Shown one piece after another: positions 1 to 64,000 of a stretch of DNA of 64,000 nt. The position numbers and the translations under genes are program-made. Origin of the DNA: Bradyrhizobium sp. B097 (GTDB lineage: Bacteria > Pseudomonadota > Alphaproteobacteria > Rhizobiales > Xanthobacteraceae); assembly GCF_038957035.1 (NCBI RefSeq), contig NZ_CP152412.1, positions 8,862,501 through 8,926,500 of the forward strand, written 5' to 3'. Under the pieces are notes generated by a model. The model was not told the origin of the DNA and ran no database searches. It saw only the letters and a list, made by a program, of their open reading frames with translations. The stretch's first letter is position 1; every line of letters begins with the position of its first letter.

Positions 1-1373
1 ATCCGGCTGCCGAAATTCTTCAGTCGCGTGACGAAGCCGCGGACGTCGTCGATATCCTGGATCGCGACCGTCTCGGTGATCTCGACGATCAGCCGCTCGC
101 CGACGCCGGGATGCGCGTGCATCAGCGATTCGATGGTGGCCCACCAGTCCGGATCCATCGTGGTGTCTGGCGAGATGTTGAGGCTGAGCTGCACGCCAGG
201 GGCTGAGGCGAGCTCGGCGATCGCAAGCTCCAGTACGCGATGATCGACCATCCGGATCAGGCCGAGCCGCTCGGCGACCGGCACGATGTCAGGCGCGAGC
301 AGCGCCCTGCCGTCCTCCTGCTCCATGCGGACCAGGCACTCGTAGAACGAAGGCTGCCGCGAGCGCGCATCGACCACCGGCTCGAAGCCGATCACGATGC
401 GGCGCTCGTTCAGCGCGGTGACGATCTCGTCGGTGACGCGGATGTTGACGCGGCGCTGGGCGTCGCGCTCGACATTCGGCTTCCACAGCGCGAACGATCC
501 GGCGCGGCGGCTCTTGGCGGCGTCCAGCGTCTCCTGGGCGCGATTGACCGCCTCCTCGGCCGACTTCGCATGGCGCGGGATGGTGACGGCGCCGATCGAG
601 ACCGTTACCGACACCGGGCCGGACCTGGTCGGCACCACCTCGTCGCGCACCGCGGCGAGGAAGCGTTCGGCGGCGACGTTGGTGTCGTCGACGGTGCAGT
701 TGCGCAGGATCAGCCCGAACTTGTTGCCGGAGAAGCGGCCGAGCATGTCGCCGCTGCGCAGCCGCGCACGAATCCGTTTCGCCACCTCGGCGATGACGGC
801 GTCCGCGACATCGAAGCCGAAGGCATCGTTGACCCGCGCCAGATGATCGATGCCGATCAGCATGAAGGCACAGGAGGTGCGGAAGCGTGCGCACTCCTCG
901 ATGGTCTCGGCGAGCGAGGCGATTAGATGGGTGCGGTTGAGCTCGTTGGTCAGCGGATCGTGCCGCGACAGCTTCACGAGTTGCTCGTCGCGGGCGTGCC
1001 GCTCATTGTTGATGCGGACGACGCCCTGCACGCGCGCCGGCCTGCCGTCGGCGCCGGCAAACCAGCAGCCGGTCTCCTCGATCCAGATCAACGGCGCTGA
1101 GGTGACGGCCCGCACGCCGTATTCGATCCGGTAGGGAACGCCCTCCCCGCTCCGCGCCGTTCCAGTCTGGCCGAGCGCATCTGATCGAACCGAGCGCATT
1201 GGCTCGATCAGCTTTGCAAGCTCGGTGCCGCTCGCAAGCGCAGCGACCGGAATGTCCGGGAAGACCGTCGCCACATTGTCGCTCCAGGCAATCGCATCCG
1301 TCGCCAAGTCCCAGGCGAATGTCGCTTGGCCGAGCGAGGCGAGGATGCTGGCAGCTGGCGGGACAGGGAGCAT
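1..1373 (-). CDS. GGDEF/EAL protein, likely c-di-GMP phosphodiesterase (C-terminus off the window)
   Basis: The minus-strand frame stays open from the window edge to an ATG at 1373 (about 457 codons visible). An N-terminal stretch of about 125 residues may be a PAS-like sensor. A GGDEF fold follows, but its signature is SGNKF at residues 215-219 instead of GGDEF, so cyclase activity is unlikely. An EAL domain follows: the EAL tripeptide reads ECL (context FYECLVRM), and the catalytic-type segments LSLNISP and VEITETVAI are intact. Since the essential Glu residues seen so far are kept, a c-di-GMP phosphodiesterase is the best call. A GTG at 1400 in the same frame is an alternative start; a stop lies just upstream of it. 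The last part of the EAL domain lies beyond position 1. Confidence 0.85.
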   Translation of the reverse strand, partial: MLPVPPAASILASLGQATFAWDLATDAIAWSDNVATVFPDIPVAALASGTELAKLIEPMRSVRSDALGQTGTARSGEGVPYRIEYGVRAVTSAPLIWIEETGCWFAGADGRPARVQGVVRINNERHARDEQLVKLSRHDPLTNELNRTHLIASLAETIEECARFRTSCAFMLIGIDHLARVNDAFGFDVADAVIAEVAKRIRARLRSGDMLGRFSGNKFGLILRNCTVDDTNVAAERFLAAVRDEVVPTRSGPVSVTVSIGAVTIPRHAKSAEEAVNRAQETLDAAKSRRAGSFALWKPNVERDAQRRVNIRVTDEIVTALNERRIVIGFEPVVDARSRQPSFYECLVRMEQEDGRALLAPDIVPVAERLGLIRMVDHRVLELAIAELASAPGVQLSLNISPDTTMDPDWWATIESLMHAHPGVGERLIVEITETVAIQDIDDVRGFVTRLKNFGSR

Positions 1374-1593
1374 CGAACATGTCTCGATTTGGGACGGCAC
1401 CCGGTGATTCTATTACACTCTCAAGATAGTGGTTCCGGTGAATCCAACGCTAGGAGAACTTGATAAATAATCTGGAAACCACGTTTTCGACTGCCGCGGA
1501 ACGAACTGGGGATGGCGGGCATGACCCTTGCCATGAGGGTGTTGCAGAGGGACGCAACGTCCCAAATGATGACGCTCCAACGGGTCGCAGGCG

Positions 1594-1890
1594 ATGCGCG
1601 ATATCGATCAATCAGAAGTCCAATCAGGGATCTTGGACGGCGAGTTCACCGAGACGGCCGGGGCGACCGGCACGGCTCTGGTGCCGCTGGCCGCGACCAC
1701 GCATTGGGCGCCCAAGATCCCGCTGGCGCATGCCGATCCTTCGTTTGTGGCCCATCTGATCGCCACCGCCGCCCACGAGCCGCAGACCTGCGGGCAGCGG
1801 CGTGGGTCAATGGCCGACGCGCAGAGCGCCTACGGCCCGCATCTCGACGAACGCCGCAGCGTCGCGCGGCGGACCAGGCAAATCATCTAA
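1594..1890 (+). CDS. conserved hypothetical protein, 98 aa
   Basis: This frame has a balanced amino acid composition, while overlapping frames are Arg-rich shadows. The C-terminal half has a run like PSFVAHLIATA followed by PQTCGQRR and a Tyr-containing helix. I associate this pattern with small unknown proteins common in Bradyrhizobium that carry a repeat-like FLAQLIA...PQTR motif. No signal peptide or membrane segment is visible. It stands alone between the divergent EAL gene and the convergent NTF2-fold gene. Function unknown; the start is uncertain because no strong ribosome binding site precedes it. Confidence 0.55.
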   Translation: MRDIDQSEVQSGILDGEFTETAGATGTALVPLAATTHWAPKIPLAHADPSFVAHLIATAAHEPQTCGQRRGSMADAQSAYGPHLDERRSVARRTRQII

Positions 1891-1970
1891 GCGGGATCAG
1901 TTTTGGTGGAATCTATCCGGCGCGTTTCGGTTCAACCTGATCTCATCAGCTTTAGCTCATCATCTCGCGA

Positions 1971-2441
1971 TCAATGGGCCTTGACGGGCCGGTTGCCGTG
2001 GCTGTCCTGCGGCACGCCGCGGCGCAGCGACATGTGGGAATGGATGCCGAGCCAGCGCCCGTCGGCCTGACGCGCGAGAATGATCGTCGCCCGTCCCGGC
2101 CGATCGAAGCGGCTGCCGTCCGCATGGAAGCCGGTGCTGGTCCAGGGCGTGATCACCGTCGCCATGCCGCCGTCGGCGCTGATCAGCACCTGCGTATGCG
2201 CGAGATCGAAGGCGAAATCCGCGGTGCGGGGCCAGACATTGTCCCATTGCATCTCGGTCCAGCGCGCACGGCCCTGGATCAGTTCCTGATAGGTGCCGAA
2301 CGAGATGATGTCTGAATGCCAGAACGGACGAGCGGCCGCATAGTCGACCGCCCTGACGCAGGCGGCGAACCGTTCCAGCCAGTCGAAGATCGATCGAGTG
2401 GTCGTCGAATCGGCGATCGGAAGGGCCGTTTCTCCGCTCAT
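1971..2441 (-). CDS. SnoaL-like / NTF2-fold protein (nuclear transport factor 2 family)
   Basis: A 156-residue protein starting at ATG 2441 behind GAGGACG; a longer upstream extension in the same frame is Arg/Ser-rich and overlaps the neighbour, so I rejected it. The pattern of an N-terminal amphipathic helix (WLERFAACVRAVDYAAARPFW), a GxYQELIQGR loop and three C-terminal strands (TADFAFDLAHTQV, ATVITPWTSTGFH, RATIILARQADGRW) is typical of the SnoaL/DUF4440 cone fold. Members bind or act on small hydrophobic ligands; no substrate can be read from the sequence. The stop of the membrane protein at 2461-3093 lies 19 bases upstream, so the two are probably co-transcribed. Confidence 0.75.
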   Translation of the reverse strand: MSGETALPIADSTTTRSIFDWLERFAACVRAVDYAAARPFWHSDIISFGTYQELIQGRARWTEMQWDNVWPRTADFAFDLAHTQVLISADGGMATVITPWTSTGFHADGSRFDRPGRATIILARQADGRWLGIHSHMSLRRGVPQDSHGNRPVKAH

Positions 2442-2460
2442 GATCGTCCTCGAAAGGGGT

Positions 2461-3093
2461 CTAGCGCTGCGGCGTGTCCGACGGCGGCTGGCCGCCCGGC
2501 TGCAAATCCGGCGAATTGACCGTGGGCTTGGGCGTGGACTGATCGAGCAGCACGGATTCCGCAACTGATGTCGCTGGCGGGACCGGCGCGGCGGGCGCCG
2601 GTGTGACGACAGTTGCCGGCTCGGGCCGTGGCGGGGCAGGCTCCACCGCAGGCACGGGCCGTGGCGTCTCGACCGCGGCGGGCTGCGGCTTGCTGACCGG
2701 CGCCGGTGCCACGGTCGCGACCACCGCACGGCGGCGGGTGCGCAGCGCAATTCCGGAAATGAAATCGACCAGCGCCAGCAGCGTGAGCAGGCAATAGGTC
2801 GAGTTGCCGAATTTCGGCCAGAGCACGAATTCGGCGGCCGCCGCGCCGAACACGATCAGCGACAGCAGATGATCGGTGAGATACTTCGCGCCGGGGCGCG
2901 CGCCCTTGATGACCTCGAGCAGCAACAGCAGCACGCCGGCGGCGAGCAGCATGTCGCTGAGCGTGATCTGCCACTGTTCGCCCGACAGCAATGTCAGCCT
3001 GATCAGCGGGTCCGTGAAGGACACGCCGGGCATCAGGAAGGCGATGATGTTGTAGACCGCGAGCGGAACGAGCAGCAGCGGAAAACCGACCAT
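2461..3093 (-). CDS. membrane protein with proline/alanine-rich C-terminal tail
   Basis: The 210-residue protein begins with about four hydrophobic segments in the first 115 residues (starting VGFPLLLVPLAVYNII; further segments around residues 50-60, 78-95 and 100-115). The remaining 90 residues are a low-complexity tail of Pro, Ala, Val and Glu that should be disordered. The membrane part is well conserved in style (GARPGAKYLTDHLLSLIVF). I do not recognise a function. The downstream NTF2-fold gene is close behind and probably in the same transcript. The tail may lie in the cytoplasm or periplasm; topology cannot be settled by eye. Confidence 0.7.
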   Translation of the reverse strand: MVGFPLLLVPLAVYNIIAFLMPGVSFTDPLIRLTLLSGEQWQITLSDMLLAAGVLLLLLEVIKGARPGAKYLTDHLLSLIVFGAAAAEFVLWPKFGNSTYCLLTLLALVDFISGIALRTRRRAVVATVAPAPVSKPQPAAVETPRPVPAVEPAPPRPEPATVVTPAPAAPVPPATSVAESVLLDQSTPKPTVNSPDLQPGGQPPSDTPQR

Positions 3094-3230
3094 CGGGGCT
3101 TGCGCCTTATTCAGGGAGAACCAGCAATGCGGCGATGCTCATTGGCCTCGCCGCCGACGCGCCCGTCTTGGCCGCACTCGTTGGCCGAATTCAGGCGCAG
3201 CGCCGTCTTGATTGGAGGACGATCTCCGCG

Positions 3231-3249
3231 CAAACGCCTCTGGCGTTTG
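3231..3249. terminator. possible hairpin downstream of rpmF
   Basis: A perfect 8-base inverted repeat (CAAACGCC / GGCGTTTG) with a 3-base loop lies about 65 bases past the rpmF stop. It has no T-run, so intrinsic termination is uncertain. Confidence 0.3.
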
Positions 3250-3315
3250 TCGCGAGGGAAAACCGCTACGCGCCTTTCCGGATCATGCCCTGCGGCGCGA
3301 AACCCGAAGGTCCGA

Positions 3316-3501
3316 TCAGGACTCTTTCTTGGCCTTCAGGACCTGGCGGCCCTTGTACATGCCGGTCTTCAGGTCGAGGTGGTGCGGACGGCGCAGTTCG
3401 CCGGAGTCCTTGTCCTCGACATAGGTCGGGGTCTTGATCGCATCGGCCGAACGGCGCATGCCACGGCGCGACGGCGAGGTTTTTCTTCTGGGAACGGCCA
3501 T
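3316..3501 (-). CDS. rpmF: 50S ribosomal protein L32
   Basis: The 61-residue basic protein opens with [18 protein letters not shown], the standard L32 N-terminus, and contains [15 protein letters not shown] near the C-terminus. L32 is a structural protein of the large ribosomal subunit close to the peptidyl transferase region. The zinc-binding cysteines found in some L32 proteins are absent here, as in other alphaproteobacterial versions. Length matches the family. It lies downstream of mtgA on the same strand, the arrangement seen in related Rhizobiales. Confidence 0.96.
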
Positions 3502-3658
3502 GACGGTGTCCTCTAGGGTGTTGCGGAGGCATCGTCCGAAATGCGGACGGGCTCAGCGCTTCGAAGCGCAAGCTGCGATGCCGGTAAGGCCGCGCTTATA
3601 GAGGAAGGGCCCGCGTAAATCTAGGCCCGGAGACAGCAAAATCCGCCCGAAATCGCGC

Positions 3659-4330
<672 letters not shown>

Positions 4331-4531
4331 GGCTGGGGTTTCCGGGGAGGACCTTTCCAGGGAGGATTATAGGACCCGCCCGCCAGAACACGGCCGGCGC
4401 CGTTAGACGTCTGTGGGATAATTCACGGTTTTTCCAGCACTTTTAAGGCGCAATCCGTCGCAGGGCGGGAATTGACGAAGCCGATCCCATCAACGATTGT
4501 CCGGCCGAAAATCGATCTGGAGCAATTCTTA

Positions 4532-5452
4532 ATGACGACCGGTACTGCAGAGTTTTCCAAGCGGCTGGACCAGACCGCGGAGGATACCGAAGCCCTGCTC
4601 GCCAAACTGCTGTCCGATGCGACCGAGAGCGACGAGATCGTGCGCCCCAAGCGGCTGATCGAAGCGATGCGCTATTCGAGCCTCGGCGGCGGCAAGCGGC
4701 TGCGGCCGTTCCTCGCGGTCGAGAGCGCCGCGGTGTTCGGCATCCCGCGCGAATCCGCCCTGCTGGTGGGCGCAGCGCTCGAATGCATCCACTGCTACTC
4801 GCTGATCCACGACGATCTGCCCGCGATGGACAATTCCGATCTGCGCCGCGGCCGCCCGACCCTGCACAAGGCCTATGACGACGCCACCGCGATCCTCGCC
4901 GGCGACGCGCTGCTGACGATTGCCTTCGACATCATCACCCGCGATGCGATCCACAAGGACGCCCAGGTGCGCCTGCTCTTGACCCGCGCGCTGGCGCGCG
5001 CCTCCGGCATCGGCGGCATGGCCGGCGGCCAGATCCTCGACCTCGCCGGCGAAGGCCGCTTCGGCGACCGCGAGCCGGTCGACGTCGCGCGCGTGCAGCA
5101 GATGAAGACCGGCGCGCTGCTCCGCTTCGGCTGCATCGCCGGCGCGATCCTCGGCCAGTCCTCGCAGAAGGAATACCAGGCGCTCGACGATTACGGCAAA
5201 GCGCTCGGCGAAGCCTTCCAGATCGCCGACGATCTGCTCGACGTCGAGGGCGACGCCGCCGCGCTTGGCAAACCGGCCGGCGCCGACGCCGTGCTCGGCA
5301 AGACCACGTTCGTCACCCAGCTCGGCATCGACGGCGCCAAGCAGCGCGTGCGCGACCTCCTGGCGCGCGCCGACGCCGCGCTGTCGGTGTTCGGGAACCG
5401 GGGCGACGTGCTGCGCGCGGCCGCCCGCTTCGTCGCCGAGCGCAAGAACTAG
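4532..5452 (+). CDS. ispA: polyprenyl (farnesyl/geranylgeranyl-type) diphosphate synthase
   Basis: Condenses allylic diphosphates with isopentenyl diphosphate to supply quinone, hopanoid and undecaprenol routes. The first Asp-rich motif is DDLPAMDNSDLRRGRP (about residue 93) and the second is DDLLD (about residue 232); the lysine and arginine of GGGKRLRP are also present. Length of 306 residues fits IspA. An in-frame ATG at 4472 would add 20 residues, but homologues I recall begin MTTGTAEF, so 4532 is preferred. Product chain length cannot be fixed from sequence alone. The stop codon lies inside a long hairpin (5450-5480). Confidence 0.9.
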   Translation: MTTGTAEFSKRLDQTAEDTEALLAKLLSDATESDEIVRPKRLIEAMRYSSLGGGKRLRPFLAVESAAVFGIPRESALLVGAALECIHCYSLIHDDLPAMDNSDLRRGRPTLHKAYDDATAILAGDALLTIAFDIITRDAIHKDAQVRLLLTRALARASGIGGMAGGQILDLAGEGRFGDREPVDVARVQQMKTGALLRFGCIAGAILGQSSQKEYQALDDYGKALGEAFQIADDLLDVEGDAAALGKPAGADAVLGKTTFVTQLGIDGAKQRVRDLLARADAALSVFGNRGDVLRAAARFVAERKN

Positions 5453-5480
5453 ATCACGATGCGAATCGCATCATGATCTA
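5450..5480. terminator. long hairpin containing the ispA stop codon
   Basis: Two 15-base arms (TAGATCACGATGCGA and its complement with one mismatch) flank a single A. The left arm begins with the ispA TAG stop. There is no U-tract, so it may act as a 3-prime stabiliser or partial terminator rather than a classical terminator. Confidence 0.45.
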
Positions 5481-5493
5481 ATCTACTCTGTCT

Positions 5494-5542
5494 GAGCATG
5501 ATCTTTTCGGAAAACCGGGCTCCACTTTTCCGGATCATGCTC
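5494..5542. repeat. palindromic intergenic repeat, family D (copy 1)
   Basis: GAGCATGATC and GATCATGCTC arms enclose a GGAAAACCG...CACTTTTCCG core. Near-identical copies occur at 21200-21248 and 58721-58769. All lie between genes. Confidence 0.8.
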
Positions 5543-5563
5543 TAACCGAAAGTAAAACGCGAA

Positions 5564-6244
5564 ATGAGCAAGGAGTTCGACGATCGCCTTGTTCGTTTCC
5601 GCAAGCTGCCGATGCCGGTCCGCGTGGTGGTGGGCCGGCCGCGCACCTTCGTTTCGATCGCGGTCGGCATCACCGTCGCGCTGCTGATCCCCGGCTCGAC
5701 GCGCCTCGTCACCCGCATGCTGGCCGGCTGGGACGCCTTCGCCGCGCTCTATCTCGTGCTCGCCTATGTGATGATGCTGCGCTGTGGCATCGCCCACATC
5801 AAGCGCAGCGCCATATTGCAGGACGATGGCCGCTTCCTGATCCTGCTGCTGACCGCGTTCGGCGCGCTGGCAAGCCTCCTGGCCATCGTATTCGAACTCG
5901 GCGCATCCAAGGGCAGCCCGGCTGGACTTGCGGTGGCAATCGTCACCATCACGCTGTCATGGACGGCGGTCCACACCGCGTTCGCGCTGCACTACGCCCA
6001 CGAGTTCTACCGCGGCAAGACGCCCGGCGGATTGCAGTTTCCGAGCGGCGATGCGCATGCCGACGCCGACTATTGGGACTTCGTCTACTTCTCGTTCGTG
6101 ATCGGCATGACCGCGCAGGTCTCCGACGTCGGCATCACCGACAAGATCATCCGCCGCACCGCGACCGTGCACGGCATCATCTCGTTCGTGTTCAACACCG
6201 CGCTGCTGGCCCTGATGGTGAATATCGCCGCGAGCGCGATCTAG
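5564..6244 (+). CDS. DUF1345 family inner-membrane protein
   Basis: A 226-residue protein with about five transmembrane segments: residues 32-48, 55-72, 85-108, 116-138 and 200-222. The pattern WTAVHTAFALHYAHEFYRG followed by a conserved soluble loop (DADYWDFVYFSFVIGMTAQVSDVG) is the hallmark of DUF1345 proteins. Their function is unknown; they are single-gene units in many Rhizobiales. The start at 5564 directly follows a spaced intergenic repeat. It is convergent with the caspase-fold gene, with a palindromic repeat between their ends. Confidence 0.88.
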   Translation: MSKEFDDRLVRFRKLPMPVRVVVGRPRTFVSIAVGITVALLIPGSTRLVTRMLAGWDAFAALYLVLAYVMMLRCGIAHIKRSAILQDDGRFLILLLTAFGALASLLAIVFELGASKGSPAGLAVAIVTITLSWTAVHTAFALHYAHEFYRGKTPGGLQFPSGDAHADADYWDFVYFSFVIGMTAQVSDVGITDKIIRRTATVHGIISFVFNTALLALMVNIAASAI

Positions 6245-6265
6245 CTCTGCGGCAAACTCGCTGCA

Positions 6266-6388
6266 CCTCTCCCGCTTGCGGGGGAGGTCGGATCGCATCG
6301 ATAGATGCGATCCGGGTGGGGGCTCTCTCCACAATGCGATTCGCGGAGCGAGCCCCCACCCCAACCCTCCCCCGCAAGCGGGAGAGGG
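6266..6388. repeat. REP-like inverted repeat, family A (copy 1)
   Basis: Arms CTCTCCCGCTTGCGGGGGAG and its complement, each itself a small hairpin, enclose a core with GTGGGGGCTCTCTCCAC. Other copies: 23394-23515, 25936-26049 and 60145-60270. This copy lies between two convergent genes and could serve as a bidirectional terminator. Confidence 0.85.
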
Positions 6389-6416
6389 AGCACAGCTTCT
6401 TCGTTGCAAGCGCGTG

Positions 6417-8303
6417 CTAGTTGCAGACCTCGACATTGCCGACGTTGCCGCCGGGGCCGCCGCCGCCACGATACTCGAGATGGCAGCCGCGCCTGACCGG
6501 ACGGCACAGATAGGCATCGCACATGATCTGACCGCTGCCGCCGCCTTCCGCCCTGGCACGGCCCTGCGGGCGCGGAATGTCCGCGGACGGGACCTGCGAT
6601 TCGCGCTGCGGACGGAAGGCGCGTTCGCGGTCACGGCGCGACGGACGCTCGTCGCTGTCGCGCTTGGCGACCGGCTTCCGCTCACGCCGCTTCTCGCATT
6701 CATTGTCGTCGTTGAGGAACGAGCCCTCGGCGCACACGATCCTGCTGCAGCGATCGCCGTCAGCCTTGTAGCCGTGCTCGCAGACCAGCGGACAGACGCG
6801 GGACTGCTTCAGCTTGACGGCATCGAGGGTATCGACGCTCGCGGTCTTGATGTCGAGCTTGGTGCCGGCATAGCGGTTGAACAGCGTCAGCGAGCGCTGC
6901 GAGGCTGCGTTCCAGTCGCCATCGACGGTGCCGGTCAGGCAGCCGACGCGGCGCAATTCGGTCTGCACCGATTTGACTACGTCCACCTCGGGCGACCCGG
7001 TGGCCAATGCGGCCACGGTCGTGGTCTTCTCGGGAGCCGGCGCTGCGGCTGCGGCCTGCGTTGCCGCTTGATCGGGAACCGCCTTGTTCGTCGCGGCACG
7101 ATCGGCGACGGCGGTATCGGCCTGGCGCTTCTGCTCGGCGGCCGCGGCTTGGTCCTGTGCGACCTGCTTGGCCCGTTCCGCGGCAAGACGCGCCGCTTCG
7201 GCAGCCTTCGCGTCGGCCTCGGCCTTGACCTGCTGCGCCTTCTGCGCGCCCTCGGCGGCGAGCCGGGCGCGCTCCTGCTCGGCCAGACGCGCCTTCTCGG
7301 TGGCGGCCACGCGCGCGTCCTCGGCGGTGAACTTCTCCAGCTGCAACCTGGCCAGATTGGCGTAATAGCCGCTCGGATATTGGGCGAGGAAGGCGTTCAT
7401 CGCGCTCTTGTTGCCGATCTGCAGCGCCAGCTCGTAATCGCGCCGGGCCTCCGACTGCGGCGTCGGTGCCGGCGCTGTGGGCGCGGCAACAGCGGCGGCG
7501 GCCGCCGGTTTCGCCGGTGCCGGCACCAGCGGCACGTCCTCGCCGCCGAGCGAGCCATAGACGAACGGCTCCTGGCGGTTGTTGGTGGTCTTCAGCACCT
7601 CGTCGCGGACATAGCCGAAGGCGCGGCGGACATCGAGACCGGGGGTCGGCAGGAACTTCGACAGCGCGATCGTGAACGGGCTGTTCTTGCCGTCGCCATC
7701 AGCCGCGGTCGAGCCGGCCTTCGCCGAATAGGCGATCAGCACATTCGGACTGGTCGGCTCGACCTTGGCCAATCCCTGACCGATCGCCCGGGTCGCCAGC
7801 GTCCGCTTCATGGTCTTGGCAAACGGATTGTCGCGGCAGGCATCGAGGATCACCAGCCGCAGCTTCCGCGCCGGCTCGATCGCGACCAGGATGCGGTCAA
7901 GCGAAAACGCCTCGTCATAGACGTCGGTGTCGCGCTCCAGCCGGGCATCGACCGGGATCAGATAATTGGCGCCGTCGACCTCGATGCCGTGACCGGCGTA
8001 GTAGACCAGCGCGATATCGGCCTCGCGGGCGAGGTCGGCGAATTCGCGCAGCGCGCGGCGGGTTTCGACGGCTGGAAGGTCCTTGCGGAAGTCGACCACA
8101 TCGAAGCCGGCATTCTTCAACGTCGCGGCCATCACCGAGGCATCGTTGACCGGGTTGGCCAGCGGCGCGGTGTTCCGATAGGCCGAGTTGCCAAGCACCA
8201 GCGCCACGCGCTTCTCGGCGAAGGCAGGCTGGCAGGCGATCAGCAGCAAGGCCGCGACGGCGAGCAGCAACCGTTTCAAGTTCAAGAGCCCAGACCCGTT
8301 CAT
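6417..8303 (-). CDS. caspase-fold (peptidase C14-like) exported protein with coiled-coil and PG-binding-like domains
   Basis: The 628-residue protein starts at ATG 8303 with a signal sequence ending LLLIACQPAFA; cleavage after AFA is likely, though LIAC also resembles a lipobox. The caspase fold covers about residues 30-265, with the catalytic dyad His105 (YYAGHGIEVDG) and Cys156 (ILDACRDNPF). An Ala-rich linker leads to an Ala/Lys/Glu coiled coil (about 335-440). Next is a domain resembling peptidoglycan-binding modules (VQTELRRVGCLTGTVDG) and a Cys-rich C-terminus (CPLVCEHGYK, CSRIVC, CDAYLCRPVRRGC). Bacterial orthocaspases cleave after basic residues; the target here is unknown. It is monocistronic between two repeats. 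Confidence 0.88.
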   Translation of the reverse strand: MNGSGLLNLKRLLLAVAALLLIACQPAFAEKRVALVLGNSAYRNTAPLANPVNDASVMAATLKNAGFDVVDFRKDLPAVETRRALREFADLAREADIALVYYAGHGIEVDGANYLIPVDARLERDTDVYDEAFSLDRILVAIEPARKLRLVILDACRDNPFAKTMKRTLATRAIGQGLAKVEPTSPNVLIAYSAKAGSTAADGDGKNSPFTIALSKFLPTPGLDVRRAFGYVRDEVLKTTNNRQEPFVYGSLGGEDVPLVPAPAKPAAAAAVAAPTAPAPTPQSEARRDYELALQIGNKSAMNAFLAQYPSGYYANLARLQLEKFTAEDARVAATEKARLAEQERARLAAEGAQKAQQVKAEADAKAAEAARLAAERAKQVAQDQAAAAEQKRQADTAVADRAATNKAVPDQAATQAAAAAPAPEKTTTVAALATGSPEVDVVKSVQTELRRVGCLTGTVDGDWNAASQRSLTLFNRYAGTKLDIKTASVDTLDAVKLKQSRVCPLVCEHGYKADGDRCSRIVCAEGSFLNDDNECEKRRERKPVAKRDSDERPSRRDRERAFRPQRESQVPSADIPRPQGRARAEGGGSGQIMCDAYLCRPVRRGCHLEYRGGGGPGGNVGNVEVCN

Positions 8304-8329
8304 GGCGACACTCTGGCCGTTTTCTAGAG

Positions 8330-8425
8330 CCCCCGTTCCGATTGAATCGGAACGAGGCGCTAGCTTCTTGTTTGACGCGTTTTCTTCACGCGCACCGGTA
8401 TCCACTTCGCTCGAAAACGCTCTAG
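8330..8425. repeat. palindromic intergenic repeat, family C (copy 1)
   Basis: Contains GTTCCGATTGAATCGGAAC hairpin, GTTTGACGCGTTTTCTTCACG and CACTTCGCTCGAAAACGC. Related copies at 9534-9632, 57367-57425 and, inverted, 58195-58318. It fills most of the 357-base gap between the divergent caspase-fold and lipoprotein genes; promoters for both must lie here, but I see no certain -35/-10 pair. Confidence 0.75.
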
Positions 8426-8660
8426 CATGCAGGTCCGTTTACCAGAAGCAGGCGGGGGTGCTTTGTGAGGCGCCTCACGATCCGCGACGGCGTGGACCAC
8501 GCCATCCTGACTGTTAGTCGACGAAACGGACCGGTGGTTCGGATTTGGCTGGTCACGCGATTTCGTGCACGATCGCGGCAACAAGAACACAAGCACGGAG
8601 GACATGATGCAGGGCACAAGCGCGGCGGTTCCACCCGCCAGAGCCGGCAAGGTCCGCAGC

Positions 8661-9023
8661 ATGGCCAGAACCCTCCTCGCCCTCGCGCTGTTGACCGGCT
8701 GCGCCGCAGGTTGCGGCCTGGTCGACGCCGTGTTCGACGGCTTCAAGCACGCCAGGGCCGTCGAGAACGACCTCTTTGCGATGGTGGGGGTCAAACCGGC
8801 GGTCGGCTTCAACTGGCACAATGGCCGGCTCACGTCGGTGACTGTTACCTTCCCGAACCTGCTCCAAGACAAGCCATTGCAGGAACTTGCCGACGCAGCG
8901 CGCACCGCAGTCGGCAAGGAATTCAAGCAGCGCGCCGACAACGTCGTGCTCGCGTTCTCGCTGGGGCCGTCCGAGACACCGGTGGTGCAAGCGGACCCAA
9001 CTCAGGGCAAGAACTTGCCTTGA
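8661..9023 (+). CDS. putative small lipoprotein, unknown function
   Basis: Starting at ATG 8661 gives a 120-residue protein with a short signal and a lipobox-like LLTGC (residues 9-13); the following Cys at about residue 17 is a second possibility. The mature part reads like a two-layer alpha/beta domain (FNWHNGRLTSVTVTFPNLL, then a helix ELADAARTAVGKEF, then NVVLAFSLG). Upstream in-frame starts at 8565 (GTG) and 8604 exist and would add a Pro/Ala-rich leader, so the start is not certain. The gene is convergent with the GFA gene. I do not recognise a family. Confidence 0.65.
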   Translation: MARTLLALALLTGCAAGCGLVDAVFDGFKHARAVENDLFAMVGVKPAVGFNWHNGRLTSVTVTFPNLLQDKPLQELADAARTAVGKEFKQRADNVVLAFSLGPSETPVVQADPTQGKNLP

Positions 9024-9029
9024 GCGGAT

Positions 9030-9464
9030 TTATTCCCCGCCTTGCGTGACGTGCTCCTGATATTGCGGCAGGTCGTCCAGTATCTCGTACCAGGGCGCCT
9101 TGGAGCCGACGAAGATATGCGCGGTCGGCCGGATCGTCGGCGCATCGCGCAGCGTGCCCATCGTGACATGGACATAGGCGCCGTTGCGGACGCGCGAATA
9201 GAGCAGCGACCCGCAGCGGCCGCAATGCGCGTCATGGGTGAGCTCGTCGCCGTAGATCAAAAGTCCCTCGGCGCCGCTGGTGACGGTAAACTTTTCGCGC
9301 GCGATGCCCGCGAACGGCTTGAACGCCGATCCCGTGGTGCGCCGGCAATTCGAGCAGTGACAATTCAGCGCATAGCCAAACGCGTCGGCCACTTCATAGC
9401 GCACGTCGCGGCAGAAGCATTCGCCGGTCAGGATCGTTTCGTTCGAACTTGCAGATGCGGTCAC
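9030..9464 (-). CDS. GFA / CENP-V family zinc protein
   Basis: A 144-residue protein with the zinc-binding pattern of glutathione-dependent formaldehyde-activating enzymes: GECFCRDVRYEV (CxC), NCHCSNCRRTTGS (CxCxxC) and HCGRCGSLLYSR (CxxC). Members bind zinc and in a few cases glutathione adducts; most are uncharacterised, so formaldehyde activation is only a family label. The C-terminus has PWYEILDDLPQY, also common in the family. Length is normal. It ends a few bases from the convergent lipoprotein gene. Confidence 0.9.
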   Translation of the reverse strand: MTASASSNETILTGECFCRDVRYEVADAFGYALNCHCSNCRRTTGSAFKPFAGIAREKFTVTSGAEGLLIYGDELTHDAHCGRCGSLLYSRVRNGAYVHVTMGTLRDAPTIRPTAHIFVGSKAPWYEILDDLPQYQEHVTQGGE

Positions 9465-9533
9465 AACTCACTCCTCACGCGGAATTTTATCGCCGGCCAT
9501 GGCGCAATCCGGCGGTTCATGGCTAAATCCTAA

Positions 9534-9632
9534 AGCCCTTTCCGTTCTGATTGTATCGGAACGGGGGCTCTCGATTCTTGTTTGACGCGTTTTCTTCACG
9601 CGAACCGGTACCCACTTCGCTCGAAAACGCGC
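9534..9632. repeat. palindromic intergenic repeat, family C (copy 2)
   Basis: CCGTTCTGATTGTATCGGAACGG hairpin region followed by the same GTTTGACGCGTTTTCTTCACG and CACTTCGCTCGAAAACGC blocks as copy 1. Confidence 0.75.
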
Positions 9633-9667
9633 TTAGTCAACCAAAACCCTGCCGGGAGGACTAACCA

Positions 9668-10042
9668 ATGAGCCAAGAACGATCCAGCGTCGAAAGCGTC
9701 GTGCAAACCTATTTCGACGGCCTCTATGAGAGCAATGCCGACAAGCTCGCGACGGCCTTTCATCCCAGCGCCGACCTGCGCTGGGTGGACAAGGGCGAGC
9801 TGAAGGTCCTCAGCGTGCCGGACTGGCTCGCTTTGGTGCGCAAGCGGCCGTCGGCGAAGGCCGAAGGCAAGCCGCGCGAGGACTTCATCGTCACCATCGA
9901 CCGCTCCGACGACAACACCGCCTTCATCAAGGTGCGTTGCCAGCTGCCGCCGCGCTATTTCACCGACTACCTTGTCGCAATGAAGCTCGCCGACGGCTGG
10001 CAGATCGTCTCGAAGTCCTACCGCTACGATCAGCGGGACTGA
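9668..10042 (+). CDS. NTF2-fold protein, putative lumazine-binding type
   Basis: This 124-residue protein starts at ATG 9668 behind a clear GGGAGGA ribosome binding site. The sequence has the cone-fold pattern of the lumazine-binding-like family: VVQTYFDGLYESNADKLATAFHP, then DLRWV, a helix with SVPDWLALVRKRPS, and terminal strands RCQLPPRYFTDYLVAMKLADG and WQIVSKSYRYDQ. Function is unknown; such proteins often act as small-molecule isomerases or binders. It stands alone 108 bases before the antiporter gene on the same strand. Confidence 0.8.
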   Translation: MSQERSSVESVVQTYFDGLYESNADKLATAFHPSADLRWVDKGELKVLSVPDWLALVRKRPSAKAEGKPREDFIVTIDRSDDNTAFIKVRCQLPPRYFTDYLVAMKLADGWQIVSKSYRYDQRD

Positions 10043-10150
10043 CCGGGCGGCCCACCGCATCCCTGCGACGGCTTTGTGACACGCCCCAACGGTCCGGCTC
10101 CGGCCGGACCGCATTGACTGGCGCTGGTTTCCGGGCGAATTGAGCCCAGT

Positions 10151-11758
10151 ATGGAAGCCAAGTTTCAGATCTTTCTCACTCTGCTCGGCGTGCTGGCGGG
10201 AACCGCCCTGGTTGCACGGCGGACCGATATTGCGCCGGCGATCCTGCTCCTGCTGGTCGGCATCGTGCTCGCCTTCGTGCCGGGCATGCCGTCGCTGGAA
10301 CTGCCGCCCGAGCTCGTACTTCTGGTGGTGCTGCCGCCGCTGATCTATTCGGCGAGCGTCGCGATGAGCTGGCGCGAGTTCAAGGCCAATCTGCGGCCGA
10401 TCATCCTGCTCTCGGTCGGCTGCGTGATCTTCACCGCCTTCATGGTCGCGGCCGCAACCCACTATCTGATCGGGCTGCCCTGGAGCATCGGCTTCCTGCT
10501 CGGCGCGATCGTCGCGCCGCCGGACGTGGTCGCGCCGCTCGCAATCGCGCGCAAGCTCGGCATGCCCCGCCGGATCCTGGTGGTGCTCGAGGGCGAGGGG
10601 CTGGCCAATGACGCGACCGCGCTGATCCTCTACCGCTTCGCGCTGGCCGCCATCACGACCGGGCTGTTCTCGCTGCCGAAGGCGACCGGCACTTTCCTCG
10701 TCATCGTTGCCGGCGAGATCGCGTTCGGCACGGCGGTCGGCTGGCTCAGCCTGCGCGCCCGCCGCCGCGCCAGGGATCCGCAGGTCGAGATCACGCTGTC
10801 GCTGATCACGCCCTACCTCGCCTACTGGATCCCCGAGCATTTCGGCGGCAGCGGCGTCATCTCAACCGTCGCCTGCGGCCTCTATATGAGCTGGAACGGA
10901 CCGCTGCTGATCTCGGCCGCGACGCGCCTGCAGGGCATCTTCTTCTGGGATTTGATCATCTATTTGATCGAGGGCCTGCTGTTCCTCTTGACCGGCTTCC
11001 AGATGCGCTCGCTGTACGAGAAGTCGAAGGCGTTCCCGCTCTACGACATCCTGACCGCCACCGCGCTGGTCGCCGTCATCGTGATCGTCGCGCGCTTCCT
11101 CTGGGTGTTTCCCGGCACCTATCTGCCGCGCTGGATCAGCGCCCGCGTGCGCGAGCGCGATCCGCTGCCGTCGTGGCGGGCGGTGTTCGTGGTCGCCTTC
11201 ACCGGCGTGCGCGGCGCGGTCTCGCTCGCCGCAGCACTTGCGCTGCCGCTGACATTGCCCGGCGGCGAGGCCTTCCCGTATCGCGACCTGATCCTGTTCG
11301 TCGCCTTCGGCGTGATCTTCGTGACCCTGGTCGGACTCGGCCTCGGATTGCCGCCGGTGGTGCGCGTGCTCGGCCTCGCCAAGGACGGGCGCAGCGAGCA
11401 TATCGCCGAGCACGAGCAGGAAATCGAGGCGCGGCGCGAGGCGCTGAACGCCGCGCTGAAATCGCTCGACGCCATCACCGACGACCGCGAGCTCTCCGAC
11501 GAGGTGATCAAGCTGCTGCGCTCGCGCCACGAAATCCGCATCAACCAGCTGCCCGATACGCTCGATCCCGACAAGCACGACGTCTCCGCCGCCGGCACCG
11601 CGCTGACGCGGGAGCTGATCTCGTCCGAGCGCAAGTTCATCCATATGCTGCTGCGCGACGGCAAGATCACCGACGAAACCAGGCGGCGCATCGAGCGCGA
11701 CCTGGATCTGGAGGAGGCGAGCCTCTCCAATCGGGAGTATCGCAGGATACCGCTGTAG
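10151..11758 (+). CDS. Na+/H+ antiporter, CPA1 (NhaP-like) family
   Basis: A 535-residue inner-membrane protein with about 12 hydrophobic segments in the first 400 residues. The ion-binding region reads GAIVAPPDVVAPLAIARKLG, with the essential Asp of the CPA1 GAI..TDPV motif kept, followed by EGEGLANDATALILYRFA. FTGVRGAVSLAAALALP near residue 355 is another family signature. The C-terminal 120 residues are charged and helical (HEQEIEARREALNAALKSL) and should be cytoplasmic. It exchanges protons for sodium or potassium to control pH and salt. No regulatory site was recognised. Confidence 0.92.
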   Translation: MEAKFQIFLTLLGVLAGTALVARRTDIAPAILLLLVGIVLAFVPGMPSLELPPELVLLVVLPPLIYSASVAMSWREFKANLRPIILLSVGCVIFTAFMVAAATHYLIGLPWSIGFLLGAIVAPPDVVAPLAIARKLGMPRRILVVLEGEGLANDATALILYRFALAAITTGLFSLPKATGTFLVIVAGEIAFGTAVGWLSLRARRRARDPQVEITLSLITPYLAYWIPEHFGGSGVISTVACGLYMSWNGPLLISAATRLQGIFFWDLIIYLIEGLLFLLTGFQMRSLYEKSKAFPLYDILTATALVAVIVIVARFLWVFPGTYLPRWISARVRERDPLPSWRAVFVVAFTGVRGAVSLAAALALPLTLPGGEAFPYRDLILFVAFGVIFVTLVGLGLGLPPVVRVLGLAKDGRSEHIAEHEQEIEARREALNAALKSLDAITDDRELSDEVIKLLRSRHEIRINQLPDTLDPDKHDVSAAGTALTRELISSERKFIHMLLRDGKITDETRRRIERDLDLEEASLSNREYRRIPL

Positions 11759-11771
11759 CCGTATCCCCCCA

Positions 11772-11894
11772 CGTCGTCCCGGCGAAGGCCGGGACCCATA
11801 ACCACCGTCGGAAATTGTTGAGATGCGCTGTGGCCACAGCGTCTCAAGACAATCTGCATTCGTGGTTATGGGTCCCGGCCTTCGCCGGGACGAC
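11772..11894. repeat. inverted intergenic repeat, family B (copy 1)
   Basis: Arms GTCGTCCCGGCGAAGGCCGG and GGGACCCATAACCAC are repeated in inverse orientation at the other end. Copies at 19501-19643 and 42963-43087; a diverged version at 22189-22310. It sits between two convergent genes. Confidence 0.8.
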
Positions 11895-11904
11895 AGCAAG
11901 GAGC

Positions 11905-13245
11905 CTATTCCGCCGCGGCGTTCTGCCCGGGACCGCCGACGAAGCCCGCGGGATCGCCGAACCGTTCGATCATTACGGCCGTGAGATCCTTGGTCTTGCT
12001 GGTGACGCAGGCGCCGGAGCGTACGGTGTAGCGATCCTGGTGCGCCGCGTGCGGCGGTGCCTCGCCCCTTTGCAGCGCGCGGGCCGCCTCCATCACCAGC
12101 TTGCGGAAATGCATGATGCCGAGATCGGTCGGGCCGAGATGCTCGCGGGTGCGGTCGGCGATCGGGCCCTGGCTGTCCTGCACCGCGGCGTCCTGCTCGG
12201 AGACGCCCTTGATGCCGGTGTAGCTCTTGGTCCGCTGCAACTGGCGGTCGATCAGATAATCGTTCGCCTTGTTGCGCAGCGGCACGTAGTTCTCGTCGAC
12301 CACCGCCATCACGCCGTTGCCATTGGCATAGCCGTCGCGTTCGGCGTCGGTCAGCGGCCGGTGCGGATTCCAGGCGTAGGTGTAGATCCAGCAATTGGTG
12401 TCGCTGACCGGGACGAAGGTCTGGCCGAACATGTTCTCGCCCGGCATCGAGCTCGGCGCATAGCTGTGGAACGGCATCAGGAACTGGGCGATGCGCCAGT
12501 AGATGTTATCGCTGCCGGTAAGCCGTCCGCCCGCGACCGTCAGGCCGGCCTCATGCGGATTGATCTTGATCACCGGCCGCGGATCCTCGGCGATCCAGCG
12601 CATGTGGTCGGTCGCGACCCGCGTCAGCGGGTTGACGAAATGCTTCTTGATGTCGAGGATTTCGTTCTCCTCCTTCTCGAAGGAGAGATGCGCGAAGGTG
12701 AAATGCGCGGTGTCGATCGAGCCTTCCACCGCCTGCACCCAATTGCAGTCCTGCCACTTCTTGGTGACGAAGCGATGCGAGGCCGGCAGCAGCGCCATCT
12801 CCAGCGCCGGCAATTCGGGCATCTGATCGGCGGGGCCCATATAGGCCCAGATCATCTCGCCCCATTCGCGCACCGGATAGGACTTGATGCGGATCAGGTC
12901 CTTGGCGTTGAGGTCCGGATAGGAGGTCGGCATGTCGACGCAGCGGCCGTCGGTGTCGAACTTCCAGCCGTGATAGACGCAGCGGATGCCGCATTCCTCG
13001 TTGCGGCCGAGCCAGAGATTGGCGCCGCGATGCGGACAATACTGATCGATGATTCCGACCACGCCCCGCGAGTCGCGGAAGGCCAGCAGCTCCTCGCCCA
13101 TGACGACGATCTTCTTCGGGTCGCTGTCCGGCTCCGGCAGCTCTTCCGACAGCAGCACCGGAATCCAGAACCGGCGCAGCAGTTCACCCATTCCCGTTCC
13201 GGCACCGGATTCGGTGAGGAATTTGTTGTCTTCGGCGCGGAGCAT
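11905..13245 (-). CDS. Rieske non-heme iron aromatic-ring oxygenase, alpha/large component
   Basis: The 446-residue protein has a Rieske [2Fe-2S] domain with ligands in CPHRGAN (about residue 69) and CVYHGWKFD (about residue 88). The mononuclear iron site appears as DTAHFTFAH, which fits D-x2-H-x4-H. This is the one-component-like or phthalate/phenoxybenzoate type of oxygenase, working with a separate reductase that is not next to it. The natural substrate is unknown; related enzymes demethylate or hydroxylate aromatic acids. It is transcribed alone. Confidence 0.92.
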   Translation of the reverse strand: MLRAEDNKFLTESGAGTGMGELLRRFWIPVLLSEELPEPDSDPKKIVVMGEELLAFRDSRGVVGIIDQYCPHRGANLWLGRNEECGIRCVYHGWKFDTDGRCVDMPTSYPDLNAKDLIRIKSYPVREWGEMIWAYMGPADQMPELPALEMALLPASHRFVTKKWQDCNWVQAVEGSIDTAHFTFAHLSFEKEENEILDIKKHFVNPLTRVATDHMRWIAEDPRPVIKINPHEAGLTVAGGRLTGSDNIYWRIAQFLMPFHSYAPSSMPGENMFGQTFVPVSDTNCWIYTYAWNPHRPLTDAERDGYANGNGVMAVVDENYVPLRNKANDYLIDRQLQRTKSYTGIKGVSEQDAAVQDSQGPIADRTREHLGPTDLGIMHFRKLVMEAARALQRGEAPPHAAHQDRYTVRSGACVTSKTKDLTAVMIERFGDPAGFVGGPGQNAAAE

Positions 13246-13426
13246 GGCGTTTCCCCGGGAGTTGTTTTTGATTTTCCCGGAGCTTGGCGTAGCCGATGCG
13301 CGGCGTCAATGCGATTGGCCGCGCGGCCGGCAACCCTGTCCCGCGCGCTGATGGATTTACACCCATTCTCTGCGCCGGCCGGTCCGCGCCCGCGCAACGG
13401 GGTTCAAGGCAAGCTGGCCCTCCAGA

Positions 13427-14026
13427 TCACGGCTTCACGTAGGCCCATCCCTTCTCCTGCAGTTCCATCACACGCACGACGCCGGACTTCACGACTTCCG
13501 CCTGCTTGATGATCGGGATCGACTTGTTCTCGGCCTTCTGCATCTTCTCCTGCGTGTTACCGCAGGCCTTGAACGACACCTCGGGTGAACTGAGGGCCAT
13601 TTCCTCGATACGAGCCTTCACCGGCGACGTATCCTCGCGGAGCATGTGCAGGCCCGGGCCGAACGTGACCACCTCGATCTTCACCTTTTCGCCAAGACCC
13701 TTGTAATACTCGGCCACGTTCGTTGCGTTGTTGAGCGAGAGATTCATGGCGGCAGGGTCATTGCTGTTCACCTGCAGGACCAGATGATGCTCCTTGCCTT
13801 TCGGCGCCGCCGGATCGTGCATGCGCGCAAGTGCGGCGCGCTTGCGTGTTTCGGCGGCGGCGCGCGGCGTTTCAGGCTTCCGAGCGTCGCTCGCCGGGGC
13901 TGCCGCGGACTGCGCGGTCGGCACCCAGTATTTCCCACCTTGCTCCGCCGCCGCCAAGGACGTGGAAGCCAGCACAGCGATGGCAGCCATCGCAATAAGC
14001 TTCGCAACAGATTCAAAATCGCGCAT
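13427..14026 (-). CDS. DsrE/DsrF-like periplasmic protein
   Basis: Starting at ATG 14026 behind GGAGA gives 199 residues with a signal peptide (LIAMAAIAVLASTSLAAAEQ). The mature protein has a basic spacer, then a DsrE-like domain (HHLVLQVNSNDPAAMNLSLN, a NATNVAEYYKGLGEKVKIEVVTFGPG block, and the Cys in FKACGNT). DsrE-type proteins take part in sulfur relay; exported versions such as this one are uncharacterised. It is the last gene of a four-gene operon (18247 to 13427) whose products all appear exported; the gap to the upstream TagO-like gene is 38 bases. Confidence 0.82.
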   Translation of the reverse strand: MRDFESVAKLIAMAAIAVLASTSLAAAEQGGKYWVPTAQSAAAPASDARKPETPRAAAETRKRAALARMHDPAAPKGKEHHLVLQVNSNDPAAMNLSLNNATNVAEYYKGLGEKVKIEVVTFGPGLHMLREDTSPVKARIEEMALSSPEVSFKACGNTQEKMQKAENKSIPIIKQAEVVKSGVVRVMELQEKGWAYVKP

Positions 14027-14064
14027 CAAAGATCTCCATCTCGAAAAATCGCCGAACACACTTC

Positions 14065-14688
14065 TCAATTGCTGGGCCTTGCGACAGCGAGCGGCCATTT
14101 GCAGATCGCGGCCATCCTCGCTCGCATCGCGTCCAGCCCCGCGAGCGAGAATGTTGCGTCATGGGCAGCCCCGGCACCGGGTGAGAGGTGGACAGCAAGG
14201 ACCGCGCTATCGGGAAGCGATTGCAACAAGCGAACGGCATCGCCCGCGACGGCGACGCCGGAACCAAACGACGGCACGGTTGCCGCGACCTGCGCCGGCG
14301 GACCGTCGTTGATGCGATAAGAAATCGCATAGCCGTCACCGCGGCCCGAGATCGCGGGTCCCGCGAAGGACAATTCGGTCCGCCCGCCGCGACACCGGAT
14401 CGACAGCTTCATCGACGATTCGACCGAATCGTAGATCGTTGCAGTGGCGATCGGTGAGTAATCGACGGGCGACGTCGTCTCGCTGATCGTCCAATTGCCG
14501 GCTCTCGACGCATCGCGGCGGGTCGGCGCAGTGGCGTGCGACAGCTTGTCGAGGCACTCCAGACGCGCTTCACGTTGCAGCTGGGAACAGGCGCGTAGCT
14601 GTGCCATGGGGTCTTCCATCCCTTGCGCCAGGGCAACGCCGTTGACGGCGGCGGTTGCGGCAAGCAGCGGGACGGCGAGCCTGGTCAT
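14065..14688 (-). CDS. TagO/VasI-like protein (type VI secretion-associated family), orphan
   Basis: A 207-residue exported protein (signal to about VALAQ, residue 21). The order of motifs follows the TagO/VasI family: CSQLQREARLECLDKLS, then WTISETTSPVDYS, KLSIRCRGGRTEL, a central ISYRINDGPPA, a FGSGVAVAGDAVRLLQSL helix and a final AICKW. TagO proteins are periplasmic accessories encoded with some type VI secretion systems, but no T6SS gene is in view. Its ATG overlaps the stop of the TAXI-type gene by four bases (ATGA), so the two are translationally coupled. The start at 14688 is preferred to an upstream 14784. Confidence 0.75.
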   Translation of the reverse strand: MTRLAVPLLAATAAVNGVALAQGMEDPMAQLRACSQLQREARLECLDKLSHATAPTRRDASRAGNWTISETTSPVDYSPIATATIYDSVESSMKLSIRCRGGRTELSFAGPAISGRGDGYAISYRINDGPPAQVAATVPSFGSGVAVAGDAVRLLQSLPDSAVLAVHLSPGAGAAHDATFSLAGLDAMRARMAAICKWPLAVARPSN

Positions 14689-15743
14689 TGCGATGCCCGT
14701 GCCGATTGACGATCGAGCCACGCCTGCGCGGCAGGAAAGCGCGTGAGACCGGGCACCGTCGCTCCGAGGTTGATCGATTTCCACTTCGGGTCGAAGCCCG
14801 GTCCTTGCAGCCTGTCGATACGCGAGAACAGATGATCGACGAAGCGTGCAACACGCTCAAAACGGTTGGTGCTGGCCGGCCAATTGAAGGCAACGAGAGC
14901 GGTCGGCACGGCGATCGTGGCGACGCGATCACCCGGCTTGATCAGATTTGGGTAATCGGCGGCATCGAGAGTTGCCGGCAGATAATAGTCCTCGAACTTG
15001 CTGTCATACGGGACGGGCAGGAACTTGAAGCCGGATTCAAACCGGCCTTTCACAAATGCATCGACCGGCTTCGAGGTAATGAAGACGACGGCCGCCATGT
15101 CGCCTTTCCGCATCTGCTCGAGCGCGACCTGGTGCGGAATGAACGTCTTCTCGACCTCGATGCCGAGGCGACTGAAGATCAGCGGACCCGAATAGGCTGC
15201 GGCGGTACCCTGGTTGTTGAAGTTCACCTTCTTGCCGGCGAGGTCGCTCAGGCTCCGAATCTCCGGCCGAACGAAGATATGCAGCTCGGACGGGAACAGG
15301 TTCAGGACATAGGCGATCCGTCGCTGGATGTCCGGCACCTGGCTCTTGTATTCCTCCAGTGCGTCGGAATTGATGATCGCAGCATCAATGCCGCGCAAAT
15401 ACAGCAGCGAGTTCAGATTCTCCACGGCGCCTCGCGTCACCACCGGCAGCACGTGCAGATTGTCGCCGTCATCGGTCACGCGGGCCATCTCCGCGGCCAG
15501 GCGGATCGGCGCGCCCTCGAGAAGGCCGCCGGCGAGACCGACGACCCAGGCATTCATGGCGAGAACTTCGGGCCTGACCTGGGACGATTCGGCCCGGATC
15601 AGGCGAGCCTTGTGAGGCTGACCATGTTGCGGCCGCGCATCCGCCGCGGGCGGCTGCGGCACAACGAGCAACGACACCAGGGTCGCAAGCAGGAACAGCG
15701 GACGCAATCCGGTAGATCTTTTCATCGGCCAGCTCCTTTGCAC
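14685..15743 (-). CDS. TAXI-family TRAP-type solute-binding protein, without permease genes
   Basis: The 352-residue protein carries a signal peptide (LFLLATLVSLLVVPQ...ADA) and the TAXI architecture: an N-terminal domain with LPVVTRGAVENLNSLLYLRGID, a hinge VRPEIRSLSDLAGKKVNFNNQGT, and a second lobe with HQVALEQMRKGDMAAVVFITSKP. TAXI proteins normally deliver organic acids or glutamate to DctQM permeases; none is encoded here. A second start at 15725 (MKRSTG) is possible. It lies 44 bases after the coiled-coil gene and overlaps the TagO-like gene, so it is the middle of an operon. It could be a receptor rather than a transporter part. Confidence 0.85.
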   Translation of the reverse strand: MQRSWPMKRSTGLRPLFLLATLVSLLVVPQPPAADARPQHGQPHKARLIRAESSQVRPEVLAMNAWVVGLAGGLLEGAPIRLAAEMARVTDDGDNLHVLPVVTRGAVENLNSLLYLRGIDAAIINSDALEEYKSQVPDIQRRIAYVLNLFPSELHIFVRPEIRSLSDLAGKKVNFNNQGTAAAYSGPLIFSRLGIEVEKTFIPHQVALEQMRKGDMAAVVFITSKPVDAFVKGRFESGFKFLPVPYDSKFEDYYLPATLDAADYPNLIKPGDRVATIAVPTALVAFNWPASTNRFERVARFVDHLFSRIDRLQGPGFDPKWKSINLGATVPGLTRFPAAQAWLDRQSARASQ

Positions 15744-15787
15744 GACATCCCGTCAGCGCGTTCGGCCTTGCTGCAAGGATCGCTCGA

Positions 15788-18247
15788 TCAGCGCAGCGCC
15801 TCGAATCGCGCCTTTGCCTCCTTGATTCCACCGGCCTCGGCCTTGGCGTAGAGATCGCGAGCCTTGGTCGCATCGCCGCGCGTTCCATACGTTCCCCAGG
15901 TCGAGAGGGTCAGCGGATCGTAGGTTTCCGCGAGCGCGAAGCTTGCCTGGGCGCTGCCCGTCTCGGCGACGCGTTCCAGCACGATCCGCGCAGCACCGAT
16001 GTCACCCTGTTCCAGCAGCAGGCGCGCCCGCGCCATCAATCTCGCCTCTTGCGCATTGTCGTCAGGGGCGGCCTCGACATTGCCTACGATTCGCGTCGGC
16101 ACGGCCCGGTTCTCGATTGATGCCACCGCTGCGCCCGCCGGCTCCTCCTGTATGGCCCGGCCAGCGTTGCCGGTCGTGGCGACCTGAGACGCGGCGGGCG
16201 GCACTTTCGCGGCGAGCGTACCGACGTCGCGGCGCGCCGATGCAAGATCCCGCTCCAATTGCTCGGCCCTGCCACGCTCCTTCTGCAGCAGGCTGCGCTG
16301 CTCAGCCACAGCCTGCTCGGCGGCCTGCTTCGCCCCGACGGCTTGCGTGTTCGCTGCGGCCACCCGCTCGGTCTGGGCATCGAGTTCGCGGCTCTTGGTT
16401 GCAAGATCGCGAGCTAGTTGTTCCGCCCGCTGTCGCTCGCGCTGGAGCGATTGTCGCAACTCAGCGGTATCGCTTGATTCCGCCTGTTTGTGCTGCGCTG
16501 CCTCGTCGCTGGCTTTGGCCGCCTGAGCCTCGTAGGCGTAGACTTTGCTGCGCGCTGTCGCGAGATCCTGCGCCAGAGCGTCGGCCCTCTCATGCTCCTT
16601 CTGCATCGACCGCCGCTGTTCAGCAGCGCCGGCTTCCGTTGTCAGCTTCAGCTTGGCGAGTTCATCGTGTGCCTTGGCCGCCGCTGCCGTTTGCATCTCC
16701 ACGTCACGACGCGCCGCCGCGAGGTCCAGTTCCATCCGCGCGGCCCGCTCGTGCTCTTGCCCCAGCGACTTCTGCAAGTCCGCCGCACCGCCTTCGGAGG
16801 CCTTCTTCAGCCGGGCCGCCTCATCGCTCACCTTGGCCGCAAGCGCGGTTTGCGTTTCAACGTCACGACGCGCCGCCGCAAGGTCCTTCTCCAATCGCGC
16901 GGCACGCTCATGTTCCTGCCCCAGCGACTTCTGCAAGTCGGCTGCGCCGCCTTGCGAGGCAGCCTTCAGCTTAGCCGCCTCATCGCCCGCCTTGGCCGCC
17001 AACGCGGTCTGCGCTTCCACGTCACGACGAGCCGCCGCGAGGTCCTTCTCCAATCGCGCGGCACGCTCATGTTCCTGCCCCAGCGACTTCTGCAAGTCGG
17101 CTGCGCCGCTTTGCGAGGCAACCTTCAGCTTAGCCCCCTCATCGCTCGCCTTGGCCGCCAACGCGGTCTGCGTTTCCACGTCACGGCGAGCCGCCGCAAG
17201 GTCCTTCTCCAACCGTGCGGCCCGGTCGTGCTCCTGTCCCAGCGACTTCTGCAGGTCCGCCGCTCCGCTTTGCGAGGCAGCCTTCAGCTTAGCCGCTTCA
17301 TCGCTTGCCTTGGCCGCCAACGCGGTCTGCGTTTCCACGTCACGGCGAGCCGCCGCAAGGTCCTTCTCCAACCGTGCGGCCCGGTCGTGCTCCTGTCCCA
17401 GCGACTTCTGCAGGTCCGCCGCTCCGCTTTGCGAGGCAGCCTTCAGCTTAGCCGCTTCATCGCTTGCCTTGGCCGCCAGCGCTGATTGCGTTTCCACGTC
17501 TCGACGCGCCGCCATAAGCTCCTTCTCCAGTCGCGCGGCACGCTCGCGCTCCTGCGCCAACGGCTTCTGCACGTCCGCTGCGCCGCTTTGCGAGGCCGCC
17601 TTCAGCCGGGCCGCGTCATCGCTCGCCTTGGCCGCCAGCGCGGCCTGCGTTTCCACGTCCCGACGCGCCGCCGCCAGCTCCTGCTCCAATCGCGCGGCCC
17701 GCTCATGCTCCTCCGCCAGGGGCTTCTGCAAGTCCGCTGCGCCGCTTTGCGAAGCCTGCTTCAGCTTCGCCGTCTCGTCGTTTGCCTTGACCAGCAGTGC
17801 AGCCAACTTGTCCAGATCAAGACGAGCCGCCTCCAGCTCCTGTTCCCGCTGCGCGGTTCGCCCACGCTCCTCGCGCAACGATCTCTGCAAGTCCGCTACG
17901 TCGCCTTGCGGCATGGCCTTCAGCGATTTTTTCAGCTTTTCAGCTTCGCTCTGCAGAGCATTTTCGACTTGAACCGAATTTTCGCGTTCCTTGGTCAGCA
18001 AGCCCTGCAGCAATTCGATGTCTTTCCGCGCTGTCGCGAGTTCGCGGGCGAGCGCGTCCGCGCTTTGCGGTTGTTCCGCGGCTGGACCAGCGTCGCCCGC
18101 AGGGCTCGTCTTGGCTTGTGCAAGTTGCGGGGAATTGCCGGCGATGCCATTGGACTGCGCGTGCGCCCCGCCGGAACCCGGCACATCTGAAAGACACGTC
18201 ACCGCGAGGGTTGCTGCGAACCATAGCGGGGCCGCCCGGCGCATCAT
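15788..18247 (-). CDS. exported coiled-coil protein with 53-residue tandem repeats and C-terminal Sel1-like domain
   Basis: From ATG 18247 the product is 819 residues. A signal peptide ends near GGAHAQ (about residue 30). From about residue 70 to 640 the chain is a long Ala/Glu/Lys/Arg coiled coil made of about ten units of 53 residues, each with the pattern ARLEKDLAAARRDVETQTAL, AAKASDEAAKLKAASQSGAA, DLQKSLGQEHERA. The C-terminal 85 residues (ARLLLEQGDIGAARIVLERV, FALAETYDP, ARDLYAKAEAGGIKEAKAR) match the Sel1/TPR-type ends common in Rhizobiales. The frame remains open to an ATG at 18385. It is the first gene of the four-gene exported operon. A role as a periplasmic spacer or scaffold is inference. 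Confidence 0.85.
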   Translation of the reverse strand: MMRRAAPLWFAATLAVTCLSDVPGSGGAHAQSNGIAGNSPQLAQAKTSPAGDAGPAAEQPQSADALARELATARKDIELLQGLLTKERENSVQVENALQSEAEKLKKSLKAMPQGDVADLQRSLREERGRTAQREQELEAARLDLDKLAALLVKANDETAKLKQASQSGAADLQKPLAEEHERAARLEQELAAARRDVETQAALAAKASDDAARLKAASQSGAADVQKPLAQERERAARLEKELMAARRDVETQSALAAKASDEAAKLKAASQSGAADLQKSLGQEHDRAARLEKDLAAARRDVETQTALAAKASDEAAKLKAASQSGAADLQKSLGQEHDRAARLEKDLAAARRDVETQTALAAKASDEGAKLKVASQSGAADLQKSLGQEHERAARLEKDLAAARRDVEAQTALAAKAGDEAAKLKAASQGGAADLQKSLGQEHERAARLEKDLAAARRDVETQTALAAKVSDEAARLKKASEGGAADLQKSLGQEHERAARMELDLAAARRDVEMQTAAAAKAHDELAKLKLTTEAGAAEQRRSMQKEHERADALAQDLATARSKVYAYEAQAAKASDEAAQHKQAESSDTAELRQSLQRERQRAEQLARDLATKSRELDAQTERVAAANTQAVGAKQAAEQAVAEQRSLLQKERGRAEQLERDLASARRDVGTLAAKVPPAASQVATTGNAGRAIQEEPAGAAVASIENRAVPTRIVGNVEAAPDDNAQEARLMARARLLLEQGDIGAARIVLERVAETGSAQASFALAETYDPLTLSTWGTYGTRGDATKARDLYAKAEAGGIKEAKARFEALR
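16740..17780. repeat. 159-bp in-frame tandem repeat array inside the coiled-coil gene
   Basis: Units recur every 159 bases (53 codons). Two neighbouring units, about 17145-17303 and 17304-17462, are almost identical at the DNA level, including synonymous positions, which points to recent duplication. Outer units are progressively diverged. Confidence 0.85.
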
Positions 18248-18527
18248 CCCCGGAGCGAATGGCGCTCGATCCGATCTGACGCGCGAGCCGGCACGTTCAC
18301 AAGTTGAGTTCCCGTCAACGCAAATGACGATGCTCTCATGTCCGCGCGCGTCCAGTATCACCCGCCGCATGGTGATATCGCCCATTATGATGCGGCATCA
18401 TAGGGCTCACCGGCTCACGGATACTATGACCCGCAAGGATTACCCCTGTTAACCGCGCAGCTTTGGGCGAGGCCGAAGCATCGAGTTCAGCCGCGGCCGG
18501 CGCGACGGCGCAAGGTGAGCGCTGTGC

Positions 18528-19421
18528 TCACACCGGCCGCTCGCCCTTCACGGTCACGCGGGTGCCGGAGCGGGTGTGCGGCCAGTAATCCCACATCGCG
18601 CGGTGCTGGGCGCAGCGATTGTCCCAGAACGCGATCGCGTTCTCGGTCCAGCGGAAGCGGCACTGGAACAGCGGGTTCTCGGCATGCTGGTAGAGATAGG
18701 CCAGCATGGCATCGCTCTCGTCGCGCGGGATGCCGACGATGAAGCGGGTGAAGCCGCGATTGACGTAGAGCGATTTCTTGCCGGTCACCGGATGGGTGCG
18801 GACCACCGGATGCTCGGCGCGGGGATATTCCCGTTTGTCGGCGACGCCGTAATTGGCGTACAGACCACGATAGGTCTGCTCGCCGTCATGCAGCGCGGTC
18901 AGCCCGTCGAGATAGGCCTTCATGCGGTCCGACAGCGCCTCATAGGCCGCGTACATGTTGGCGAACAGGGTGTCGCCGCCGCGCGGTGGGCATTGCTTGA
19001 TGTAGAGGATCGAGCCCATCGGCGGCTCGAGGTCGCAGGACACGTCGGTGTGCCAGCCCTCGCCATTGGCGCGCGGTGAATCCTTGTCGGCATAGATCTT
19101 CATCAGCGCCGGATCGCCCTCATTGGGCGCGGCCGGGTGGACGTGCAGCTCGCCGAACTTGCGGCCGAAGGCGAGATGCTGGTCGGGGCTGATGTGCTGG
19201 TCGCGGAAGAAGATGACGAGGTTTTCGGCGAGCGCGCGATGGATCTCGTCCATCTGCCGGTTGGAGCGCGCATCGTCGCCAACCAGTCTGCCAATATCGA
19301 CGCCGGAGATTTCCGCACCGATGATCGGCGTCAGCTTCTCGACGCCGATGGTCTCATAGGGCTCGGATTGGTCGGCGAGGTGGCGGTAGCGCGGACCCTG
19401 CTTGCCGGACAGCGAGCTCAT
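18528..19421 (-). CDS. TauD/TfdA family Fe(II)/2-oxoglutarate dioxygenase
   Basis: The 297-residue enzyme starts at ATG 19421; the frame extends further up but that part lies in a repeat. The iron-binding HxD is in GWHTDVSCDLEPP, and the distal His and 2-oxoglutarate Arg are in QHRAMWDYWPHTRSGTRVTVKG. IGAEISGVDIGRL near the N-terminus and FFRDQHISPDQHLAFGRKFG are family signatures. Relatives oxidise taurine, 2,4-D or other small sulfonates and aryloxy acids; the substrate here is unknown. It is monocistronic with a family B repeat upstream. Confidence 0.92.
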   Translation of the reverse strand: MSSLSGKQGPRYRHLADQSEPYETIGVEKLTPIIGAEISGVDIGRLVGDDARSNRQMDEIHRALAENLVIFFRDQHISPDQHLAFGRKFGELHVHPAAPNEGDPALMKIYADKDSPRANGEGWHTDVSCDLEPPMGSILYIKQCPPRGGDTLFANMYAAYEALSDRMKAYLDGLTALHDGEQTYRGLYANYGVADKREYPRAEHPVVRTHPVTGKKSLYVNRGFTRFIVGIPRDESDAMLAYLYQHAENPLFQCRFRWTENAIAFWDNRCAQHRAMWDYWPHTRSGTRVTVKGERPV

Positions 19422-19500
19422 GGGCGTTCTCCCGATGGTTCTTGATTGGGAGCATGGTAGCCCGGATGCAGCGAAGCGCAATCCGCGCCGCAAGCATATC

Positions 19501-19643
19501 CGTCGTCCCGGACAAGCGCAGCGAAGCGGAGCGCAGATCCGGGACCCATAACCACAGGATTGTATTTTGCGAAGGCTGGTAACCCGCATCTCGCGCCATA
19601 ACCACGTCTTGTGGTTATGGGTCCCGGCCTTCGCCGGGACGAC
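19501..19643. repeat. inverted intergenic repeat, family B (copy 2)
   Basis: CGTCGTCCCGG...GGGACCCATAACCAC at the left and GTGGTTATGGGTCCCGGCC with CGCCGGGACGACGG at the right. Confidence 0.78.
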
Positions 19644-19673
19644 GGTTGAGTGTGGGTTAGGCGCGGAGTGAAA

Positions 19674-20966
19674 TTACTCCGCGGCGCCCGCGGGCTCGGG
19701 CACCTTGGCGCCGGCGCCGTACTTCTGGTCGATATAGTCGATCACCAGCGCCTTGAAGTCGGCGGCGATGCCCGGACCGCGCAGGGTGCGGAACTTCTTG
19801 CCGTCGACGAAGACCGGCGCGGCCGGCGCTTCGCCGGTGCCGGGCAGCGAGATGCCGATATTGGCGTGCTTGGATTCGCCGGGGCCGTTGACGATGCAGC
19901 CCATCACCGCGACGTTGAGCTCTTCGACGCCCGGATACCTGGTCTTCCAGGCCGGCATCTCGTCGCGGATGAAATCCTGGATCGAGCGCGCCAGTTCCTG
20001 GAACGTGGTCGAGGTGGTGCGGCCGCAGCCCGGGCAGGCCGCAACCAGCGGCACGAAGGTGCGGAAGCCCATGGTCTGCAGCAATTCCTGCGCGACCTGC
20101 ACTTCCAGCGTGCGGTCGCCGCCGGGCTCCGGCGTCAGCGAGATGCGGATGGTGTCGCCGATACCCTGCTGCAGGAGAATGCCGAGCGCGGCCGACGAGG
20201 CCACGATGCCCTTCGAGCCCATGCCGGCCTCGGTGAGGCCGAGATGGATCGCGTAATCCGAGCGGCGCACGACTTCCTGATAGACCGCGATCAGATCCTG
20301 CACGGCGGAGACCTTCGCCGACAGGATGATCCTGTTCTTGGGCATGCCGAGCTCTTGGGCGCGGGCCGCCGACAGCAACGCCGACTGCACCATCGCCTCG
20401 CGGGTCACCGCGCGGGCATCGCGCGGATTGGCCGACGCCGTGTTCTCGTCCATCAGCCTGGTCAGCAGCTCCTGGTCGAGCGAGCCCCAATTGGCGCCGA
20501 TGCGCACCGGCTTGTCGTTCTTGTTGGCGATCTCGATGATGTCGGCGAACTGGGTGTCGCGCTTGTTCTTGAAGCCGACATTGCCGGGATTGATGCGGTA
20601 CTTGTCGAGCGCCTCGGCGCAGGCCGGATATTCGGCGAGCAGCTTGTGGCCGATATAGTGGAAGTCGCCGATCAGGGGCGTGGTGATGCCGAGCTTGCGC
20701 AGGCCGTCACGGATGTGCGGCACGGCGGCTGCGGCTTCCTCGCGGTCGACGGTGATGCGCACCATCTCGGAGCCGGCGCGCGACAGCGCGGCGACCTGGG
20801 CGATGGTGCCCTCGATGTCGGCAGTGTCAGTGTTGGTCATCGACTGCACGACGATCGGCGCGCCGCCGCCGACGGCGACGTTGCCGACCATGACCTGCGT
20901 GGTTCGGTGCCGCGGTGCGGGACCGGCGATGTCGTCGTCTTGCGGCAAAATCTCGGGCTTGTTCAT
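19674..20966 (-). CDS. ispG: 4-hydroxy-3-methylbut-2-en-1-yl diphosphate synthase (flavodoxin/ferredoxin)
   Basis: Converts methylerythritol cyclodiphosphate to HMBPP in the MEP isoprenoid pathway, using a [4Fe-4S] cluster. The TIM-barrel N-terminal part has [19 protein letters not shown] and RINPGNVG. The cluster Cys residues are in ACPGCGRTT (about residues 309-312) and [12 protein letters not shown] (about 353). The 430-residue length is normal. The ATG at 20966 (MNKPEIL) is preferred to one at 20996. Together with the diphosphate synthase at 4.5 kb it represents isoprenoid supply in this window, though the genes are not linked. Confidence 0.97.
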
Positions 20967-21199
20967 GGCGTCTCGAATATCAGGTTTCGGTGACATTCAC
21001 CAAGGGGGCGGTGGGCCTCGCGCATGGCGGGCCAAACGGTGATGTTTCGGAGTGAATTCAACAGCTTATGGCGCCGATTGAGGCCAAAGGCAAGCCATGC
21101 AGCGGCGTCCTGCATGGACAGCTATATTGGGCCGAATTGGGGTGAATCAAAGGGCAAAGTGACAGCTTTTCATGTGATCCGGCGGACTCCTTACGGTTT
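20967..21199. other. intergenic region with no recognised gene
   Basis: Between the divergent ispG and rhodanese genes. A short plus-strand frame at 21024-21251 reads into the family D repeat and has no ribosome binding site, so it was not called. Promoters of both genes should lie here, but no sure -35/-10 could be picked. Confidence 0.5.
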
Positions 21200-21248
21200 G
21201 AGCATGATCTTTCCGAAAAACCGGTACCCACTTTTTCGGATCATGCTC
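21200..21248. repeat. palindromic intergenic repeat, family D (copy 2)
   Basis: GAGCATGATC ... CCGAAAAACCGG ... GATCATGCTC, 36 bases before the rhodanese start. Confidence 0.8.
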
Positions 21249-21284
21249 TAGCATCCCCTTAAGATCATTCCGGGAGGGCGCGAC

Positions 21285-22160
21285 ATGGCCGGCCATAGCG
21301 AGCTGATCACCACGGCGGAACTTGCCGACATCCTGACCCGCCCCGAGCTGCGCCTGTTCGACTGCACGACCTATCTGGAGCCGGCCCCCGCCGGCAGCAA
21401 CGTTCCCTATATTGTCGTCTCTGGCCGCCAGACCTTCGAGGCCGGCCACCTCCCCGGCGCGAATTTCCTCGATCTGCAGGCCGAGTTCTCCGACCCCCGC
21501 ACTGAGCTGCGCTTCATGATGCCGCCGACGGCCCAGCTCGAGGCCGCGTTCGGCCGCCACGGCATTTCGGCGGGCAGCCGCGTGGTGCTCTATTCGATCG
21601 GCACGGCGATGTGGGCGACGCGGTTCTGGTGGATGCTGCATTCGCTCGGCTTCGACGGAGCCGCGGTGCTCGACGGCGGCATCGACAAATGGACCGCCGA
21701 GGGACGCGACATCGAGACCGGGCTTGCCGGCGGCTATCCGCAGGCGACGTTCTCGGCGCGGCCGAAGGACGGCATGTTCGTCGGCAAGCGCGACGTGCTC
21801 GCCGCGACCACAGAGCGCGACACCGTGATCGTCAATGCGCTCGGCCCGCAATTCTACAAGGGACTGGAGCCAAGCCGTTATGGCCGGCCCGGCCGCATCC
21901 CCGGCAGCGTCAGCGTGCCGGCGGCAACCTTGATCGATCCCAAGGGCAAGACGTTCGTGCCGCTTGCGGAGGCGGAAGCGACCTTCGCCGCGCAAGGCAT
22001 CACCAGGGACAAGCGCGTCGTCGCCTATTGCGGCGGCGGCATCTCCGCGACCATCGACCTGTTCCAGCTGCATCGGCTCGGCTACGACAATCTCACGCTC
22101 TATGACGGCTCGATGGGCGAATGGGCGAAGGATGAGTCGCTGCCGATCGAGGTCGGGTAG
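21285..22160 (+). CDS. thiosulfate/3-mercaptopyruvate-type sulfurtransferase (two rhodanese domains)
   Basis: A 291-residue protein behind a GGGAGGG ribosome binding site. The first rhodanese domain (about 1-130) is inactive-type and carries LPGANFLDLQAEFSD. The second (about 165-290) has the active-site Cys249 in VAYCGGGISATIDLF, and GRIPGSVSVPAATLIDPKG. The loop CGGGISA differs from the CRxGx(R/T) of classical rhodanese and from the CGSGVTA of mercaptopyruvate enzymes, being closer to the latter. It transfers sulfane sulfur to thiols or cyanide in the cytoplasm. Monocistronic. Confidence 0.9.
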   Translation: MAGHSELITTAELADILTRPELRLFDCTTYLEPAPAGSNVPYIVVSGRQTFEAGHLPGANFLDLQAEFSDPRTELRFMMPPTAQLEAAFGRHGISAGSRVVLYSIGTAMWATRFWWMLHSLGFDGAAVLDGGIDKWTAEGRDIETGLAGGYPQATFSARPKDGMFVGKRDVLAATTERDTVIVNALGPQFYKGLEPSRYGRPGRIPGSVSVPAATLIDPKGKTFVPLAEAEATFAAQGITRDKRVVAYCGGGISATIDLFQLHRLGYDNLTLYDGSMGEWAKDESLPIEVG

Positions 22161-22188
22161 CGGAAAAGAAGCGGGACTCTCTCCACGG

Positions 22189-22310
22189 GTCGTCCCTGCG
22201 AAAGCAGGGACCCATACGCCGCGGCGAGTGTTGTGAACGGGATTCGACGTTCCACCATCGCTCACCAATAACCATTCGTGGCTATGGGTCCCTGCTTTCG
22301 CAGGGACGAC
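22189..22310. repeat. inverted intergenic repeat, family B variant
   Basis: GTCGTCCCTGCGAAAGCAGG and GGGACCCATA at the left, mirrored by TATGGGTCCCTGCTTTCGCA and GGGACGAC at the right, between convergent genes. Confidence 0.75.
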
Positions 22311-22359
22311 AGTGAGTTTGTTGCGCCGTTGGCGAGCCAAACATCGCGATCTCAAACTC

Positions 22360-23316
22360 TCACGCCGGAACGTTCGGATCCGGCGTCACCTTCGGGTCGG
22401 GCTTGTTGACGAGATAGAGGCCGGCGATCACCAGCAGCGCGGCGACGCCGAACACCGGCGTCAGCGTGTCGTGCATGATGAAATAGGCCGCGACCACGCC
22501 GAACAGCGGCGTGACGAAGGTGAAGGCCGACAGCTTGCTCGCCGAATAAGTCTTCACCATCGCAAACCAAATGACAAAAGTGCAGCCCACCACCCAGACC
22601 GCCTGATAGGCGAGCAGCGAGATCGACAGCGCGCTCGGCACGTGGTCGATGCGCTCGCCGGCGATCCAGGCTGCGAGGCCGAGAATCGGAATCGAGATTG
22701 CGACCTGGTAGCCGAGCGCCTTTTCCGGCGCGGCCTTGCGCAGCTGCGTGCCCTTGGCGACCAGCGTGGTCGCCGCCCACAGCGCGCCGCCGCCGACCAC
22801 CATGAGGTCGCCGAGCAGCACCTTGGCATCGACGTTCGGCTGCGGCACGCCGATCGCGAGCGCGACGCCGGCAAAACTCAGCGCCAGCCCGCTCCACTGC
22901 ACGGTCGAGAGACGCTCGCCGAGGAATTGATGCGAGCCGAGCGCGACGAAGAACGGCGCGGTGTAAAGGAAGACCGAGGCGCGCGACGCCGAGGTGAAGG
23001 TGAGGCCAGTGAAGATCAGCACGAACTCGCAGCCGAACATCAGCCCGGCGATCACACCCGGCAGCAGCGTGCCGTCGCGCTCGAAGAATTTGACGCCGCG
23101 CAGGCGGCCGACGATCAGCATCACCGGCAGCGCGCCTGAGGAGCGGATCAGCGCCTGCAGCATCGGCGGCACATCGGGTAGCGCGAGCTTCACCGCGAGC
23201 TGGTTGAAGCCCCAGCTCACGCACAGCATCAGCATCAATGCGATGGCGCCGGGCGGCAGCCCATGGCCGACGCTGACGGGCCTCGTGACGCTGGCGGAGA
23301 TCGCTTGGGTCGACAT
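22360..23316 (-). CDS. EamA/DMT-family transporter
   Basis: A 318-residue inner-membrane protein with ten predicted helices in two EamA repeats: first half from ALMLMLCVSWGFNQLAVKL to about residue 160, second from LLGDLMVVGGGALWAATTLVAKG to the end. These carry out efflux of metabolites or amino acids, but specificity is not readable. SRASVFLYTAPFFVALGSH is a typical fourth-helix motif. The C-terminal tail (KPDPKVTPDPNVPA) is short and polar. The gene is transcribed alone, downstream of a family A repeat. Confidence 0.9.
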   Translation of the reverse strand: MSTQAISASVTRPVSVGHGLPPGAIALMLMLCVSWGFNQLAVKLALPDVPPMLQALIRSSGALPVMLIVGRLRGVKFFERDGTLLPGVIAGLMFGCEFVLIFTGLTFTSASRASVFLYTAPFFVALGSHQFLGERLSTVQWSGLALSFAGVALAIGVPQPNVDAKVLLGDLMVVGGGALWAATTLVAKGTQLRKAAPEKALGYQVAISIPILGLAAWIAGERIDHVPSALSISLLAYQAVWVVGCTFVIWFAMVKTYSASKLSAFTFVTPLFGVVAAYFIMHDTLTPVFGVAALLVIAGLYLVNKPDPKVTPDPNVPA

Positions 23317-23393
23317 GTTTCCTCGCGGGCCGGCTTGCTGCCGTGTTGTTGTTCTATTGAGATGAGTAGCTCAGACGCTCACCGCTGGCCTCA

Positions 23394-23515
23394 CCTCTCC
23401 CGCTTGCGGGGGAGGTCGCTGCGCTCGAAGAGCGCAGCGGGTGGGGGCTCTCTCCACAATGCGACTCGTGGAGAGAGCCCCCACCCCAGCCCTCCCCCGC
23501 AAGCGGGAGAGGGAG
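23394..23515. repeat. REP-like inverted repeat, family A (copy 2)
   Basis: CTCTCCCGCTTGCGGGGGAG...GTGGGGGCTCTCTCCAC...CCCCCGCAAGCGGGAGAGG. Confidence 0.85.
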
Positions 23516-23561
23516 CAGAGCGCCTTTGCCGTTAAGCGTTCGCCTCAATCGCATCCGCGCA

Positions 23562-24050
23562 TCACGTCTTCTGGCAATGCGCGCAGGTGCCGGCGATCTC
23601 GACGACGGAGAGTTTCGGGATGAAGCCCGACGCCCGCGCCGCCGCGGTCAGGCTTTGCGCGACCGGGGCGGCGGGGATCTCGCCGACCGAGCCGCAATGG
23701 TCGCAGATCAGGAACGCCACCATTGAGGTCTCGTCATGATCGTGCGCGCAGGCGAGGAAGGCGTTGCGGCTCTCGATGCGGTGAACGAGGCCGTTCTCCA
23801 TCAAGAAGTCGAGCGCGCGATAGACGGTAATCGGTGCCGGGCGCGGCATCGTCTTGGCCAGCTCGTCGATCACCTCATAGGCGCCGAGCGGCCGATGGCT
23901 CGACAGCAGCGCCTGCAGCACCTGACGCCGGATCGGGGTGAATTTCTGGCCGCGCCGCGCGCACACCTGTTCGGCATGCGCCATCGCGTCCGCGGCGCAG
24001 CGGCCGTGATCGTGGTCGGGGGCAGGAAATGTCGGCTTGGCCAGGCTCAT
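23562..24050 (-). CDS. zur: Fur-family regulator, zinc uptake (Zur) type
   Basis: The 162-residue protein starts at ATG 24050. The winged helix is GQKFTPIRRQVLQALLSSHRPLGAYEVIDELAK with recognition helix PAPITVYRALDFLMENGLVH. The structural zinc site uses two CxxC motifs, CDHCGSVGEI and CAHCQKT at the C-terminus, and regulatory ligands include the HD-rich ACAHDHDET. A His-rich N-terminus (PDHDHGRC) also favours Zur. It should repress zinc uptake genes when zinc is plentiful, but no znuABC is nearby, so Zur rather than Fur is inferred from the sequence style only. In-frame ATGs upstream (24137, 24068, 24059) are less likely. Confidence 0.8.
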   Translation of the reverse strand: MSLAKPTFPAPDHDHGRCAADAMAHAEQVCARRGQKFTPIRRQVLQALLSSHRPLGAYEVIDELAKTMPRPAPITVYRALDFLMENGLVHRIESRNAFLACAHDHDETSMVAFLICDHCGSVGEIPAAPVAQSLTAAARASGFIPKLSVVEIAGTCAHCQKT

Positions 24051-24197
24051 TGCCCTCATATGTAGCATTCTTGCGCCGGTTCCCATAGCCCGGCCCAGCC
24101 CAATACCGCCGCCCAATACCCGAAGCCCATCCCTCACCGCCTTGCAGCCATGTGCGCCATGCGGAGCAGCCTCGCGTTAACCCGGCATGCAGAATTC

Positions 24198-24227
24198 ATA
24201 AGCAAGCTTATTATATTGCAAGCTTAT
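24198..24227. promoter_or_regulatory. probable MarR operator: two GCAAGCTTAT direct repeats
   Basis: ATAAGCAAGCTTAT at 24198-24211 is a near-perfect palindrome (ATAAGC-AA-GCTTAT). GCAAGCTTAT recurs at 24218-24227, 16 bases (about 1.5 helical turns) further on. It lies directly before the marR gene, whose Shine-Dalgarno GGAGA (24228-24232) follows immediately, as expected for autorepression. Confidence 0.7.
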
Positions 24228-24240
24228 GGAGACAGCATTG

Positions 24241-24720
24241 ATGCGCAGTTCCGTGGACGCGAACTTCATGTTTACGCTCGGCGAATTGTTCCGGCTGATC
24301 CGCGTCTACGCTGACAAGGAGGCCGCGCGCTATGGCATCACCCGTGCGCAATGGGCCGTGCTGTCGAAGGTGGAACGCCAGGAAGGGCTGAAGCAGACCG
24401 AGCTCGCCGAGCTGCTCGAGATGCAGCCGATCACCCTGACGCGGCTGATCGACAAGCTCTGCGACAATGACTGGATCGAGCGCCGCAGCGACGAGAACGA
24501 TCGCCGCGTCAACCGCCTCTATCTGAAGAAGGCCGCGCGCCCGCTGCTCGGCAAGCTGGCTGGCCTGCGCTCCGAACTCACCGCGACCGCGCTCGAGGGC
24601 ATCAGCCCCGCTGATGCGCATCGCCTGCTCACTCAATTGGAATCGATCAAGGAAAACGTTCGCAATGCCATCCAAAACCCAGCCGGCGAACCCTCCCGAA
24701 AGGAACAACGCTATGGCTGA
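24241..24720 (+). CDS. MarR-family transcriptional regulator of the emrAB-like pump
   Basis: The 159-residue winged-helix protein has the MarR core: QWAVLSKVERQEGLKQTELAELLEMQPITLTRLIDKLCDN and the wing WIERRSDENDRRVNRLYL. I chose ATG 24241 because GGAGA lies 8 bases upstream; the other in-frame ATG at 24226 lies inside the putative operator and before that ribosome site. It should repress its own operon until a toxic ligand binds. The emrA-like gene overlaps its end by 8 bases, so marR, the membrane fusion protein and the MFS pump form one unit. Confidence 0.92.
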   Translation: MRSSVDANFMFTLGELFRLIRVYADKEAARYGITRAQWAVLSKVERQEGLKQTELAELLEMQPITLTRLIDKLCDNDWIERRSDENDRRVNRLYLKKAARPLLGKLAGLRSELTATALEGISPADAHRLLTQLESIKENVRNAIQNPAGEPSRKEQRYG

Positions 24721-25888
24721 ACCCGTCCTCAAGCTGGCCCCCGAACAGAAGAGCAATCCGGGCGTATCAGCGCCGTCGGGCAAGGCGAGCCGCGCGCCGC
24801 GCCGTCGGCTGATGGCGGGCCTGCGGCGCTATCGCCGGGTGCTGCTGCTCGTCGTGCTGCCGATCGTGGCGGTGATCGTCGGCGGCGTGTTCTATCTCAA
24901 TGGCGGCCGCTATGTCGGCACCGACGATGCCTATGTCGGCGCGCAGAAGGTGCTGATCACGCCGGAAATCTCCGGCAAGATCGACAAGATCGTCGTGAAG
25001 GAAGGCCAGCACGTCAGGAAGGGCGACGAGCTGTTCGAGATCGATCCGGTGCCGTTCCGCCTCGCGGTCGACCAGGCCAAGGCGGCACTCGACCAGACCA
25101 GGACCACCTATGACAATCTGGTCGACAACATCAAGATCAACACCAGGATGCTCGAATTCGCCCAGCAAAGCATCGAACTGAAGAAGAAGGACGTCGATCG
25201 CAAATCGACGCTCGCCAAGCAGAATTTCGGCTCGCAGCTCGACCTCGACAACGCCGCCAACGCGCAGGTCACGGCCGAGAGCCTGGCGCAATACATCAGG
25301 CAGCAGATCTCCAACGCCAAGACCCAGCTGCTCGGTGATGTCGATTTGCCGATCGAGCGATTCCCGCCCTACGCCCAGGCCAAGGCCAAGCTCGACGACG
25401 CCCAGCGCAACCTCGATCACACCGTGCTGCGCGCGCCGATGGACGGCGTGGCGACTCAGGTCGACCAGATCCAGCTCGGCCGCTTCGTCGCCGCGGGCGC
25501 GCCGGTGTTTTCCGTGATCGATGTCGACCATCCCTGGGTCGACGCCAATCCGAAGGAAAGCGACTTCACCTATGTCGCGGTCGGCCAGCCGGTGACGCTC
25601 GACGTCGACGCGTTCCCGAACCATGAATTCAAGGGCAAGATCGGCTCGCTGTCGCCCGGCACCGGCGCGCAGTTCGCGATCCTGCCGCCGCAGAACGCCA
25701 CCGGCAACTTCGTCAAGGTGGTGCAGCGGGTGCCGGTGCGGATCTACTTCGACGAGAACGATCCGTTCGTGAAGAAGCTGAAGGCCGGCATGAGCGTCTA
25801 CGCGACGATCGACACCAACCACCGCCGCACGCTGGCCGGCCTGCTCGGGCTGCGCTCAGCCTCCGCGCACCCGGACCATCAGGACTAG
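24713..25888 (+). CDS. emrA: EmrA-like membrane fusion protein (HlyD family)
   Basis: From ATG 24713 the protein has 391 residues: a basic cytoplasmic N-terminus, one membrane helix (VLLLVVLPIVAVIVGGVFYL, about residues 42-61), a biotinyl-lipoyl half-motif (RYVGTDDAYVGAQKVLITPEI, VKEGQHVRKGDELFEIDP), a coiled-coil hairpin (about 110-220), the second lipoyl half (RAPMDGVATQVDQIQLGRFV) and a beta-barrel region (VTLDVDAFPNHEFKGKIGSL). It bridges the MFS pump to an outer-membrane channel. No outer-membrane component is encoded here. A family A repeat separates it from the pump gene. Confidence 0.92.
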   Translation: MAEPVLKLAPEQKSNPGVSAPSGKASRAPRRRLMAGLRRYRRVLLLVVLPIVAVIVGGVFYLNGGRYVGTDDAYVGAQKVLITPEISGKIDKIVVKEGQHVRKGDELFEIDPVPFRLAVDQAKAALDQTRTTYDNLVDNIKINTRMLEFAQQSIELKKKDVDRKSTLAKQNFGSQLDLDNAANAQVTAESLAQYIRQQISNAKTQLLGDVDLPIERFPPYAQAKAKLDDAQRNLDHTVLRAPMDGVATQVDQIQLGRFVAAGAPVFSVIDVDHPWVDANPKESDFTYVAVGQPVTLDVDAFPNHEFKGKIGSLSPGTGAQFAILPPQNATGNFVKVVQRVPVRIYFDENDPFVKKLKAGMSVYATIDTNHRRTLAGLLGLRSASAHPDHQD

Positions 25889-25935
25889 GGGCGGAATGAG
25901 ATTAGGCCGAACTGGCGGCCGCGAAAATAGTGCGC

Positions 25936-26049
25936 CCCCTCTCCCGCTTGCGGGGGAGGGTCGGGGTGGGGGCTCTCTCCACGAGTCACGTTGTGGAGAT
26001 AGCCCCCACCCGGCGCTACGCGCCGACCTCCCCCGCAAGCGGGAGAGGT
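25936..26049. repeat. REP-like inverted repeat, family A (copy 3), inside an operon
   Basis: Same arms as copies 1 and 2, here in the 198-base gap between the emrA-like and emrB-like genes, so transcription of the pump gene must pass through a strong stem-loop. Confidence 0.85.
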
Positions 26050-26086
26050 GACCTCCGACACATTCGACAAAGCGAGACCGACCTGA

Positions 26087-27643
26087 ATGAATGCACCGTC
26101 ACCATCCGCCGTGCCCGGCCTGCGCCGGAACATGGTGACGATCTGCGCGATGACCGCGACGATCATGCAGGCGCTCGACACCACGATCGCCAACGTCGCG
26201 CTGCCCTATATGCAGGGCTCGCTGTCGGCCTCGCAGGACCAGATCAACTGGGTGCTGACCTCCTACATCGTCGCGGCCGCGATCATGACCGCGCCGGTGG
26301 GCTGGATCGCCAACCGCTTCGGCCGCAAGCGCATCTTCATCATCTGCTCGGCCGGCTTCACCGTCGCCTCGGTGTTCTGCGGCCTGGCGCAGGACATCAA
26401 CCAGATGGTGCTGTTCCGCCTGTTGCAGGGCGTGTTCGGCGCGGCGCTGGTGCCGCTGTCGCAGGCCGTGATGCTCGATTCCTACGCGCTGCATGAGCGC
26501 GCCAAGGCGATGTCGATCTGGGGCATGGGCGTGATGATGGGTCCGATCATGGGCCCCTCGCTCGGCGCCTGGCTGACCGAGACCTATTCCTGGCACTGGG
26601 TATTCTTCGTCAATCTGCCGTTCGGCGCCTTCACCGTGCTCGGCCTCGCGGTGTTCATGGACGAGACCAGGCAGGACCACGCGCTGCGCTTCGACTGGTT
26701 CGGCTTCGGCGCGCTCGCGGTCGCGATCGGCGCGCTGCAGCTCGCGCTCGACCGCGGCGAGCAGCTCGGCTGGCTGGAATCCAACGAGATCATGATCGAG
26801 TTCATTGTGGCGGCGGTCGGCGCCTACTTCTTCTTCGCCCATTCGCTGACCACCGACAAGCCGTTCATCCAGTTCGCGATCTTCAAGGACCGCAATTTCC
26901 TCGGCGGCGTCGTGTTCATGACGGTGATGGGTCTCGTGCTGTATTCGACCATGGCGCTGTCCTCACCGTATCTGCAGAACGTGGTCGGCTATCCGATCAT
27001 CACCGCCGGCCTGTTGCTGGCGACCCGCGGCGCCGGCACCTTCGTCGCGATGATGCTGGTCGGCCGCCTGATGCGCTACATCGAGGCGCGCACGCTGATC
27101 GTCTCCGGCCTGGCACTGACCGCAGCGTCGCTGTTCCAGATGACCGGCTGGACCGACATGACGCAGGCGAGCGAGATCATCGTCGTCAGCGTGATCCAGG
27201 GCTTCGGCTTCGGCCTCGTCTTCGTGCCGCTGTCGACCGTGGCGTTCCTGACCCTGCCCAACCAGCTGCGTACCGACGGCACCTCGATGCTGACGCTGTT
27301 CCGTAACGTCGCGAGCTCGATCGGCATCTCGATCGTGATCGCGCAGCTCACCGAAGGCGGGCGGCGGATCTACGCAAAACTGTCGGAGCAGATCAATCCG
27401 TTCAACCACGCGCTGCAGATGCCCGACGTCTCAGGCATGATCAACCTCAACACCGACGCCGGCCGCGCGATGGCCGACAGGATGGTGGCGGCGCAGTCGC
27501 AGATCATCGCATTCTCGCACGATTACCAGCTGGTGATGCTGTTCATCCTGGTCTCGATCCCGCTCGCGCTGATGATCGGCTCGACCAAGGCCACGTTGCG
27601 CGCGCAGTCGGCGCCGCCGGATCATGCCGCGGTGATGGAGTAG
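26087..27643 (+). CDS. emrB: EmrB/QacA-type MFS multidrug efflux pump (DHA2, 14 helices)
   Basis: The 518-residue protein has about 14 hydrophobic segments. Characteristic motifs are LDTTIANVALPYMQGSLSAS in helix 1, GWIANRFGRKRIFI (motif A) after helix 2, LFRLLQGVFGAALVPLSQAVML (motif B) and GPIMGPSLGAWL (motif C). It exports drugs or lipophilic compounds against protons together with the EmrA-like protein. Regulation should be by the MarR protein at the head of the operon. Length is normal for DHA2. Confidence 0.93.
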   Translation: MNAPSPSAVPGLRRNMVTICAMTATIMQALDTTIANVALPYMQGSLSASQDQINWVLTSYIVAAAIMTAPVGWIANRFGRKRIFIICSAGFTVASVFCGLAQDINQMVLFRLLQGVFGAALVPLSQAVMLDSYALHERAKAMSIWGMGVMMGPIMGPSLGAWLTETYSWHWVFFVNLPFGAFTVLGLAVFMDETRQDHALRFDWFGFGALAVAIGALQLALDRGEQLGWLESNEIMIEFIVAAVGAYFFFAHSLTTDKPFIQFAIFKDRNFLGGVVFMTVMGLVLYSTMALSSPYLQNVVGYPIITAGLLLATRGAGTFVAMMLVGRLMRYIEARTLIVSGLALTAASLFQMTGWTDMTQASEIIVVSVIQGFGFGLVFVPLSTVAFLTLPNQLRTDGTSMLTLFRNVASSIGISIVIAQLTEGGRRIYAKLSEQINPFNHALQMPDVSGMINLNTDAGRAMADRMVAAQSQIIAFSHDYQLVMLFILVSIPLALMIGSTKATLRAQSAPPDHAAVME

Positions 27644-27691
27644 GTTCTCGCTTCCCTGCGCTTCGATCGCACTCGCTAACCGCGCTATTGA

Positions 27692-27796
27692 TGTCATCGC
27701 CCGGCTTGACCGGGCGATCCAGTACGCCGCGGCCTATCGGCTCAAGCACTGCTGTCTCTGGAATACTGGATCGCCCGGTCAAGCCGGGCGATGACA
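27692..27796. repeat. inverted intergenic repeat, family F
   Basis: TGTCATCGCCCGGCTTGACC with GGGCGATCCAGTA at the left, exactly mirrored by TACTGGATCGCCCGGTCAAG and CCGGGCGATGACA at the right. Confidence 0.8.
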
Positions 27797-27931
27797 GTTT
27801 TCAATGCGGCCACCCCTCCGAAAGCGCAAGACGCCGCAGCCGCAATCGCGTTGACTTTCCGGCGCCTCCTCCCAATACTTCGCAAAAAACAAATACCCGT
27901 CACAACAATGACGGCTTCAGGGGAGGACGCG

Positions 27932-29242
27932 ATGCCGACTTCACGCAGGACGCTGCTGAAGAGTTCAGCGGCTGCCGCCGCTGCTTTCAGCTTCGATTGG
28001 ACGCGCGCGCAGGCGCAGGCCGAGACGGTCCGGATCGGCGTGATCTACGACCTGACCGGTCCGTTTGCCGCCGGCGGCTCGGTCGCCTCCTCGATCGGCA
28101 CGCAGATCGCGATCGATCTCGTCAACGAGAAGGGCGGCGTCGGCGGCAAGTACAAGATCGCGCCGGTCAACGTCGATTCCCAAAGCAAGCCGGATGTCGC
28201 GATCAACGAGGCCAATCGCCTGATCGATCAGGAGAAGGTCGATATCCTCAACGGCGTGTTCGCGAGCTCGCACGCGGTGCCGCTCGCCGCCAAGGTCGAG
28301 CAGCAGAAGCGGATCCTCTGGATCACGACCGCGGTCTCGACCGCGGTGTTCAAGGACAAGAACCTGCAATACGTGTTCCGCGCCCAGATCCATTCCGACC
28401 AGTACGGCCAGGCCTTCGGCGGCTTCCTCGGCGAGCACGCCAAGGCCAGGCTCGGCATGGAGCCGAAGGACGTCAAGGTCGCGCTGATCCATGAGGACGG
28501 TCCCTACGGCGTCGGCGTTGCCGCCGCGGATGAGACCTTCGCGAAGGAAGCCGGGTTGCAGGTCGTGCTCAAGGAAGGCTATTCGGCCTCCGCGCCCGAT
28601 CTCTCCGTGCTGGTGACCAAATTGAAGCGCGCCAAGGCCGACATCATCTCGCACGCCGGCTACAACCCGGACATCACGCTGTTCCTGCGCCAGGCGCGCG
28701 AGAGCGGACTGAAGTTCAAGATGCTGTTCGGCGCCGGCGCGGGCTACAGCCAGCTCGACAAGCTGCGCACGACGTTCGGCGCCGACATCGACAATTTCTG
28801 CAACATCGACCCCGTTCCGGCGCAGCTGCTCGATCCAGCCAAGCTGGCGCCGGGGGTCGGCGATCTCACCAAGGTGATGGTCGCGCGCTATCGCGAGAAG
28901 ACCAGCGCCACCGAAGTGCCGCCGCACTGCTCGATGGGCTTCAACCAGACCTGGGTGCTGCTCAACAATGTGCTGCCGGTCGCCAAGGAGAAATATGGCG
29001 GCTTCGATCCCGAGGCGATCCGCAAGGCCGCGCTCGACGTCGACATCCCGCCGGGCGGCACCATCCAGGGCTATGGCGTAAAATTCTATCCCCCGGGCAC
29101 GCCGATGTCCGGCCAGAACGAGCGCTCGACGCCAGTCGTGATGCAGAACGCCGCCGAGCGCATCACCGTGGTGTGGCCGACCAACATCCGGACGCAGGAC
29201 CCGGTATTCCCGCTGCCGAAGGGCTCGGTGTACGGGGCGTAG
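27932..29242 (+). CDS. ABC-type amino acid/urea substrate-binding protein (LivJ-like), orphan
   Basis: From ATG 27932, behind GGGGAGGA, the product has 436 residues. TSRRTLLKSSAAAAAAFSF is a twin-arginine-style signal, ending near AQA. The type I periplasmic-binding fold is clear (VRIGVIYDLTGPFAAGGSVA, NEANRLIDQEKVDILNGVFAS, HEDGPYGVGVAAADETFAKE). Ligand class is branched-chain amino acid, amide or urea-like; not resolvable by eye. No permease or ATPase genes are next to it. Upstream in-frame ATGs at 27791 and 27908 lie in a repeat or lack a ribosome site. Confidence 0.88.
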   Translation: MPTSRRTLLKSSAAAAAAFSFDWTRAQAQAETVRIGVIYDLTGPFAAGGSVASSIGTQIAIDLVNEKGGVGGKYKIAPVNVDSQSKPDVAINEANRLIDQEKVDILNGVFASSHAVPLAAKVEQQKRILWITTAVSTAVFKDKNLQYVFRAQIHSDQYGQAFGGFLGEHAKARLGMEPKDVKVALIHEDGPYGVGVAAADETFAKEAGLQVVLKEGYSASAPDLSVLVTKLKRAKADIISHAGYNPDITLFLRQARESGLKFKMLFGAGAGYSQLDKLRTTFGADIDNFCNIDPVPAQLLDPAKLAPGVGDLTKVMVARYREKTSATEVPPHCSMGFNQTWVLLNNVLPVAKEKYGGFDPEAIRKAALDVDIPPGGTIQGYGVKFYPPGTPMSGQNERSTPVVMQNAAERITVVWPTNIRTQDPVFPLPKGSVYGA

Positions 29243-29278
29243 AGTTCGACCTCCTGCAGCACGTTGGGAGCTCAGTCC

Positions 29279-29384
29279 CGTCATCCTGAGGTGCGAGCGG
29301 AGCGAGCCTCGAAGGATCGACGGCCCGGCTGGTGGCCGTCGACCCTTCGAGACGCGCGCAAGAGCGCGCTCCTCAGGGTGACGG
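29279..29384. repeat. inverted intergenic repeat, family E (copy 1)
   Basis: CGTCATCCTGAGGTGCGAGC with CCTCGAAGGATCGACGGCC mirrored by GGCCGTCGACCCTTCGAG and GCTCCTCAGGGTGACGG. A second copy near 61909-61999 is interrupted by the insertion sequence. Confidence 0.8.
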
Positions 29385-29434
29385 GTCTGGCATAGGCGCG
29401 TTTGCGACAAGGGGAATCTCGGTGTTGTCCGAAC

Positions 29435-30604
29435 CTACAACACCACCCGCCGCCCCTCATCCGCCGCCCAATAGCCGGCGTAATTCACCTTCGTCGTCTC
29501 GAACGCCAGCGCAAGGTCGGCGAGCGGCGCGCGGCCGGTTGCGACGCATTCCATGAAATCCTGGATCTCCTGCAGGTAGCCGCGGGTCCATTCCTCCTCG
29601 AGGCAGACGTACTGCCAGCCGGTTTTGCGGTCGACCTTCTCGGTGATGTAGACGGAGGCAAGCTTCTCCTCCGAGGTCTGGTAGCTCACGAGATGCGTGT
29701 TCGGCGTGATGTTGGCGAACAGCGAGCCGCCTGAGGTGTAGGTCTCGATCAGATTGCGCACGCCGCCCATGATCATGTCGCCGGAGAACACCGTCGCCTT
29801 GGTGCCGTCGGAGAAGGTCGCGGTCAGCGTGCCCCAATCCTCGACGTCGACCGGATTGGCCTTGATATAGGCGCGCTCCCCGGGCTTGAGACCGGCGGTG
29901 ACGTTGCCGACATCGCAGGTGACGCTGGCAACGTGTATCGCCTCGCCGCGCGCGCGGGCCTCGACCTGCTTGAGATAGAGCACGGTCGACAGCGGATGGC
30001 AGCCCATCCGGATCAGCGAGCCGCCGCCGGTCATCGCCCACTCCGCGGCGTGCGCGGCATGCGAGCCGGAATGGCTCTCCTCGCCCTTCATGAACAGGAT
30101 CTTGTCGCCCGTGGCGCGGATGATCTCCGCGGTCTTGGTCACCGCGGGTGCGTAGATCCAGTCCTCGGCATACATGAACAGTTTTCCGCTGCGCTCGATC
30201 GCGGCGCGGGTCTGCTCCATCTCCTCCATCACGCGCCGGTACATCAGCGCCTTCGGGACATGTTTGCCGATCGGCGCCTTGTCGCCGTCGCGCCCGAAAT
30301 AGCCGCTGAACGGCTTCTCGCAGATCACGTGCTTGCCGGCCTGCATCGCCTCGACGATCATCGCGGCATGCAGGTTGGGCGGCGTGCAGATGTCGATGAC
30401 GTCGATATCAGCGTCGGCAACCAGCTCGGCAAAGCTGCGATAGGCGTTCGAGATTCCGTGCTTGCGCGCGAACTCGACCACATGATCGCCGCGCGCCGCG
30501 ACCGCCCTCACCTCGACATCGACGCCATAGACCCGCCGATAGGCGTACATATGCAGCTCCGACACGAAGCCGCAGCCGGCCAGACCGATCCTGATTTTTG
30601 TCAT
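29435..30604 (-). CDS. Gfo/Idh/MocA-family NAD(P)-dependent oxidoreductase
   Basis: A 389-residue enzyme starting at ATG 30604. The Rossmann motif IRIGLAGCGFVSELH opens the NAD(P) domain, followed by IDVIDICTPPNLHAAMIVEA and the catalytic-type EKPFSGYFG. The C-terminal alpha/beta domain contains GGGSLIRMGCHPLSTVLYL. Members oxidise sugars, inositols or related polyols, and some reduce biliverdin. The substrate is unknown. It is the last of four genes (deacetylase, VOC, SnoaL, this) reading away from a LysR regulator, which suggests a small catabolic pathway. Confidence 0.9.
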   Translation of the reverse strand: MTKIRIGLAGCGFVSELHMYAYRRVYGVDVEVRAVAARGDHVVEFARKHGISNAYRSFAELVADADIDVIDICTPPNLHAAMIVEAMQAGKHVICEKPFSGYFGRDGDKAPIGKHVPKALMYRRVMEEMEQTRAAIERSGKLFMYAEDWIYAPAVTKTAEIIRATGDKILFMKGEESHSGSHAAHAAEWAMTGGGSLIRMGCHPLSTVLYLKQVEARARGEAIHVASVTCDVGNVTAGLKPGERAYIKANPVDVEDWGTLTATFSDGTKATVFSGDMIMGGVRNLIETYTSGGSLFANITPNTHLVSYQTSEEKLASVYITEKVDRKTGWQYVCLEEEWTRGYLQEIQDFMECVATGRAPLADLALAFETTKVNYAGYWAADEGRRVVL

Positions 30605-30705
30605 GGAGGATGCCTCTGAAGTCGCGGGGACAGGCACCCATCATAGCGGAGCGGCACGGCCGGTCGATGCATCCGGCGGCAGAAAAGCGTCTGCCGCCGC
30701 GTCCG

Positions 30706-31239
30706 TCACTGCGCAAGCTTGGCGACGCCCATCTTGGAGAGCAGGGTCAGATTGTCCTCGATATGCCAGTTGTCGGTGACGCGGCCGCCGGTGACCTTGA
30801 GCAGATCGGTAGCGATGAAATCGATCGCCTGGCCGCTGCCCTTGGTCGCGCCGAAGCTGCCGGTGAAATGGCCGCGGAACTGCATGTGCACGGTGACGTA
30901 GTCGCCGGCCACGATCATCTTGATCACTTCGACCGAGAGGTCCGGCACTGCGGCACGGAAATTCTTCGACGCGAAGGCCGGGCCTTGCGGTCCCTGCGGA
31001 CGGCCGGCCGGCAAGGTGTGGTCGACGAAATTATCCGCGATCGCGGCCTTGAGCGCAGCCTCGTCGCCGCTGTTCCAGAACTGGTAGAACGCCTTTGCTG
31101 CGGCGACGGCGGCATCGCGTTCGGCTGCAGGGACGGTGGTTGCGACGACGAGATCGTCGATCTTCACCGCGTCGGCGCGTGCGGGCGCTGCGAGCAGCAC
31201 GCAGATAGCCAAGGCTGTGGCGGCCAGAACATTACGCAT
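30706..31239 (-). CDS. exported SnoaL-like (polyketide-cyclase family) protein
   Basis: The 177-residue protein has a signal peptide (NVLAATALAICVLLAAPARADA) and a SnoaL domain: AAKAFYQFWNSGDEAALKAAIADNFVDHTLP, GPAFASKNFRAAVPDLSVEV, ATDLLKVTGGRVTDNWHIED. SnoaL proteins catalyse aldol-type ring closures or act on small ligands; export to the periplasm is unusual for the characterised ones. It overlaps the VOC gene by 8 bases and so is translationally coupled to it. Confidence 0.85.
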   Translation of the reverse strand: MRNVLAATALAICVLLAAPARADAVKIDDLVVATTVPAAERDAAVAAAKAFYQFWNSGDEAALKAAIADNFVDHTLPAGRPQGPQGPAFASKNFRAAVPDLSVEVIKMIVAGDYVTVHMQFRGHFTGSFGATKGSGQAIDFIATDLLKVTGGRVTDNWHIEDNLTLLSKMGVAKLAQ

Positions 31240-31621
31240 TGTCGTTGCTCCTCATTGCGGCCGCGCGCTCGCGAAACACCAGTTCGAGCAGGATGCCCGT
31301 CGGCGTGCGGACAAACAACCGGCGCTCGCCGAGCTCCGGCAGGTCCATCGTCGAATAAGGAATGGCGAGCGTCTCGATCTTGTGGCGATAGGCGTCATAG
31401 CCTTCCAGCCGGAAGCCGACATGGTCGATGGTTTCGCCGCGTGGATCGTTGCGAGTGCCCTCGCCCGGGATCAGATGCACCACGGGTTCGCCGTCGGCAT
31501 AGAGCCAGTAACCGGGAAAGGCGAAGCCGGGGCGATAGCCCGGCTTCACGTCGAGGAGATTCTCGAGGAAGGCACGGGTGCCTTCCAGATCGCTGGTGCG
31601 CAGGGTGACATGGTCGAGCAT
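31232..31621 (-). CDS. VOC-family (glyoxalase/dioxygenase fold) protein
   Basis: A 129-residue protein with the two beta-alpha-beta-beta-beta modules of the vicinal oxygen chelate fold: MLDHVTLRTSDLEGTRAFLENLL and IDHVGFRLEGYDAYRHKIETL. Possible metal ligands are His4, His in VHLIPGE, His in TIDHVGF and Glu in GILLELVF. Members include glyoxalase I, ring-cleavage dioxygenases and fosfomycin-resistance proteins; the exact reaction is unknown. It sits 15 bases after the deacetylase gene and overlaps the SnoaL-like gene. Confidence 0.88.
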   Translation of the reverse strand: MLDHVTLRTSDLEGTRAFLENLLDVKPGYRPGFAFPGYWLYADGEPVVHLIPGEGTRNDPRGETIDHVGFRLEGYDAYRHKIETLAIPYSTMDLPELGERRLFVRTPTGILLELVFRERAAAMRSNDNA

Positions 31622-31636
31622 CGATGCCTCCCGCGA

Positions 31637-32659
31637 TCAGGCCGACGGTCCGGGCAGTCCGGTCACGCCGGGCGCGCCGCGCTGGATCACCGGCGTATTG
31701 GCGCGGTTGGCAAGCGCATAGCGTGCGATCTCGTCCTTGCGCGCGAACCAGACGTCGCCCTTGCTCTTCGCGTAGGACAGGAAGCGATCGAGCACCCGCG
31801 CCCGGCCGGCATGACCGGAGATGCGGTCGTGCAGGCTGATCACCATCATCCGCCGCCGCTTCGCGCCCTCTTCATAGAGCTGGTCGAACTCGTCCTTCAG
31901 CGCCTGCTCATAGGCGGCCGGATTCCAGCCCTGGAACGGAAACGAAACGATGTCGTTCATGTGCATCGTGTAGGGCACGGTGACGAAATCCTTGCCGCGC
32001 ACCGGCACGATGAAGGGCTCGTCATGGCTCGGCTCGTCGATGTGATAGAGGAAGCCGAGATCCTGCAACGTCTCCAGGATGTGGACCGAGTTGCGCATCC
32101 AGTACGCGTTCCAGCCGATCGGCGTCTGCCCGGTGATCTTCTGGATCGTCTCGACGCTGTCGGCGATGAAGCGCTTCTCCTGATCCTTCGGCAGCTGATA
32201 CGAGTTGCTCCAGATCCGGCCATGCGCGGCCGCCTCATGACCGCGACGCACGATCTCCTTGGCGATGTCGGGCGAGGTCTCGACCGCCTTGCCGATCATG
32301 AAGGACGACAGCTTGATGCCGTGCTTGTCCATCAGATCGAGCAGGCGCGGGATGCCTTCGTAATGGCCGTAGGCGAAGAACGCGTTGGTCGGCAGATCGG
32401 GCACGCCCTTCTCGATCGGATCGGGAATGACGCCGCCGGCGCCGGAGATCGGCTGACCGCCGCCTTCGAACATCAGGGACAGGCTGACCGCGAGGCGCGC
32501 GCCGTTTGGCCAGAAGCCGCCGCCATTCGACGCGATCTGGGCATCGGATGCAGCTTTGGCCGGCTGCGCCGCGGCGGTGAGCCCGGCGGCGGCAAGGGCG
32601 CCGGCGGCAGTGACGGCCTGAAGGGTTTCGCGGCGGCTAAGATGGGAAGAGTGGGTCAT
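31637..32659 (-). CDS. Tat-exported polysaccharide deacetylase-like protein (PuuE clade style)
   Basis: The 340-residue protein begins with a twin-arginine signal (SRRETLQAVTAAGALAAAG). The NodB-type barrel carries LAVSLSLMFEGGGQPI where classical members have the TFDD metal motif, then GHEAAAHGRIWSNS and MMVISLHDRISGHAGRA. The altered first motif and the HGR segment fit the allantoinase/PuuE-like subgroup, which acts on cyclic amides or non-sugar substrates. So deacetylase is a fold-level label. It heads the four-gene operon and is divergent from the LysR gene. Confidence 0.85.
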   Translation of the reverse strand: MTHSSHLSRRETLQAVTAAGALAAAGLTAAAQPAKAASDAQIASNGGGFWPNGARLAVSLSLMFEGGGQPISGAGGVIPDPIEKGVPDLPTNAFFAYGHYEGIPRLLDLMDKHGIKLSSFMIGKAVETSPDIAKEIVRRGHEAAAHGRIWSNSYQLPKDQEKRFIADSVETIQKITGQTPIGWNAYWMRNSVHILETLQDLGFLYHIDEPSHDEPFIVPVRGKDFVTVPYTMHMNDIVSFPFQGWNPAAYEQALKDEFDQLYEEGAKRRRMMVISLHDRISGHAGRARVLDRFLSYAKSKGDVWFARKDEIARYALANRANTPVIQRGAPGVTGLPGPSA

Positions 32660-32758
32660 GGCTGATCTCCTTGTTGATGGAAATCAGCGTATTCTCTTTC
32701 CGTATGGAGTATTATCCTGCATATATTGGATATATTCTCTACTTTTTGGAAACAATCC
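32660..32758. promoter_or_regulatory. divergent promoter region with AT-rich core (LysR regulator / deacetylase operon)
   Basis: The 99-base gap holds an AT-rich stretch with two ATATAT blocks separated by TGG (32721-32735), far below the surrounding GC. It is the expected place for the LysR-type binding site controlling both directions; no exact T-N11-A box was assigned. Confidence 0.4.
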
Positions 32759-33667
32759 ATGCTTGACGATATCACCGAGCTCCGGACCTTCGCCAAGATT
32801 GTCACCACGGGCAGCCTGTCCGCCGCCGGTCGCGAGATGGGCATCGCGCTTAGCGTCGTCAGCAAGCGGCTCGCGACTCTGGAAAGGCGGACCGACACCA
32901 GCCTGATCGTGCGCAGCACGCGTCACCTCGCGCTCACCGAGGAGGGACAAAGGCTGTTCGACCGGGCACAGCGCATCCTCGCCGAGGTTGATGAAGCGGA
33001 AGCCGCGCTGGCGCACGGCCGCGTCGAGCCGCAGGGCGTGCTGCGGGTCAGCGCGACGGTCGCGCTCGGTCGCGCCCATGTCAGTCCGGTCTGCCGCGAT
33101 CTCGCGCTGACCTATCCGAAGATGTCGGTCGAGCTGATGCTCACGGACCGCCTCGTCGAATTGATCGACGAGCGCATCGACGTCGTGATCCGCATCGGCA
33201 TGCCGCGCGACTCCGACCTGATCATGCGCAAGCTGATCGACAACCACCGCATCGTCGCCGCGTCACCGGGCTATCTCGCGCGACACGGCGCGCCGGCCTC
33301 GCCCGAGGATCTCACACAGCATGATTGCCTGCTCTACAACAGAGGCGCGCAGGCACGGTGGCGGCTGGTGCACAGCGACGGCCGCGCCGCCGAGATCGAG
33401 GTGTCGTCGCGGCTGCGCTGCGACAATGGCGAGGTCGCGCATGACTGGGCGCTCGACGGCGCCGGCCTGATCTTGAAGAGCTGGGTCGATGTCGCGCCCG
33501 ACCTCGCATCCGGACGCCTGGTGCAGGTGCTGCCGGAGTGGCGCAGCGATCCCGCACCGGTCTGCGCACTGTACGCGCAGGGACGCCAGATGCCGACACG
33601 CGCGCGGTTGTTCCTCGACGCCATCTCGAAGCGGATGGCCGCGTTTCAGGTCGCTGGCGGCGCGTAG
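32759..33667 (+). CDS. LysR-family transcriptional regulator
   Basis: From ATG 32759 the protein has 302 residues. The N-terminal winged helix reads LRTFAKIVTTGSLSAAGREMGIALSVVSKRLATLERRTD, followed by the LysR linker and the substrate-binding domain (RVSATVALGRAHVSPVCRDL, VELMLTDRLVELIDERIDVVIRIGMP). This GSLSAAGRE...SVVSKRLA form belongs to the CrgA/DmlR-like group. It is divergent from the deacetylase operon, which is its likely target. Its 3-prime end overlaps the convergent AroE-like gene by 22 bases. Confidence 0.93.
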   Translation: MLDDITELRTFAKIVTTGSLSAAGREMGIALSVVSKRLATLERRTDTSLIVRSTRHLALTEEGQRLFDRAQRILAEVDEAEAALAHGRVEPQGVLRVSATVALGRAHVSPVCRDLALTYPKMSVELMLTDRLVELIDERIDVVIRIGMPRDSDLIMRKLIDNHRIVAASPGYLARHGAPASPEDLTQHDCLLYNRGAQARWRLVHSDGRAAEIEVSSRLRCDNGEVAHDWALDGAGLILKSWVDVAPDLASGRLVQVLPEWRSDPAPVCALYAQGRQMPTRARLFLDAISKRMAAFQVAGGA

Positions 33668-34500
33668 CGCGCGGCCATCACGGCGTCGAACGCATTTGCC
33701 ATCGCGGCATGCGGCGGGGTTAATCCCGTGAACAGCTTGAATGCATCGGCCGAGGCGTTGATCGCGAGGTCCCGTCCGGTCAGGACGCTTGCGCCTTTGG
33801 CCTTTGCTGCTGTCAGCAGCGGCGTCCAGAGCGGCGTGTAGACCGCGTCGGCGACCCACATCGAGCGATGCAGCAGCGCATCCGGCACCGGCGTGTCGCG
33901 ACTCGGCAGCATGCCGACCGGCGTTGCATTGACAAGACCTGTGGCGCCGTCCGCCGCGCTCGCGACGCTGGCGGCGTGGACCGCGTGGCGATCCCGCAAC
34001 TGGGCCGCAAGCTGCGTCGCCTTGGCAGCATCGGCGTCGAAGATCCTGATCCCGGCGACGCCGAGGCCGGCGAGCGCAAAGGCGATCGCCTTGCCGACGC
34101 CGCCAGCACCGATCAGCGCGATCGGGCCGCGCGGCGTTGACGCAAGCAGCGGCTGGATCGCACGCGCAAACCCCGTCGCATCGGTGTTGTGCCCGACCAG
34201 CCGCGCTCCACTGGCGACGATGGTGTTGACCGCACCGATCGCGCGCGCATCCGGCGCGAGGTCATCGAGCAGATCGACGACCGCCTCCTTGTAGGGAAAG
34301 GTGACGTTGACGCCGGCAAAGCCGAGCCGCCGGACGCCCTCCAGCATCGCCCGCAGATCGTCGCGCCCGGCGCCCTGCACCTCGATGAGCTGGTAGTGAG
34401 CGTGAACGCCGAGCACGGCGGCCGCCTGCTCGTGCATCGCAGGCGCCGCCGAATGCGCGATCGGATACCCGATCAGACCGGTCAGGAAACGATCGCGCAT
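33646..34500 (-). CDS. aroE: shikimate (or quinate/shikimate) dehydrogenase, AroE-like
   Basis: A 284-residue NAD(P)-dependent enzyme. The substrate-binding segment is GYPIAHSAAPAMHE (AroE usually has HSxSP), the catalytic Lys is in NVTFPYKEAVVDLL, and NTDATGFARAI supplies the catalytic Asp. The Rossmann motif is ALIGAGGVGKAIAFALAGLG. It interconverts dehydroshikimate and shikimate. It is near pca genes and LysR/ArsR regulators and not among chorismate genes, so a catabolic quinate/shikimate role is possible; that is inference. The gene ends inside the 3-prime end of the convergent lysR gene. Confidence 0.85.
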   Translation of the reverse strand: MRDRFLTGLIGYPIAHSAAPAMHEQAAAVLGVHAHYQLIEVQGAGRDDLRAMLEGVRRLGFAGVNVTFPYKEAVVDLLDDLAPDARAIGAVNTIVASGARLVGHNTDATGFARAIQPLLASTPRGPIALIGAGGVGKAIAFALAGLGVAGIRIFDADAAKATQLAAQLRDRHAVHAASVASAADGATGLVNATPVGMLPSRDTPVPDALLHRSMWVADAVYTPLWTPLLTAAKAKGASVLTGRDLAINASADAFKLFTGLTPPHAAMANAFDAVMAARYAPPAT

Positions 34501-34520
34501 TGTCCCTCACGTCAGTGTGC

Positions 34521-34985
34521 TCAGCTCATGCGGTCGAGCCGAGCATAGCTGTCTTCCATGCCGTGCTCCATGCCGGTCGCGAGCATCGCCGCGCGCGTCT
34601 CGGCATCGGGCAAGGTCATCCGCATGGTCATCACGGTGCCGCTGCCGTCGGGCGCGAACCGTGTCTCGACATGATTGTCCGGCGTCGGGTCCGGCAGATG
34701 CATGCGCTCGACATGCACGATACGGCTGAACGGTTCGAGTTCGACATATTCGCCGGTCAGATGAAAGCCGCCGCCCTTGCCGTCGGTCCATTCGTAGCGG
34801 ATCTTGCCGCCGGGCCTGAGATCGCTGACGCAGACCGGCATGGTCCAGCCTTCCGGGCCGAGCAGCCACTTCTGCAACAGCGCCGGCTCGGTATGCGCGC
34901 GATACACCGCCTCGGGCGGCGCGACGAAGCGCCTGGTGACAACGATAGTGCGGTCGCCTTCGGTCTTCAGCGTCAACTTGCTCAT
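34521..34985 (-). CDS. SRPBCC/AHSA1-domain protein
   Basis: The 154-residue protein has the Activator of Hsp90 ATPase homologue 1-like fold: TIVVTRRFVAPPEAVYRAHTEPALLQKWLLGPEGW, then GGKIRYEWTDGKGGGFHLTGEYVELEPFSRIVHVERM and the C-terminal helix ETRAAMLATGMEHGMEDSYARLD. Such START-like proteins bind hydrophobic ligands. It follows the ArsR gene by 10 bases, a very common bacterial pairing in which the regulator controls the SRPBCC gene. Confidence 0.92.
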   Translation of the reverse strand: MSKLTLKTEGDRTIVVTRRFVAPPEAVYRAHTEPALLQKWLLGPEGWTMPVCVSDLRPGGKIRYEWTDGKGGGFHLTGEYVELEPFSRIVHVERMHLPDPTPDNHVETRFAPDGSGTVMTMRMTLPDAETRAAMLATGMEHGMEDSYARLDRMS

Positions 34986-34995
34986 GGGATACCCT

Positions 34996-35319
34996 TCACT
35001 TCTCAGGCTTCATGGCGGCCAGCACTCCGTCCAGCCGGTCGTAATTGGTTTCCAGCGCCCGCCGCAGCATGCCGAGCCATTGATCGATCTCGGCGACCGC
35101 CGTCGGCGCCAGCCGGCACGGCCGCTTGGTGCCTTCAACGCGCCGCACGATCAGGCCCGCGCCCTCGAGCACCTTGAGGTGGCGGGAGATCGCGGGCTGG
35201 GTCATCTCGAACGGCTCGACCAGCTCCATCACCGTCGCTTCACCCAGCGCGAGACGTGCCAGGATCGCCCGGCGGGTCGGGTCGGCGAGCGCGGAGAAGG
35301 CGGCGTCGAGGTTGGGCAT
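34996..35319 (-). CDS. ArsR-family regulator paired with SRPBCC gene
   Basis: A 107-residue winged-helix protein: AAFSALADPTRRAILARLALGEATVMELVEPFEMTQPAISRHLKVLEGAGLIVRRVEGTKRPCRL. No cysteine metal site of the ArsR/CadC type is visible, so it probably senses something other than a metal. First gene of a two-gene operon with the AHSA1-like gene. GTTATATAAC-type boxes upstream are likely its operator. Confidence 0.93.
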   Translation of the reverse strand: MPNLDAAFSALADPTRRAILARLALGEATVMELVEPFEMTQPAISRHLKVLEGAGLIVRRVEGTKRPCRLAPTAVAEIDQWLGMLRRALETNYDRLDGVLAAMKPEK

Positions 35320-35335
35320 GCTTCATCTCGTTTCA

Positions 35336-35361
35336 GTTATATAACTAACTTGCTATATAAC
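35336..35361. promoter_or_regulatory. probable ArsR operator: GTTATATAAC and GCTATATAAC boxes
   Basis: A perfect 10-base palindrome GTTATATAAC (35336-35345) is followed 16 bases on by GCTATATAAC (35352-35361), one base different. They lie 17-42 bases upstream of the arsR start in an otherwise GC-rich region. Confidence 0.6.
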
Positions 35362-35464
35362 CGATCATGCATAGTCAAGCGAAATCCGCTGCGGCAAGGG
35401 CGCGCAGCGGATTTGGGTCGTCCCTTCAATGCTGGATTTGCGCGCCGCCGGGCGCGGTCAGCGG

Positions 35465-36067
35465 CTAGACGTCGAAGAACACCGTCTCGTTGTCGCCCTG
35501 CAGATGGACGTCGAACGTGTAGGTGTTGCCCGCACCGGCCTTGCGCTTTGCAATCAGCGTGACGCGGCGATCGGCCGGCACCAATGCAAGCACAGGATCG
35601 CCGGCGTTGCCGGCTTCGTCGTCGAAATAGATCCGGGTGTAGAGGTGCAGCAGCATGCCGCGCGCGAACACCGCGAGCACGATGTGCGGCGCCTGCGGCT
35701 TGCCGTCGGCGTCAGGCACCACGCCCGGCTTGATGGTGTCGAAGGCGTAACCACCGCTCTTGTCGGTGCCACAGCGGCCAAAACCCTTGAAGGAGGAGTT
35801 CGGCAGCGCGCGCGCATCCTGCGGATCGGAGAAGCGCCCCTGGCTATCTGCCTGCCAGATCTCCAGCATGCAGTCCGGGATCACCGCGCCGTCGCCGTCG
35901 TAGACGGTGCCCTCGACGCGGATGCGCTCGCCCGAGACGTCTGATGTCAGCAGGTTGTTGGTGAAGGCGTCGTTCCATTCATACTCGCCGTTCGGCGTCA
36001 GGCCGTATTTGAAATAGGGGCCGACGGTCTGCGAGGGCGTGATTCCATCAGGACGCTGGTTCGACAC
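35465..36067 (-). CDS. pcaG: protocatechuate 3,4-dioxygenase alpha subunit
   Basis: A 200-residue subunit of the intradiol ring-cleaving enzyme that opens protocatechuate to 3-carboxymuconate. Typical segments are TPSQTVGPYFKYGL, RIRVEGTVYDGDGAVIPDCMLEIWQADSQGRF, and GYAFDTIKPGVVPDADGKPQAPHIVLAVFARGML. As usual for alpha subunits it lacks the full iron-ligand set, which sits in PcaH. The start codon is GTG at 36067, directly after the pcaH stop (TAA then GTG), giving tight coupling. The beta-barrel length is normal. Confidence 0.96.
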   Translation of the reverse strand: MSNQRPDGITPSQTVGPYFKYGLTPNGEYEWNDAFTNNLLTSDVSGERIRVEGTVYDGDGAVIPDCMLEIWQADSQGRFSDPQDARALPNSSFKGFGRCGTDKSGGYAFDTIKPGVVPDADGKPQAPHIVLAVFARGMLLHLYTRIYFDDEAGNAGDPVLALVPADRRVTLIAKRKAGAGNTYTFDVHLQGDNETVFFDV

Positions 36068-36769
36068 TTACTTGGTCTCCATCGGCGTGGCGCTCTGGCC
36101 GCGCAGCACGATATCGAAGCGGTAGCACAGCGCCCATTCCGGTTGGGTGTTCTCGAGATCGAACGACGAGATCATCCGCGCCCGCGCCTTCTCATCCGTC
36201 ACCGAGTTGAAGATCGGGTCGAACGGGAACAGCGGATCGCCGGGGAAGTACATCTGCGTCACCAGCCGCGAGACGAAGGAATGCCCGAACACCGAGAAGT
36301 GGATATGCGCGGGCCGCCAGGCATTGTGGTGATTGCCCCAAGGGTACGCGCCGGGCTTGATGGTAATGAACTTGTAATAGCCTTGCGCATCACTCTGCGT
36401 GCGGCCGGCACCGGTGAAATTCGGATCGAGCGGCGCCGGATGCTGGTCGACGACATGGATGTAGCGGCCGCAGGCATTGGCTTGCCACAGCTCGACCAGC
36501 GTATTGGGCACACCGCGGCCGTCCTCGTCGCGCACGTGGCCATGCACGATGATGCGCTCGCCGAGCGGCTCGCCCTTGGCCTGGATGGTGAGATCGTTGT
36601 CGTGCTCGCGCACCGTCTCGTGGCCATAGACCGGCCCGGTCAATTCCGAGAGCGTGTGCCGCATCGGGATCAGCGGCTTCTGCGGCGAGCGCTTCACGGT
36701 GGAGCGATAGTCCGGCGACAGCCGCGCCGGATGGGCCGCAAGCGATTGCAGCGGATACAACAAGGTCAT
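36068..36769 (-). CDS. pcaH: protocatechuate 3,4-dioxygenase beta subunit
   Basis: The 233-residue catalytic subunit binds Fe(III) through two Tyr and two His. These appear in GRYIHVVDQHPA (Tyr), and GAYPWGNHHNAWRPAHIHFSVFG (Tyr, His, His). The N-terminus (YRSTVKRSPQKPLIPMRHTLSELTGPVYG) matches the family. ATG 36769 is preferred to 36808, which starts in a GC-rich Arg/Ala leader. It follows pcaF on the same strand after 105 bases that contain an AT-rich segment, so it may have its own promoter. Confidence 0.96.
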   Translation of the reverse strand: MTLLYPLQSLAAHPARLSPDYRSTVKRSPQKPLIPMRHTLSELTGPVYGHETVREHDNDLTIQAKGEPLGERIIVHGHVRDEDGRGVPNTLVELWQANACGRYIHVVDQHPAPLDPNFTGAGRTQSDAQGYYKFITIKPGAYPWGNHHNAWRPAHIHFSVFGHSFVSRLVTQMYFPGDPLFPFDPIFNSVTDEKARARMISSFDLENTQPEWALCYRFDIVLRGQSATPMETK

Positions 36770-36815
36770 GGCGAATTCCTCCGCGGCCCGCGCGCCCCGC
36801 GAGCCCACATCAGAT

Positions 36816-36843
36816 CATTATAATGCATAACCAAATTGGGGAA
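36816..36843. promoter_or_regulatory. candidate regulatory site upstream of pcaHG
   Basis: A CATTATAATG palindrome (36816-36825) is followed by ATAACC (36827-36832) and, 5 bases on, GGGGAA. This partly resembles the PcaQ consensus ATAACC-N4-GGTTAA, but the right half and the spacing are off, so the call is weak. Confidence 0.3.
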
Positions 36844-36874
36844 GGGTTGTTTTCAGCCCTTCCAAGTTGTTGGA

Positions 36875-38083
<1,209 letters not shown>

Positions 38084-38295
38084 TGAATCTCTCCCTGAAT
38101 GCCGCGACTTAGGCGCTGGATCGGCTGGAACTTGGGGGGAGTTTTAGGAGCGTGCCCGCGGCAGGTCAATTGACGTGGCTGCGCGCCCTGCACGCATTAC
38201 CGTGAGGGCTGTCATAATGGCACCGTGGACAGGGTGGAAAACTCCACCTTCGCGGATAGGACCGCATGGCGAAATTCTGTAGTTTCCGCCACCTC

Positions 38296-41022
38296 ATGAC
38301 TATTCAGCAGCCCATCCCCGTTCCGCCCGAAGCCACTGCCGCCGAGGCGCCGTCGCGCGTCACGCCGATGATGGAACAGTATCTGGAGATCAAGGCGGCC
38401 CATCCCGGCCTGCTGCTGTTCTACCGGATGGGCGATTTCTACGAGCTGTTCTTCGAGGACGCCGAGATCGCCTCGAAGACGCTCGGCATCGTGCTGACCA
38501 AGCGCGGCAAGCATCAGGGCATCGACATCCCGATGTGCGGCGTGCCGGTCGAACGCTCCGAGGACTATCTGCATCGCCTGATCGGCGCCGGCCACCGCGT
38601 CGCGGTGTGCGAGCAGACCGAAAATCCCGCGGAGGCAAAGGCCCGCGGCAACAAGAGCGTGGTCCGCCGCGGCGTGGTGCGGCTGGTGACGCCGGGCACG
38701 CTGACCGAAGACACGCTGCTCGACGCCCGCACCAACAATTACCTGATCGCGATCGCGCGCGCCCGCGGCTCGGCCGGCGCGGATCGCCTTGGCCTTGCCT
38801 GGATCGACATCTCGACTTCGGAATTCATGGTGACGGAGTGCGCGACATCAGAGCTTGCGGCGACGCTGGCGCGCATCAATCCGAACGAGGCCATCGTCAC
38901 CGACGCACTCTATAGCGACAACGAACTGGCGCCGACCTTGCGCGAGCTACCGTCGGTGACGCCGCTGACCCGCGACGTGTTCGACAGCGCCACCGCCGAA
39001 CGGCGGCTGTGCGACTATTTCGCGGTCGCGACCATGGATGGCCTGTCCGCGATGTCGCGGCTGGAGGCGACTGCCGCGGCCGCCGCCGTCACCTATATCG
39101 ACCGCACCCAGGTCGGCAAGCGTCCGCCGCTGTCGCCGCCGGCGCGCGAGGCCGCCGGCACCACGATGGCGATCGACCCGGCGACCCGCGCCAATCTCGA
39201 ACTGACGCGGACACTCGCCGGCGAGCGCCGCGGCTCGCTGCTCGATGCGATCGACTGCACTGTCACCGCGGCGGGCTCGCGGCTCCTGGCGCAGCGCCTG
39301 GCCGCGCCGCTCACCGATGTTGCCGTGATCGCGCGGCGGCTCGATGCCGTCTCGGCCTTCGTTGCGGACTCCGCGGCGCGCGAGGACATCAGGACCGTGC
39401 TGCGCGCGGCGCCCGACATGTCGCGCGCGCTGGCGCGGCTCTCGGTCGGCCGCGGCGGCCCGCGCGACCTCGCCAGCCTGCGCGACGGCATCCTTGCCGC
39501 CGACCAGGCGCTGGAGCTGCTGGCGCAGCTTGCCAATCCGCCGGCCGAGGTGTCCTCGGTCATGGCGGCGCTGCAACGTCCCTCGCGCGATCTGGCACGG
39601 GAGTTCACGCGGGCGCTGTCCGAGCAATTGCCGCTGATCAAGCGCGACGGCGGCTTCGTCCGCGAAGGCTATGAGGCCGCGCTCGACGAGAGCCGGAATT
39701 TGCGCGATGCCTCGCGGCTCGTCGTCGCCGCGATGCAGGCGCGCTATGCCGAGGACACCGGCATCAAGACGCTGAAGATCCGGCACAACAACGTGCTCGG
39801 CTATTTCGTCGAGGTCACCGCGCAGCACGGCGACAAGCTGTTCGCGCCGCCGCTGAATGCGACCTTCATCCATCGCCAGACGCTGGCGGGGCAGGTCCGC
39901 TTCACCACCGCCGAACTCGGCGAGACCGAAGCCAAGATCGCCAATGCCGGCGAGCGCGCGCTCAATCTCGAGCTCGAGATCTTCGAGCGGCTGAGCGCGC
40001 TGGCGCTCGCCGCCAGCGACGATCTGCGCAACGCTGCGCATGCCTTTGCGATGCTCGACGTCGCGACCTCGCTGGCGAAGCTTGCGATCGACGACAATTA
40101 TGTGCGGCCCGACGTCGACGGCTCGCTCGGCTTTGCGATCGAGGGCGGACGGCATCCGGTGGTCGAGCAGGCACTGAAGCGCGACGGCCAGCCGTTCATC
40201 GCCAATGCCTGCGACCTCTCTCCGGCTCCTGGACAGAAGTCCGGCCAGCTCTGGCTGATCACTGGTCCGAACATGGCCGGTAAGTCGACCTTCCTGCGCC
40301 AGAATGCGCTGATCGCGCTGCTGGCGCAGATCGGCTCTTACGTACCGGCGTCGCGGGCGCGGCTCGGCATCGTCGACCGGCTGTTCTCGCGTGTCGGCGC
40401 CGCCGACGATCTGGCGCGGGGACGCTCGACCTTCATGGTCGAGATGGTCGAAACCGCGGTAATCCTGAACCAGGCGAGCGAGCGGTCGCTGGTGATTCTC
40501 GATGAAATCGGCCGCGGCACGGCGACCTTTGACGGGCTGTCGATCGCCTGGGCCGCGATCGAGCATCTGCATGAAAGCAACCGCTGCCGCACGTTGTTTG
40601 CCACCCACTATCACGAGCTGACGGCGCTGTCGGCCAAGCTGCCGCGGATGTTCAACGCCACGGTGCGGGTCAAGGAATGGCAGGGCGACGTCGTGTTCCT
40701 GCACGAGGTGCTGCCGGGCTCCGCCGACCGCTCCTACGGCATCCAGGTCGCCAAGCTCGCCGGCCTGCCGCCCGCCGTGATCACGCGCGCCAAATCGGTG
40801 CTGGCAAAACTCGAAGCCCAGGACCGCGGCCAGACCGCGCGCGCACTGGCCGACGACCTGCCGCTGTTCGCCGTCCCCTCCCGCGCCGCCAGTGAGGACA
40901 AGCCGCCGAGCGAGGTGGATCTGCTGGTGGAAGCGGTGAAGGCACTGCACCCCGACGAGATGTCGCCGCGCGAGGCGCTGGATGCGCTGTATGCGCTGCG
41001 GGCGAAGCTGCCGAAGGGGTAG
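38296..41022 (+). CDS. mutS: DNA mismatch repair protein MutS
   Basis: The 908-residue protein recognises base mismatches and small loops. The mismatch-binding Phe-x-Glu is in [18 protein letters not shown] near the N-terminus. The ATPase has Walker [20 protein letters not shown] (about residue 656), Walker [20 protein letters not shown] and [11 protein letters not shown]. Domain order is complete and length is normal. I prefer ATG 38296 (MTIQQPI), as in relatives, over 38266. It is divergent from pcaF. Confidence 0.97.
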
Positions 41023-41067
41023 CTGACCCGGCTTCCAACAACCAAGGAATGCTGCCAAGCTGGCGGC

Positions 41068-42156
41068 ATGATAAGCCCTGCCCGGTCCATCCTCTCGCCG
41101 TCACTTTTTGCTAAGCTTGCCGCTCTCGCAACGCGGCCAGCGACCGATCGCGAGTTGCACGACATCCTTGCTGAACTCGCTACGCTGCCGGCGCACCTTG
41201 TTGTGCGCGCTAGCCGGGAAATCGCGAACGTCGCAGGTCTTGGATGGTGGCAGCCGGAAGCGCGGCCGCGCCAACTTATCCCATCCGACCGAGCAAGCCT
41301 CTTTCTCCAGCAGATCAGAGACCGGCTCCTTCCAAAGCCGCCGCCCGTTTCCTTTCCGGCTGACCGGGAATTGCTCGCCGCAAATCCGGACTTTGCGTGG
41401 CTGTTCCTGTTTCACCCAAGCGGCTACCTCAGGGAGGCAGCGCTATGGCATATAGCAACGCCGCCGACCTCGCCTTTCTTCGTTGCGGCTCTTGCGTGGC
41501 GCCTGAATGATTGGGTTGGGCCGGTTCGTCGCGCCGCTATGAAATGTTTCAAGCGCATTTCCGCGAACATCGCCGCTGCTGTCGTCGCGGATGCAGCCCT
41601 CCACTTGCTTGAACGACGATTCGTTTGGGGGCGGTGGTCCGATGAGGTCCCAGCGCTTGATCCGATGTTCGCCCGCGACGACGTCCTCGCGGCATTGGCG
41701 ACCCAGCTCGAAAGACGCCCAACCGGCGGGTTGAGTGGCTGTCTCCGCTCCGCACTGCGATATCCCGGCATCGACCAACACTTGCCGCGACTGGCGACCG
41801 CGGCCATTCAGCCCCCCATTAGAGCCATCGCTTATCAATGCCTGATTTTGCGGAAAGCCAGCTGGCCGATCGGATTCGACTGGGTGTGGCTCGACAAGGT
41901 GTATGGCTTGAAACGACGCATTCCGAAGCTGGACAGTCGCGGCATCGAAAGCGATCGTCCGGTCGCAGATCTCATCGCCGAAGGCATCCGCGACAGATCA
42001 CCATTCGTACGAAAAATTGTCGCTGATGCCATGATCGTCGTCCGCTCGCAGATAGCGGACGAGCGAGCGTTAGTGTCCCAATTGGTGAACGATCCGAACC
42101 CTGTCGTCCGGTCGCGCGGTGATTTCTTGGCGAGACACCCACGCTCCTCGCAGTGA
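41068..42156 (+). CDS. hypothetical protein with HEAT-like helical repeats
   Basis: A 362-residue protein that I do not recognise. It is almost all helical, with repeated blocks resembling HEAT repeats: LREAALWHIA, VGPVRRAAMKCFKRISANIAAAVVADA, IRAIAYQCLILRK, SPFVRKIVADAMIVVRSQI and NPVVRSRGDFL. VRR/VRK at helix starts is typical of HEAT scaffolds. It is rich in Trp and has plainer, lower-GC codon use than its neighbours, which hints at horizontal origin. It starts 45 bases after mutS on the same strand, so read-through from mutS is possible. No enzymatic motif was found. Confidence 0.75.
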   Translation: MISPARSILSPSLFAKLAALATRPATDRELHDILAELATLPAHLVVRASREIANVAGLGWWQPEARPRQLIPSDRASLFLQQIRDRLLPKPPPVSFPADRELLAANPDFAWLFLFHPSGYLREAALWHIATPPTSPFFVAALAWRLNDWVGPVRRAAMKCFKRISANIAAAVVADAALHLLERRFVWGRWSDEVPALDPMFARDDVLAALATQLERRPTGGLSGCLRSALRYPGIDQHLPRLATAAIQPPIRAIAYQCLILRKASWPIGFDWVWLDKVYGLKRRIPKLDSRGIESDRPVADLIAEGIRDRSPFVRKIVADAMIVVRSQIADERALVSQLVNDPNPVVRSRGDFLARHPRSSQ

Positions 42157-42159
42157 CGG

Positions 42160-42960
42160 TTAGGCTCGCGCCTTCTTCCTTCGCCCGAGCTGCCACAGCG
42201 CCAGATTCCATGCGATGCAGGTGGCGAGGGCGCAGCTCAGCCCGATCGCCGAGCCGAATTGCAGCACCGCGACGTGCAGCACGGCGATGCCAAGACCGAA
42301 GCCGAGCAGGCCCCAGGCGCTGTTGGCGAGCACGGCGGCGGTGGCGGGGCCGCCGATCCGCGGATGCAGGATCAGCATCATCGAGGAGAACACGATCGGA
42401 AACAGCGCGATCACGCCGGTGACGCGCGGACCGACCCAGGTCGACGCGGTGACGACGGTGCCGACCAGGCTCGCGACCAGCGCGGCGCGCAGCGGAATGT
42501 CGTACCAACGCCGCGCGATCAGCGGCATTTTCGCGACATGCCGATAAGGCTTGAGCAGCGGAATGCAGATCGCAAACGCAATGGCATTGAGGATCAGCCC
42601 GCCGGCGAGCGTCCAGGCGAACTGACGGATGATGGTCCCCAGCACGAGCCACAACGCGATCGCGGAACCCGCACTGATCCACATGCTGCAGCGCTGCGCC
42701 AGCACCGCGTAGGTGAGACCCATGAAGATCGTCGCGGCATTGACCGGCAGGCTCGACAGCGCGCCCTCGGCGATGAAGGCCGCGTCATGGTCGAGCGCGA
42801 GGAAGGTGTAGGACGGCCCGGCTGAGATCGGCAGGGTTGCGATCAGCGCGCCGATCACCGGCCCCGAACGTTCGGTGATGATGGACGCGCTGACCACGAA
42901 GGCGGCGGCAACCGCCATGCGCAGCACGAGGAGCAGGACGAAGTGGAGTTCGGGGGACAT
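42160..42960 (-). CDS. multi-pass inner-membrane protein, unknown
   Basis: From ATG 42960 the product has 266 residues and about nine hydrophobic segments, starting LHFVLLLVLRMAVAAAFVVSASI. Small conserved-looking loops are ITERSGPVIGALIATLPISAGPSYTFLALDH and WVGPRVTGVIALFPIVFSSMMLILHPRIGG. These resemble two halves of a duplicated small transporter. The C-terminus is basic (LGRRKKARA). I do not recognise a named family. Its stop lies 3 bases from that of the convergent HEAT-like gene; a family B repeat lies upstream. Confidence 0.78.
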   Translation of the reverse strand: MSPELHFVLLLVLRMAVAAAFVVSASIITERSGPVIGALIATLPISAGPSYTFLALDHDAAFIAEGALSSLPVNAATIFMGLTYAVLAQRCSMWISAGSAIALWLVLGTIIRQFAWTLAGGLILNAIAFAICIPLLKPYRHVAKMPLIARRWYDIPLRAALVASLVGTVVTASTWVGPRVTGVIALFPIVFSSMMLILHPRIGGPATAAVLANSAWGLLGFGLGIAVLHVAVLQFGSAIGLSCALATCIAWNLALWQLGRRKKARA

Positions 42961-42962
42961 CA

Positions 42963-43087
42963 CGTGTCGTCCCGGCGCAGGCCGGGACCCATAACCACGA
43001 CTATTCGTTGGGTACGAAAGCCGTCGAACAGCGAAGCTTGAATCGAGAGAGCACGGCGTATGGGTCCCGGCTTTCGCCGGGACGACA
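42963..43087. repeat. inverted intergenic repeat, family B (copy 3)
   Basis: GTCGTCCCGGCGCAGGCCGG and GGGACCCATAACCACGA at the left, with TATGGGTCCCGGCTTTCGCC and GGGACGAC at the right. Confidence 0.8.
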
Positions 43088-43100
43088 CCGGTGAAAGCGG

Positions 43101-43610
43101 CTACACCCGCTGCATCGTGACCGACACCTTCGGGCCGTTCTTGATGGTCTGATAGACCACGCAATAGCGCTCGGTGAGCTTCAGCAGCAGGTCGAGCTTG
43201 TCCTGCGGTGCGTCGGTGCCGACGTCGAAACGCAGGCGGATCTCGCGGAAGCCGACCGGAGCCTCCTTGTCGACGCCGAGCGTGCCGCGGAAATCGAGAT
43301 CGCCTTCCGCGAACACGTTGCCGACCTTCAGCGGCACCTCGACGGCGGTTGCGACCGATTTCAGCGTGACGCCGGCACAGGCGACCAGCGCCTCCAGCAG
43401 CATGTCGCCGGAGCAGAGCTCGAGCCCGGAGCCGCCGGTGGCGGGGTGGAGGCCGGCGACCGCGAGCGCGCGGCCGGTCTCGACCTTGCAGGACAGGCTT
43501 TCGCTGTCGATCGTGCCCTTGGCCTTCAGCGTGATCACGGCGGCCTGGGGATCGGTCTTGTAACGCTCCTTGATCGGAGCCTGCATTGCGCGGAGTTCGG
43601 CGGAGTCCAT
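43101..43610 (-). CDS. OsmC/Ohr-family peroxiredoxin-like protein
   Basis: A 169-residue protein of the OsmC fold. The two redox Cys are in SGDMLLEALVACAGVTLKSVAT and in the C-terminal LTERYCVVYQTIKNGPKVSV. The former is the buried nucleophile helix, the latter the resolving Cys. It should reduce organic hydroperoxides using a thiol donor. The conserved Arg expected near the active site is likely in the N-terminal strand. It precedes the ABC transporter genes and is not obviously part of their operon. Confidence 0.88.
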   Translation of the reverse strand: MDSAELRAMQAPIKERYKTDPQAAVITLKAKGTIDSESLSCKVETGRALAVAGLHPATGGSGLELCSGDMLLEALVACAGVTLKSVATAVEVPLKVGNVFAEGDLDFRGTLGVDKEAPVGFREIRLRFDVGTDAPQDKLDLLLKLTERYCVVYQTIKNGPKVSVTMQRV

Positions 43611-43666
43611 GGGTCTGCTCCCGGCTGTTCTTCTTTATTCCGATGTAAGGCCTTAGCCGGCCGATG

Positions 43667-44455
43667 TCACCACCACATCGCCTCGCCGGCGCTGGATTTG
43701 TCCGTGACGTCACGCACCCGGCGGTCCAGCGAGCGGTCGAGCGCGGTCAGCACGCGGCGCTTGAAAGTGTCGAACAGCTCCGACTTGCGGTCGCGCGGCC
43801 GCGCCAGATTGATGGTGATCTCCTCGAACAGCCGGCCCGGCCGCGGCCGCATCACCAGCACGCGGTCGGCCAGCACCACGGCCTCGTCGACGTCATGGGT
43901 GACCAGGATCAGGGTCGGGCGCGTGTCGGCCCAGAGATCGAGCAGATGGTCCTGCAAATCGCGCCGCGTGAAGGCATCGAGCGCCGAGAACGGTTCGTCA
44001 AGCAGCAGCACTTCGGGCTGCGGCACCAGCGCGCGGGCGATCGCGACCCGCTGCGCCTGCCCGCCGGAGAGCTCACGCGGCCAGGCCGCAGCCTTGTCGG
44101 CGAGGCCGACGCGGGCGAGCGAAGCGGCGACGCGCTCGCGCCTGACCTCGGCCGGGAGATCGGCGAGACCGAAGCCGATATTGTCGGCGACGCTGAGCCA
44201 GGGCAGCAGCCGCGGCTCCTGGAAGATGATGCCGATCTTGGCGTGCGGTGAGGTGATGACCGCATTGTCGAGCGCCACGCTGCCGGTGCTGGCGCGATCG
44301 AGGCCGGCGATGGCGCGCAGCAGCGTCGACTTGCCGCAACCGGAGCCGCCGATGATCGCGATGATCTCGCCGGGCGGGATTTCGGCCGAGAAGCGTTCCA
44401 GCGCATGGACGCCGTTCGGATAGGTCTTGCCGACATCCTTCAGCGCCAGCATCAC
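43667..44455 (-). CDS. ABC transporter ATPase, nitrate/sulfonate/taurine type (SsuB/TauB-like)
   Basis: The 262-residue ATPase has Walker A GGSGCGKSTLLRAIAGLDR, Q-loop FQEPRLLPW, signature ELSGGQAQRVAIARAL, Walker B VLLLDEPFSALD and the switch LVTHDVDEAV. The spectrum of motifs fits the SsuB/TauB/NrtD group. It energises the permease encoded just upstream; the two genes overlap by four bases (ATGA). The binding protein gene lies further upstream on the same strand. The substrate is predicted to be an aliphatic sulfonate or related anion. Confidence 0.95.
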   Translation of the reverse strand: MMLALKDVGKTYPNGVHALERFSAEIPPGEIIAIIGGSGCGKSTLLRAIAGLDRASTGSVALDNAVITSPHAKIGIIFQEPRLLPWLSVADNIGFGLADLPAEVRRERVAASLARVGLADKAAAWPRELSGGQAQRVAIARALVPQPEVLLLDEPFSALDAFTRRDLQDHLLDLWADTRPTLILVTHDVDEAVVLADRVLVMRPRPGRLFEEITINLARPRDRKSELFDTFKRRVLTALDRSLDRRVRDVTDKSSAGEAMWW

Positions 44456-45291
44456 TGCCCTCCCCGCGCGCCGAACGCATCCTGCCAGCGCAGCAGCGGG
44501 GCGGTTGCGACCTCGATCAGCCAGTCGGTCAGCTTGCCAAGGATCGCGAAGATCACGATCGCGGCGAGGATCTGCGCCGGCTTGCCGAGCTGCTGGCCGT
44601 CGAGCAGGAGATAGCCGAGACCTTCGGAGGCGCCGATCAGTTCGGCCGCGACCACGAACATCCAGCCGAGGCCGAGCCCGACCCGCAGCGACACCACATA
44701 GGCCGGCAGCACAGCCGGCAACAGGATGCGGCGGATCATGGCGGGTCCGGAGAGGCGGAACACGCGGCCGACCTCGACGATCTTGCGATCGACCGACAGG
44801 ATCGCGCCCATCACGCCGAGATAGATCGGAAAGAACACGCCGACCGCGATCAGCGCGACCTTCGAGGTCTCGAAGATGCCGAGCCAGAGCACGAACAGCG
44901 GCACCCAGGCGAGCGAGGGGATTGCGCGCAGCGCCTGTACGGTCGGATCAAGCAGCCGCTTGGCGAAATCCCAGTAGCCGGAGATCGCGCCCATGATGGT
45001 GCCGGCGACGACGCCGAGCGCAAAACCCGCGCCGACGCGCCAGAGCGTGGCAAGGATATGGCGCGACAGCTCGCCGCTTTTCGCGAGCGAAACGATGGTC
45101 TCGAACACCTTCGACGGTGGCGGCACCAGGCGGCCGTTGGAATAGCCGAGATGGACAACCAACTCCCAGCCCAGCGCGAGAGCGACCGGCAGCACGAGCC
45201 CGAGCACCGGGCGCGCATAACGCGACCACCCCGCCGCCGCACGCGGCGCGGCCGTCTGTTCCAGCGCGGGCAGGTCAACGGTCATGGCCAT
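44452..45291 (-). CDS. ABC transporter permease, sulfonate/nitrate type (SsuC-like)
   Basis: The 279-residue permease has six membrane helices and the EAA-like loop around FRLSGPAMIRRILLPAVLPAYVVSLRVGLGLGW. IPSLAWVPLFVLWLGIFETSKVALIAVGVFFPI is highly typical of SsuC/TauC. ATG 45291 and ATG 45285 are equally possible starts; a longer frame back to 45375 is rejected because it lies in a repeat and is Pro-rich. It forms the membrane channel with the ATPase gene that overlaps its end. Confidence 0.93.
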   Translation of the reverse strand: MAMTVDLPALEQTAAPRAAAGWSRYARPVLGLVLPVALALGWELVVHLGYSNGRLVPPPSKVFETIVSLAKSGELSRHILATLWRVGAGFALGVVAGTIMGAISGYWDFAKRLLDPTVQALRAIPSLAWVPLFVLWLGIFETSKVALIAVGVFFPIYLGVMGAILSVDRKIVEVGRVFRLSGPAMIRRILLPAVLPAYVVSLRVGLGLGWMFVVAAELIGASEGLGYLLLDGQQLGKPAQILAAIVIFAILGKLTDWLIEVATAPLLRWQDAFGARGGQ

Positions 45292-45344
45292 AGCAAGAAC
45301 TATTCTTCCGGCGGGATTGCAAGGTGGGGGCGATGACCTCTTAT

Positions 45345-45500
45345 CCTCCCCTGGAGGGGGAGGATCGGTTCGCATGAAATGCGAACCGAGGTGGGGTGAA
45401 GGTCGCTCGTAACGGGCGCTGCCGGAGTGGAGGGATCACCCCACCCCGGCTCACATCTCGCTTCGCTCGCTGTGAACCGACCCTCCCCCTCCAGGGGAGG
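45345..45500. repeat. inverted repeat, family H, inside the ABC operon
   Basis: CCTCCCCTGGAGGGGGAGG (45345-45363) is matched perfectly by CCTCCCCCTCCAGGGGAGG (45482-45500). It sits between the binding-protein gene and the permease gene. Confidence 0.8.
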
Positions 45501-45513
45501 GTGAACGATCGAG

Positions 45514-46488
45514 TTAATTCGTCGGCAGCGGGACCTGATCGTCGATCAGGCTGTCGAGCGCGGCCTTCACGTCGGTCTTGGCGTCGATCACGCCGGCCTG
45601 CTGCAAGGCGAGGCCCGCGGCCAAGATCGACTCGCGCTGGGGGCTACCGATCCGGCTGTGGGTCAGCTCGGTACGCTCCTTGAGCTGCTTGTCGACCACG
45701 GCGTCCGGCAGCTTGGTGACCGCGATGAAGGTCTTCTTCAGCTCGTCATAGTTCGCCAGCGAATATTTCCTCGCCTCCTCATACGTCGCGAGCACGCGGC
45801 GGACGATATCCGGGTGCGCTTTCAGGAACTCCTCGCGCACATTCAGAATGCCCCAGGTGTTGGCGTCGGCCTTGCGGTAGAACAGCTTGGCGCCGTCCTC
45901 GACTTCCGCCTGCGCCATCATCGGGTCGAGGCCGGCCCAAGCGTCGACGTCGCCGCGGATCAGCGCGGTCTTGCCGTCGGCGTGCTGCAGCAGCACCGGC
46001 GTGATGTCCTTCTCGGTCAGACCGGCGCCGAGCAGCGCCCGGACCAGGAAGATGTGCGGGTCGGTGCCACGGGTCACCGCGACGCGCTTGCCCTTGAGGT
46101 CGGCGACCGACGTGATCCTGGAGTCCTTGGTGGTGACCAGCGCGGTCCATTCGGGGCGCGAATAGACGTAGATCGACTTGATCGGGTTGCCGTTGATCCG
46201 GGCGACCAAAGCGGCCGAGCCCGCGGTCGAGCCGAGATCGATCGAGCCGGCATTGAGGAATTCGAGCGCCTTGTTGGAGCCGGCCGACTGCACCCAGACG
46301 ATGCTGATGCCGTCCTTGGCGAACTCCTTCTCCAGGAGGCCCTTCTGCTTCAGGACCATCGACACCGGATTGTAGGTCGCCCAGTCGATCCGGATCTCCT
46401 TCAGCGTGTCGGCGGCCAGCGCCGCGCCGGGCAAGAATGTCGAGACCGCGAGCAGCGCCGCAAACGCGCGCCGGGAAAAATTCTGCAT
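45514..46488 (-). CDS. ABC transporter substrate-binding protein, aliphatic-sulfonate type (SsuA-like)
   Basis: From ATG 46488 (behind AAGGGGGCG) the product has 324 residues. RRAFAALLAVSTFLPGAALAAD is the export signal. The fold is the two-lobe NMT1/SsuA type: IRIDWATYNPVSMVLKQKGLL, IVWVQSAGSNKALEFLNAGSIDLGSTAGSAALVARINGNP, LKGKRVAVTRGTDPHIFLVRAL. This matches sulfonate or nitrate binders. It is the first gene of the transporter, divergent from glnD; a 222-base gap with a hairpin follows before the permease gene. Confidence 0.93.
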   Translation of the reverse strand: MQNFSRRAFAALLAVSTFLPGAALAADTLKEIRIDWATYNPVSMVLKQKGLLEKEFAKDGISIVWVQSAGSNKALEFLNAGSIDLGSTAGSAALVARINGNPIKSIYVYSRPEWTALVTTKDSRITSVADLKGKRVAVTRGTDPHIFLVRALLGAGLTEKDITPVLLQHADGKTALIRGDVDAWAGLDPMMAQAEVEDGAKLFYRKADANTWGILNVREEFLKAHPDIVRRVLATYEEARKYSLANYDELKKTFIAVTKLPDAVVDKQLKERTELTHSRIGSPQRESILAAGLALQQAGVIDAKTDVKAALDSLIDDQVPLPTN

Positions 46489-46685
46489 TCGTCGCCCCCT
46501 TGGGTTGATTAAGAAACACACTTTTAATTCAATGAGTTAGCCTTGCGGTCAACGAGAAAATCTCTACCCTTTGTTTGGCGGCGCGAGCACAGGCTTGCTC
46601 TGGGTGCCCAGGAAACAGAATGGAGCTGCTGTCCATATACTTTGGTCAGTGACAGCAACAGCTTGGTCCGATATCGGATGAACGT

Positions 46686-49478
46686 ATGGACAGCGTCGTA
46701 GCCGAAGTCCGCCCTGAAGCGGATGGTCGTTTCGAGACCGAGCGGATCACCGCGGCGGTCAATGCACTCGCCGAGCAGCATGCCGGCCGCGAGGACCAGT
46801 TCCGCGCCGCGATGGCGCAGTTGCTCAAGGCCGAGCTGATCGCGGCGCGCGCCACGGCGCAGGAGCTGCTGCTGAAGGACCGCCACGGCCGGCGCTGCGC
46901 CGAACGGCTGTGCTTCGTGCAGGACGAGATCATCCGCATCCTCTACGCGGCGGCGACCCGACATCTCTACCACTCGCCGATCCCCTCGGGCGCCGAACGC
47001 ATGGCCGTGGTCGCGACCGGCGGCTATGGCCGCGGGCTGATGGCGCCGGAATCCGACATCGATCTGTTGTTCATCCTGCCCTACAAGCAGACCGCCTGGG
47101 GCGAGCAGGTTGCCGAAGCCATCCTCTATTGCCTCTGGGACATGGGGCTGAAGGTCGGCCACGCCACGCGCTCGGTCGATGAATCGATCCGCCAGGCGCG
47201 CGGCGACATGACGATCCGCACCGCGATCCTGGAGACCCGCTTCCTGACCGGTGACCAGCCGCTCTATGACGAGCTGGTCGAACGCTTCGACAAGGAAGTG
47301 GTGCAGGGCACCGCGGCGGAATTCGTCACCGCCAAGCTCGCCGAGCGCGAGGAGCGGCATCGCCGCGCCGGCCAGTCGCGCTATCTGGTCGAGCCCAACG
47401 TCAAGGACGGCAAGGGCGGCCTGCGCGACCTGCATACGCTGTTCTGGATCGCGAAATACGTCTACCGCGTGCGCGAGACCGATGAGCTGCTGGAACGCGG
47501 CGTGTTCGACGCGCAGGAGTACCGCACCTTCCGCCGCTGCGCCGACTTCCTGTGGTCGGTGCGCTGCAATTTGCACTTCTTCGCCGGACGCGCCGAGGAG
47601 CGGCTGTCGTTCGACATGCAGCGCGAGATCGCGGTCCGCCTCGGCTACACCTCGCATCCCGGCATGCAGGACGTCGAGCGCTTCATGAAGCACTACTTCC
47701 TGATCGCCAAGGACGTCGGCGATCTCACCGCGATCCTGTGCGCCAAGCTTGAAGAGGAGCACAACAAGCCGGCGCCGGTGCTGAGCCGGATGGTGGCGCG
47801 GCTGCGGCCGGGCACCAAGCGGCGGCGGGTGGCCGGCAGCGACGACTTCATCGTCGACAACAACCGCATCAATCTCGCCGCGCCTGATGTGTTCAAGCAC
47901 GATCCGGTCAACCTGATCCGCATCTTCCGCCTCGCGCAGCAGAACAACCTCGCCTTCCATCCCGATGCGATGCGCACGGTGACGCGCTCGCTGAAGCTGA
48001 TCAACACCCAGCTCCGCGACAACGAGGAAGCCAACCGCCTGTTCATGGAGATCCTGACCTCGAACGATGCGGAGACCGTGCTGCGGCGGATGAACGAGAC
48101 CGGCGTGCTCGGCCATTTCATCCGCGCCTTCGGCAAGATCGTCTCGATGATGCAGTTCAATATGTACCACCACTATACGGTGGACGAGCATCTGCTCCGC
48201 TGCATCGGCTTCCTGCAGGACATCGAGCGCGGCGGCAACGAGGAGTTCACGGTCGCCAGCGACCTGTTCCGCAAGATCCGTCCCGAGCACCGCCCGGTGA
48301 TCTATATCGCAACCCTGCTGCACGACATCGCCAAGGGCAGGCCTGAGGATCACTCGATCGCCGGCGCCAAGGTGGCGCGGCGGCTGTGCCCGCGGCTCGG
48401 CTTCTCCGCGGCCGACACCGAGCTGGTGGCGTGGCTGATCGAGGAACATCTGACGATGTCGACGGTGGCGCAATCGCGCGATTTGTCGGACCGCAAGACC
48501 ATCGAGAATTTCGCCGCCGTGGTGCAGTCGGTCGAGCAGATGAAGCTGCTCACGATCCTGACCACCGCCGACATTCGCGGCGTCGGCCCCGGCGTCTGGA
48601 ACGGCTGGAAGGCGCAGCTATTGCGCACGCTGTACTATGAAACAGAGCCGGTGCTGACCGGCGGCTTCTCCGAGGTCAACCGCGCCCAACGCATCGCGGT
48701 GGCGCAGGCCGAATTCCGCCGCGCCTTCACCGAATGGCCGGAGGTCGAGCTCAACGCCTATATCGGCCGGCACTACCCGGCGTACTGGCTCAAGGTCGAG
48801 CTGCAACGCAAGATCCGCCAGGCGCGCTTCATCCGCGCCAGCGAGCAGGCCGGCCACAAGCTCGCGATCAACGTCGGCTTCGACGAGGTCCGCGCCGTCA
48901 CCGAGCTCACGATTCTCGCGACCGACCATCCCTGGCTGCTGTCGATCATCGCCGGCGCCTGCGCCTCGGCCGGTGCCAACATCGTCGACGCGCAGATCTA
49001 CACCACGACCGACGGCCGCGCGCTCGACACCATCTCGATCTCGCGCGAATACGACCGCGACGATGACGAAGGCCGCCGCGCGACACGGATCGGCGAGATG
49101 ATCGAGCAGGTGCTGGAAGGCAAGCTCAGGCTGCCCGAGGCGGTGGCGAAGCGCGCGGTGCGCAGCAAGGCGCGGCCGTTCATCGTCGAGCCCGAAGTAA
49201 CCATCAACAACCAGTGGTCCGACCGCTACACCGTGATCGAGGTCTCCGGCCTCGACCGCCCCGGCCTGCTCTACCAGCTGACGACCGCGATCTCGAAGCT
49301 CAACCTCAACATCGCCTCGGCGCATGTCGCGACCTTTGGCGAGCGCGCCCGCGACGTGTTCTATGTCACCGACCTGCTCGGCGCCCAGATCACCGCGCCG
49401 ACCCGGCAGGCCGCGATCAAGAGCGCGCTGCTGCATCTGTTGTCGAGCGAGGACCAGGCGGCGAAGCCGGCGGCTTAG
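46686..49478 (+). CDS. glnD: [protein-PII] uridylyltransferase / uridylyl-removing enzyme
   Basis: The 930-residue bifunctional enzyme modifies PII proteins in response to glutamine and is central to nitrogen control. Nucleotidyltransferase motif GGYGRGLMAPESDIDLLF is near residue 112; the HD hydrolase motif is in TLLHDIAKGRPEDHS (about 546); two ACT glutamine-sensing domains lie at about 739-815 and 848-925. HPGM..FMKHYFLIAKDVG is typical. Start ATG 46686 fits relatives. It is divergent from the SsuA-like gene. Length is normal for Rhizobiales. Confidence 0.97.
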   Translation: MDSVVAEVRPEADGRFETERITAAVNALAEQHAGREDQFRAAMAQLLKAELIAARATAQELLLKDRHGRRCAERLCFVQDEIIRILYAAATRHLYHSPIPSGAERMAVVATGGYGRGLMAPESDIDLLFILPYKQTAWGEQVAEAILYCLWDMGLKVGHATRSVDESIRQARGDMTIRTAILETRFLTGDQPLYDELVERFDKEVVQGTAAEFVTAKLAEREERHRRAGQSRYLVEPNVKDGKGGLRDLHTLFWIAKYVYRVRETDELLERGVFDAQEYRTFRRCADFLWSVRCNLHFFAGRAEERLSFDMQREIAVRLGYTSHPGMQDVERFMKHYFLIAKDVGDLTAILCAKLEEEHNKPAPVLSRMVARLRPGTKRRRVAGSDDFIVDNNRINLAAPDVFKHDPVNLIRIFRLAQQNNLAFHPDAMRTVTRSLKLINTQLRDNEEANRLFMEILTSNDAETVLRRMNETGVLGHFIRAFGKIVSMMQFNMYHHYTVDEHLLRCIGFLQDIERGGNEEFTVASDLFRKIRPEHRPVIYIATLLHDIAKGRPEDHSIAGAKVARRLCPRLGFSAADTELVAWLIEEHLTMSTVAQSRDLSDRKTIENFAAVVQSVEQMKLLTILTTADIRGVGPGVWNGWKAQLLRTLYYETEPVLTGGFSEVNRAQRIAVAQAEFRRAFTEWPEVELNAYIGRHYPAYWLKVELQRKIRQARFIRASEQAGHKLAINVGFDEVRAVTELTILATDHPWLLSIIAGACASAGANIVDAQIYTTTDGRALDTISISREYDRDDDEGRRATRIGEMIEQVLEGKLRLPEAVAKRAVRSKARPFIVEPEVTINNQWSDRYTVIEVSGLDRPGLLYQLTTAISKLNLNIASAHVATFGERARDVFYVTDLLGAQITAPTRQAAIKSALLHLLSSEDQAAKPAA

Positions 49479-49498
49479 GCCGGGCCCTTTCCACTTGT

Positions 49499-49621
49499 CA
49501 TTCCCCGGTGCGCAATGGCGCACCTGAGGGCGCGCGCAGCGCGAGCCCGGAATCCATTTCACCACAAAATATGCGGCCCGATGGATTCCGGGCTCAGCCC
49601 TGCGGGCTGCCCCGGAATGAC
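49499..49621. repeat. inverted intergenic repeat, family I (copy 1)
   Basis: TCATTCCCCGG ... GAGCCCGGAATCCAT at the left, ATGGATTCCGGGCTC ... CCCCGGAATGACGA at the right. The same core recurs at 53119-53170. Confidence 0.75.
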
Positions 49622-49629
49622 GAGGAGGG

Positions 49630-51576
49630 TCAGCCGAACAGCCGCATCAGCAAGGCCTTGCCGACCGGCGCCGCGCGCACGCCGTGGAAGGCGCGGACAT
49701 ATTCGCCGGCATAGAATGCGCGCACGACATTGATCCGCGTCGCAACCGCGTCCTCGAAGCGGACGCCGAAGCCGTCACGGGTGCGGCGGACCACGAGCGC
49801 GTTCACGTTCTGGCCGTAGACATTGCACTTGATCGAGGCGCCGATTGCGGGCGGGGCCGGATCGATGAAGCGCGCGCCCGAAATCGAGACGTCGGCCATC
49901 CGCACCAGCCGCGGCTCGGCGCCTTCGTGGATCAGGATCGGCTCGTCGCGCTCGAAACGCTCGGCCTTGCGACGCCGCGGCTGCTCGATGCAGATGAAGC
50001 ATACGATCGCGAGCACGGCGCAATTGTACAGGCTCCAGGCCAGCGCCAGCCCGCCATAGGCGATGTTTTCACCGCGCAGATGCAGGATGAAGGCGTAGGC
50101 GATGGCGACCAGCGTGATCAGTAAGGCGCCGCCGTAGAGCCGCAGCAGCGGCCATTCGATGAAGCGGCGGTTGCGGTCGCCGCCCTTGGCGGTCACCTTG
50201 AACTTGTGGCCTTGCGGCTTGGCGAGGCCGGTCACGACGGCCTTCAAGACCGCGGGTGCTGCAATGTATTGCGAGACGTCGGTCATGATCGCGAGCGAGC
50301 GGCCGTGCGAGAGCCACGCCATCGTGAAGGCGTGCCAGACGTAGAACGGCAGGAAGTATTTCAGGAGCTCGAACAGGTCGGCATGAACCGCCTTGATCCC
50401 GAACAGCAGATAGAGCCAAGGCACGACCAGGCCGAAAGTCTTGGTGCTATAGACCGCCGCCCAGCTCATGAAGGCATCGACCAGCGACAGCCGGTCCATG
50501 AATGCGAGCCTGGATTGCCGCGAGAACGGCCCGCTGCGGCCCCTGAAGATCTGCATGAAGCCGAGGCACCATCGCCCGCGCTGGGTGATGTATTCCTTCA
50601 ATCCCTCCGGTGCGAGGCCGATCGTCAGGCGCTCGTTGAGATAGACCGTACGCAGTCCCTTTTCCTTCAGGCGCAGCGTGACGAGATAATCCTCCGTCAC
50701 CGAATCGGTCGGAAAGCCGCCGATCTGCATCAGTCCGGAGTAACGGATCAGCGATGAGGTGCCGCAGCAGAACGCAGTGCCCCAGGCGTCCTTGGCCGGC
50801 ATCAGGATGTCGAAGAAGAAGCGCTGCTCGTCGGGCCAGACGTCGGTTGCGGCGAGATTGGTCTGGATCGGATCCGGATTGATGAAGTGCTGCGGCGTCT
50901 GCACGACGCCGACGGCGCCGTCCTGCATCAGGCTGATCGCCCGCGTCAGGAAGTCCGGCATCGGGACAAAATCCGCATCGAGGATCGAGATGAATTCCGG
51001 CCGGTCCGGCAGGGCGGATACGTGCTGGAGCGCCTGATTGATGTTGCCGGCCTTGGCGTGCCGGTTGTCCGGACGGGTCAGATAGTTGCAGCCAAGCTCC
51101 TGGGCGAGCCGGCGCAGCCAAAGCCGCCGCCCGTCGTCGAGCACCCAGACGCGATAGTTGGGATAGTTCAGCCCCGTCGCGCCGATGATGGTGCGCTCCA
51201 GGATCGCCTTCTCCTCATTGTAGGTGCAGATGAAGACGTCGACGAGCGGCGCATCCGTCCGCGCTGTGGATTGGCGCAGGATGGCATTGACCTCGGGCGA
51301 GCGGTCAATGGTGCGGCTGAGGAACAGCAGCGACAGGCACACCGCGATCATCGAGGCCGCCTCCGCAGCCACGAAGGGATAGCCGACCACCGCGTCGGCG
51401 GTGAGTCCCAGAGGCGGCAAGGTCTGGGTCACCCGCCAGACGAAGTAGTGCAGCAGCAGAACGAACGACATGCCGGCCATCATGATGCGGGCCAGCGTCT
51501 GCTCGCGCCGGAGCAGCGGCAGGATCGCAAGGCAGGCGCCGAAGGCAACCAGCCCGGGCGCGAATGCCGCCATCAT
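49630..51576 (-). CDS. cellulose-synthase-like glycosyltransferase 2 with C-terminal PilZ domain
   Basis: The 648-residue inner-membrane processive glycosyltransferase has D,D,D,QxxRW signatures: VWVLDDGRRLW, FISILDADFVPM (DxD), SVTEDYLVTL (TED) and QRGRWCLGFM. Membrane helices flank the catalytic domain. The C-terminal PilZ domain carries RRRKAERFER and MADVSISGARF (RxxxR and D/NxSxxG), the c-di-GMP-binding motifs. It should polymerise a beta-glycan activated by c-di-GMP. Start ATG 51576 overlaps the stop of the HlyD-like gene by four bases (ATGA); 51573 is the alternative. No BcsB/BcsC is present, and polymer identity is unknown. Confidence 0.92.
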   Translation of the reverse strand: MMAAFAPGLVAFGACLAILPLLRREQTLARIMMAGMSFVLLLHYFVWRVTQTLPPLGLTADAVVGYPFVAAEAASMIAVCLSLLFLSRTIDRSPEVNAILRQSTARTDAPLVDVFICTYNEEKAILERTIIGATGLNYPNYRVWVLDDGRRLWLRRLAQELGCNYLTRPDNRHAKAGNINQALQHVSALPDRPEFISILDADFVPMPDFLTRAISLMQDGAVGVVQTPQHFINPDPIQTNLAATDVWPDEQRFFFDILMPAKDAWGTAFCCGTSSLIRYSGLMQIGGFPTDSVTEDYLVTLRLKEKGLRTVYLNERLTIGLAPEGLKEYITQRGRWCLGFMQIFRGRSGPFSRQSRLAFMDRLSLVDAFMSWAAVYSTKTFGLVVPWLYLLFGIKAVHADLFELLKYFLPFYVWHAFTMAWLSHGRSLAIMTDVSQYIAAPAVLKAVVTGLAKPQGHKFKVTAKGGDRNRRFIEWPLLRLYGGALLITLVAIAYAFILHLRGENIAYGGLALAWSLYNCAVLAIVCFICIEQPRRRKAERFERDEPILIHEGAEPRLVRMADVSISGARFIDPAPPAIGASIKCNVYGQNVNALVVRRTRDGFGVRFEDAVATRINVVRAFYAGEYVRAFHGVRAAPVGKALLMRLFG

Positions 51577-52943
51577 GGCTTTGCCGCATCCGCGTTGAAC
51601 ACCACCCGCCCGGTGCGACCGACGGCGCATTCCTTGCCCGTGGTATCGAGCGCGGGCATCGAGACCGTCACCCGATACGGTTCCTTGTTGAGCGCATCCG
51701 GATTGATCGCGAGGTTTGCGGGCGCACCTGACGCGCCGGTGAGGTTGACGATCTCGCCCTTGATCGCGGCGCTGCCGTCGTTCGGCTCAAAGCTCGCCTG
51801 CTCGCCGAGCTTGAGGCGGTTATAGACGCCTTCGGTGACGTTGGCGGTGACTACCGCGCCGCTGCAATCGAGCAGCTTGAGCAGGGGCTGCCCGGCCCTG
51901 ACATCCTCGCCGGACGACGTCATCATCTCCCAGATGCGCCCGGTAACCGGCGCCCTGATGTCGGCCTCCACCCGGTTGATGTAGTGCAGCTGCTCCGAGG
52001 CAATCTCGTGGGTGAGCCAATCGATCTCGGCATCGGAATGCACCAGATCGGCGCGCAGATCGCTGACGCGCTGGCGCATCTCCTCTTCGCGCTGCACGGA
52101 ACTCGGCCGGTCATTGTAGCTGTCGCCAAGGTAGGTGCCGTTCCTTGCCGCCGTGAGTTCGACCTTGGCGGCGTCGAGGCGGCGCTGCGCGCCGATCTCG
52201 GTCTGCTGGGCGATCGCTTGCTCGCGCGTCAGCCGGGCCATTTCGACCGTCGAGACGCTGCCCGATTTGATCAGTGACGAGGCGCGTTCAACCGCCGCCG
52301 TCGCCTCTTCCCGCCGCGCGGCCGCGGCCTCGATCGCGGTCTGGATTTCGGCGATGCGCGCCTGGAGCTGGAGAATGCGACCGTCGCGGAACTGGGCCGC
52401 CTGGCGCGCAAGGTCCTGCTGCGCCGTCTCGGCGGCCGCAAGCTTGGCGGCGAAACTCGGGCGCTCATTTTCCATCCGGGACATCTGCCGCCGAAGATCG
52501 TCGAGCCGCACGCGATCGCCGCGGGCGTTGACGACATGAAGGATCGCATCGCCCTCGTGGACCACGCTGAGCTGCGTCGAGCCCTGCGGCAGCTTCGCGC
52601 TCACGGTGCCGTCGATCGGCGAGCGCAAGGTCACGATCCTGGCATTGACCACGGCCTCGACGCTCGAGGTCTGCAGCACGGCCTTCAGCGGCAGCCATCC
52701 GAAGACGGCCACGATCGCAAGGCCAATGCCGACCTTGAGCACGCGGCGAACCCAGCGGTCCGAGCCTGCAGGTGCTTCGGGATGGGGAGCGCTATCGCTG
52801 ACGGGCTCGCTCACTGGCTCGTCGTGCGCCGGCTGCAACCGGTCTTGCAGATCGCGCTGCAATCCGCGTGCGCCTTCGGCCTCATCCTTGGAGACGGAAA
52901 CTTTGCCTTCAAGAGAGGGCTTCTGCTGCTGTGCCTGATTCAT
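51573..52943 (-). CDS. HlyD-family membrane fusion protein paired with the glycosyltransferase
   Basis: The 456-residue protein has a disordered, acidic N-terminus (residues 1-65), one membrane helix (VLKVGIGLAIVAVFGWLPLKAV), a lipoyl half (ARIVTLRSPIDGTVSAKLPQG), a long coiled coil (about 140-310), the second half (ADIRAPVTGRIWEMMTSSGEDVRAGQPLLKLLDCSGA) and a beta domain. The pairing with a PilZ glycosyltransferase recalls Alg44/Alg8 and HlyD-linked polysaccharide export, so it may bridge the synthase to the periplasm. It is the first gene of the two-gene operon. Confidence 0.88.
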   Translation of the reverse strand: MNQAQQQKPSLEGKVSVSKDEAEGARGLQRDLQDRLQPAHDEPVSEPVSDSAPHPEAPAGSDRWVRRVLKVGIGLAIVAVFGWLPLKAVLQTSSVEAVVNARIVTLRSPIDGTVSAKLPQGSTQLSVVHEGDAILHVVNARGDRVRLDDLRRQMSRMENERPSFAAKLAAAETAQQDLARQAAQFRDGRILQLQARIAEIQTAIEAAAARREEATAAVERASSLIKSGSVSTVEMARLTREQAIAQQTEIGAQRRLDAAKVELTAARNGTYLGDSYNDRPSSVQREEEMRQRVSDLRADLVHSDAEIDWLTHEIASEQLHYINRVEADIRAPVTGRIWEMMTSSGEDVRAGQPLLKLLDCSGAVVTANVTEGVYNRLKLGEQASFEPNDGSAAIKGEIVNLTGASGAPANLAINPDALNKEPYRVTVSMPALDTTGKECAVGRTGRVVFNADAAKP

Positions 52944-53265
52944 TGACCGGCCCCTGAACTGTCAGTGCGCGAACCCAACGCACAGCTCTGCGGTGCGATG
53001 CCGTCGCCGACGGATCCAATGATCAGGTGCTTCAAAAGCGGCTAAAGCGAACCAGCCATCTTTCGGAAAAACTGCTGCAATTTGCCACGTTCAGCAGCTC
53101 GGCGCGCCTGCGGGGACTGAGCCCGGAATCCATCAGGGCCGGGGCTAGACGGGGAGTGGATTCCGGGCTCTCACGGAGGCTGTTATCGGACCCGTTTGCG
53201 CGACCCAGGCGTGAGCAGCCAGCGCGTCGGTCCCGGCAGCCTGCCGGACTTGGATCCATAGCGGG
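52944..53265. other. gap with a family I inverted repeat and no gene
   Basis: GAGCCCGGAATCCA (53119-53132) pairs perfectly with TGGATTCCGGGCTC (53157-53170). The promoter of the HlyD/glycosyltransferase operon should lie at its left end. No open frame with a ribosome site was found. Confidence 0.6.
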
Positions 53266-53532
53266 CTACGATCCTGGATCCTGCACGTTCAATTGCGGCT
53301 GCAGCGCCGCGAGGCTTGCCCCCAGCAAGGCCAGGTAGCTCGCCTGACAGAGCACAACGCTCAAATCGAAGACGTCGAGCAGATCAATCCAGGAATTGTC
53401 GGCCTGCACGGTCGCTGCTTGCTTGCCGCCGTCGATCACGGAGGGCTGGAAGCTGCGGTTACGTCTCTGAGGCGTCGTCTCGCGCGCGACGTCGTCGGAG
53501 CAAAGGATCAGATGCAGGCGCGTGTTGGGCAT
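53266..53532 (-). CDS. hypothetical 88-aa protein with C-terminal hydrophobic helix
   Basis: ATG 53532 has a good ribosome site (GGGAG, 8 bases upstream), which favours it over the frame's first ATG at 53601. The product starts MPNTRLHLILCSDDVARET, continues with a polar middle, and ends with a hydrophobic stretch (DVFDLSVVLCQASYLALLGASLAAL) of about 24 residues, as in tail-anchored proteins. I recognise no family. The plus-strand frames opposite it look like shadows. It could be spurious, since it is short and alone. Confidence 0.4.
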   Translation of the reverse strand: MPNTRLHLILCSDDVARETTPQRRNRSFQPSVIDGGKQAATVQADNSWIDLLDVFDLSVVLCQASYLALLGASLAALQPQLNVQDPGS

Positions 53533-53888
53533 TTCAATCTCCCGTCTCTGATTGGCGATTGCTGAATCCCGAAAGGCCTCTACTGTCATCGAGTTACCCA
53601 ATAAGCGTAGCCACCGGGAGGAAACCGGCCATTGAACGGAGGTTGATCCGGCCGTTACATTCGGATGGGGACGACATACTTTGGTTTAGCCGCAACCTGG
53701 GCCTGAGTTCGTCCGACGATTGCGCTTTCCGCGCGATCTCGCGCCACGCGAGCGGATCGCCAAAATCGCCCCCGCGATCCCGTTCGGACGTCGAGAAAGC
53801 TGTTAGTATGCAGTTTGTTAGGAGGGCGACGTTGTCGCCGCTGATGGTAGCGGTCACCTAGCGACGCAGCGCGGCCCATGACGGCCGA
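53533..53888. other. promoter-proximal gap upstream of the histidine kinase
   Basis: No convincing gene. The last 60 bases include a short direct repeat (CTGGACGGCCAAGTG / CTGGATGGCCAAGTG) that continues into the kinase N-terminus. A minus-strand frame at 53594-53857 lacks a ribosome site and was not called. Confidence 0.45.
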
Positions 53889-55685
53889 GTGCTGGACGGC
53901 CAAGTGCTGGATGGCCAAGTGCTGGTGCTGCCGATGATGCGCATCCCGACCACGAAATCCTGGTCGGCCGAGCAATGGCTGCTCGGCGGCATGGTGCTGG
54001 CTTTGGCCGCAACCTGCATCGGGCTGCTGCTTGGTCCGCAGCCTGCAGCTTCCGCCCATCTGATCGCGCTGGCGCTGCTGATCGCCTCGCTTGCCGCCGC
54101 ATTGCTGATGATCGGGGTGGTGGGCCGCACCCACAGGCAGATGGAAGCCATGTTGCGCGGCCGGGCCAGCGGCGAAGAGCGCGCGGTAGAGGCCCTGCGC
54201 AACAGCGAAGCGCAATGGAAGGAGGTGTTCGAGCACAATCCGGTCATGTACTTCATGGTCGACGCGACGGGTCTCGTGCTGTCGGTCAACACGTTCGGCG
54301 CGGCACAACTCGGCTACACCGTCGACGAATTGCTTGGACAATCCGTGCTGCGGGTCTTTGCCGCCGAAGACCATCAGGCGGTCCAGCGCAACGTCGCGGC
54401 GTGCCTCGAGAACATCGGCCAAACCCACAATTGGGAAATCCGGAAGATCCGCAAGGACGGTTCAAGACTTTGGGTTCGTGAAAATGCCAAGGCCGTGCGG
54501 CGGCAGGACGACCGATTGATCGTGCTGATCGCATGCGAGGATATCACCGAGCGCAAACAGGCCGAAAACGCGCTGCAGCAGAGCGAAATGTACCTGAGCG
54601 AAGCCCAGCGATTGAGCCACACCGGCAGCTTTGGCTGGCACGTCGCCAGCGGTGAGGTGATCTGGTCGGAAGAGACGTTCAGGATCTTCGGATTCGACAG
54701 GGCTCCTTCGATCAAGCATGCCACCGTCCTTCAACGCATCCATCCGGATGATCGCGCCCGCGTGCAACGGACCGTCGACAGCGCCTCGCTTGACGGCAAG
54801 GACTTCGAGCACGGCTACCGATTGCTGATGCCGGACGGCGCGATCAAATATGTTCACGCCAGGGCGCATGCGGTGACCACCCCCTCGGGCGACACCGAAT
54901 TCATCGGAGCGGTCACCGACGTGACCGCCCGCAAGCGCGCCGAGGCGGAGTTGCACGAAGCGCAGACCAACCTCGCGCACGTCACGCGCGTGACGGCACT
55001 CGGCGAGCTCGCCGCATCGATCGCCCATGAAGTGAACCAGCCGCTTGCCGCCGTGGTCGCCAACGCCGCGGCATGCCTGCGCTGGCTCAACCGGGCGGCT
55101 CCTGATCTGAATGAAGCGCGCGGGGCGGTCAGGTCGATCATCAGCGACGGCAACCGGGCGGGCGAGGTCATCCAGCGCGTCCGCGCGCTGGTGAACAAGA
55201 CGACCGGTCAGATGGCGCCGCTCGACATCAATGAAGCCATCAACGAGGTGATCGGCCTGGTGCAGCATGAACTGCAGAGCCACCTCGTGTCCCTGCAGCT
55301 CGACCTCGCTCCCGCGCTCCCGCCTGTCGTCGCCGACCGCGTCCAGCTGCAGCAAGTCATCCTCAACCTTGTCGTCAATGGCATCGAGGCAATGCAGCCG
55401 GTCACGGACAGGGCACGGGAACTCGTAATCCGGACGCACCAAGACGATGCCGGGCAGATCCTGGTCACGGTCACCGATTGTGGTATCGGGGTTGCGACAG
55501 AGCATGCCGAGCGGCTGTTTGACGCCTTCTACACCACCAAAGCCAGCGGCATGGGAATGGGGTTGTCGATCTGCCGCTCGATCGTCGAAGCCCACCGAGG
55601 GCGCCTATCCGTGTCCAGGAACATCGGCCCCGGCACGACGTTCCAGTTCACCCTGCCGCTGCGTCAGGAGGATCATGCATGGTGA
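53889..55685 (+). CDS. membrane PAS-PAS sensor histidine kinase
   Basis: The 598-residue kinase has two membrane helices (about residues 30-80), two PAS domains (about 105-225 and 235-350; FEHNPVMYFMVDATGLVLSV and LSHTGSFGWHVASGEVIWSEE), then HisKA with the phosphorylated His in ASIAHEVNQPLAAVVANAAA (about residue 379), and an HATPase with LNLVVNGIEAM, VTDCGIGV and GMGMGLSICRSIVEAH. The architecture resembles FixL/NodV-type sensors, without a visible haem PAS signature. An in-frame ATG at 53934 or 53937 (MMRIPTT) may be the true start. The response regulator gene overlaps its end by 7 bases. Confidence 0.93.
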   Translation: MLDGQVLDGQVLVLPMMRIPTTKSWSAEQWLLGGMVLALAATCIGLLLGPQPAASAHLIALALLIASLAAALLMIGVVGRTHRQMEAMLRGRASGEERAVEALRNSEAQWKEVFEHNPVMYFMVDATGLVLSVNTFGAAQLGYTVDELLGQSVLRVFAAEDHQAVQRNVAACLENIGQTHNWEIRKIRKDGSRLWVRENAKAVRRQDDRLIVLIACEDITERKQAENALQQSEMYLSEAQRLSHTGSFGWHVASGEVIWSEETFRIFGFDRAPSIKHATVLQRIHPDDRARVQRTVDSASLDGKDFEHGYRLLMPDGAIKYVHARAHAVTTPSGDTEFIGAVTDVTARKRAEAELHEAQTNLAHVTRVTALGELAASIAHEVNQPLAAVVANAAACLRWLNRAAPDLNEARGAVRSIISDGNRAGEVIQRVRALVNKTTGQMAPLDINEAINEVIGLVQHELQSHLVSLQLDLAPALPPVVADRVQLQQVILNLVVNGIEAMQPVTDRARELVIRTHQDDAGQILVTVTDCGIGVATEHAERLFDAFYTTKASGMGMGLSICRSIVEAHRGRLSVSRNIGPGTTFQFTLPLRQEDHAW

Positions 55686-56353
55686 TTGGACGCGCGGCAT
55701 CGCCTCCCGCCCCCGCGAACGCCGAGGATCCGATCGTCTTCATCGTCGACGACGATGTGTCAGTGCGCGACTCGCTGAGCAATCTTTTCCGGTCGGTCGG
55801 CCTGCGCGCCGCAGCGTTCGGGTCGGCCCATGAATTTCTGCAGCACAAGCTCCCCGATATTCCAAGCTGCCTGATCCTGGACATCAGGCTGCCCCGGCTG
55901 AGCGGCCTCGACTTCCAGGCGGAGCTCGCCAGGGCCGACATTCATATTCCGATCATCTTCATGACCGGCCATGGCGATATCCCGATGACGGTCAGGGCGA
56001 TGAAGGCCGGAGCCGTCGACTTCCTGACCAAGCCGTTCCGCGATCAGGACATGCTGGATGCCGTCACGACTGCGATCGAACGCGACAGAACTCGCCGCAA
56101 TGAGGCCAGGGCGCTCGCGAACCTGCGTGCAGCCTTCGCGACCCTGACCCCTCGTGAGCGCCAGATCATGAGCCTCGTCACCGCGGGGCTCATGAACAAG
56201 CAGGTCGCCGCCGAAATCGGCGTGGCCGAGATCACAGTCAAGATACACCGCGGGCACATCATGCGGAAAATGGCGGCGAAGTCGTTGCCTGATCTGGTCA
56301 GGATGGCGCAGATCCTCGGGTTCAAGCAGGCATCCGGCAGCGCACAAACCTAA
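55679..56353 (+). CDS. FixJ/NarL-like response regulator with LuxR-type HTH
   Basis: The 224-residue protein has a receiver domain (VFIVDDDVSVRDSLSNLF, the phospho-Asp in CLILDIRLPRLSGLDF, FMTGHGDIPMTVRAMKAGAVDFLTKPF) and a C-terminal LuxR helix-turn-helix (LTPRERQIMSLVTAGLMNKQ, VAAEIGVAEITVKIHRGHIM). It should be phosphorylated by the kinase encoded just upstream and bind DNA. The GHGDIPMTVRAMKAGA segment is the FixJ/NodW style. Target genes are unknown. Confidence 0.94.
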   Translation: MVIGRAASPPAPANAEDPIVFIVDDDVSVRDSLSNLFRSVGLRAAAFGSAHEFLQHKLPDIPSCLILDIRLPRLSGLDFQAELARADIHIPIIFMTGHGDIPMTVRAMKAGAVDFLTKPFRDQDMLDAVTTAIERDRTRRNEARALANLRAAFATLTPRERQIMSLVTAGLMNKQVAAEIGVAEITVKIHRGHIMRKMAAKSLPDLVRMAQILGFKQASGSAQT

Positions 56354-56443
56354 GTATGATTCTCCGGCCGCGGCCGACGACGCACTGTGGCTCCGTGATC
56401 GCAGACACCAGAGGCCCCTCTGGCCGTTCCAGGAAAGCCCTTC

Positions 56444-56830
56444 TTGTCCAACCCGGTGATATCGATCGTCGACGATGACATGTCGGTCCGCACCGCGACC
56501 GACAATCTGGTCAGGTCGCTTGGCTACGCGGTCCAGACCTACGCGTCGGCCGAAGAATTCCTGCATTCGCCGCAACTGAACGACACATCCTGCGTGATAG
56601 CCGATGTCAGGATGCCGACCATGAGCGGGCTCGACCTGCAGGCCCGCCTGATTGCCGACGGCCGGCGCCTTCCGTTCATCTTCATCACGGCCTTCTCCGT
56701 CGAGGCCGATCGGGCCCGAGCCATGGAGGCGGGGGCGATCTGCTTCCTGATCAAGCCGTTCGACGGAGATGCGCTGGTCAAGTGCCTCGATGCAGCTCTG
56801 GCACAGCGCGGCACAGCGACGAGCGCGTGA
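56444..56830 (+). CDS. stand-alone receiver domain (second response regulator)
   Basis: A 128-residue receiver with a TTG start at 56444 behind AGGA. Key residues: ISIVDDDMSVRTATDNL, the phospho-Asp in CVIADVRMPTMSGLDLQ, Thr in IFITAFS, and Lys in FLIKPFDGDAL. There is no output domain. It may be a phosphate sink, or link the kinase to another partner, as in NwsB or CheY-like side regulators. It follows the FixJ-like gene by 90 bases on the same strand, so it is probably in the same operon. Confidence 0.88.
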   Translation: MSNPVISIVDDDMSVRTATDNLVRSLGYAVQTYASAEEFLHSPQLNDTSCVIADVRMPTMSGLDLQARLIADGRRLPFIFITAFSVEADRARAMEAGAICFLIKPFDGDALVKCLDAALAQRGTATSA

Positions 56831-56997
56831 GTTCAAATCGGGTATACGCAAGGATGATGCCGGGAAACATCTGGACAAGTTGCGCATCGACGGTGGTAGC
56901 GCAAGATTTCGCGGCGCCGTCCTTCAACAAGACCGGCGGCAACGACAGCATCAGGCATTCTTGATTGGCAAATGGCAGTTCCTGGAGGGAAGTCGCC

Positions 56998-57162
56998 ATG
57001 CGTACGGAACCGCGCTGCGCCCAGTGTGACAGTGAAGATGCCAAGATCATCTGCCTGCGCAATCCGGCGGGTGAGCGCTACTGCGGACGGCTCTGTCTTC
57101 ACAAGGGTCAAGAGGACTTCATTCGCTGGCTTTGGCGAGCGAATGCGGAGGCAGCATCATGA
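56998..57162 (+). CDS. small Cys-rich zinc-finger-like protein (54 aa)
   Basis: ATG 56998 follows a strong GGAGGGAAG ribosome site. The 54 residues carry CAQC, a single Cys in IICLRN, then YCGRLCLHKGQEDF, so up to five Cys and one His could form a zinc knuckle. No signal peptide. Its stop overlaps the next small gene's ATG by four bases (ATGA). I do not recognise a named family; a protein-protein or nucleic-acid-binding zinc finger is inferred only from the Cys pattern. Confidence 0.6.
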   Translation: MRTEPRCAQCDSEDAKIICLRNPAGERYCGRLCLHKGQEDFIRWLWRANAEAAS

Positions 57163-57350
57163 CGGGCCGTTGCGGCAATCCAGGTTGCCGGCGGCCCTTC
57201 GGACTGATCCGGCATAGCTGGTATTTCGAGCAGTTCTGCTCGACGAAGTGCCGCGAGATCTACAAGCGGCAGTTGGAGCGCAACAAGGTCTATTGGAAGT
57301 GGCTCTATCCCATCCCGAGAACCGGCGGCCCATCGAAAAAGCTGATCTGA
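57159..57350 (+). CDS. second small Cys-rich protein (63 aa), coupled to the first
   Basis: ATG 57159 has GGAGG upstream and overlaps the previous stop. The protein has CGNPGCRRPFGLIRH, then FCSTKCREIYKRQLERNKVYWKWL, so a CxxxC and CxxxC pair could bind zinc, followed by a basic, Tyr/Trp-rich helix. The tail ends KKLI. It reads like the second half of a split zinc-ribbon. The coupled arrangement suggests they work together. Function unknown. Confidence 0.6.
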   Translation: MTGRCGNPGCRRPFGLIRHSWYFEQFCSTKCREIYKRQLERNKVYWKWLYPIPRTGGPSKKLI

Positions 57351-57366
57351 CGGCGCAGGCCAGATT

Positions 57367-57425
57367 TTTGTTTGACGTGTTTTCTTAACCCGAACCGGCG
57401 GCCACTTCGCTCGAAAACGCTCAAG
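57367..57425. repeat. palindromic intergenic repeat, family C (partial copy 3)
   Basis: GTTTGACGTGTTTTCTTAACC and CACTTCGCTCGAAAACGC, lacking the hairpin half found in copies 1 and 2. Confidence 0.7.
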
Positions 57426-57434
57426 GGAGATCCG

Positions 57435-57551
57435 ATGACGACGGTCGATGCGATGCTGGTGGGAGCGATCCTCGCGTGGGTGCCGTCGCTCATTGTATTC
57501 CTCTACATCGTGCGCGATCTGCGAAACATGCCGCGCGAGGATCTCGATTGA
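57435..57551 (+). CDS. 38-aa single-helix membrane protein
   Basis: ATG 57435 follows an AAGGGAGA ribosome site. The 38 residues contain one membrane helix (MLVGAILAWVPSLIVFLYIV, about residues 7-26), then a charged tail with RDLRNMPREDLD. Very small membrane proteins like this often modulate a larger membrane complex. It is too short for most gene callers. It is convergent with ogt, whose stop lies 27 bases beyond. Confidence 0.55.
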   Translation: MTTVDAMLVGAILAWVPSLIVFLYIVRDLRNMPREDLD

Positions 57552-57578
57552 TCGTCTCATTGCGGCTGAGTTCGGCCG

Positions 57579-58103
57579 CTATATCTCCACGCCCTCGTGC
57601 CGCAGCAGCCAGCGCTTGCGCTCCAGTCCGCCGCCATATTTGACCAGCGAGCCGTTGGCGCCGATCAGGCGGTGGCAGGGCACGACGACACTGATCGGGT
57701 TGGAGCCGTTGGCGTGGCCGACCGCGCGCATCGCGTTCGGCACTTTCAGTCTTGCCGCCAGCGCGCCGTAGCTCATGGTGGTGCCCGGCGGAATCTTCGG
57801 CAACGCGTGCCAGACCTTCTGCTGGAACGGCGTGCCGGCGACGCGCCATTCGACATCGGCGAGCCGATCGAGATCGCCGTTGAAGTAATCGCCGAGCGCC
57901 TTGCGCATCGCAGCCGGCGCGCGTCCGTCCCGCAGCGTCACGGCGCCATAGTGCAGCCGCAGCAGGTCGAGCATGCGCCCTTCATAGTCGTCCCAGTCGA
58001 GCGCGCGCAGCACGCCGTCGTCATCGGTCACCAGCAGCGCGGTGCCGATCGGGGTCTTGAGGCGGTCGAGGTTGAAGGTCTGTGAGGTCTTGCGGTCGGC
58101 CAT
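57579..58103 (-). CDS. ogt: methylated-DNA-[protein]-cysteine S-methyltransferase
   Basis: The 174-residue DNA-repair protein transfers methyl groups from O6-methylguanine to its own Cys. The active site is VVPCHRLIGANGSLVKYGGGLERKRWLL (Cys at about residue 140), preceded by TPFQQKVWHALPKIPPGTTMSYGALA and RAVGHANGSNPI with the Asn hinge. No Ada-type DNA-binding domain is present. ATG 58103 is preferred over a GTG at 58112. It stands alone between small genes. Confidence 0.94.
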   Translation of the reverse strand: MADRKTSQTFNLDRLKTPIGTALLVTDDDGVLRALDWDDYEGRMLDLLRLHYGAVTLRDGRAPAAMRKALGDYFNGDLDRLADVEWRVAGTPFQQKVWHALPKIPPGTTMSYGALAARLKVPNAMRAVGHANGSNPISVVVPCHRLIGANGSLVKYGGGLERKRWLLRHEGVEI

Positions 58104-58194
58104 ATCAGTCACTCTGGAAAGTCATCACTCTCGCAACGGGTCGCTCGGCATACAATTCACCGCCCGCATGCTAGCGTCCACCCGAATTCCGGTG

Positions 58195-58318
58195 AGAGCG
58201 TTTTCGAGCGAAAGCCTGTCCCGGACTTGATCCGGGATGGTCACCGGTTCGCGTGAAGAAAACGCGTCAAAACAAGGATCTTGAGCTTTGGTTCTGATTA
58301 GATCAGAACCGAAGCTCT
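58195..58318. repeat. palindromic intergenic repeat, family C (inverted copy 4)
   Basis: GCGTTTTCGAGCGAAAG and CGCGTGAAGAAAACGCGTC read opposite to copies 1 and 2, with a CCCGGACTTGATCCGGG hairpin inserted and GGTTCTGATTAGATCAGAACC at the end. Confidence 0.7.
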
Positions 58319-58332
58319 GGGGGGACCGCAAT

Positions 58333-58695
58333 ATGCTTTTGCTTGCCAATGTCCTGGTTGCGGTGGTGGCCGCGCTGCACGTCTATTTCCTTGTGCTCGA
58401 GATGTTCCTGTGGACCAAGCCGCTCGGGCTGAAGACCTTTCGCAACTCGATCGAGAAGGCGACCGATTCGGCAGTGCTTGCCGCCAATCAGGGGCTCTAC
58501 AACGGCTTCCTCGCCGCCGGGCTGATCTGGGGCCTGGTGCACGGTAATGCCGCCGTCGCATTGCAGATCAAAACATTCTTCCTGCTCTGCGTGATCGTCG
58601 CCGGCGCCTATGGCGCCGCCACCGTGAGCCGGCGCATCCTTTATGTGCAGGCGGCACCCGCGGCGCTCGCGCTGATCCTGCTCTGGCTCGCTTAA
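58333..58695 (+). CDS. DUF1304-family membrane protein
   Basis: The 120-residue protein starts at ATG 58333 (MLLLANVLVAVVAALHVYFL) and has four membrane helices. WTKPLGLKTFRNS and ANQGLYNGFLAAGLIWGLV are DUF1304 signatures. Function is unknown; the family is widespread as a small inner-membrane protein. A longer frame to 58288 runs through the family C repeat and is rejected. Confidence 0.9.
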   Translation: MLLLANVLVAVVAALHVYFLVLEMFLWTKPLGLKTFRNSIEKATDSAVLAANQGLYNGFLAAGLIWGLVHGNAAVALQIKTFFLLCVIVAGAYGAATVSRRILYVQAAPAALALILLWLA

Positions 58696-58720
58696 AGCGC
58701 GGGTGCGCTTTTGATTTCTT

Positions 58721-58769
58721 GAGCATGATCTCCTCGGAAAACCGCTTCACACTTTTCCGGATCATGCTC
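58721..58769. repeat. palindromic intergenic repeat, family D (copy 3)
   Basis: GAGCATGATCTCCTCGGAAA ... ACTTTTCCGGATCATGCTC. Confidence 0.8.
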
Positions 58770-58901
58770 AAACGCGACATCGCGCGCAGGGTCCATCATC
58801 TTGCAATGCCCCCGCCGTTCCTCCATCATCCCTGATAACGGTGACATCCGCGGGTTTGAGCCTTGCGGACAAGATCACCGGCAACATGGGAGGTCACGGA
58901 C

Positions 58902-60122
58902 ATGAGGAGCGTGCAATTGCTCGCTGCGGCAGCGCTTGCCATCGCGTTGTCGGTTACATCGGCCACCGCGCAGAAGAAATACGACGTCGGCGCGACCGAC
59001 ACCGAGATCAAGATCGGCCAGACCGTGCCGTTCTCGGGCCCCGCATCCGCCTATGCCGGCATCGGCAAGACCCAGGCGGCCTACCTCAAGATGATCAACG
59101 ATCAGGGCGGCATCAACGGCCGCAAGCTGAACCTGATCCAGTATGACGACGCCTATTCGCCGCCGAAAGCGGTCGAGCAGGTGCGCAAGCTGGTCGAGGG
59201 CGACGAGGTGCTGTTCACCTTCCAGATCATCGGCACGCCCTCAAATGCCGCCGTGCAGAAATATCTGAATGCCAGGAAGGTGCCGCAGCTGCTCGCCTCC
59301 ACCGGCGCCTCGCGCTTCTCCGATCCGCAGAACGCGCCGTGGACGATCGCGTTCAACCCGAACTACCAGTCCGAGGGACGCATCTACGCCAAATACATCC
59401 TGGCCAATCACCCGAACGCCAAGATCGGCATCTTCTACCAGAACGACGATCTCGGCCGTGACTACATCACCGGCCTGAAGAGCGGGCTCGGCGACAAGGC
59501 AGCGAGCATGATCGTCGCCGAGGTTTCCTACGAGTTGACCGACCCGACCGTCGATTCCCAGATCGTCAAGCTGAAGGCCGCCGGCGTCGACCTGCTCTAT
59601 AACGCGTCGACGCCGAAATTCGCAGCTCAAGCGATCCGCAAGGTCGCGGACCTTGACTGGCACCCGGTGCACATCCTCGACATCAATGCGAGCCCGGTAT
59701 CGGCAACGCTGAAGCCGGCCGGCCTCGACATCTCCAAGGGCATCATCTCGACCAATTACGGCAAGGACCCGGCCGATCCGCAGTGGAAGGACGATCCCGG
59801 CGTGAAGGCCTATTTCGCCTTCATGGATAAGTATTACCCGGAGGGCGACAAGCTCAACACCGTCAACACCTACGGCTATTCGACGGCCGAACTCCTGATC
59901 CAGGTGCTCAAGCAGTGCGGCGACGACCTCACCCGCGAGAACCTGATGAAGCAGGTGACCAGCCTGAAGAAGTTCGTGCCGAGCCTCGCGCTGCCCGGTA
60001 TGTCGATCACGACCGGACCGAACGATTATCGCATCAACAAGCAGATGCAGATGATGAAGTTCAACGGCGAGCGCTGGGAGCTGTTCGGCCCGATCATCGA
60101 GGACACCGGACCGGCGGGCTAG
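58902..60122 (+). CDS. ABC-type LivJ-like substrate-binding protein (first of a tandem pair)
   Basis: From ATG 58902 (GGGAGG upstream) the product has 406 residues. A signal (LLAAAALAIALSVTSATAQ) precedes a type I binding fold: TEIKIGQTVPFSGPASAYAG, YLKMINDQGGINGRKLNLI, DDAYSPPKAVEQVRKLVE, FQIIGTPSNAAVQKYLNARK. It should bind a branched-chain amino acid, amide or aromatic ligand. The next gene is a close paralogue; no permease or ATPase is nearby. The final residues (GERWELFGPIIEDTGPAG) are almost the same in both. Confidence 0.9.
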   Translation: MRSVQLLAAAALAIALSVTSATAQKKYDVGATDTEIKIGQTVPFSGPASAYAGIGKTQAAYLKMINDQGGINGRKLNLIQYDDAYSPPKAVEQVRKLVEGDEVLFTFQIIGTPSNAAVQKYLNARKVPQLLASTGASRFSDPQNAPWTIAFNPNYQSEGRIYAKYILANHPNAKIGIFYQNDDLGRDYITGLKSGLGDKAASMIVAEVSYELTDPTVDSQIVKLKAAGVDLLYNASTPKFAAQAIRKVADLDWHPVHILDINASPVSATLKPAGLDISKGIISTNYGKDPADPQWKDDPGVKAYFAFMDKYYPEGDKLNTVNTYGYSTAELLIQVLKQCGDDLTRENLMKQVTSLKKFVPSLALPGMSITTGPNDYRINKQMQMMKFNGERWELFGPIIEDTGPAG

Positions 60123-60144
60123 GTCGCGGACGCGAAGAAGCTAC

Positions 60145-60270
60145 TCCCCCTCTCCCGCTTGCGGGGGAGGGTTGGGGTGGGGGTCTATCCACGAGTCATG
60201 CTGTGGAGAGAGCCCCCACCCGGATTGCATCTGCGATGCAATCCGACCTCCCCCGCAAGCGGGAGAGGTG
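60145..60270. repeat. REP-like inverted repeat, family A (copy 4)
   Basis: CTCTCCCGCTTGCGGGGGAG ... CCCCCGCAAGCGGGAGAGG in the gap between the two binding-protein genes. The rest of the 373-base gap holds no gene. Confidence 0.85.
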
Positions 60271-60495
60271 AAGGAAGAGCGAGACCGACCGGCGCAGCGC
60301 ATCCCCGCTGCGCCGTTTCTTTTCGCACCGCCCCCTACTTTCGTTGACTGAAATCGCTCGCCTTTTCGGCATCCGTCGTCTTGCGTCGCAGCAACGGTTC
60401 CTCCAGTATCCCGGCCCAGCGATGGCGACCGCGGGACCTTGAACCCCCGGACAAGATCATCGGCCAACCATCAGTCACGTGAGGAAAACAGCATT

Positions 60496-61722
60496 ATGAG
60501 GAATGGGATTTTCCACCTGGTCACGGGAACGGCGCTCGCGATCGCGCTGTCTGCAACGTCGGCCTCCGCGCAAAAGAAATACGATCCCGGCGCGAGCGAC
60601 ACCGAGATCAAGATCGGCCAGACCGTCCCCTTCTCCGGACCGGCTTCCGCCTATGCCTCGATCGGCAAGACCCAGGCGGCTTATTTCAAGATGATCAACG
60701 ATCAGGGCGGCATCAACGGCCGCAAGATCAACCTGATCCAGTATGACGACGCCTATTCGCCGCCGAAGGCCGTCGAGCAGGTGCGCAAGCTCGTCGAGAG
60801 CGACGAGGTGCTGTTGACCTTCCAGATCGTCGGCACGCCGTCGAACGCCGCCGTGCAGAAATATCTCAACGCCAAGAAGGTGCCGCAGCTGTTCGCCGCC
60901 ACCGGCGCCTCGAAGTTCACCGATCCGAAGAACTTCCCGTGGACGCTCGGCTTCAATCCGAACTACTTCGTCGAAGGCCGCATCTACGGCCAGTACATCC
61001 TGAAGGAGCATCCGAACGCCAAGATCGGGGTGCTCTATCAGAACGACGACCTCGGCAAGGATTATCTGAACGGCATCAAGGCCGGCCTCGGCGACAAGGC
61101 TGCCAAGATGATCGTGGCCGAAGCCTCCTATGAGGTCTCCGACCCGACCATCGATTCCCAGGTGATCAAGATCAAGGACGCCGGCGCCGACCTGTTCTTC
61201 TCAGCCTCGACGCCGAAGCAGGCCGCGCAGGCGATCAAGAAGATCGCCGAGCTCGGCTGGCATCCGGTCCACATCGTCGACATCAACGCCACCTCGGTCG
61301 GCGCTGTTTTGCAGCCGGCGGGCCTGGAAGCCTCTAAGGGCCTGATCTCGACCAATTACGGCAAGGATCCCGCCGACCCGCAGTGGAAGGACGATCCGGG
61401 CATGAAGCGCTATTTCGACTTCATGGCCAAGTACTATCCCGACGGCGACAAGAACTCGAACTTCAACACCTATGGCTACTCGACCGCCCAGCTGATGGTG
61501 CATGTGCTGAAGCAGTGCGGTGACGAGCTGACGCGCGACAACGTGCTGAAGCAGGCCACCAACCTGAAGAATGTCGACCTCGACATGGCGCTGCCCGGCA
61601 TCAAGGGCAACACCACGCCGAACGACTATCGCGTCAACAAGCAGCTGCAGATGATGAAGTTCAACGGCGAGCGCTGGGAGCTGTTCGGCCCGATCCTCGA
61701 GGACGCCGGCCCGGCGGGCTAG
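60496..61722 (+). CDS. ABC-type LivJ-like substrate-binding protein (second of a tandem pair)
   Basis: The 408-residue protein starts at ATG 60496 with GAGG upstream and signal LVTGTALAIALSATSASAQ. It follows the first copy closely along its length (shared IGQTVPFSGPASAYA, YDDAYSPPKAVEQVRKLVE, STNYGKDPADPQWKDDPG, YGYSTAQL). Differences cluster in the second lobe (for example FVEGRIYGQYILKEHPN), which could alter ligand choice. A strong intrinsic terminator follows. A gene duplication with later divergence is the simplest reading. Confidence 0.9.
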   Translation: MRNGIFHLVTGTALAIALSATSASAQKKYDPGASDTEIKIGQTVPFSGPASAYASIGKTQAAYFKMINDQGGINGRKINLIQYDDAYSPPKAVEQVRKLVESDEVLLTFQIVGTPSNAAVQKYLNAKKVPQLFAATGASKFTDPKNFPWTLGFNPNYFVEGRIYGQYILKEHPNAKIGVLYQNDDLGKDYLNGIKAGLGDKAAKMIVAEASYEVSDPTIDSQVIKIKDAGADLFFSASTPKQAAQAIKKIAELGWHPVHIVDINATSVGAVLQPAGLEASKGLISTNYGKDPADPQWKDDPGMKRYFDFMAKYYPDGDKNSNFNTYGYSTAQLMVHVLKQCGDELTRDNVLKQATNLKNVDLDMALPGIKGNTTPNDYRVNKQLQMMKFNGERWELFGPILEDAGPAG

Positions 61723-61745
61723 TCGTTCGCACAGAGTTGAGATGC

Positions 61746-61780
61746 AATCGGCGGCCTCCGGGCCGCCGATTTTGTTTTTT
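61746..61780 (+). terminator. Rho-independent terminator
   Basis: AATCGGCGGCC / GGCCGCCGATT perfect 11-base stem with TCCG loop, followed by TTTGTTTTTT. It ends the tandem binding-protein unit 24 bases after the stop. Confidence 0.92.
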
Positions 61781-61800
61781 GGGGACCGCCCTGTCACCGT

Positions 61801-61881
61801 CATTGCGAGGGGCGATAGCGACGAAGCAATCCATCGCTCCGCAAGCCGAGACATGGATTGCTTCGCTTCGCTCGCAATGAC
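61801..61881. repeat. inverted intergenic repeat, family G
   Basis: CATTGCGAGGGGCGATAGCG and GAAGCAATCCAT at the left, mirrored by ATGGATTGCTTCGCTTCGC and TCGCAATGACG at the right. Confidence 0.75.
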
Positions 61882-61908
61882 GTGGAGGGTGCACTGCGCT
61901 CCCTCACC

Positions 61909-61999
61909 GTCACCCTGAAGAGCGCGCAGCGCGTCTCGAAGGGTCGACGGCCACTAGCGGGGCCGTGCATCCTTCGAGACGCCGCTTCGCGGCTCCTCA
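61909..61999. repeat. inverted intergenic repeat, family E (copy 2), interrupted by the IS
   Basis: CACCCTGAAGAGCGCGCAGC with CTCGAAGGGTCGACGGCC, then GGCCGTGCATCCTTCGAGA and GCGGCTCCTCA, where the IS begins. The missing right end TCAGGATGACGGG lies directly past the element at 62933. Confidence 0.75.
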
Positions 62000-62932
62000 G
62001 AGCCTGACCGAAAAAGCAGTGAGTGATTTCAGTCGGCTGTGATTCCTTCGGATTTGCGAAGATTCGAGGGAGTGCACCATGCCATGGACCAAAATCACTC
62101 GTGCTCAGTATCTGCGGAACGGACTGCGCTATGCAAGCGACATGACCGACGCGGAGTGGCGTCTGATAGCCAGGAAGTTGCCGGGTCGGCGTCGATTGGG
62201 CCGCCCGCGGAAGGTTGATCTGCGCAAGGTGGTCGAGGCCATTTTGTTCATTCTGTCCACCGGCTGCCAATGGCGCGCTCTGCCGCGGGAGTTCCCGCCG
62301 TACTCGACGGTGCAAGGTTATTTCTATACTTGGCGCGATACTCGCCGATGGCACAGGATCGTGAAGGCTCTGGTCCGACAGGCACGGCGCAAACTCGGCC
62401 GCAAGCCGACACCGACGGCGGCCGTCATCGACAGTCAGAGCGCTTCGACGACACAAGCCGGCGGCCCGCGCGGCTTCGATCCGGGCAAACGTGTTAACGG
62501 ACGTAAGCGGCACATCGTCACCGATACCAACGGTCTCTTGCTGGCCGTCCACGTTCACCCAGCCAATGTTCAGGACGTGCATGGTGCAGTCCCCCTACTG
62601 GAGCGCGTGCGAGAGCGCTTTCCGAAACTGCGTCATGTCTTTGCTGACCGGGTTTATCGCGGAAAGCAGCTTGTTGGCGCGCTCTCCCATTGCGGGCCAT
62701 GGACCATTGAGATCGTTCAGCGGCCGCCTGGGGTCAAAGGCTTCCAGCTCTTACCACGACGCTGGGTCGTCGAGCGCACCTTCGCGTGGTTCGGCAGGTG
62801 TCGCCGCCTCTCCAGAGATTTCGAGGGCTCCGCCTCAACTGAGGTCGCCTGGCTCCTCGTAGCCCATCTCAGACTCTTGACCCGACGCCTCGCTACGCCC
62901 TGAAAATACTCAGCTCATTTGGAGTCAGACTC
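62000..62932 (+). mobile_element. IS5-family insertion sequence, IS1031-like group, 933 bp
   Basis: Imperfect terminal inverted repeats of 33 bases are visible: left 62000-62032 starts GAGCCTGAC and right 62900-62932 reads GAGTCTGAC on the reverse strand; 23 of 33 positions match and both end TTTCAG inward. A 3-base target duplication TCA flanks it (61997-61999 and 62933-62935), fitting the TNA rule and GAG ends of the IS1031 group. One transposase gene fills the element. Confidence 0.88.
62079..62903 (+). CDS. IS5-family transposase
   Basis: The 274-residue transposase appears intact. N-terminal DUF4096-type region: MTDAEWRLIARKLPGRRRLGRPRKVDLRKVVEAILFILSTGCQWRALP. The DDE catalytic residues are in AAVIDSQSASTT (Asp), HVFADRVYRGKQ (Asp) and RRWVVERTFAWFGRCRRLSRDFE (Glu). 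No frameshift is needed. The stop overlaps the right inverted repeat. Codon use is more mixed than that of the neighbours, as expected for a mobile gene. Confidence 0.95.
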   Translation: MPWTKITRAQYLRNGLRYASDMTDAEWRLIARKLPGRRRLGRPRKVDLRKVVEAILFILSTGCQWRALPREFPPYSTVQGYFYTWRDTRRWHRIVKALVRQARRKLGRKPTPTAAVIDSQSASTTQAGGPRGFDPGKRVNGRKRHIVTDTNGLLLAVHVHPANVQDVHGAVPLLERVRERFPKLRHVFADRVYRGKQLVGALSHCGPWTIEIVQRPPGVKGFQLLPRRWVVERTFAWFGRCRRLSRDFEGSASTEVAWLLVAHLRLLTRRLATP

Positions 62933-62967
62933 TCAGGATGACGGGATAAATATCTCGCTTCGTGCGC

Positions 62968-63393
62968 TCACGTCGGAATCTCACCGAAATTCTTCCCGAC
63001 CGGCAGCACCGCGTGTCGGATCAGCCGCGAATCCTCGACGCCGGCCTGGCGGTGCTTCACGGCCTCGCGATAGACGGGATCGCGGATCATTTCGACGAAG
63101 GCGGCAACGCTTGGATACTCGGCGATAAAGCAGTGATCCCAGCGCTCGTCTTGCGGACCGATCAGCATCAGCTCGAAGCGGCCCTGCCAGACGATGCGGC
63201 CGCCGAGGCGTTCGAACACCGGCCCGCTCTCGCGGCCGTAGGCGGCATAGGCTTCCGCGCCGGTGGCCTTGCGGCCGTCGGGATAGGCGGCCCATTCGCG
63301 TAAGCGCACCAGATTGAGCATGTGGATCGGGCCCGGCCGGTTGTTGTCCCGGAATTGCGCAAACACGTCTTTCGTCGGGTCGATATGGCCCAT
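62968..63393 (-). CDS. DUF1330-family protein
   Basis: The 141-residue protein starts at ATG 63393. The ferredoxin-like dimer fold is suggested by PIHMLNLVRLREWAAYPDG, EAYAAYGRESGPVFERLGGRIVWQGRFELMLIGPQ, and WDHCFIAEYPSVAAFVEMIRDPVYREAVKHRQAGVEDSRL. The last segment matches the DUF1330 signature. Function is unknown. It starts about 140 bases from the divergent PBP1A gene; a CTACATGTAG palindrome (63422-63431) lies just upstream and might be a regulatory site. Confidence 0.88.
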   Translation of the reverse strand: MGHIDPTKDVFAQFRDNNRPGPIHMLNLVRLREWAAYPDGRKATGAEAYAAYGRESGPVFERLGGRIVWQGRFELMLIGPQDERWDHCFIAEYPSVAAFVEMIRDPVYREAVKHRQAGVEDSRLIRHAVLPVGKNFGEIPT

Positions 63394-63532
63394 GCGATGC
63401 TCCTTTGTTTTGTTGTTCCATCTACATGTAGCATGCACCGCCTCACCTCCTAATCCCACGTTAAGCTTTGCGTAACCGCCCCTTAAACCGGGAACGCTAG
63501 CGTGCACCCCTGTCAGGGTGTGAGCGTTGCGG

Positions 63533-64000
63533 ATGGCGTGGGGACGTAAAAAAGGCGGTGCGCGCAAGGAGCCGCTGTTCGGGCTTCCGGCCGCGCTTGC
63601 CGACCTCCGACTGTCACCCTCCGATCGCGTTCCCGGCGGCAGCGACGACAAGCCTGCCAAATCCAAACCCAAAAGCAGCGATTCCGGCGGCGAGAAACCG
63701 CGGCCGTCGCGCAGCGGCAGCAAGCGGCGCAGCAAGTCGCGCGGCTTCGGCATCGGCCGCCTGTTCTATTGGACTGCGGTGCTCGGCCTGTGGGGCTGCA
63801 TCGCGGTAATCGGTGTCGTGGTGTGGGTCGGCGCGCATCTGCCGCCGATCCAGTCGCTGGAAATTCCCAAGCGTCCGCCGACGATCCAGATCGTCGGCAT
63901 CGACGGCAGCGTGCTGGCGCAGCGCGGCGAAATGGCCGGCGCCAACATCGCGTTGAAGGACCTGCCGCCCTATCTGCCGAAGGCGTTCATCGCCATCGAA
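63533..64000 (+). CDS. mrcA: penicillin-binding protein 1A, N-terminal part (runs off the window)
   Basis: The first 156 residues are visible. A Lys/Arg/Ser-rich cytoplasmic segment (residues 1-75) leads to a membrane anchor (LFYWTAVLGLWGCIAVIGVVVWVGAHLP, about 77-104). QIVGIDGSVLAQRGEMAGANIALKDLPPYLPKAFIAIE is the start of the GT51 glycosyltransferase domain (the catalytic Glu region follows just past the edge). So it should be a bifunctional PBP that polymerises and cross-links peptidoglycan, though the transpeptidase domain cannot be seen. The long basic N-terminus is typical of Rhizobiales PBP1A. Confidence 0.85.
   Translation, partial: MAWGRKKGGARKEPLFGLPAALADLRLSPSDRVPGGSDDKPAKSKPKSSDSGGEKPRPSRSGSKRRSKSRGFGIGRLFYWTAVLGLWGCIAVIGVVVWVGAHLPPIQSLEIPKRPPTIQIVGIDGSVLAQRGEMAGANIALKDLPPYLPKAFIAIE

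Follow-up and report, generated by a model that had tools for sequence, protein, structure and literature searches.

Described systems closest to the B097 operon

The TAXI proteins characterised in PMC11574862 and PMC12344293 serve either a TRAP or a GltS transporter, according to passages of these papers. The operon examined here lies in the window, that is, the whole 64,000-nucleotide stretch of Bradyrhizobium sp. B097 DNA that was analysed, and shares TAXI-type sequence (TIGR02122/NMT1_3 matches) with the TAXI-TRAP systems (VcGluP-VcGluQM and kin). By contrast to these systems, it has no cognate fused QM permease, Pro and Asn replace Tyr45 and Gln93, and its constant neighbours are Sel1/TPR-tailed, VasI/IalB-like and DsrE-like proteins. 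Similarly to BP0403 of the TAXI-GltS type (passages of PMC12344293), it has a TAXI protein set outside TRAP and includes helical material, whereas GltS (PF03616) has 0 matches in the home genome and the helices belong to a protein of their own.

Two further groups of systems share features with the locus beyond transport. Solute-binding proteins stimulate transmembrane receptors, as set out in passages of PMC9602780; like these, the B097 TAXI is a soluble binding protein without an adjoining transporter, and its partner is likely membrane-anchored in many relatives, but that partner is Sel1/TPR-tailed and no kinase or methyl-accepting domain was recognised in the proteins scanned. In Rhizobiales envelopes, ExoR, a Sel1 protein, acts on ExoS-ChvI, while RgsF (Sel1/TPR) and RgsG, which has an IalB domain and is found at the growing pole, are periplasmic growth-pole proteins of Sinorhizobium (passages of PMC7327166). 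Periplasmic Sel1/TPR and IalB-type domains are common to these proteins and the B097 operon; by contrast, TAXI is not among the features described in those passages, and a histidine kinase is not evident in the B097 operon. Some orthologues of the third B097 product are VasI/TagO-like (PF11319) in sequence and the product shares the fold of IalB and MotY, but the home genome has no type VI secretion marker and the operon has no flagellar or Bartonella-type context.

No published account of this gene set was found among the best-ranked matches in the open-licence literature, in agreement with the preliminary description of this DNA, which knew of no described system with this set. Passages of PMC8789113 on 'TAXI' concern motility proteins and not TAXI proteins.

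Organisation of the locus

The features of the locus are collected in Table 1. Four same-direction genes had been reported in the order coiled coil, TAXI, TagO-like and DsrE-like, and this was borne out, with all reading frames on the minus strand. The reported ATGA overlap was located between the TAXI and TagO-like genes (14685-14688), and the reported 38-base gap between the TagO-like and DsrE-like genes. The 44-base gap, however, presumes that TAXI starts at GTG 15743; the start was assigned to ATG 15725, which has a GGAG just upstream and the same position as the start of aligned orthologues, and with this start the gap is 62 bases. The start of the coiled-coil gene lies upstream of 18247, ATG 18370 being the first methionine common to B097 and the nine near relatives compared; an in-frame length difference of 16 codons occurs in this comparison, and in relative L007 the position of 18247 is not an ATG. 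Signal sequences had been claimed for all products, and this holds to the extent that N-terminal hydrophobic stretches and AxA-like sites can be judged by eye. Scans for promoter-like sites (one, at 18452-18423, compared to 0.5 expected) and terminator-like sites (one, compared to 5.9 in shuffles) were uninformative; the four genes are presumably co-transcribed.

Table 1. Features of the B097 operon, in positions of the window.
Feature	Position	Strand	Remarks
Coiled-coil protein with Sel1/TPR-like C-terminal tail	15788..18370	minus	860 aa; 18385 and 18247 are other possible starts
Tandem 159-bp (53-residue) coiled-coil repeats	16671..17924	minus	7.0 copies at 16671-17789, longer-period rows to 17924
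Sel1/TPR-like tail	15788..16150	minus	Part common to TAXI-adjacent proteins of distant cousins; from tail-family alignment
TAXI-type solute-binding protein	14685..15725	minus	346 aa; PF16868 and TIGR02122 matches
Codon of TAXI Pro73, aligned to VcGluP Tyr45	15507..15509	minus	VcGluP numbering from passages of PMC11574862
Codon of TAXI Asn119, aligned to VcGluP Gln93	15369..15371	minus	VcGluP numbering from passages of PMC11574862
TagO/VasI-like exported protein, IalB/MotY-type fold	14065..14688	minus	207 aa; ATGA overlap with TAXI
DsrE-like exported protein	13427..14026	minus	199 aa; PF02635 20.2 bits, PDB 1l1s match
Codon of DsrE-like Cys155 in FKACGNT	13562..13564	minus	Invariant cysteine, 25/25; aligned to 1l1s cysteine

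Conservation of the four-gene cassette

The four genes form a cassette that is conserved across many soil bacteria. A neighbourhood search in relatives had been set as one test of the preliminary description, and the genes were found together rather than scattered. Protein-database searches for relatives gave 1819 and 4992 matches, of which the best 120 of each were covered and yielded relatives but no genomic context; loci were picked by TAXI (or TagO-like) similarity and Bradyrhizobium predominates, so the loci are not independent. Counts are from six-frame profile searches; automatic gene picking missed some genes (e.g., TagO-like in L189-L190). By this approach, the TagO-like gene was found directly downstream of TAXI on the same strand in all 90 loci with this TAXI, with 0-102 bases between the two profile matches (0-27 in 85 loci). 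The Sel1-like tail was near TAXI on the same strand in 83 of the 90 loci and not found in 7, and a DsrE-like gene was present in 80, downstream and on the same strand in 76. The remaining 14 loci either lacked the DsrE-like gene or had it divergent or on the opposite strand; six of the ten absences were in short loci. The exact order tail-TAXI-TagO-DsrE was kept in 63 loci. Over 102 loci, the four cassette families recurred in 89, 84, 80 and 69; no fifth constant partner was found, the next commonest family (these further families being unannotated) occurring in 14.

Flanking TauD and Rieske genes were rejected as members. TauD was detected in 9/12 and Rieske in 12/12 of the nearest loci (L001-L012, some shortened), and beyond these, home locus L081 aside, the sole further match was to TauD, weakly, in L077. 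The cassette is an accessory module carried by Bradyrhizobium, Bosea, Tardiphaga and some other alphaproteobacteria, and its distribution is patchy, with TAXI adjoining TagO-like in 10 of 149 family genomes. In L001, L002, L004 and L005, the coiled-coil gene has a short or interrupted frame, perhaps through collapsed repeats in drafts.

TAXI protein and its ligand site

The B097 TAXI protein exceeds the PF16868 cut-off of 27 (30.6 bits) and matches TIGR02122 at E 3e-10 (39 bits, under the curated cut-off of 84); all 30 aligned TAXI sequences match TIGR02122 at E<=0.001. Of the aligned products, TAXI shows the highest conservation, with 72% mean column identity and 112 invariant columns, compared to 51% and 52% for the others. 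No PDB entry matched the TAXI profile at E<=0.001, the best being a weak and partial match to 4ddd (E 0.004). Since the AlphaFold model was poor (pLDDT 39.8), the ligand site was compared by sequence alignment. Pro73 and Asn119 were invariant in 30/30 aligned TAXI sequences of the four-gene clade. By contrast, cousin TAXI sequences carried the Tyr of the glutamate site in 11 of 12 aligned and the Gln likewise in 11 of 12. The equivalents of VcGluP Tyr45 and Gln93 are not universal in TAXI proteins, being found in 78% and 54% of sequences (passages of PMC11574862). The ligand site has probably changed from Tyr/Ser/Gln to Pro/Ala-or-Pro/Asn in the four-gene lineage, a change that makes glutamate improbable as the ligand.

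Pairing of TAXI with a Sel1/TPR-tailed protein

Among cousin TAXI proteins of six families, a gene with the same Sel1/TPR-like tail adjoins TAXI in 10 of 13 loci, in the arrangements tail-TAXI (6), TAXI-tail (2) and divergent (2). TagO and DsrE are absent from those 10 loci. The DsrE-like gene does not appear to belong to the core, because it is absent or displaced in 14 of the 90 cassette loci and has no match in any of the 13 cousin loci. The tail was not matched in cousins L181, L185 and L188, the TAXI neighbour in L181 being divergent with a Sel1 match below cut-off. In one genome (G496), TAXI and TagO-like occur but the tail and DsrE-like do not, and another (G425) has two TAXI-tail pairs. 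From these arrangements, the older core looks to be the pair of TAXI and Sel1/TPR tail, with TagO-like and DsrE-like as later additions.

The tail-family profile matches the PDB Sel1 repeat protein 8sxq (E 5.4e-15). At E<=0.1, TPR_14 was matched by 21 and Sel1 by 12 of 25 tails, with the B097 tail matches below cut-offs; in the whole B097 coiled-coil protein, no Sel1/TPR was matched by Pfam, such matches appearing only when the tail was searched by itself or as a family. Tail frequency was counted in the home genome only, where the tail is rare (2 matches in 9.25 Mb at E<=1e-3, own locus included). A hydrophobic helix after at least 30 residues was present in 28 of 47 partner proteins, as judged by hydropathy only, which suggests a membrane anchor and a cytosolic part in these partners. 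The B097 partner passed no hydropathy threshold and resembles a protein with a cleavable leader. Two partners, both of G425, have an AAA-like stretch before the helix (PF13191, below cut-off), and a scan of ten proteins, eight of which are tail partners, and of the B097 protein detected no known output domain such as a kinase or cyclase. The coiled coil had been viewed as a spacer. If continuous, a coiled coil of about 600 residues would span roughly 90 nm, which is beyond the depth of the periplasm, and given this length and the helix in 28/47 partners a spacer role is doubtful.

The earlier proposal that the TAXI fold has a receptor-like role unconnected with transport is plausible, and at a little short of an even chance we favour an operon that encodes a TAXI receptor module with a Sel1/TPR-tailed envelope partner, not a transporter, to which the TagO-like and DsrE-like proteins were added later. 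We infer a physical assembly in which TAXI would bind a small ligand in the periplasm, at a site re-made in this lineage, and switch between open and closed states to dock on its partner's Sel1/TPR-like tail. The partner would be a scaffold, apparently membrane-anchored in many relatives, that relays the state of TAXI to the envelope or, where a cytosolic part exists, into the cell. The VasI/TagO-like protein with its IalB/MotY fold would be a periplasmic helper, either structural or a docking factor, and the DsrE-like protein, with its one invariant cysteine, may be a helper that handles a thiol or sulfane-sulfur state.

Support for this receptor module is read from sequence: TAXI-tail adjacency survives rearrangement across six families, the tail is rare in the home genome, TAXI is the best conserved product, many partners have the late helix, and known transport partners were unmatched in some genomes (TRAP_fused and GltS in G425 and G218; TRAP_fused in 4/47 carriers). 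The module has precedents in receptor-stimulating binding proteins, ExoR and RgsG. The receptor reading is weakened by the unmatched output domain, by the B097 partner falling below the hydropathy thresholds, by the loci in which the tail is missing (7/90, the three cousins and G496) or the coiled-coil frame broken, and by the TAXI-type TRAP permease that most carriers have. TAXI proteins are named as transporter subunits, and a conserved partner other than a transporter would explain part of the TAXI surplus; an orphan, nutrient-receptor-like TAXI with a scaffold-like partner hints at a sensing or envelope role. Such a role would be testable with one pair (TAXI and Sel1/TPR tail) and two pocket types (Tyr/Gln compared to Pro/Asn). 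Still more tentatively, the partnership of TAXI with a membrane protein that bears a Sel1/TPR tail, not with a transporter, may go far back in the Alphaproteobacteria and be an undescribed class of envelope receptor, of which the four-gene version would be a mobile variant with a re-made pocket and two added helpers.

Transport and structural alternatives

The preliminary description stated that no known partners of these proteins were encoded. This was correct for the locus, which has no TRAP permease, but not for the genome, in which one TAXI-type TRAP permease over cut-off lies about 0.6 Mb away, adjoining another TAXI; several TAXI genes lie away from this one strong permease. Accessory transport, in which TAXI would feed a TAXI-type TRAP permease or other secondary transporter encoded elsewhere and the other three proteins would be incidental or aid substrate access, agrees with the roles of the TAXI proteins characterised in PMC11574862 and PMC12344293. 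TRAP_fused permeases were found in 13/13 carriers of one set and 43/47 of another (the sets overlap, as L074 and G026 are apparently the same genome), so TRAP could be shared in most carriers. We nevertheless consider accessory transport unlikely: TRAP_fused was not matched at E<=1e-50 in 4/47 module carriers (8.5-8.6 Mb genomes, completeness not given) nor in cousins G218, G380 and G425, GltS was likewise unmatched in G218 and G425, the only permease over cut-off in the home genome has its own adjoining TAXI, and no other family (all unannotated) exceeds 14 of the 102 loci. Carriers whose genomes gave no match to a known TAXI permease would allow the transport idea to be decided.

TAXI could instead be a docking fold in a periplasmic or pole-associated scaffold like the Sinorhizobium Rgs proteins, without ligand sensing. 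The long repeat-rich coiled coil, the Sel1/TPR tail, the IalB/MotY-type fold and the precedent of RgsF and RgsG at the growth pole (passages of PMC7327166) are consistent with such a complex. However, TAXI is strongly conserved, also in its cleft motifs, in a way that resembles ligand binding, and a module found in 10/149 family genomes is unlike an essential growth-pole part; a purely structural complex is, like transport, improbable.

DsrE-like protein and sulfur handling

The PF02635 score of the B097 DsrE-like protein is under the cut-off (22.7), and 16 of 25 DsrE-like sequences match this family at E<=0.1. The alignment profile matches PDB 1l1s (MTH1491) at E 2.9e-10, and Cys155, present in all 25 sequences, aligns to a cysteine of MTH1491; by profile and conserved cysteine the protein is DsrE/DsrF-like. 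This residue could carry sulfur in a periplasmic sulfur- or thiol-handling system to which TAXI delivers a sulfur compound and in which the other proteins hold the two together. We regard this as quite improbable, as the DsrE-like gene is variable in the cassette loci and unmatched in the cousins, and the most that any further family reaches is 14 of the 102 loci (these families are unannotated, and sulfur genes were not sought by name).

TagO-like protein and type VI secretion

The VasI profile (PF11319) matches 7 of 30 TagO-like sequences at E<=10 (best 1.5e-7) and not the B097 protein. The fold of the product matches IalB and MotY, which places it with the IalB-family fold; the Pfam IalB sequence profile was not among the 11 families matched by the 30 sequences at E<=10, a search in which HMMER filters drop most weak matches. 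In sequence, the TagO-like protein is related to VasI, and its fold is of the IalB/MotY type. A type VI secretion accessory set around the TagO protein was rejected as highly improbable despite these VasI matches and TssB in two of 13 carriers (G214 and G334), since TssB (PF05591) has 0 matches in the home genome, as expected from the preliminary claim of a missing partner, and none in 11/13 carriers, and no VasI match was detected at home at E<=1e-3. A defence system was also dropped, as PADLOC anti-phage profiles gave 0 families for the four proteins at E<=0.01. TagO-like proteins also occur elsewhere: 12 of 22 matches (L091-L102, 25-38% identical) lie in short loci without TAXI, and three genomes of the class (L192-L194) have weak TagO-like matches with no TAXI nearby.

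Gene organization and conservation of the module

The home genome, a 9.25 Mb single contig whose nearest relatives as judged by the module locus are Bradyrhizobium species, carries all four module genes in the same direction (see table), as the preliminary description had stated; two of its starts, 15743 for the TAXI gene and 18247 for the coiled-coil gene, needed correction. The ATG at 15725 matches the starts of aligned TAXI orthologues and the GTG at 15743 does not. For the coiled-coil gene, sequence comparison puts the start at 18370 or 18385. In a comparison with nine near relatives, all of them share the Met at 18370 with the window; one related locus (L007) has no Met at the 18247 position, and a 16-codon length difference leaves the reading frame intact.

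Coordinates of the four module genes in the window
Feature	Position	Strand
Coiled-coil protein with Sel1/TPR-like tail	15788-18370	minus
TAXI-type binding protein	14685-15725	minus
TagO/VasI-like protein	14065-14688	minus
DsrE-like protein	13427-14026	minus

When the TAXI protein was compared to genome contigs, 101 stretches were found to encode a relative, and the best 80 of the 101 were taken. The TagO-like protein matched 19 of 149 family genomes, with TAXI alongside in 10 of these 19. By profile search of loci L001-L090, which carry the module TAXI, the TagO-like gene was located downstream of TAXI on the same strand in every case (90/90), with a gap between profile matches of 0-27 bases in 85 loci and 78-102 bases in 5. 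The order tail-TAXI-TagO-DsrE was complete in 63/90 loci. Other orders were tail-TAXI-TagO (9 loci, 6 of which hold only ~2 kb downstream), TAXI-TagO-DsrE with no tail (7), TAXI-TagO-DsrE-tail (6), a divergent or opposite DsrE (4) and TAXI-TagO-tail (1). The proposal of a conserved four-gene unit was upheld by this neighbourhood check. Clustering of 874 predicted proteins from 102 loci recovered the four module families in 69-89 loci each; a fifth constant family was sought by the same clustering, and the next commonest was present in only 14/102 loci (rarer families were counted without annotation). TauD and Rieske flanking genes accompany the module in the nearest relatives of the window, and thus the surroundings of the cassette differ elsewhere, from which we infer that the cassette may be mobile.

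Of 385 genomes sampled across the class, 5 encode the strong TAXI form (>580 bits); the TagO-like family exceeded 100 bits in these same 5 genomes. One of these (G496) encodes TAXI and a TagO-like protein with an internal stop, and a search within ~7 kb gave no tail or DsrE match.

Two module copies on different contigs (L029 and L063), one without DsrE, are both labelled as Bradyrhizobium strain JYMT SZCCT0428. Three loci labelled as Acidobacteria MAGs (L043, L073 and L079) hold the module with TAXI 69-79% identical, through either transfer or binning contamination. Among the nearest relatives, the coiled-coil gene of L001, L002, L004 and L005 is short or frame-broken, which may reflect collapsed tandem repeats in draft assemblies.

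TAXI and tail pairing in distant relatives

TAXI cousins, i.e., more distant relatives outside the four-gene clade, were detected at 190-290 bits in 10 further genomes of the class sample (13 loci). By maximum-likelihood analysis, the four-gene TAXI clade formed a single branch (support 100/97) and shared a branch with 12 cousins (100/100), far from the remaining TAXI proteins that the home genome encodes; long branches were flagged in this tree, the cousins' own grouping reached only 83/62, and L182 was left out. TagO-like and DsrE-like matches were sought in the 13 cousin stretches and found in none. A gene with the same tail adjoined TAXI in 10 of these 13 loci, across six families: the order was tail-TAXI in 6 and TAXI-tail in 2, and the two genes were divergent in 2. 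The three cousin loci with no tail match were one with a divergent neighbour bearing a sub-cut-off Sel1 match (L181), one with a divergent neighbour gene (L185) and one with neither (L188). The tail profile matches the Sel1/TPR structure PDB 8sxq (E 5.4e-15), and the tail is rare as judged from the home genome, where it has two matches, the second weak. This TAXI-tail adjacency, which survives rearrangement, is the strongest sign that TAXI and the tail protein may cooperate. By eye, L181 and L185, whose TAXI cousins are of one family, lie near an apparent zinc ABC uptake set.

Ligand site of TAXI

TAXI was the most constrained among the three aligned whole proteins: over 30 sequences, its mean column identity was 72% and 112 columns were invariant; mean column identity was 51% for the TagO-like (30 sequences) and 52% for the DsrE-like protein (25 sequences). 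In VcGluP, the TAXI protein of a glutamate TAXI-TRAP transporter, glutamate binding is described in excerpts of PMC11574862 as dominated by Tyr45 and Gln93, with Ser75 assisting. These positions were set in the TAXI alignment by motif and published numbering, without the VcGluP sequence in the alignment. Cousins, by motif alignment, kept the Tyr, the Gln and the Ser in 11/12 each. In the four-gene clade, the Tyr and Gln positions are occupied by Pro73 and Asn119, both invariant, and the Ser position by Ala or Pro; Glu147, at the position assigned to Glu125, is also invariant. The changes at the Tyr, Gln and Ser positions make glutamate an unlikely ligand of this clade; the cleft motifs remain strongly constrained.

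Known transporter and secretion partners

A single TAXI-type TRAP permease match above cut-off was detected in the home genome, adjoining its own TAXI; searches of this genome for GltS and for the T6SS marker TssB gave no match. It is possible that TAXI shares a permease in most carriers, as a TAXI-type TRAP permease is encoded by 13/13 module carriers among the surveyed genomes and by 43/47 carriers reached via loci (a set without completeness values); the two sets share at least one genome, and in a few of their carriers the locus has no tail or no DsrE gene. No such permease was matched in the carriers of L032, L039, L042 and L044, four loci with the complete gene set, nor in the cousin genomes G218, G380 and G425. 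GltS was likewise not matched in G218 and G425. Thus, TAXI-tail pairs exist where neither known transporter partner is detected.

The home genome has 32 TIGR02122-profile matches, 3 above cut-off, compared to one fused TRAP permease above cut-off; several of the matches fall within 430-480 aa open frames, and some weaker ones are probably ABC-type binding proteins. An ABC transporter set at 43667-46521 of the window includes an NMT1-type binding protein; its best Pfam assignment is NMT1/THI5, and it scores 58.5 bits against the TAXI profile as well.

Partner architecture and proposed function

Partner proteins have a constant C-terminal tail and a variable remainder, which in the window includes seven 53-residue coiled-coil repeats. 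A hydropathy stretch above threshold was found in 32 of 47 partner proteins, after at least 30 residues in 28 of the 32, and was absent from the window partner (the starts of the partners other than that of the window are provisional). Based on the positive-inside rule, the arginines that precede many partner helices place the tail in the periplasm. The partner of the window clade has a weak hydrophobic stretch ending in an AxA-like site and thus may be released into the periplasm. Two cousin partners, both of G425, have an AAA-like stretch ahead of the helix (PF13191, below cut-off) and may resemble ExeA/DamX. Between L048 and L073, an N-terminal motif of ~70 residues (IDTAPRDG...PTHW) precedes the hydrophobic helix in many of the coiled-coil proteins; this motif had no Pfam match in the two proteins scanned (L055 and L062).

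The module is real and conserved, and its function is putative. The reading that fits best is that of a ligand receptor, in which TAXI would bind its ligand and engage the Sel1/TPR-tailed envelope protein; we infer docking, signalling, ligand and helper roles of the module proteins. Analogies that support a receptor and partner, as described in extracts of the respective reports, include binding proteins that can stimulate membrane receptors (PMC9602780), the Sel1 protein ExoR that acts on ExoS-ChvI, and the IalB-domain RgsG and Sel1/TPR RgsF of the Sinorhizobium growing pole (PMC7327166). A TAXI protein outside TRAP is known already from the GltS system (extract of PMC12344293). Within open-licence papers, no description of the four-gene module was found; its interest is that orphan TAXI proteins gain a specific non-transporter neighbour.

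Elsewhere in the window (49630-52943), a glycosyltransferase family 2 protein with a PilZ domain adjoins an HlyD-type protein, a pair perhaps involved in polysaccharide export.
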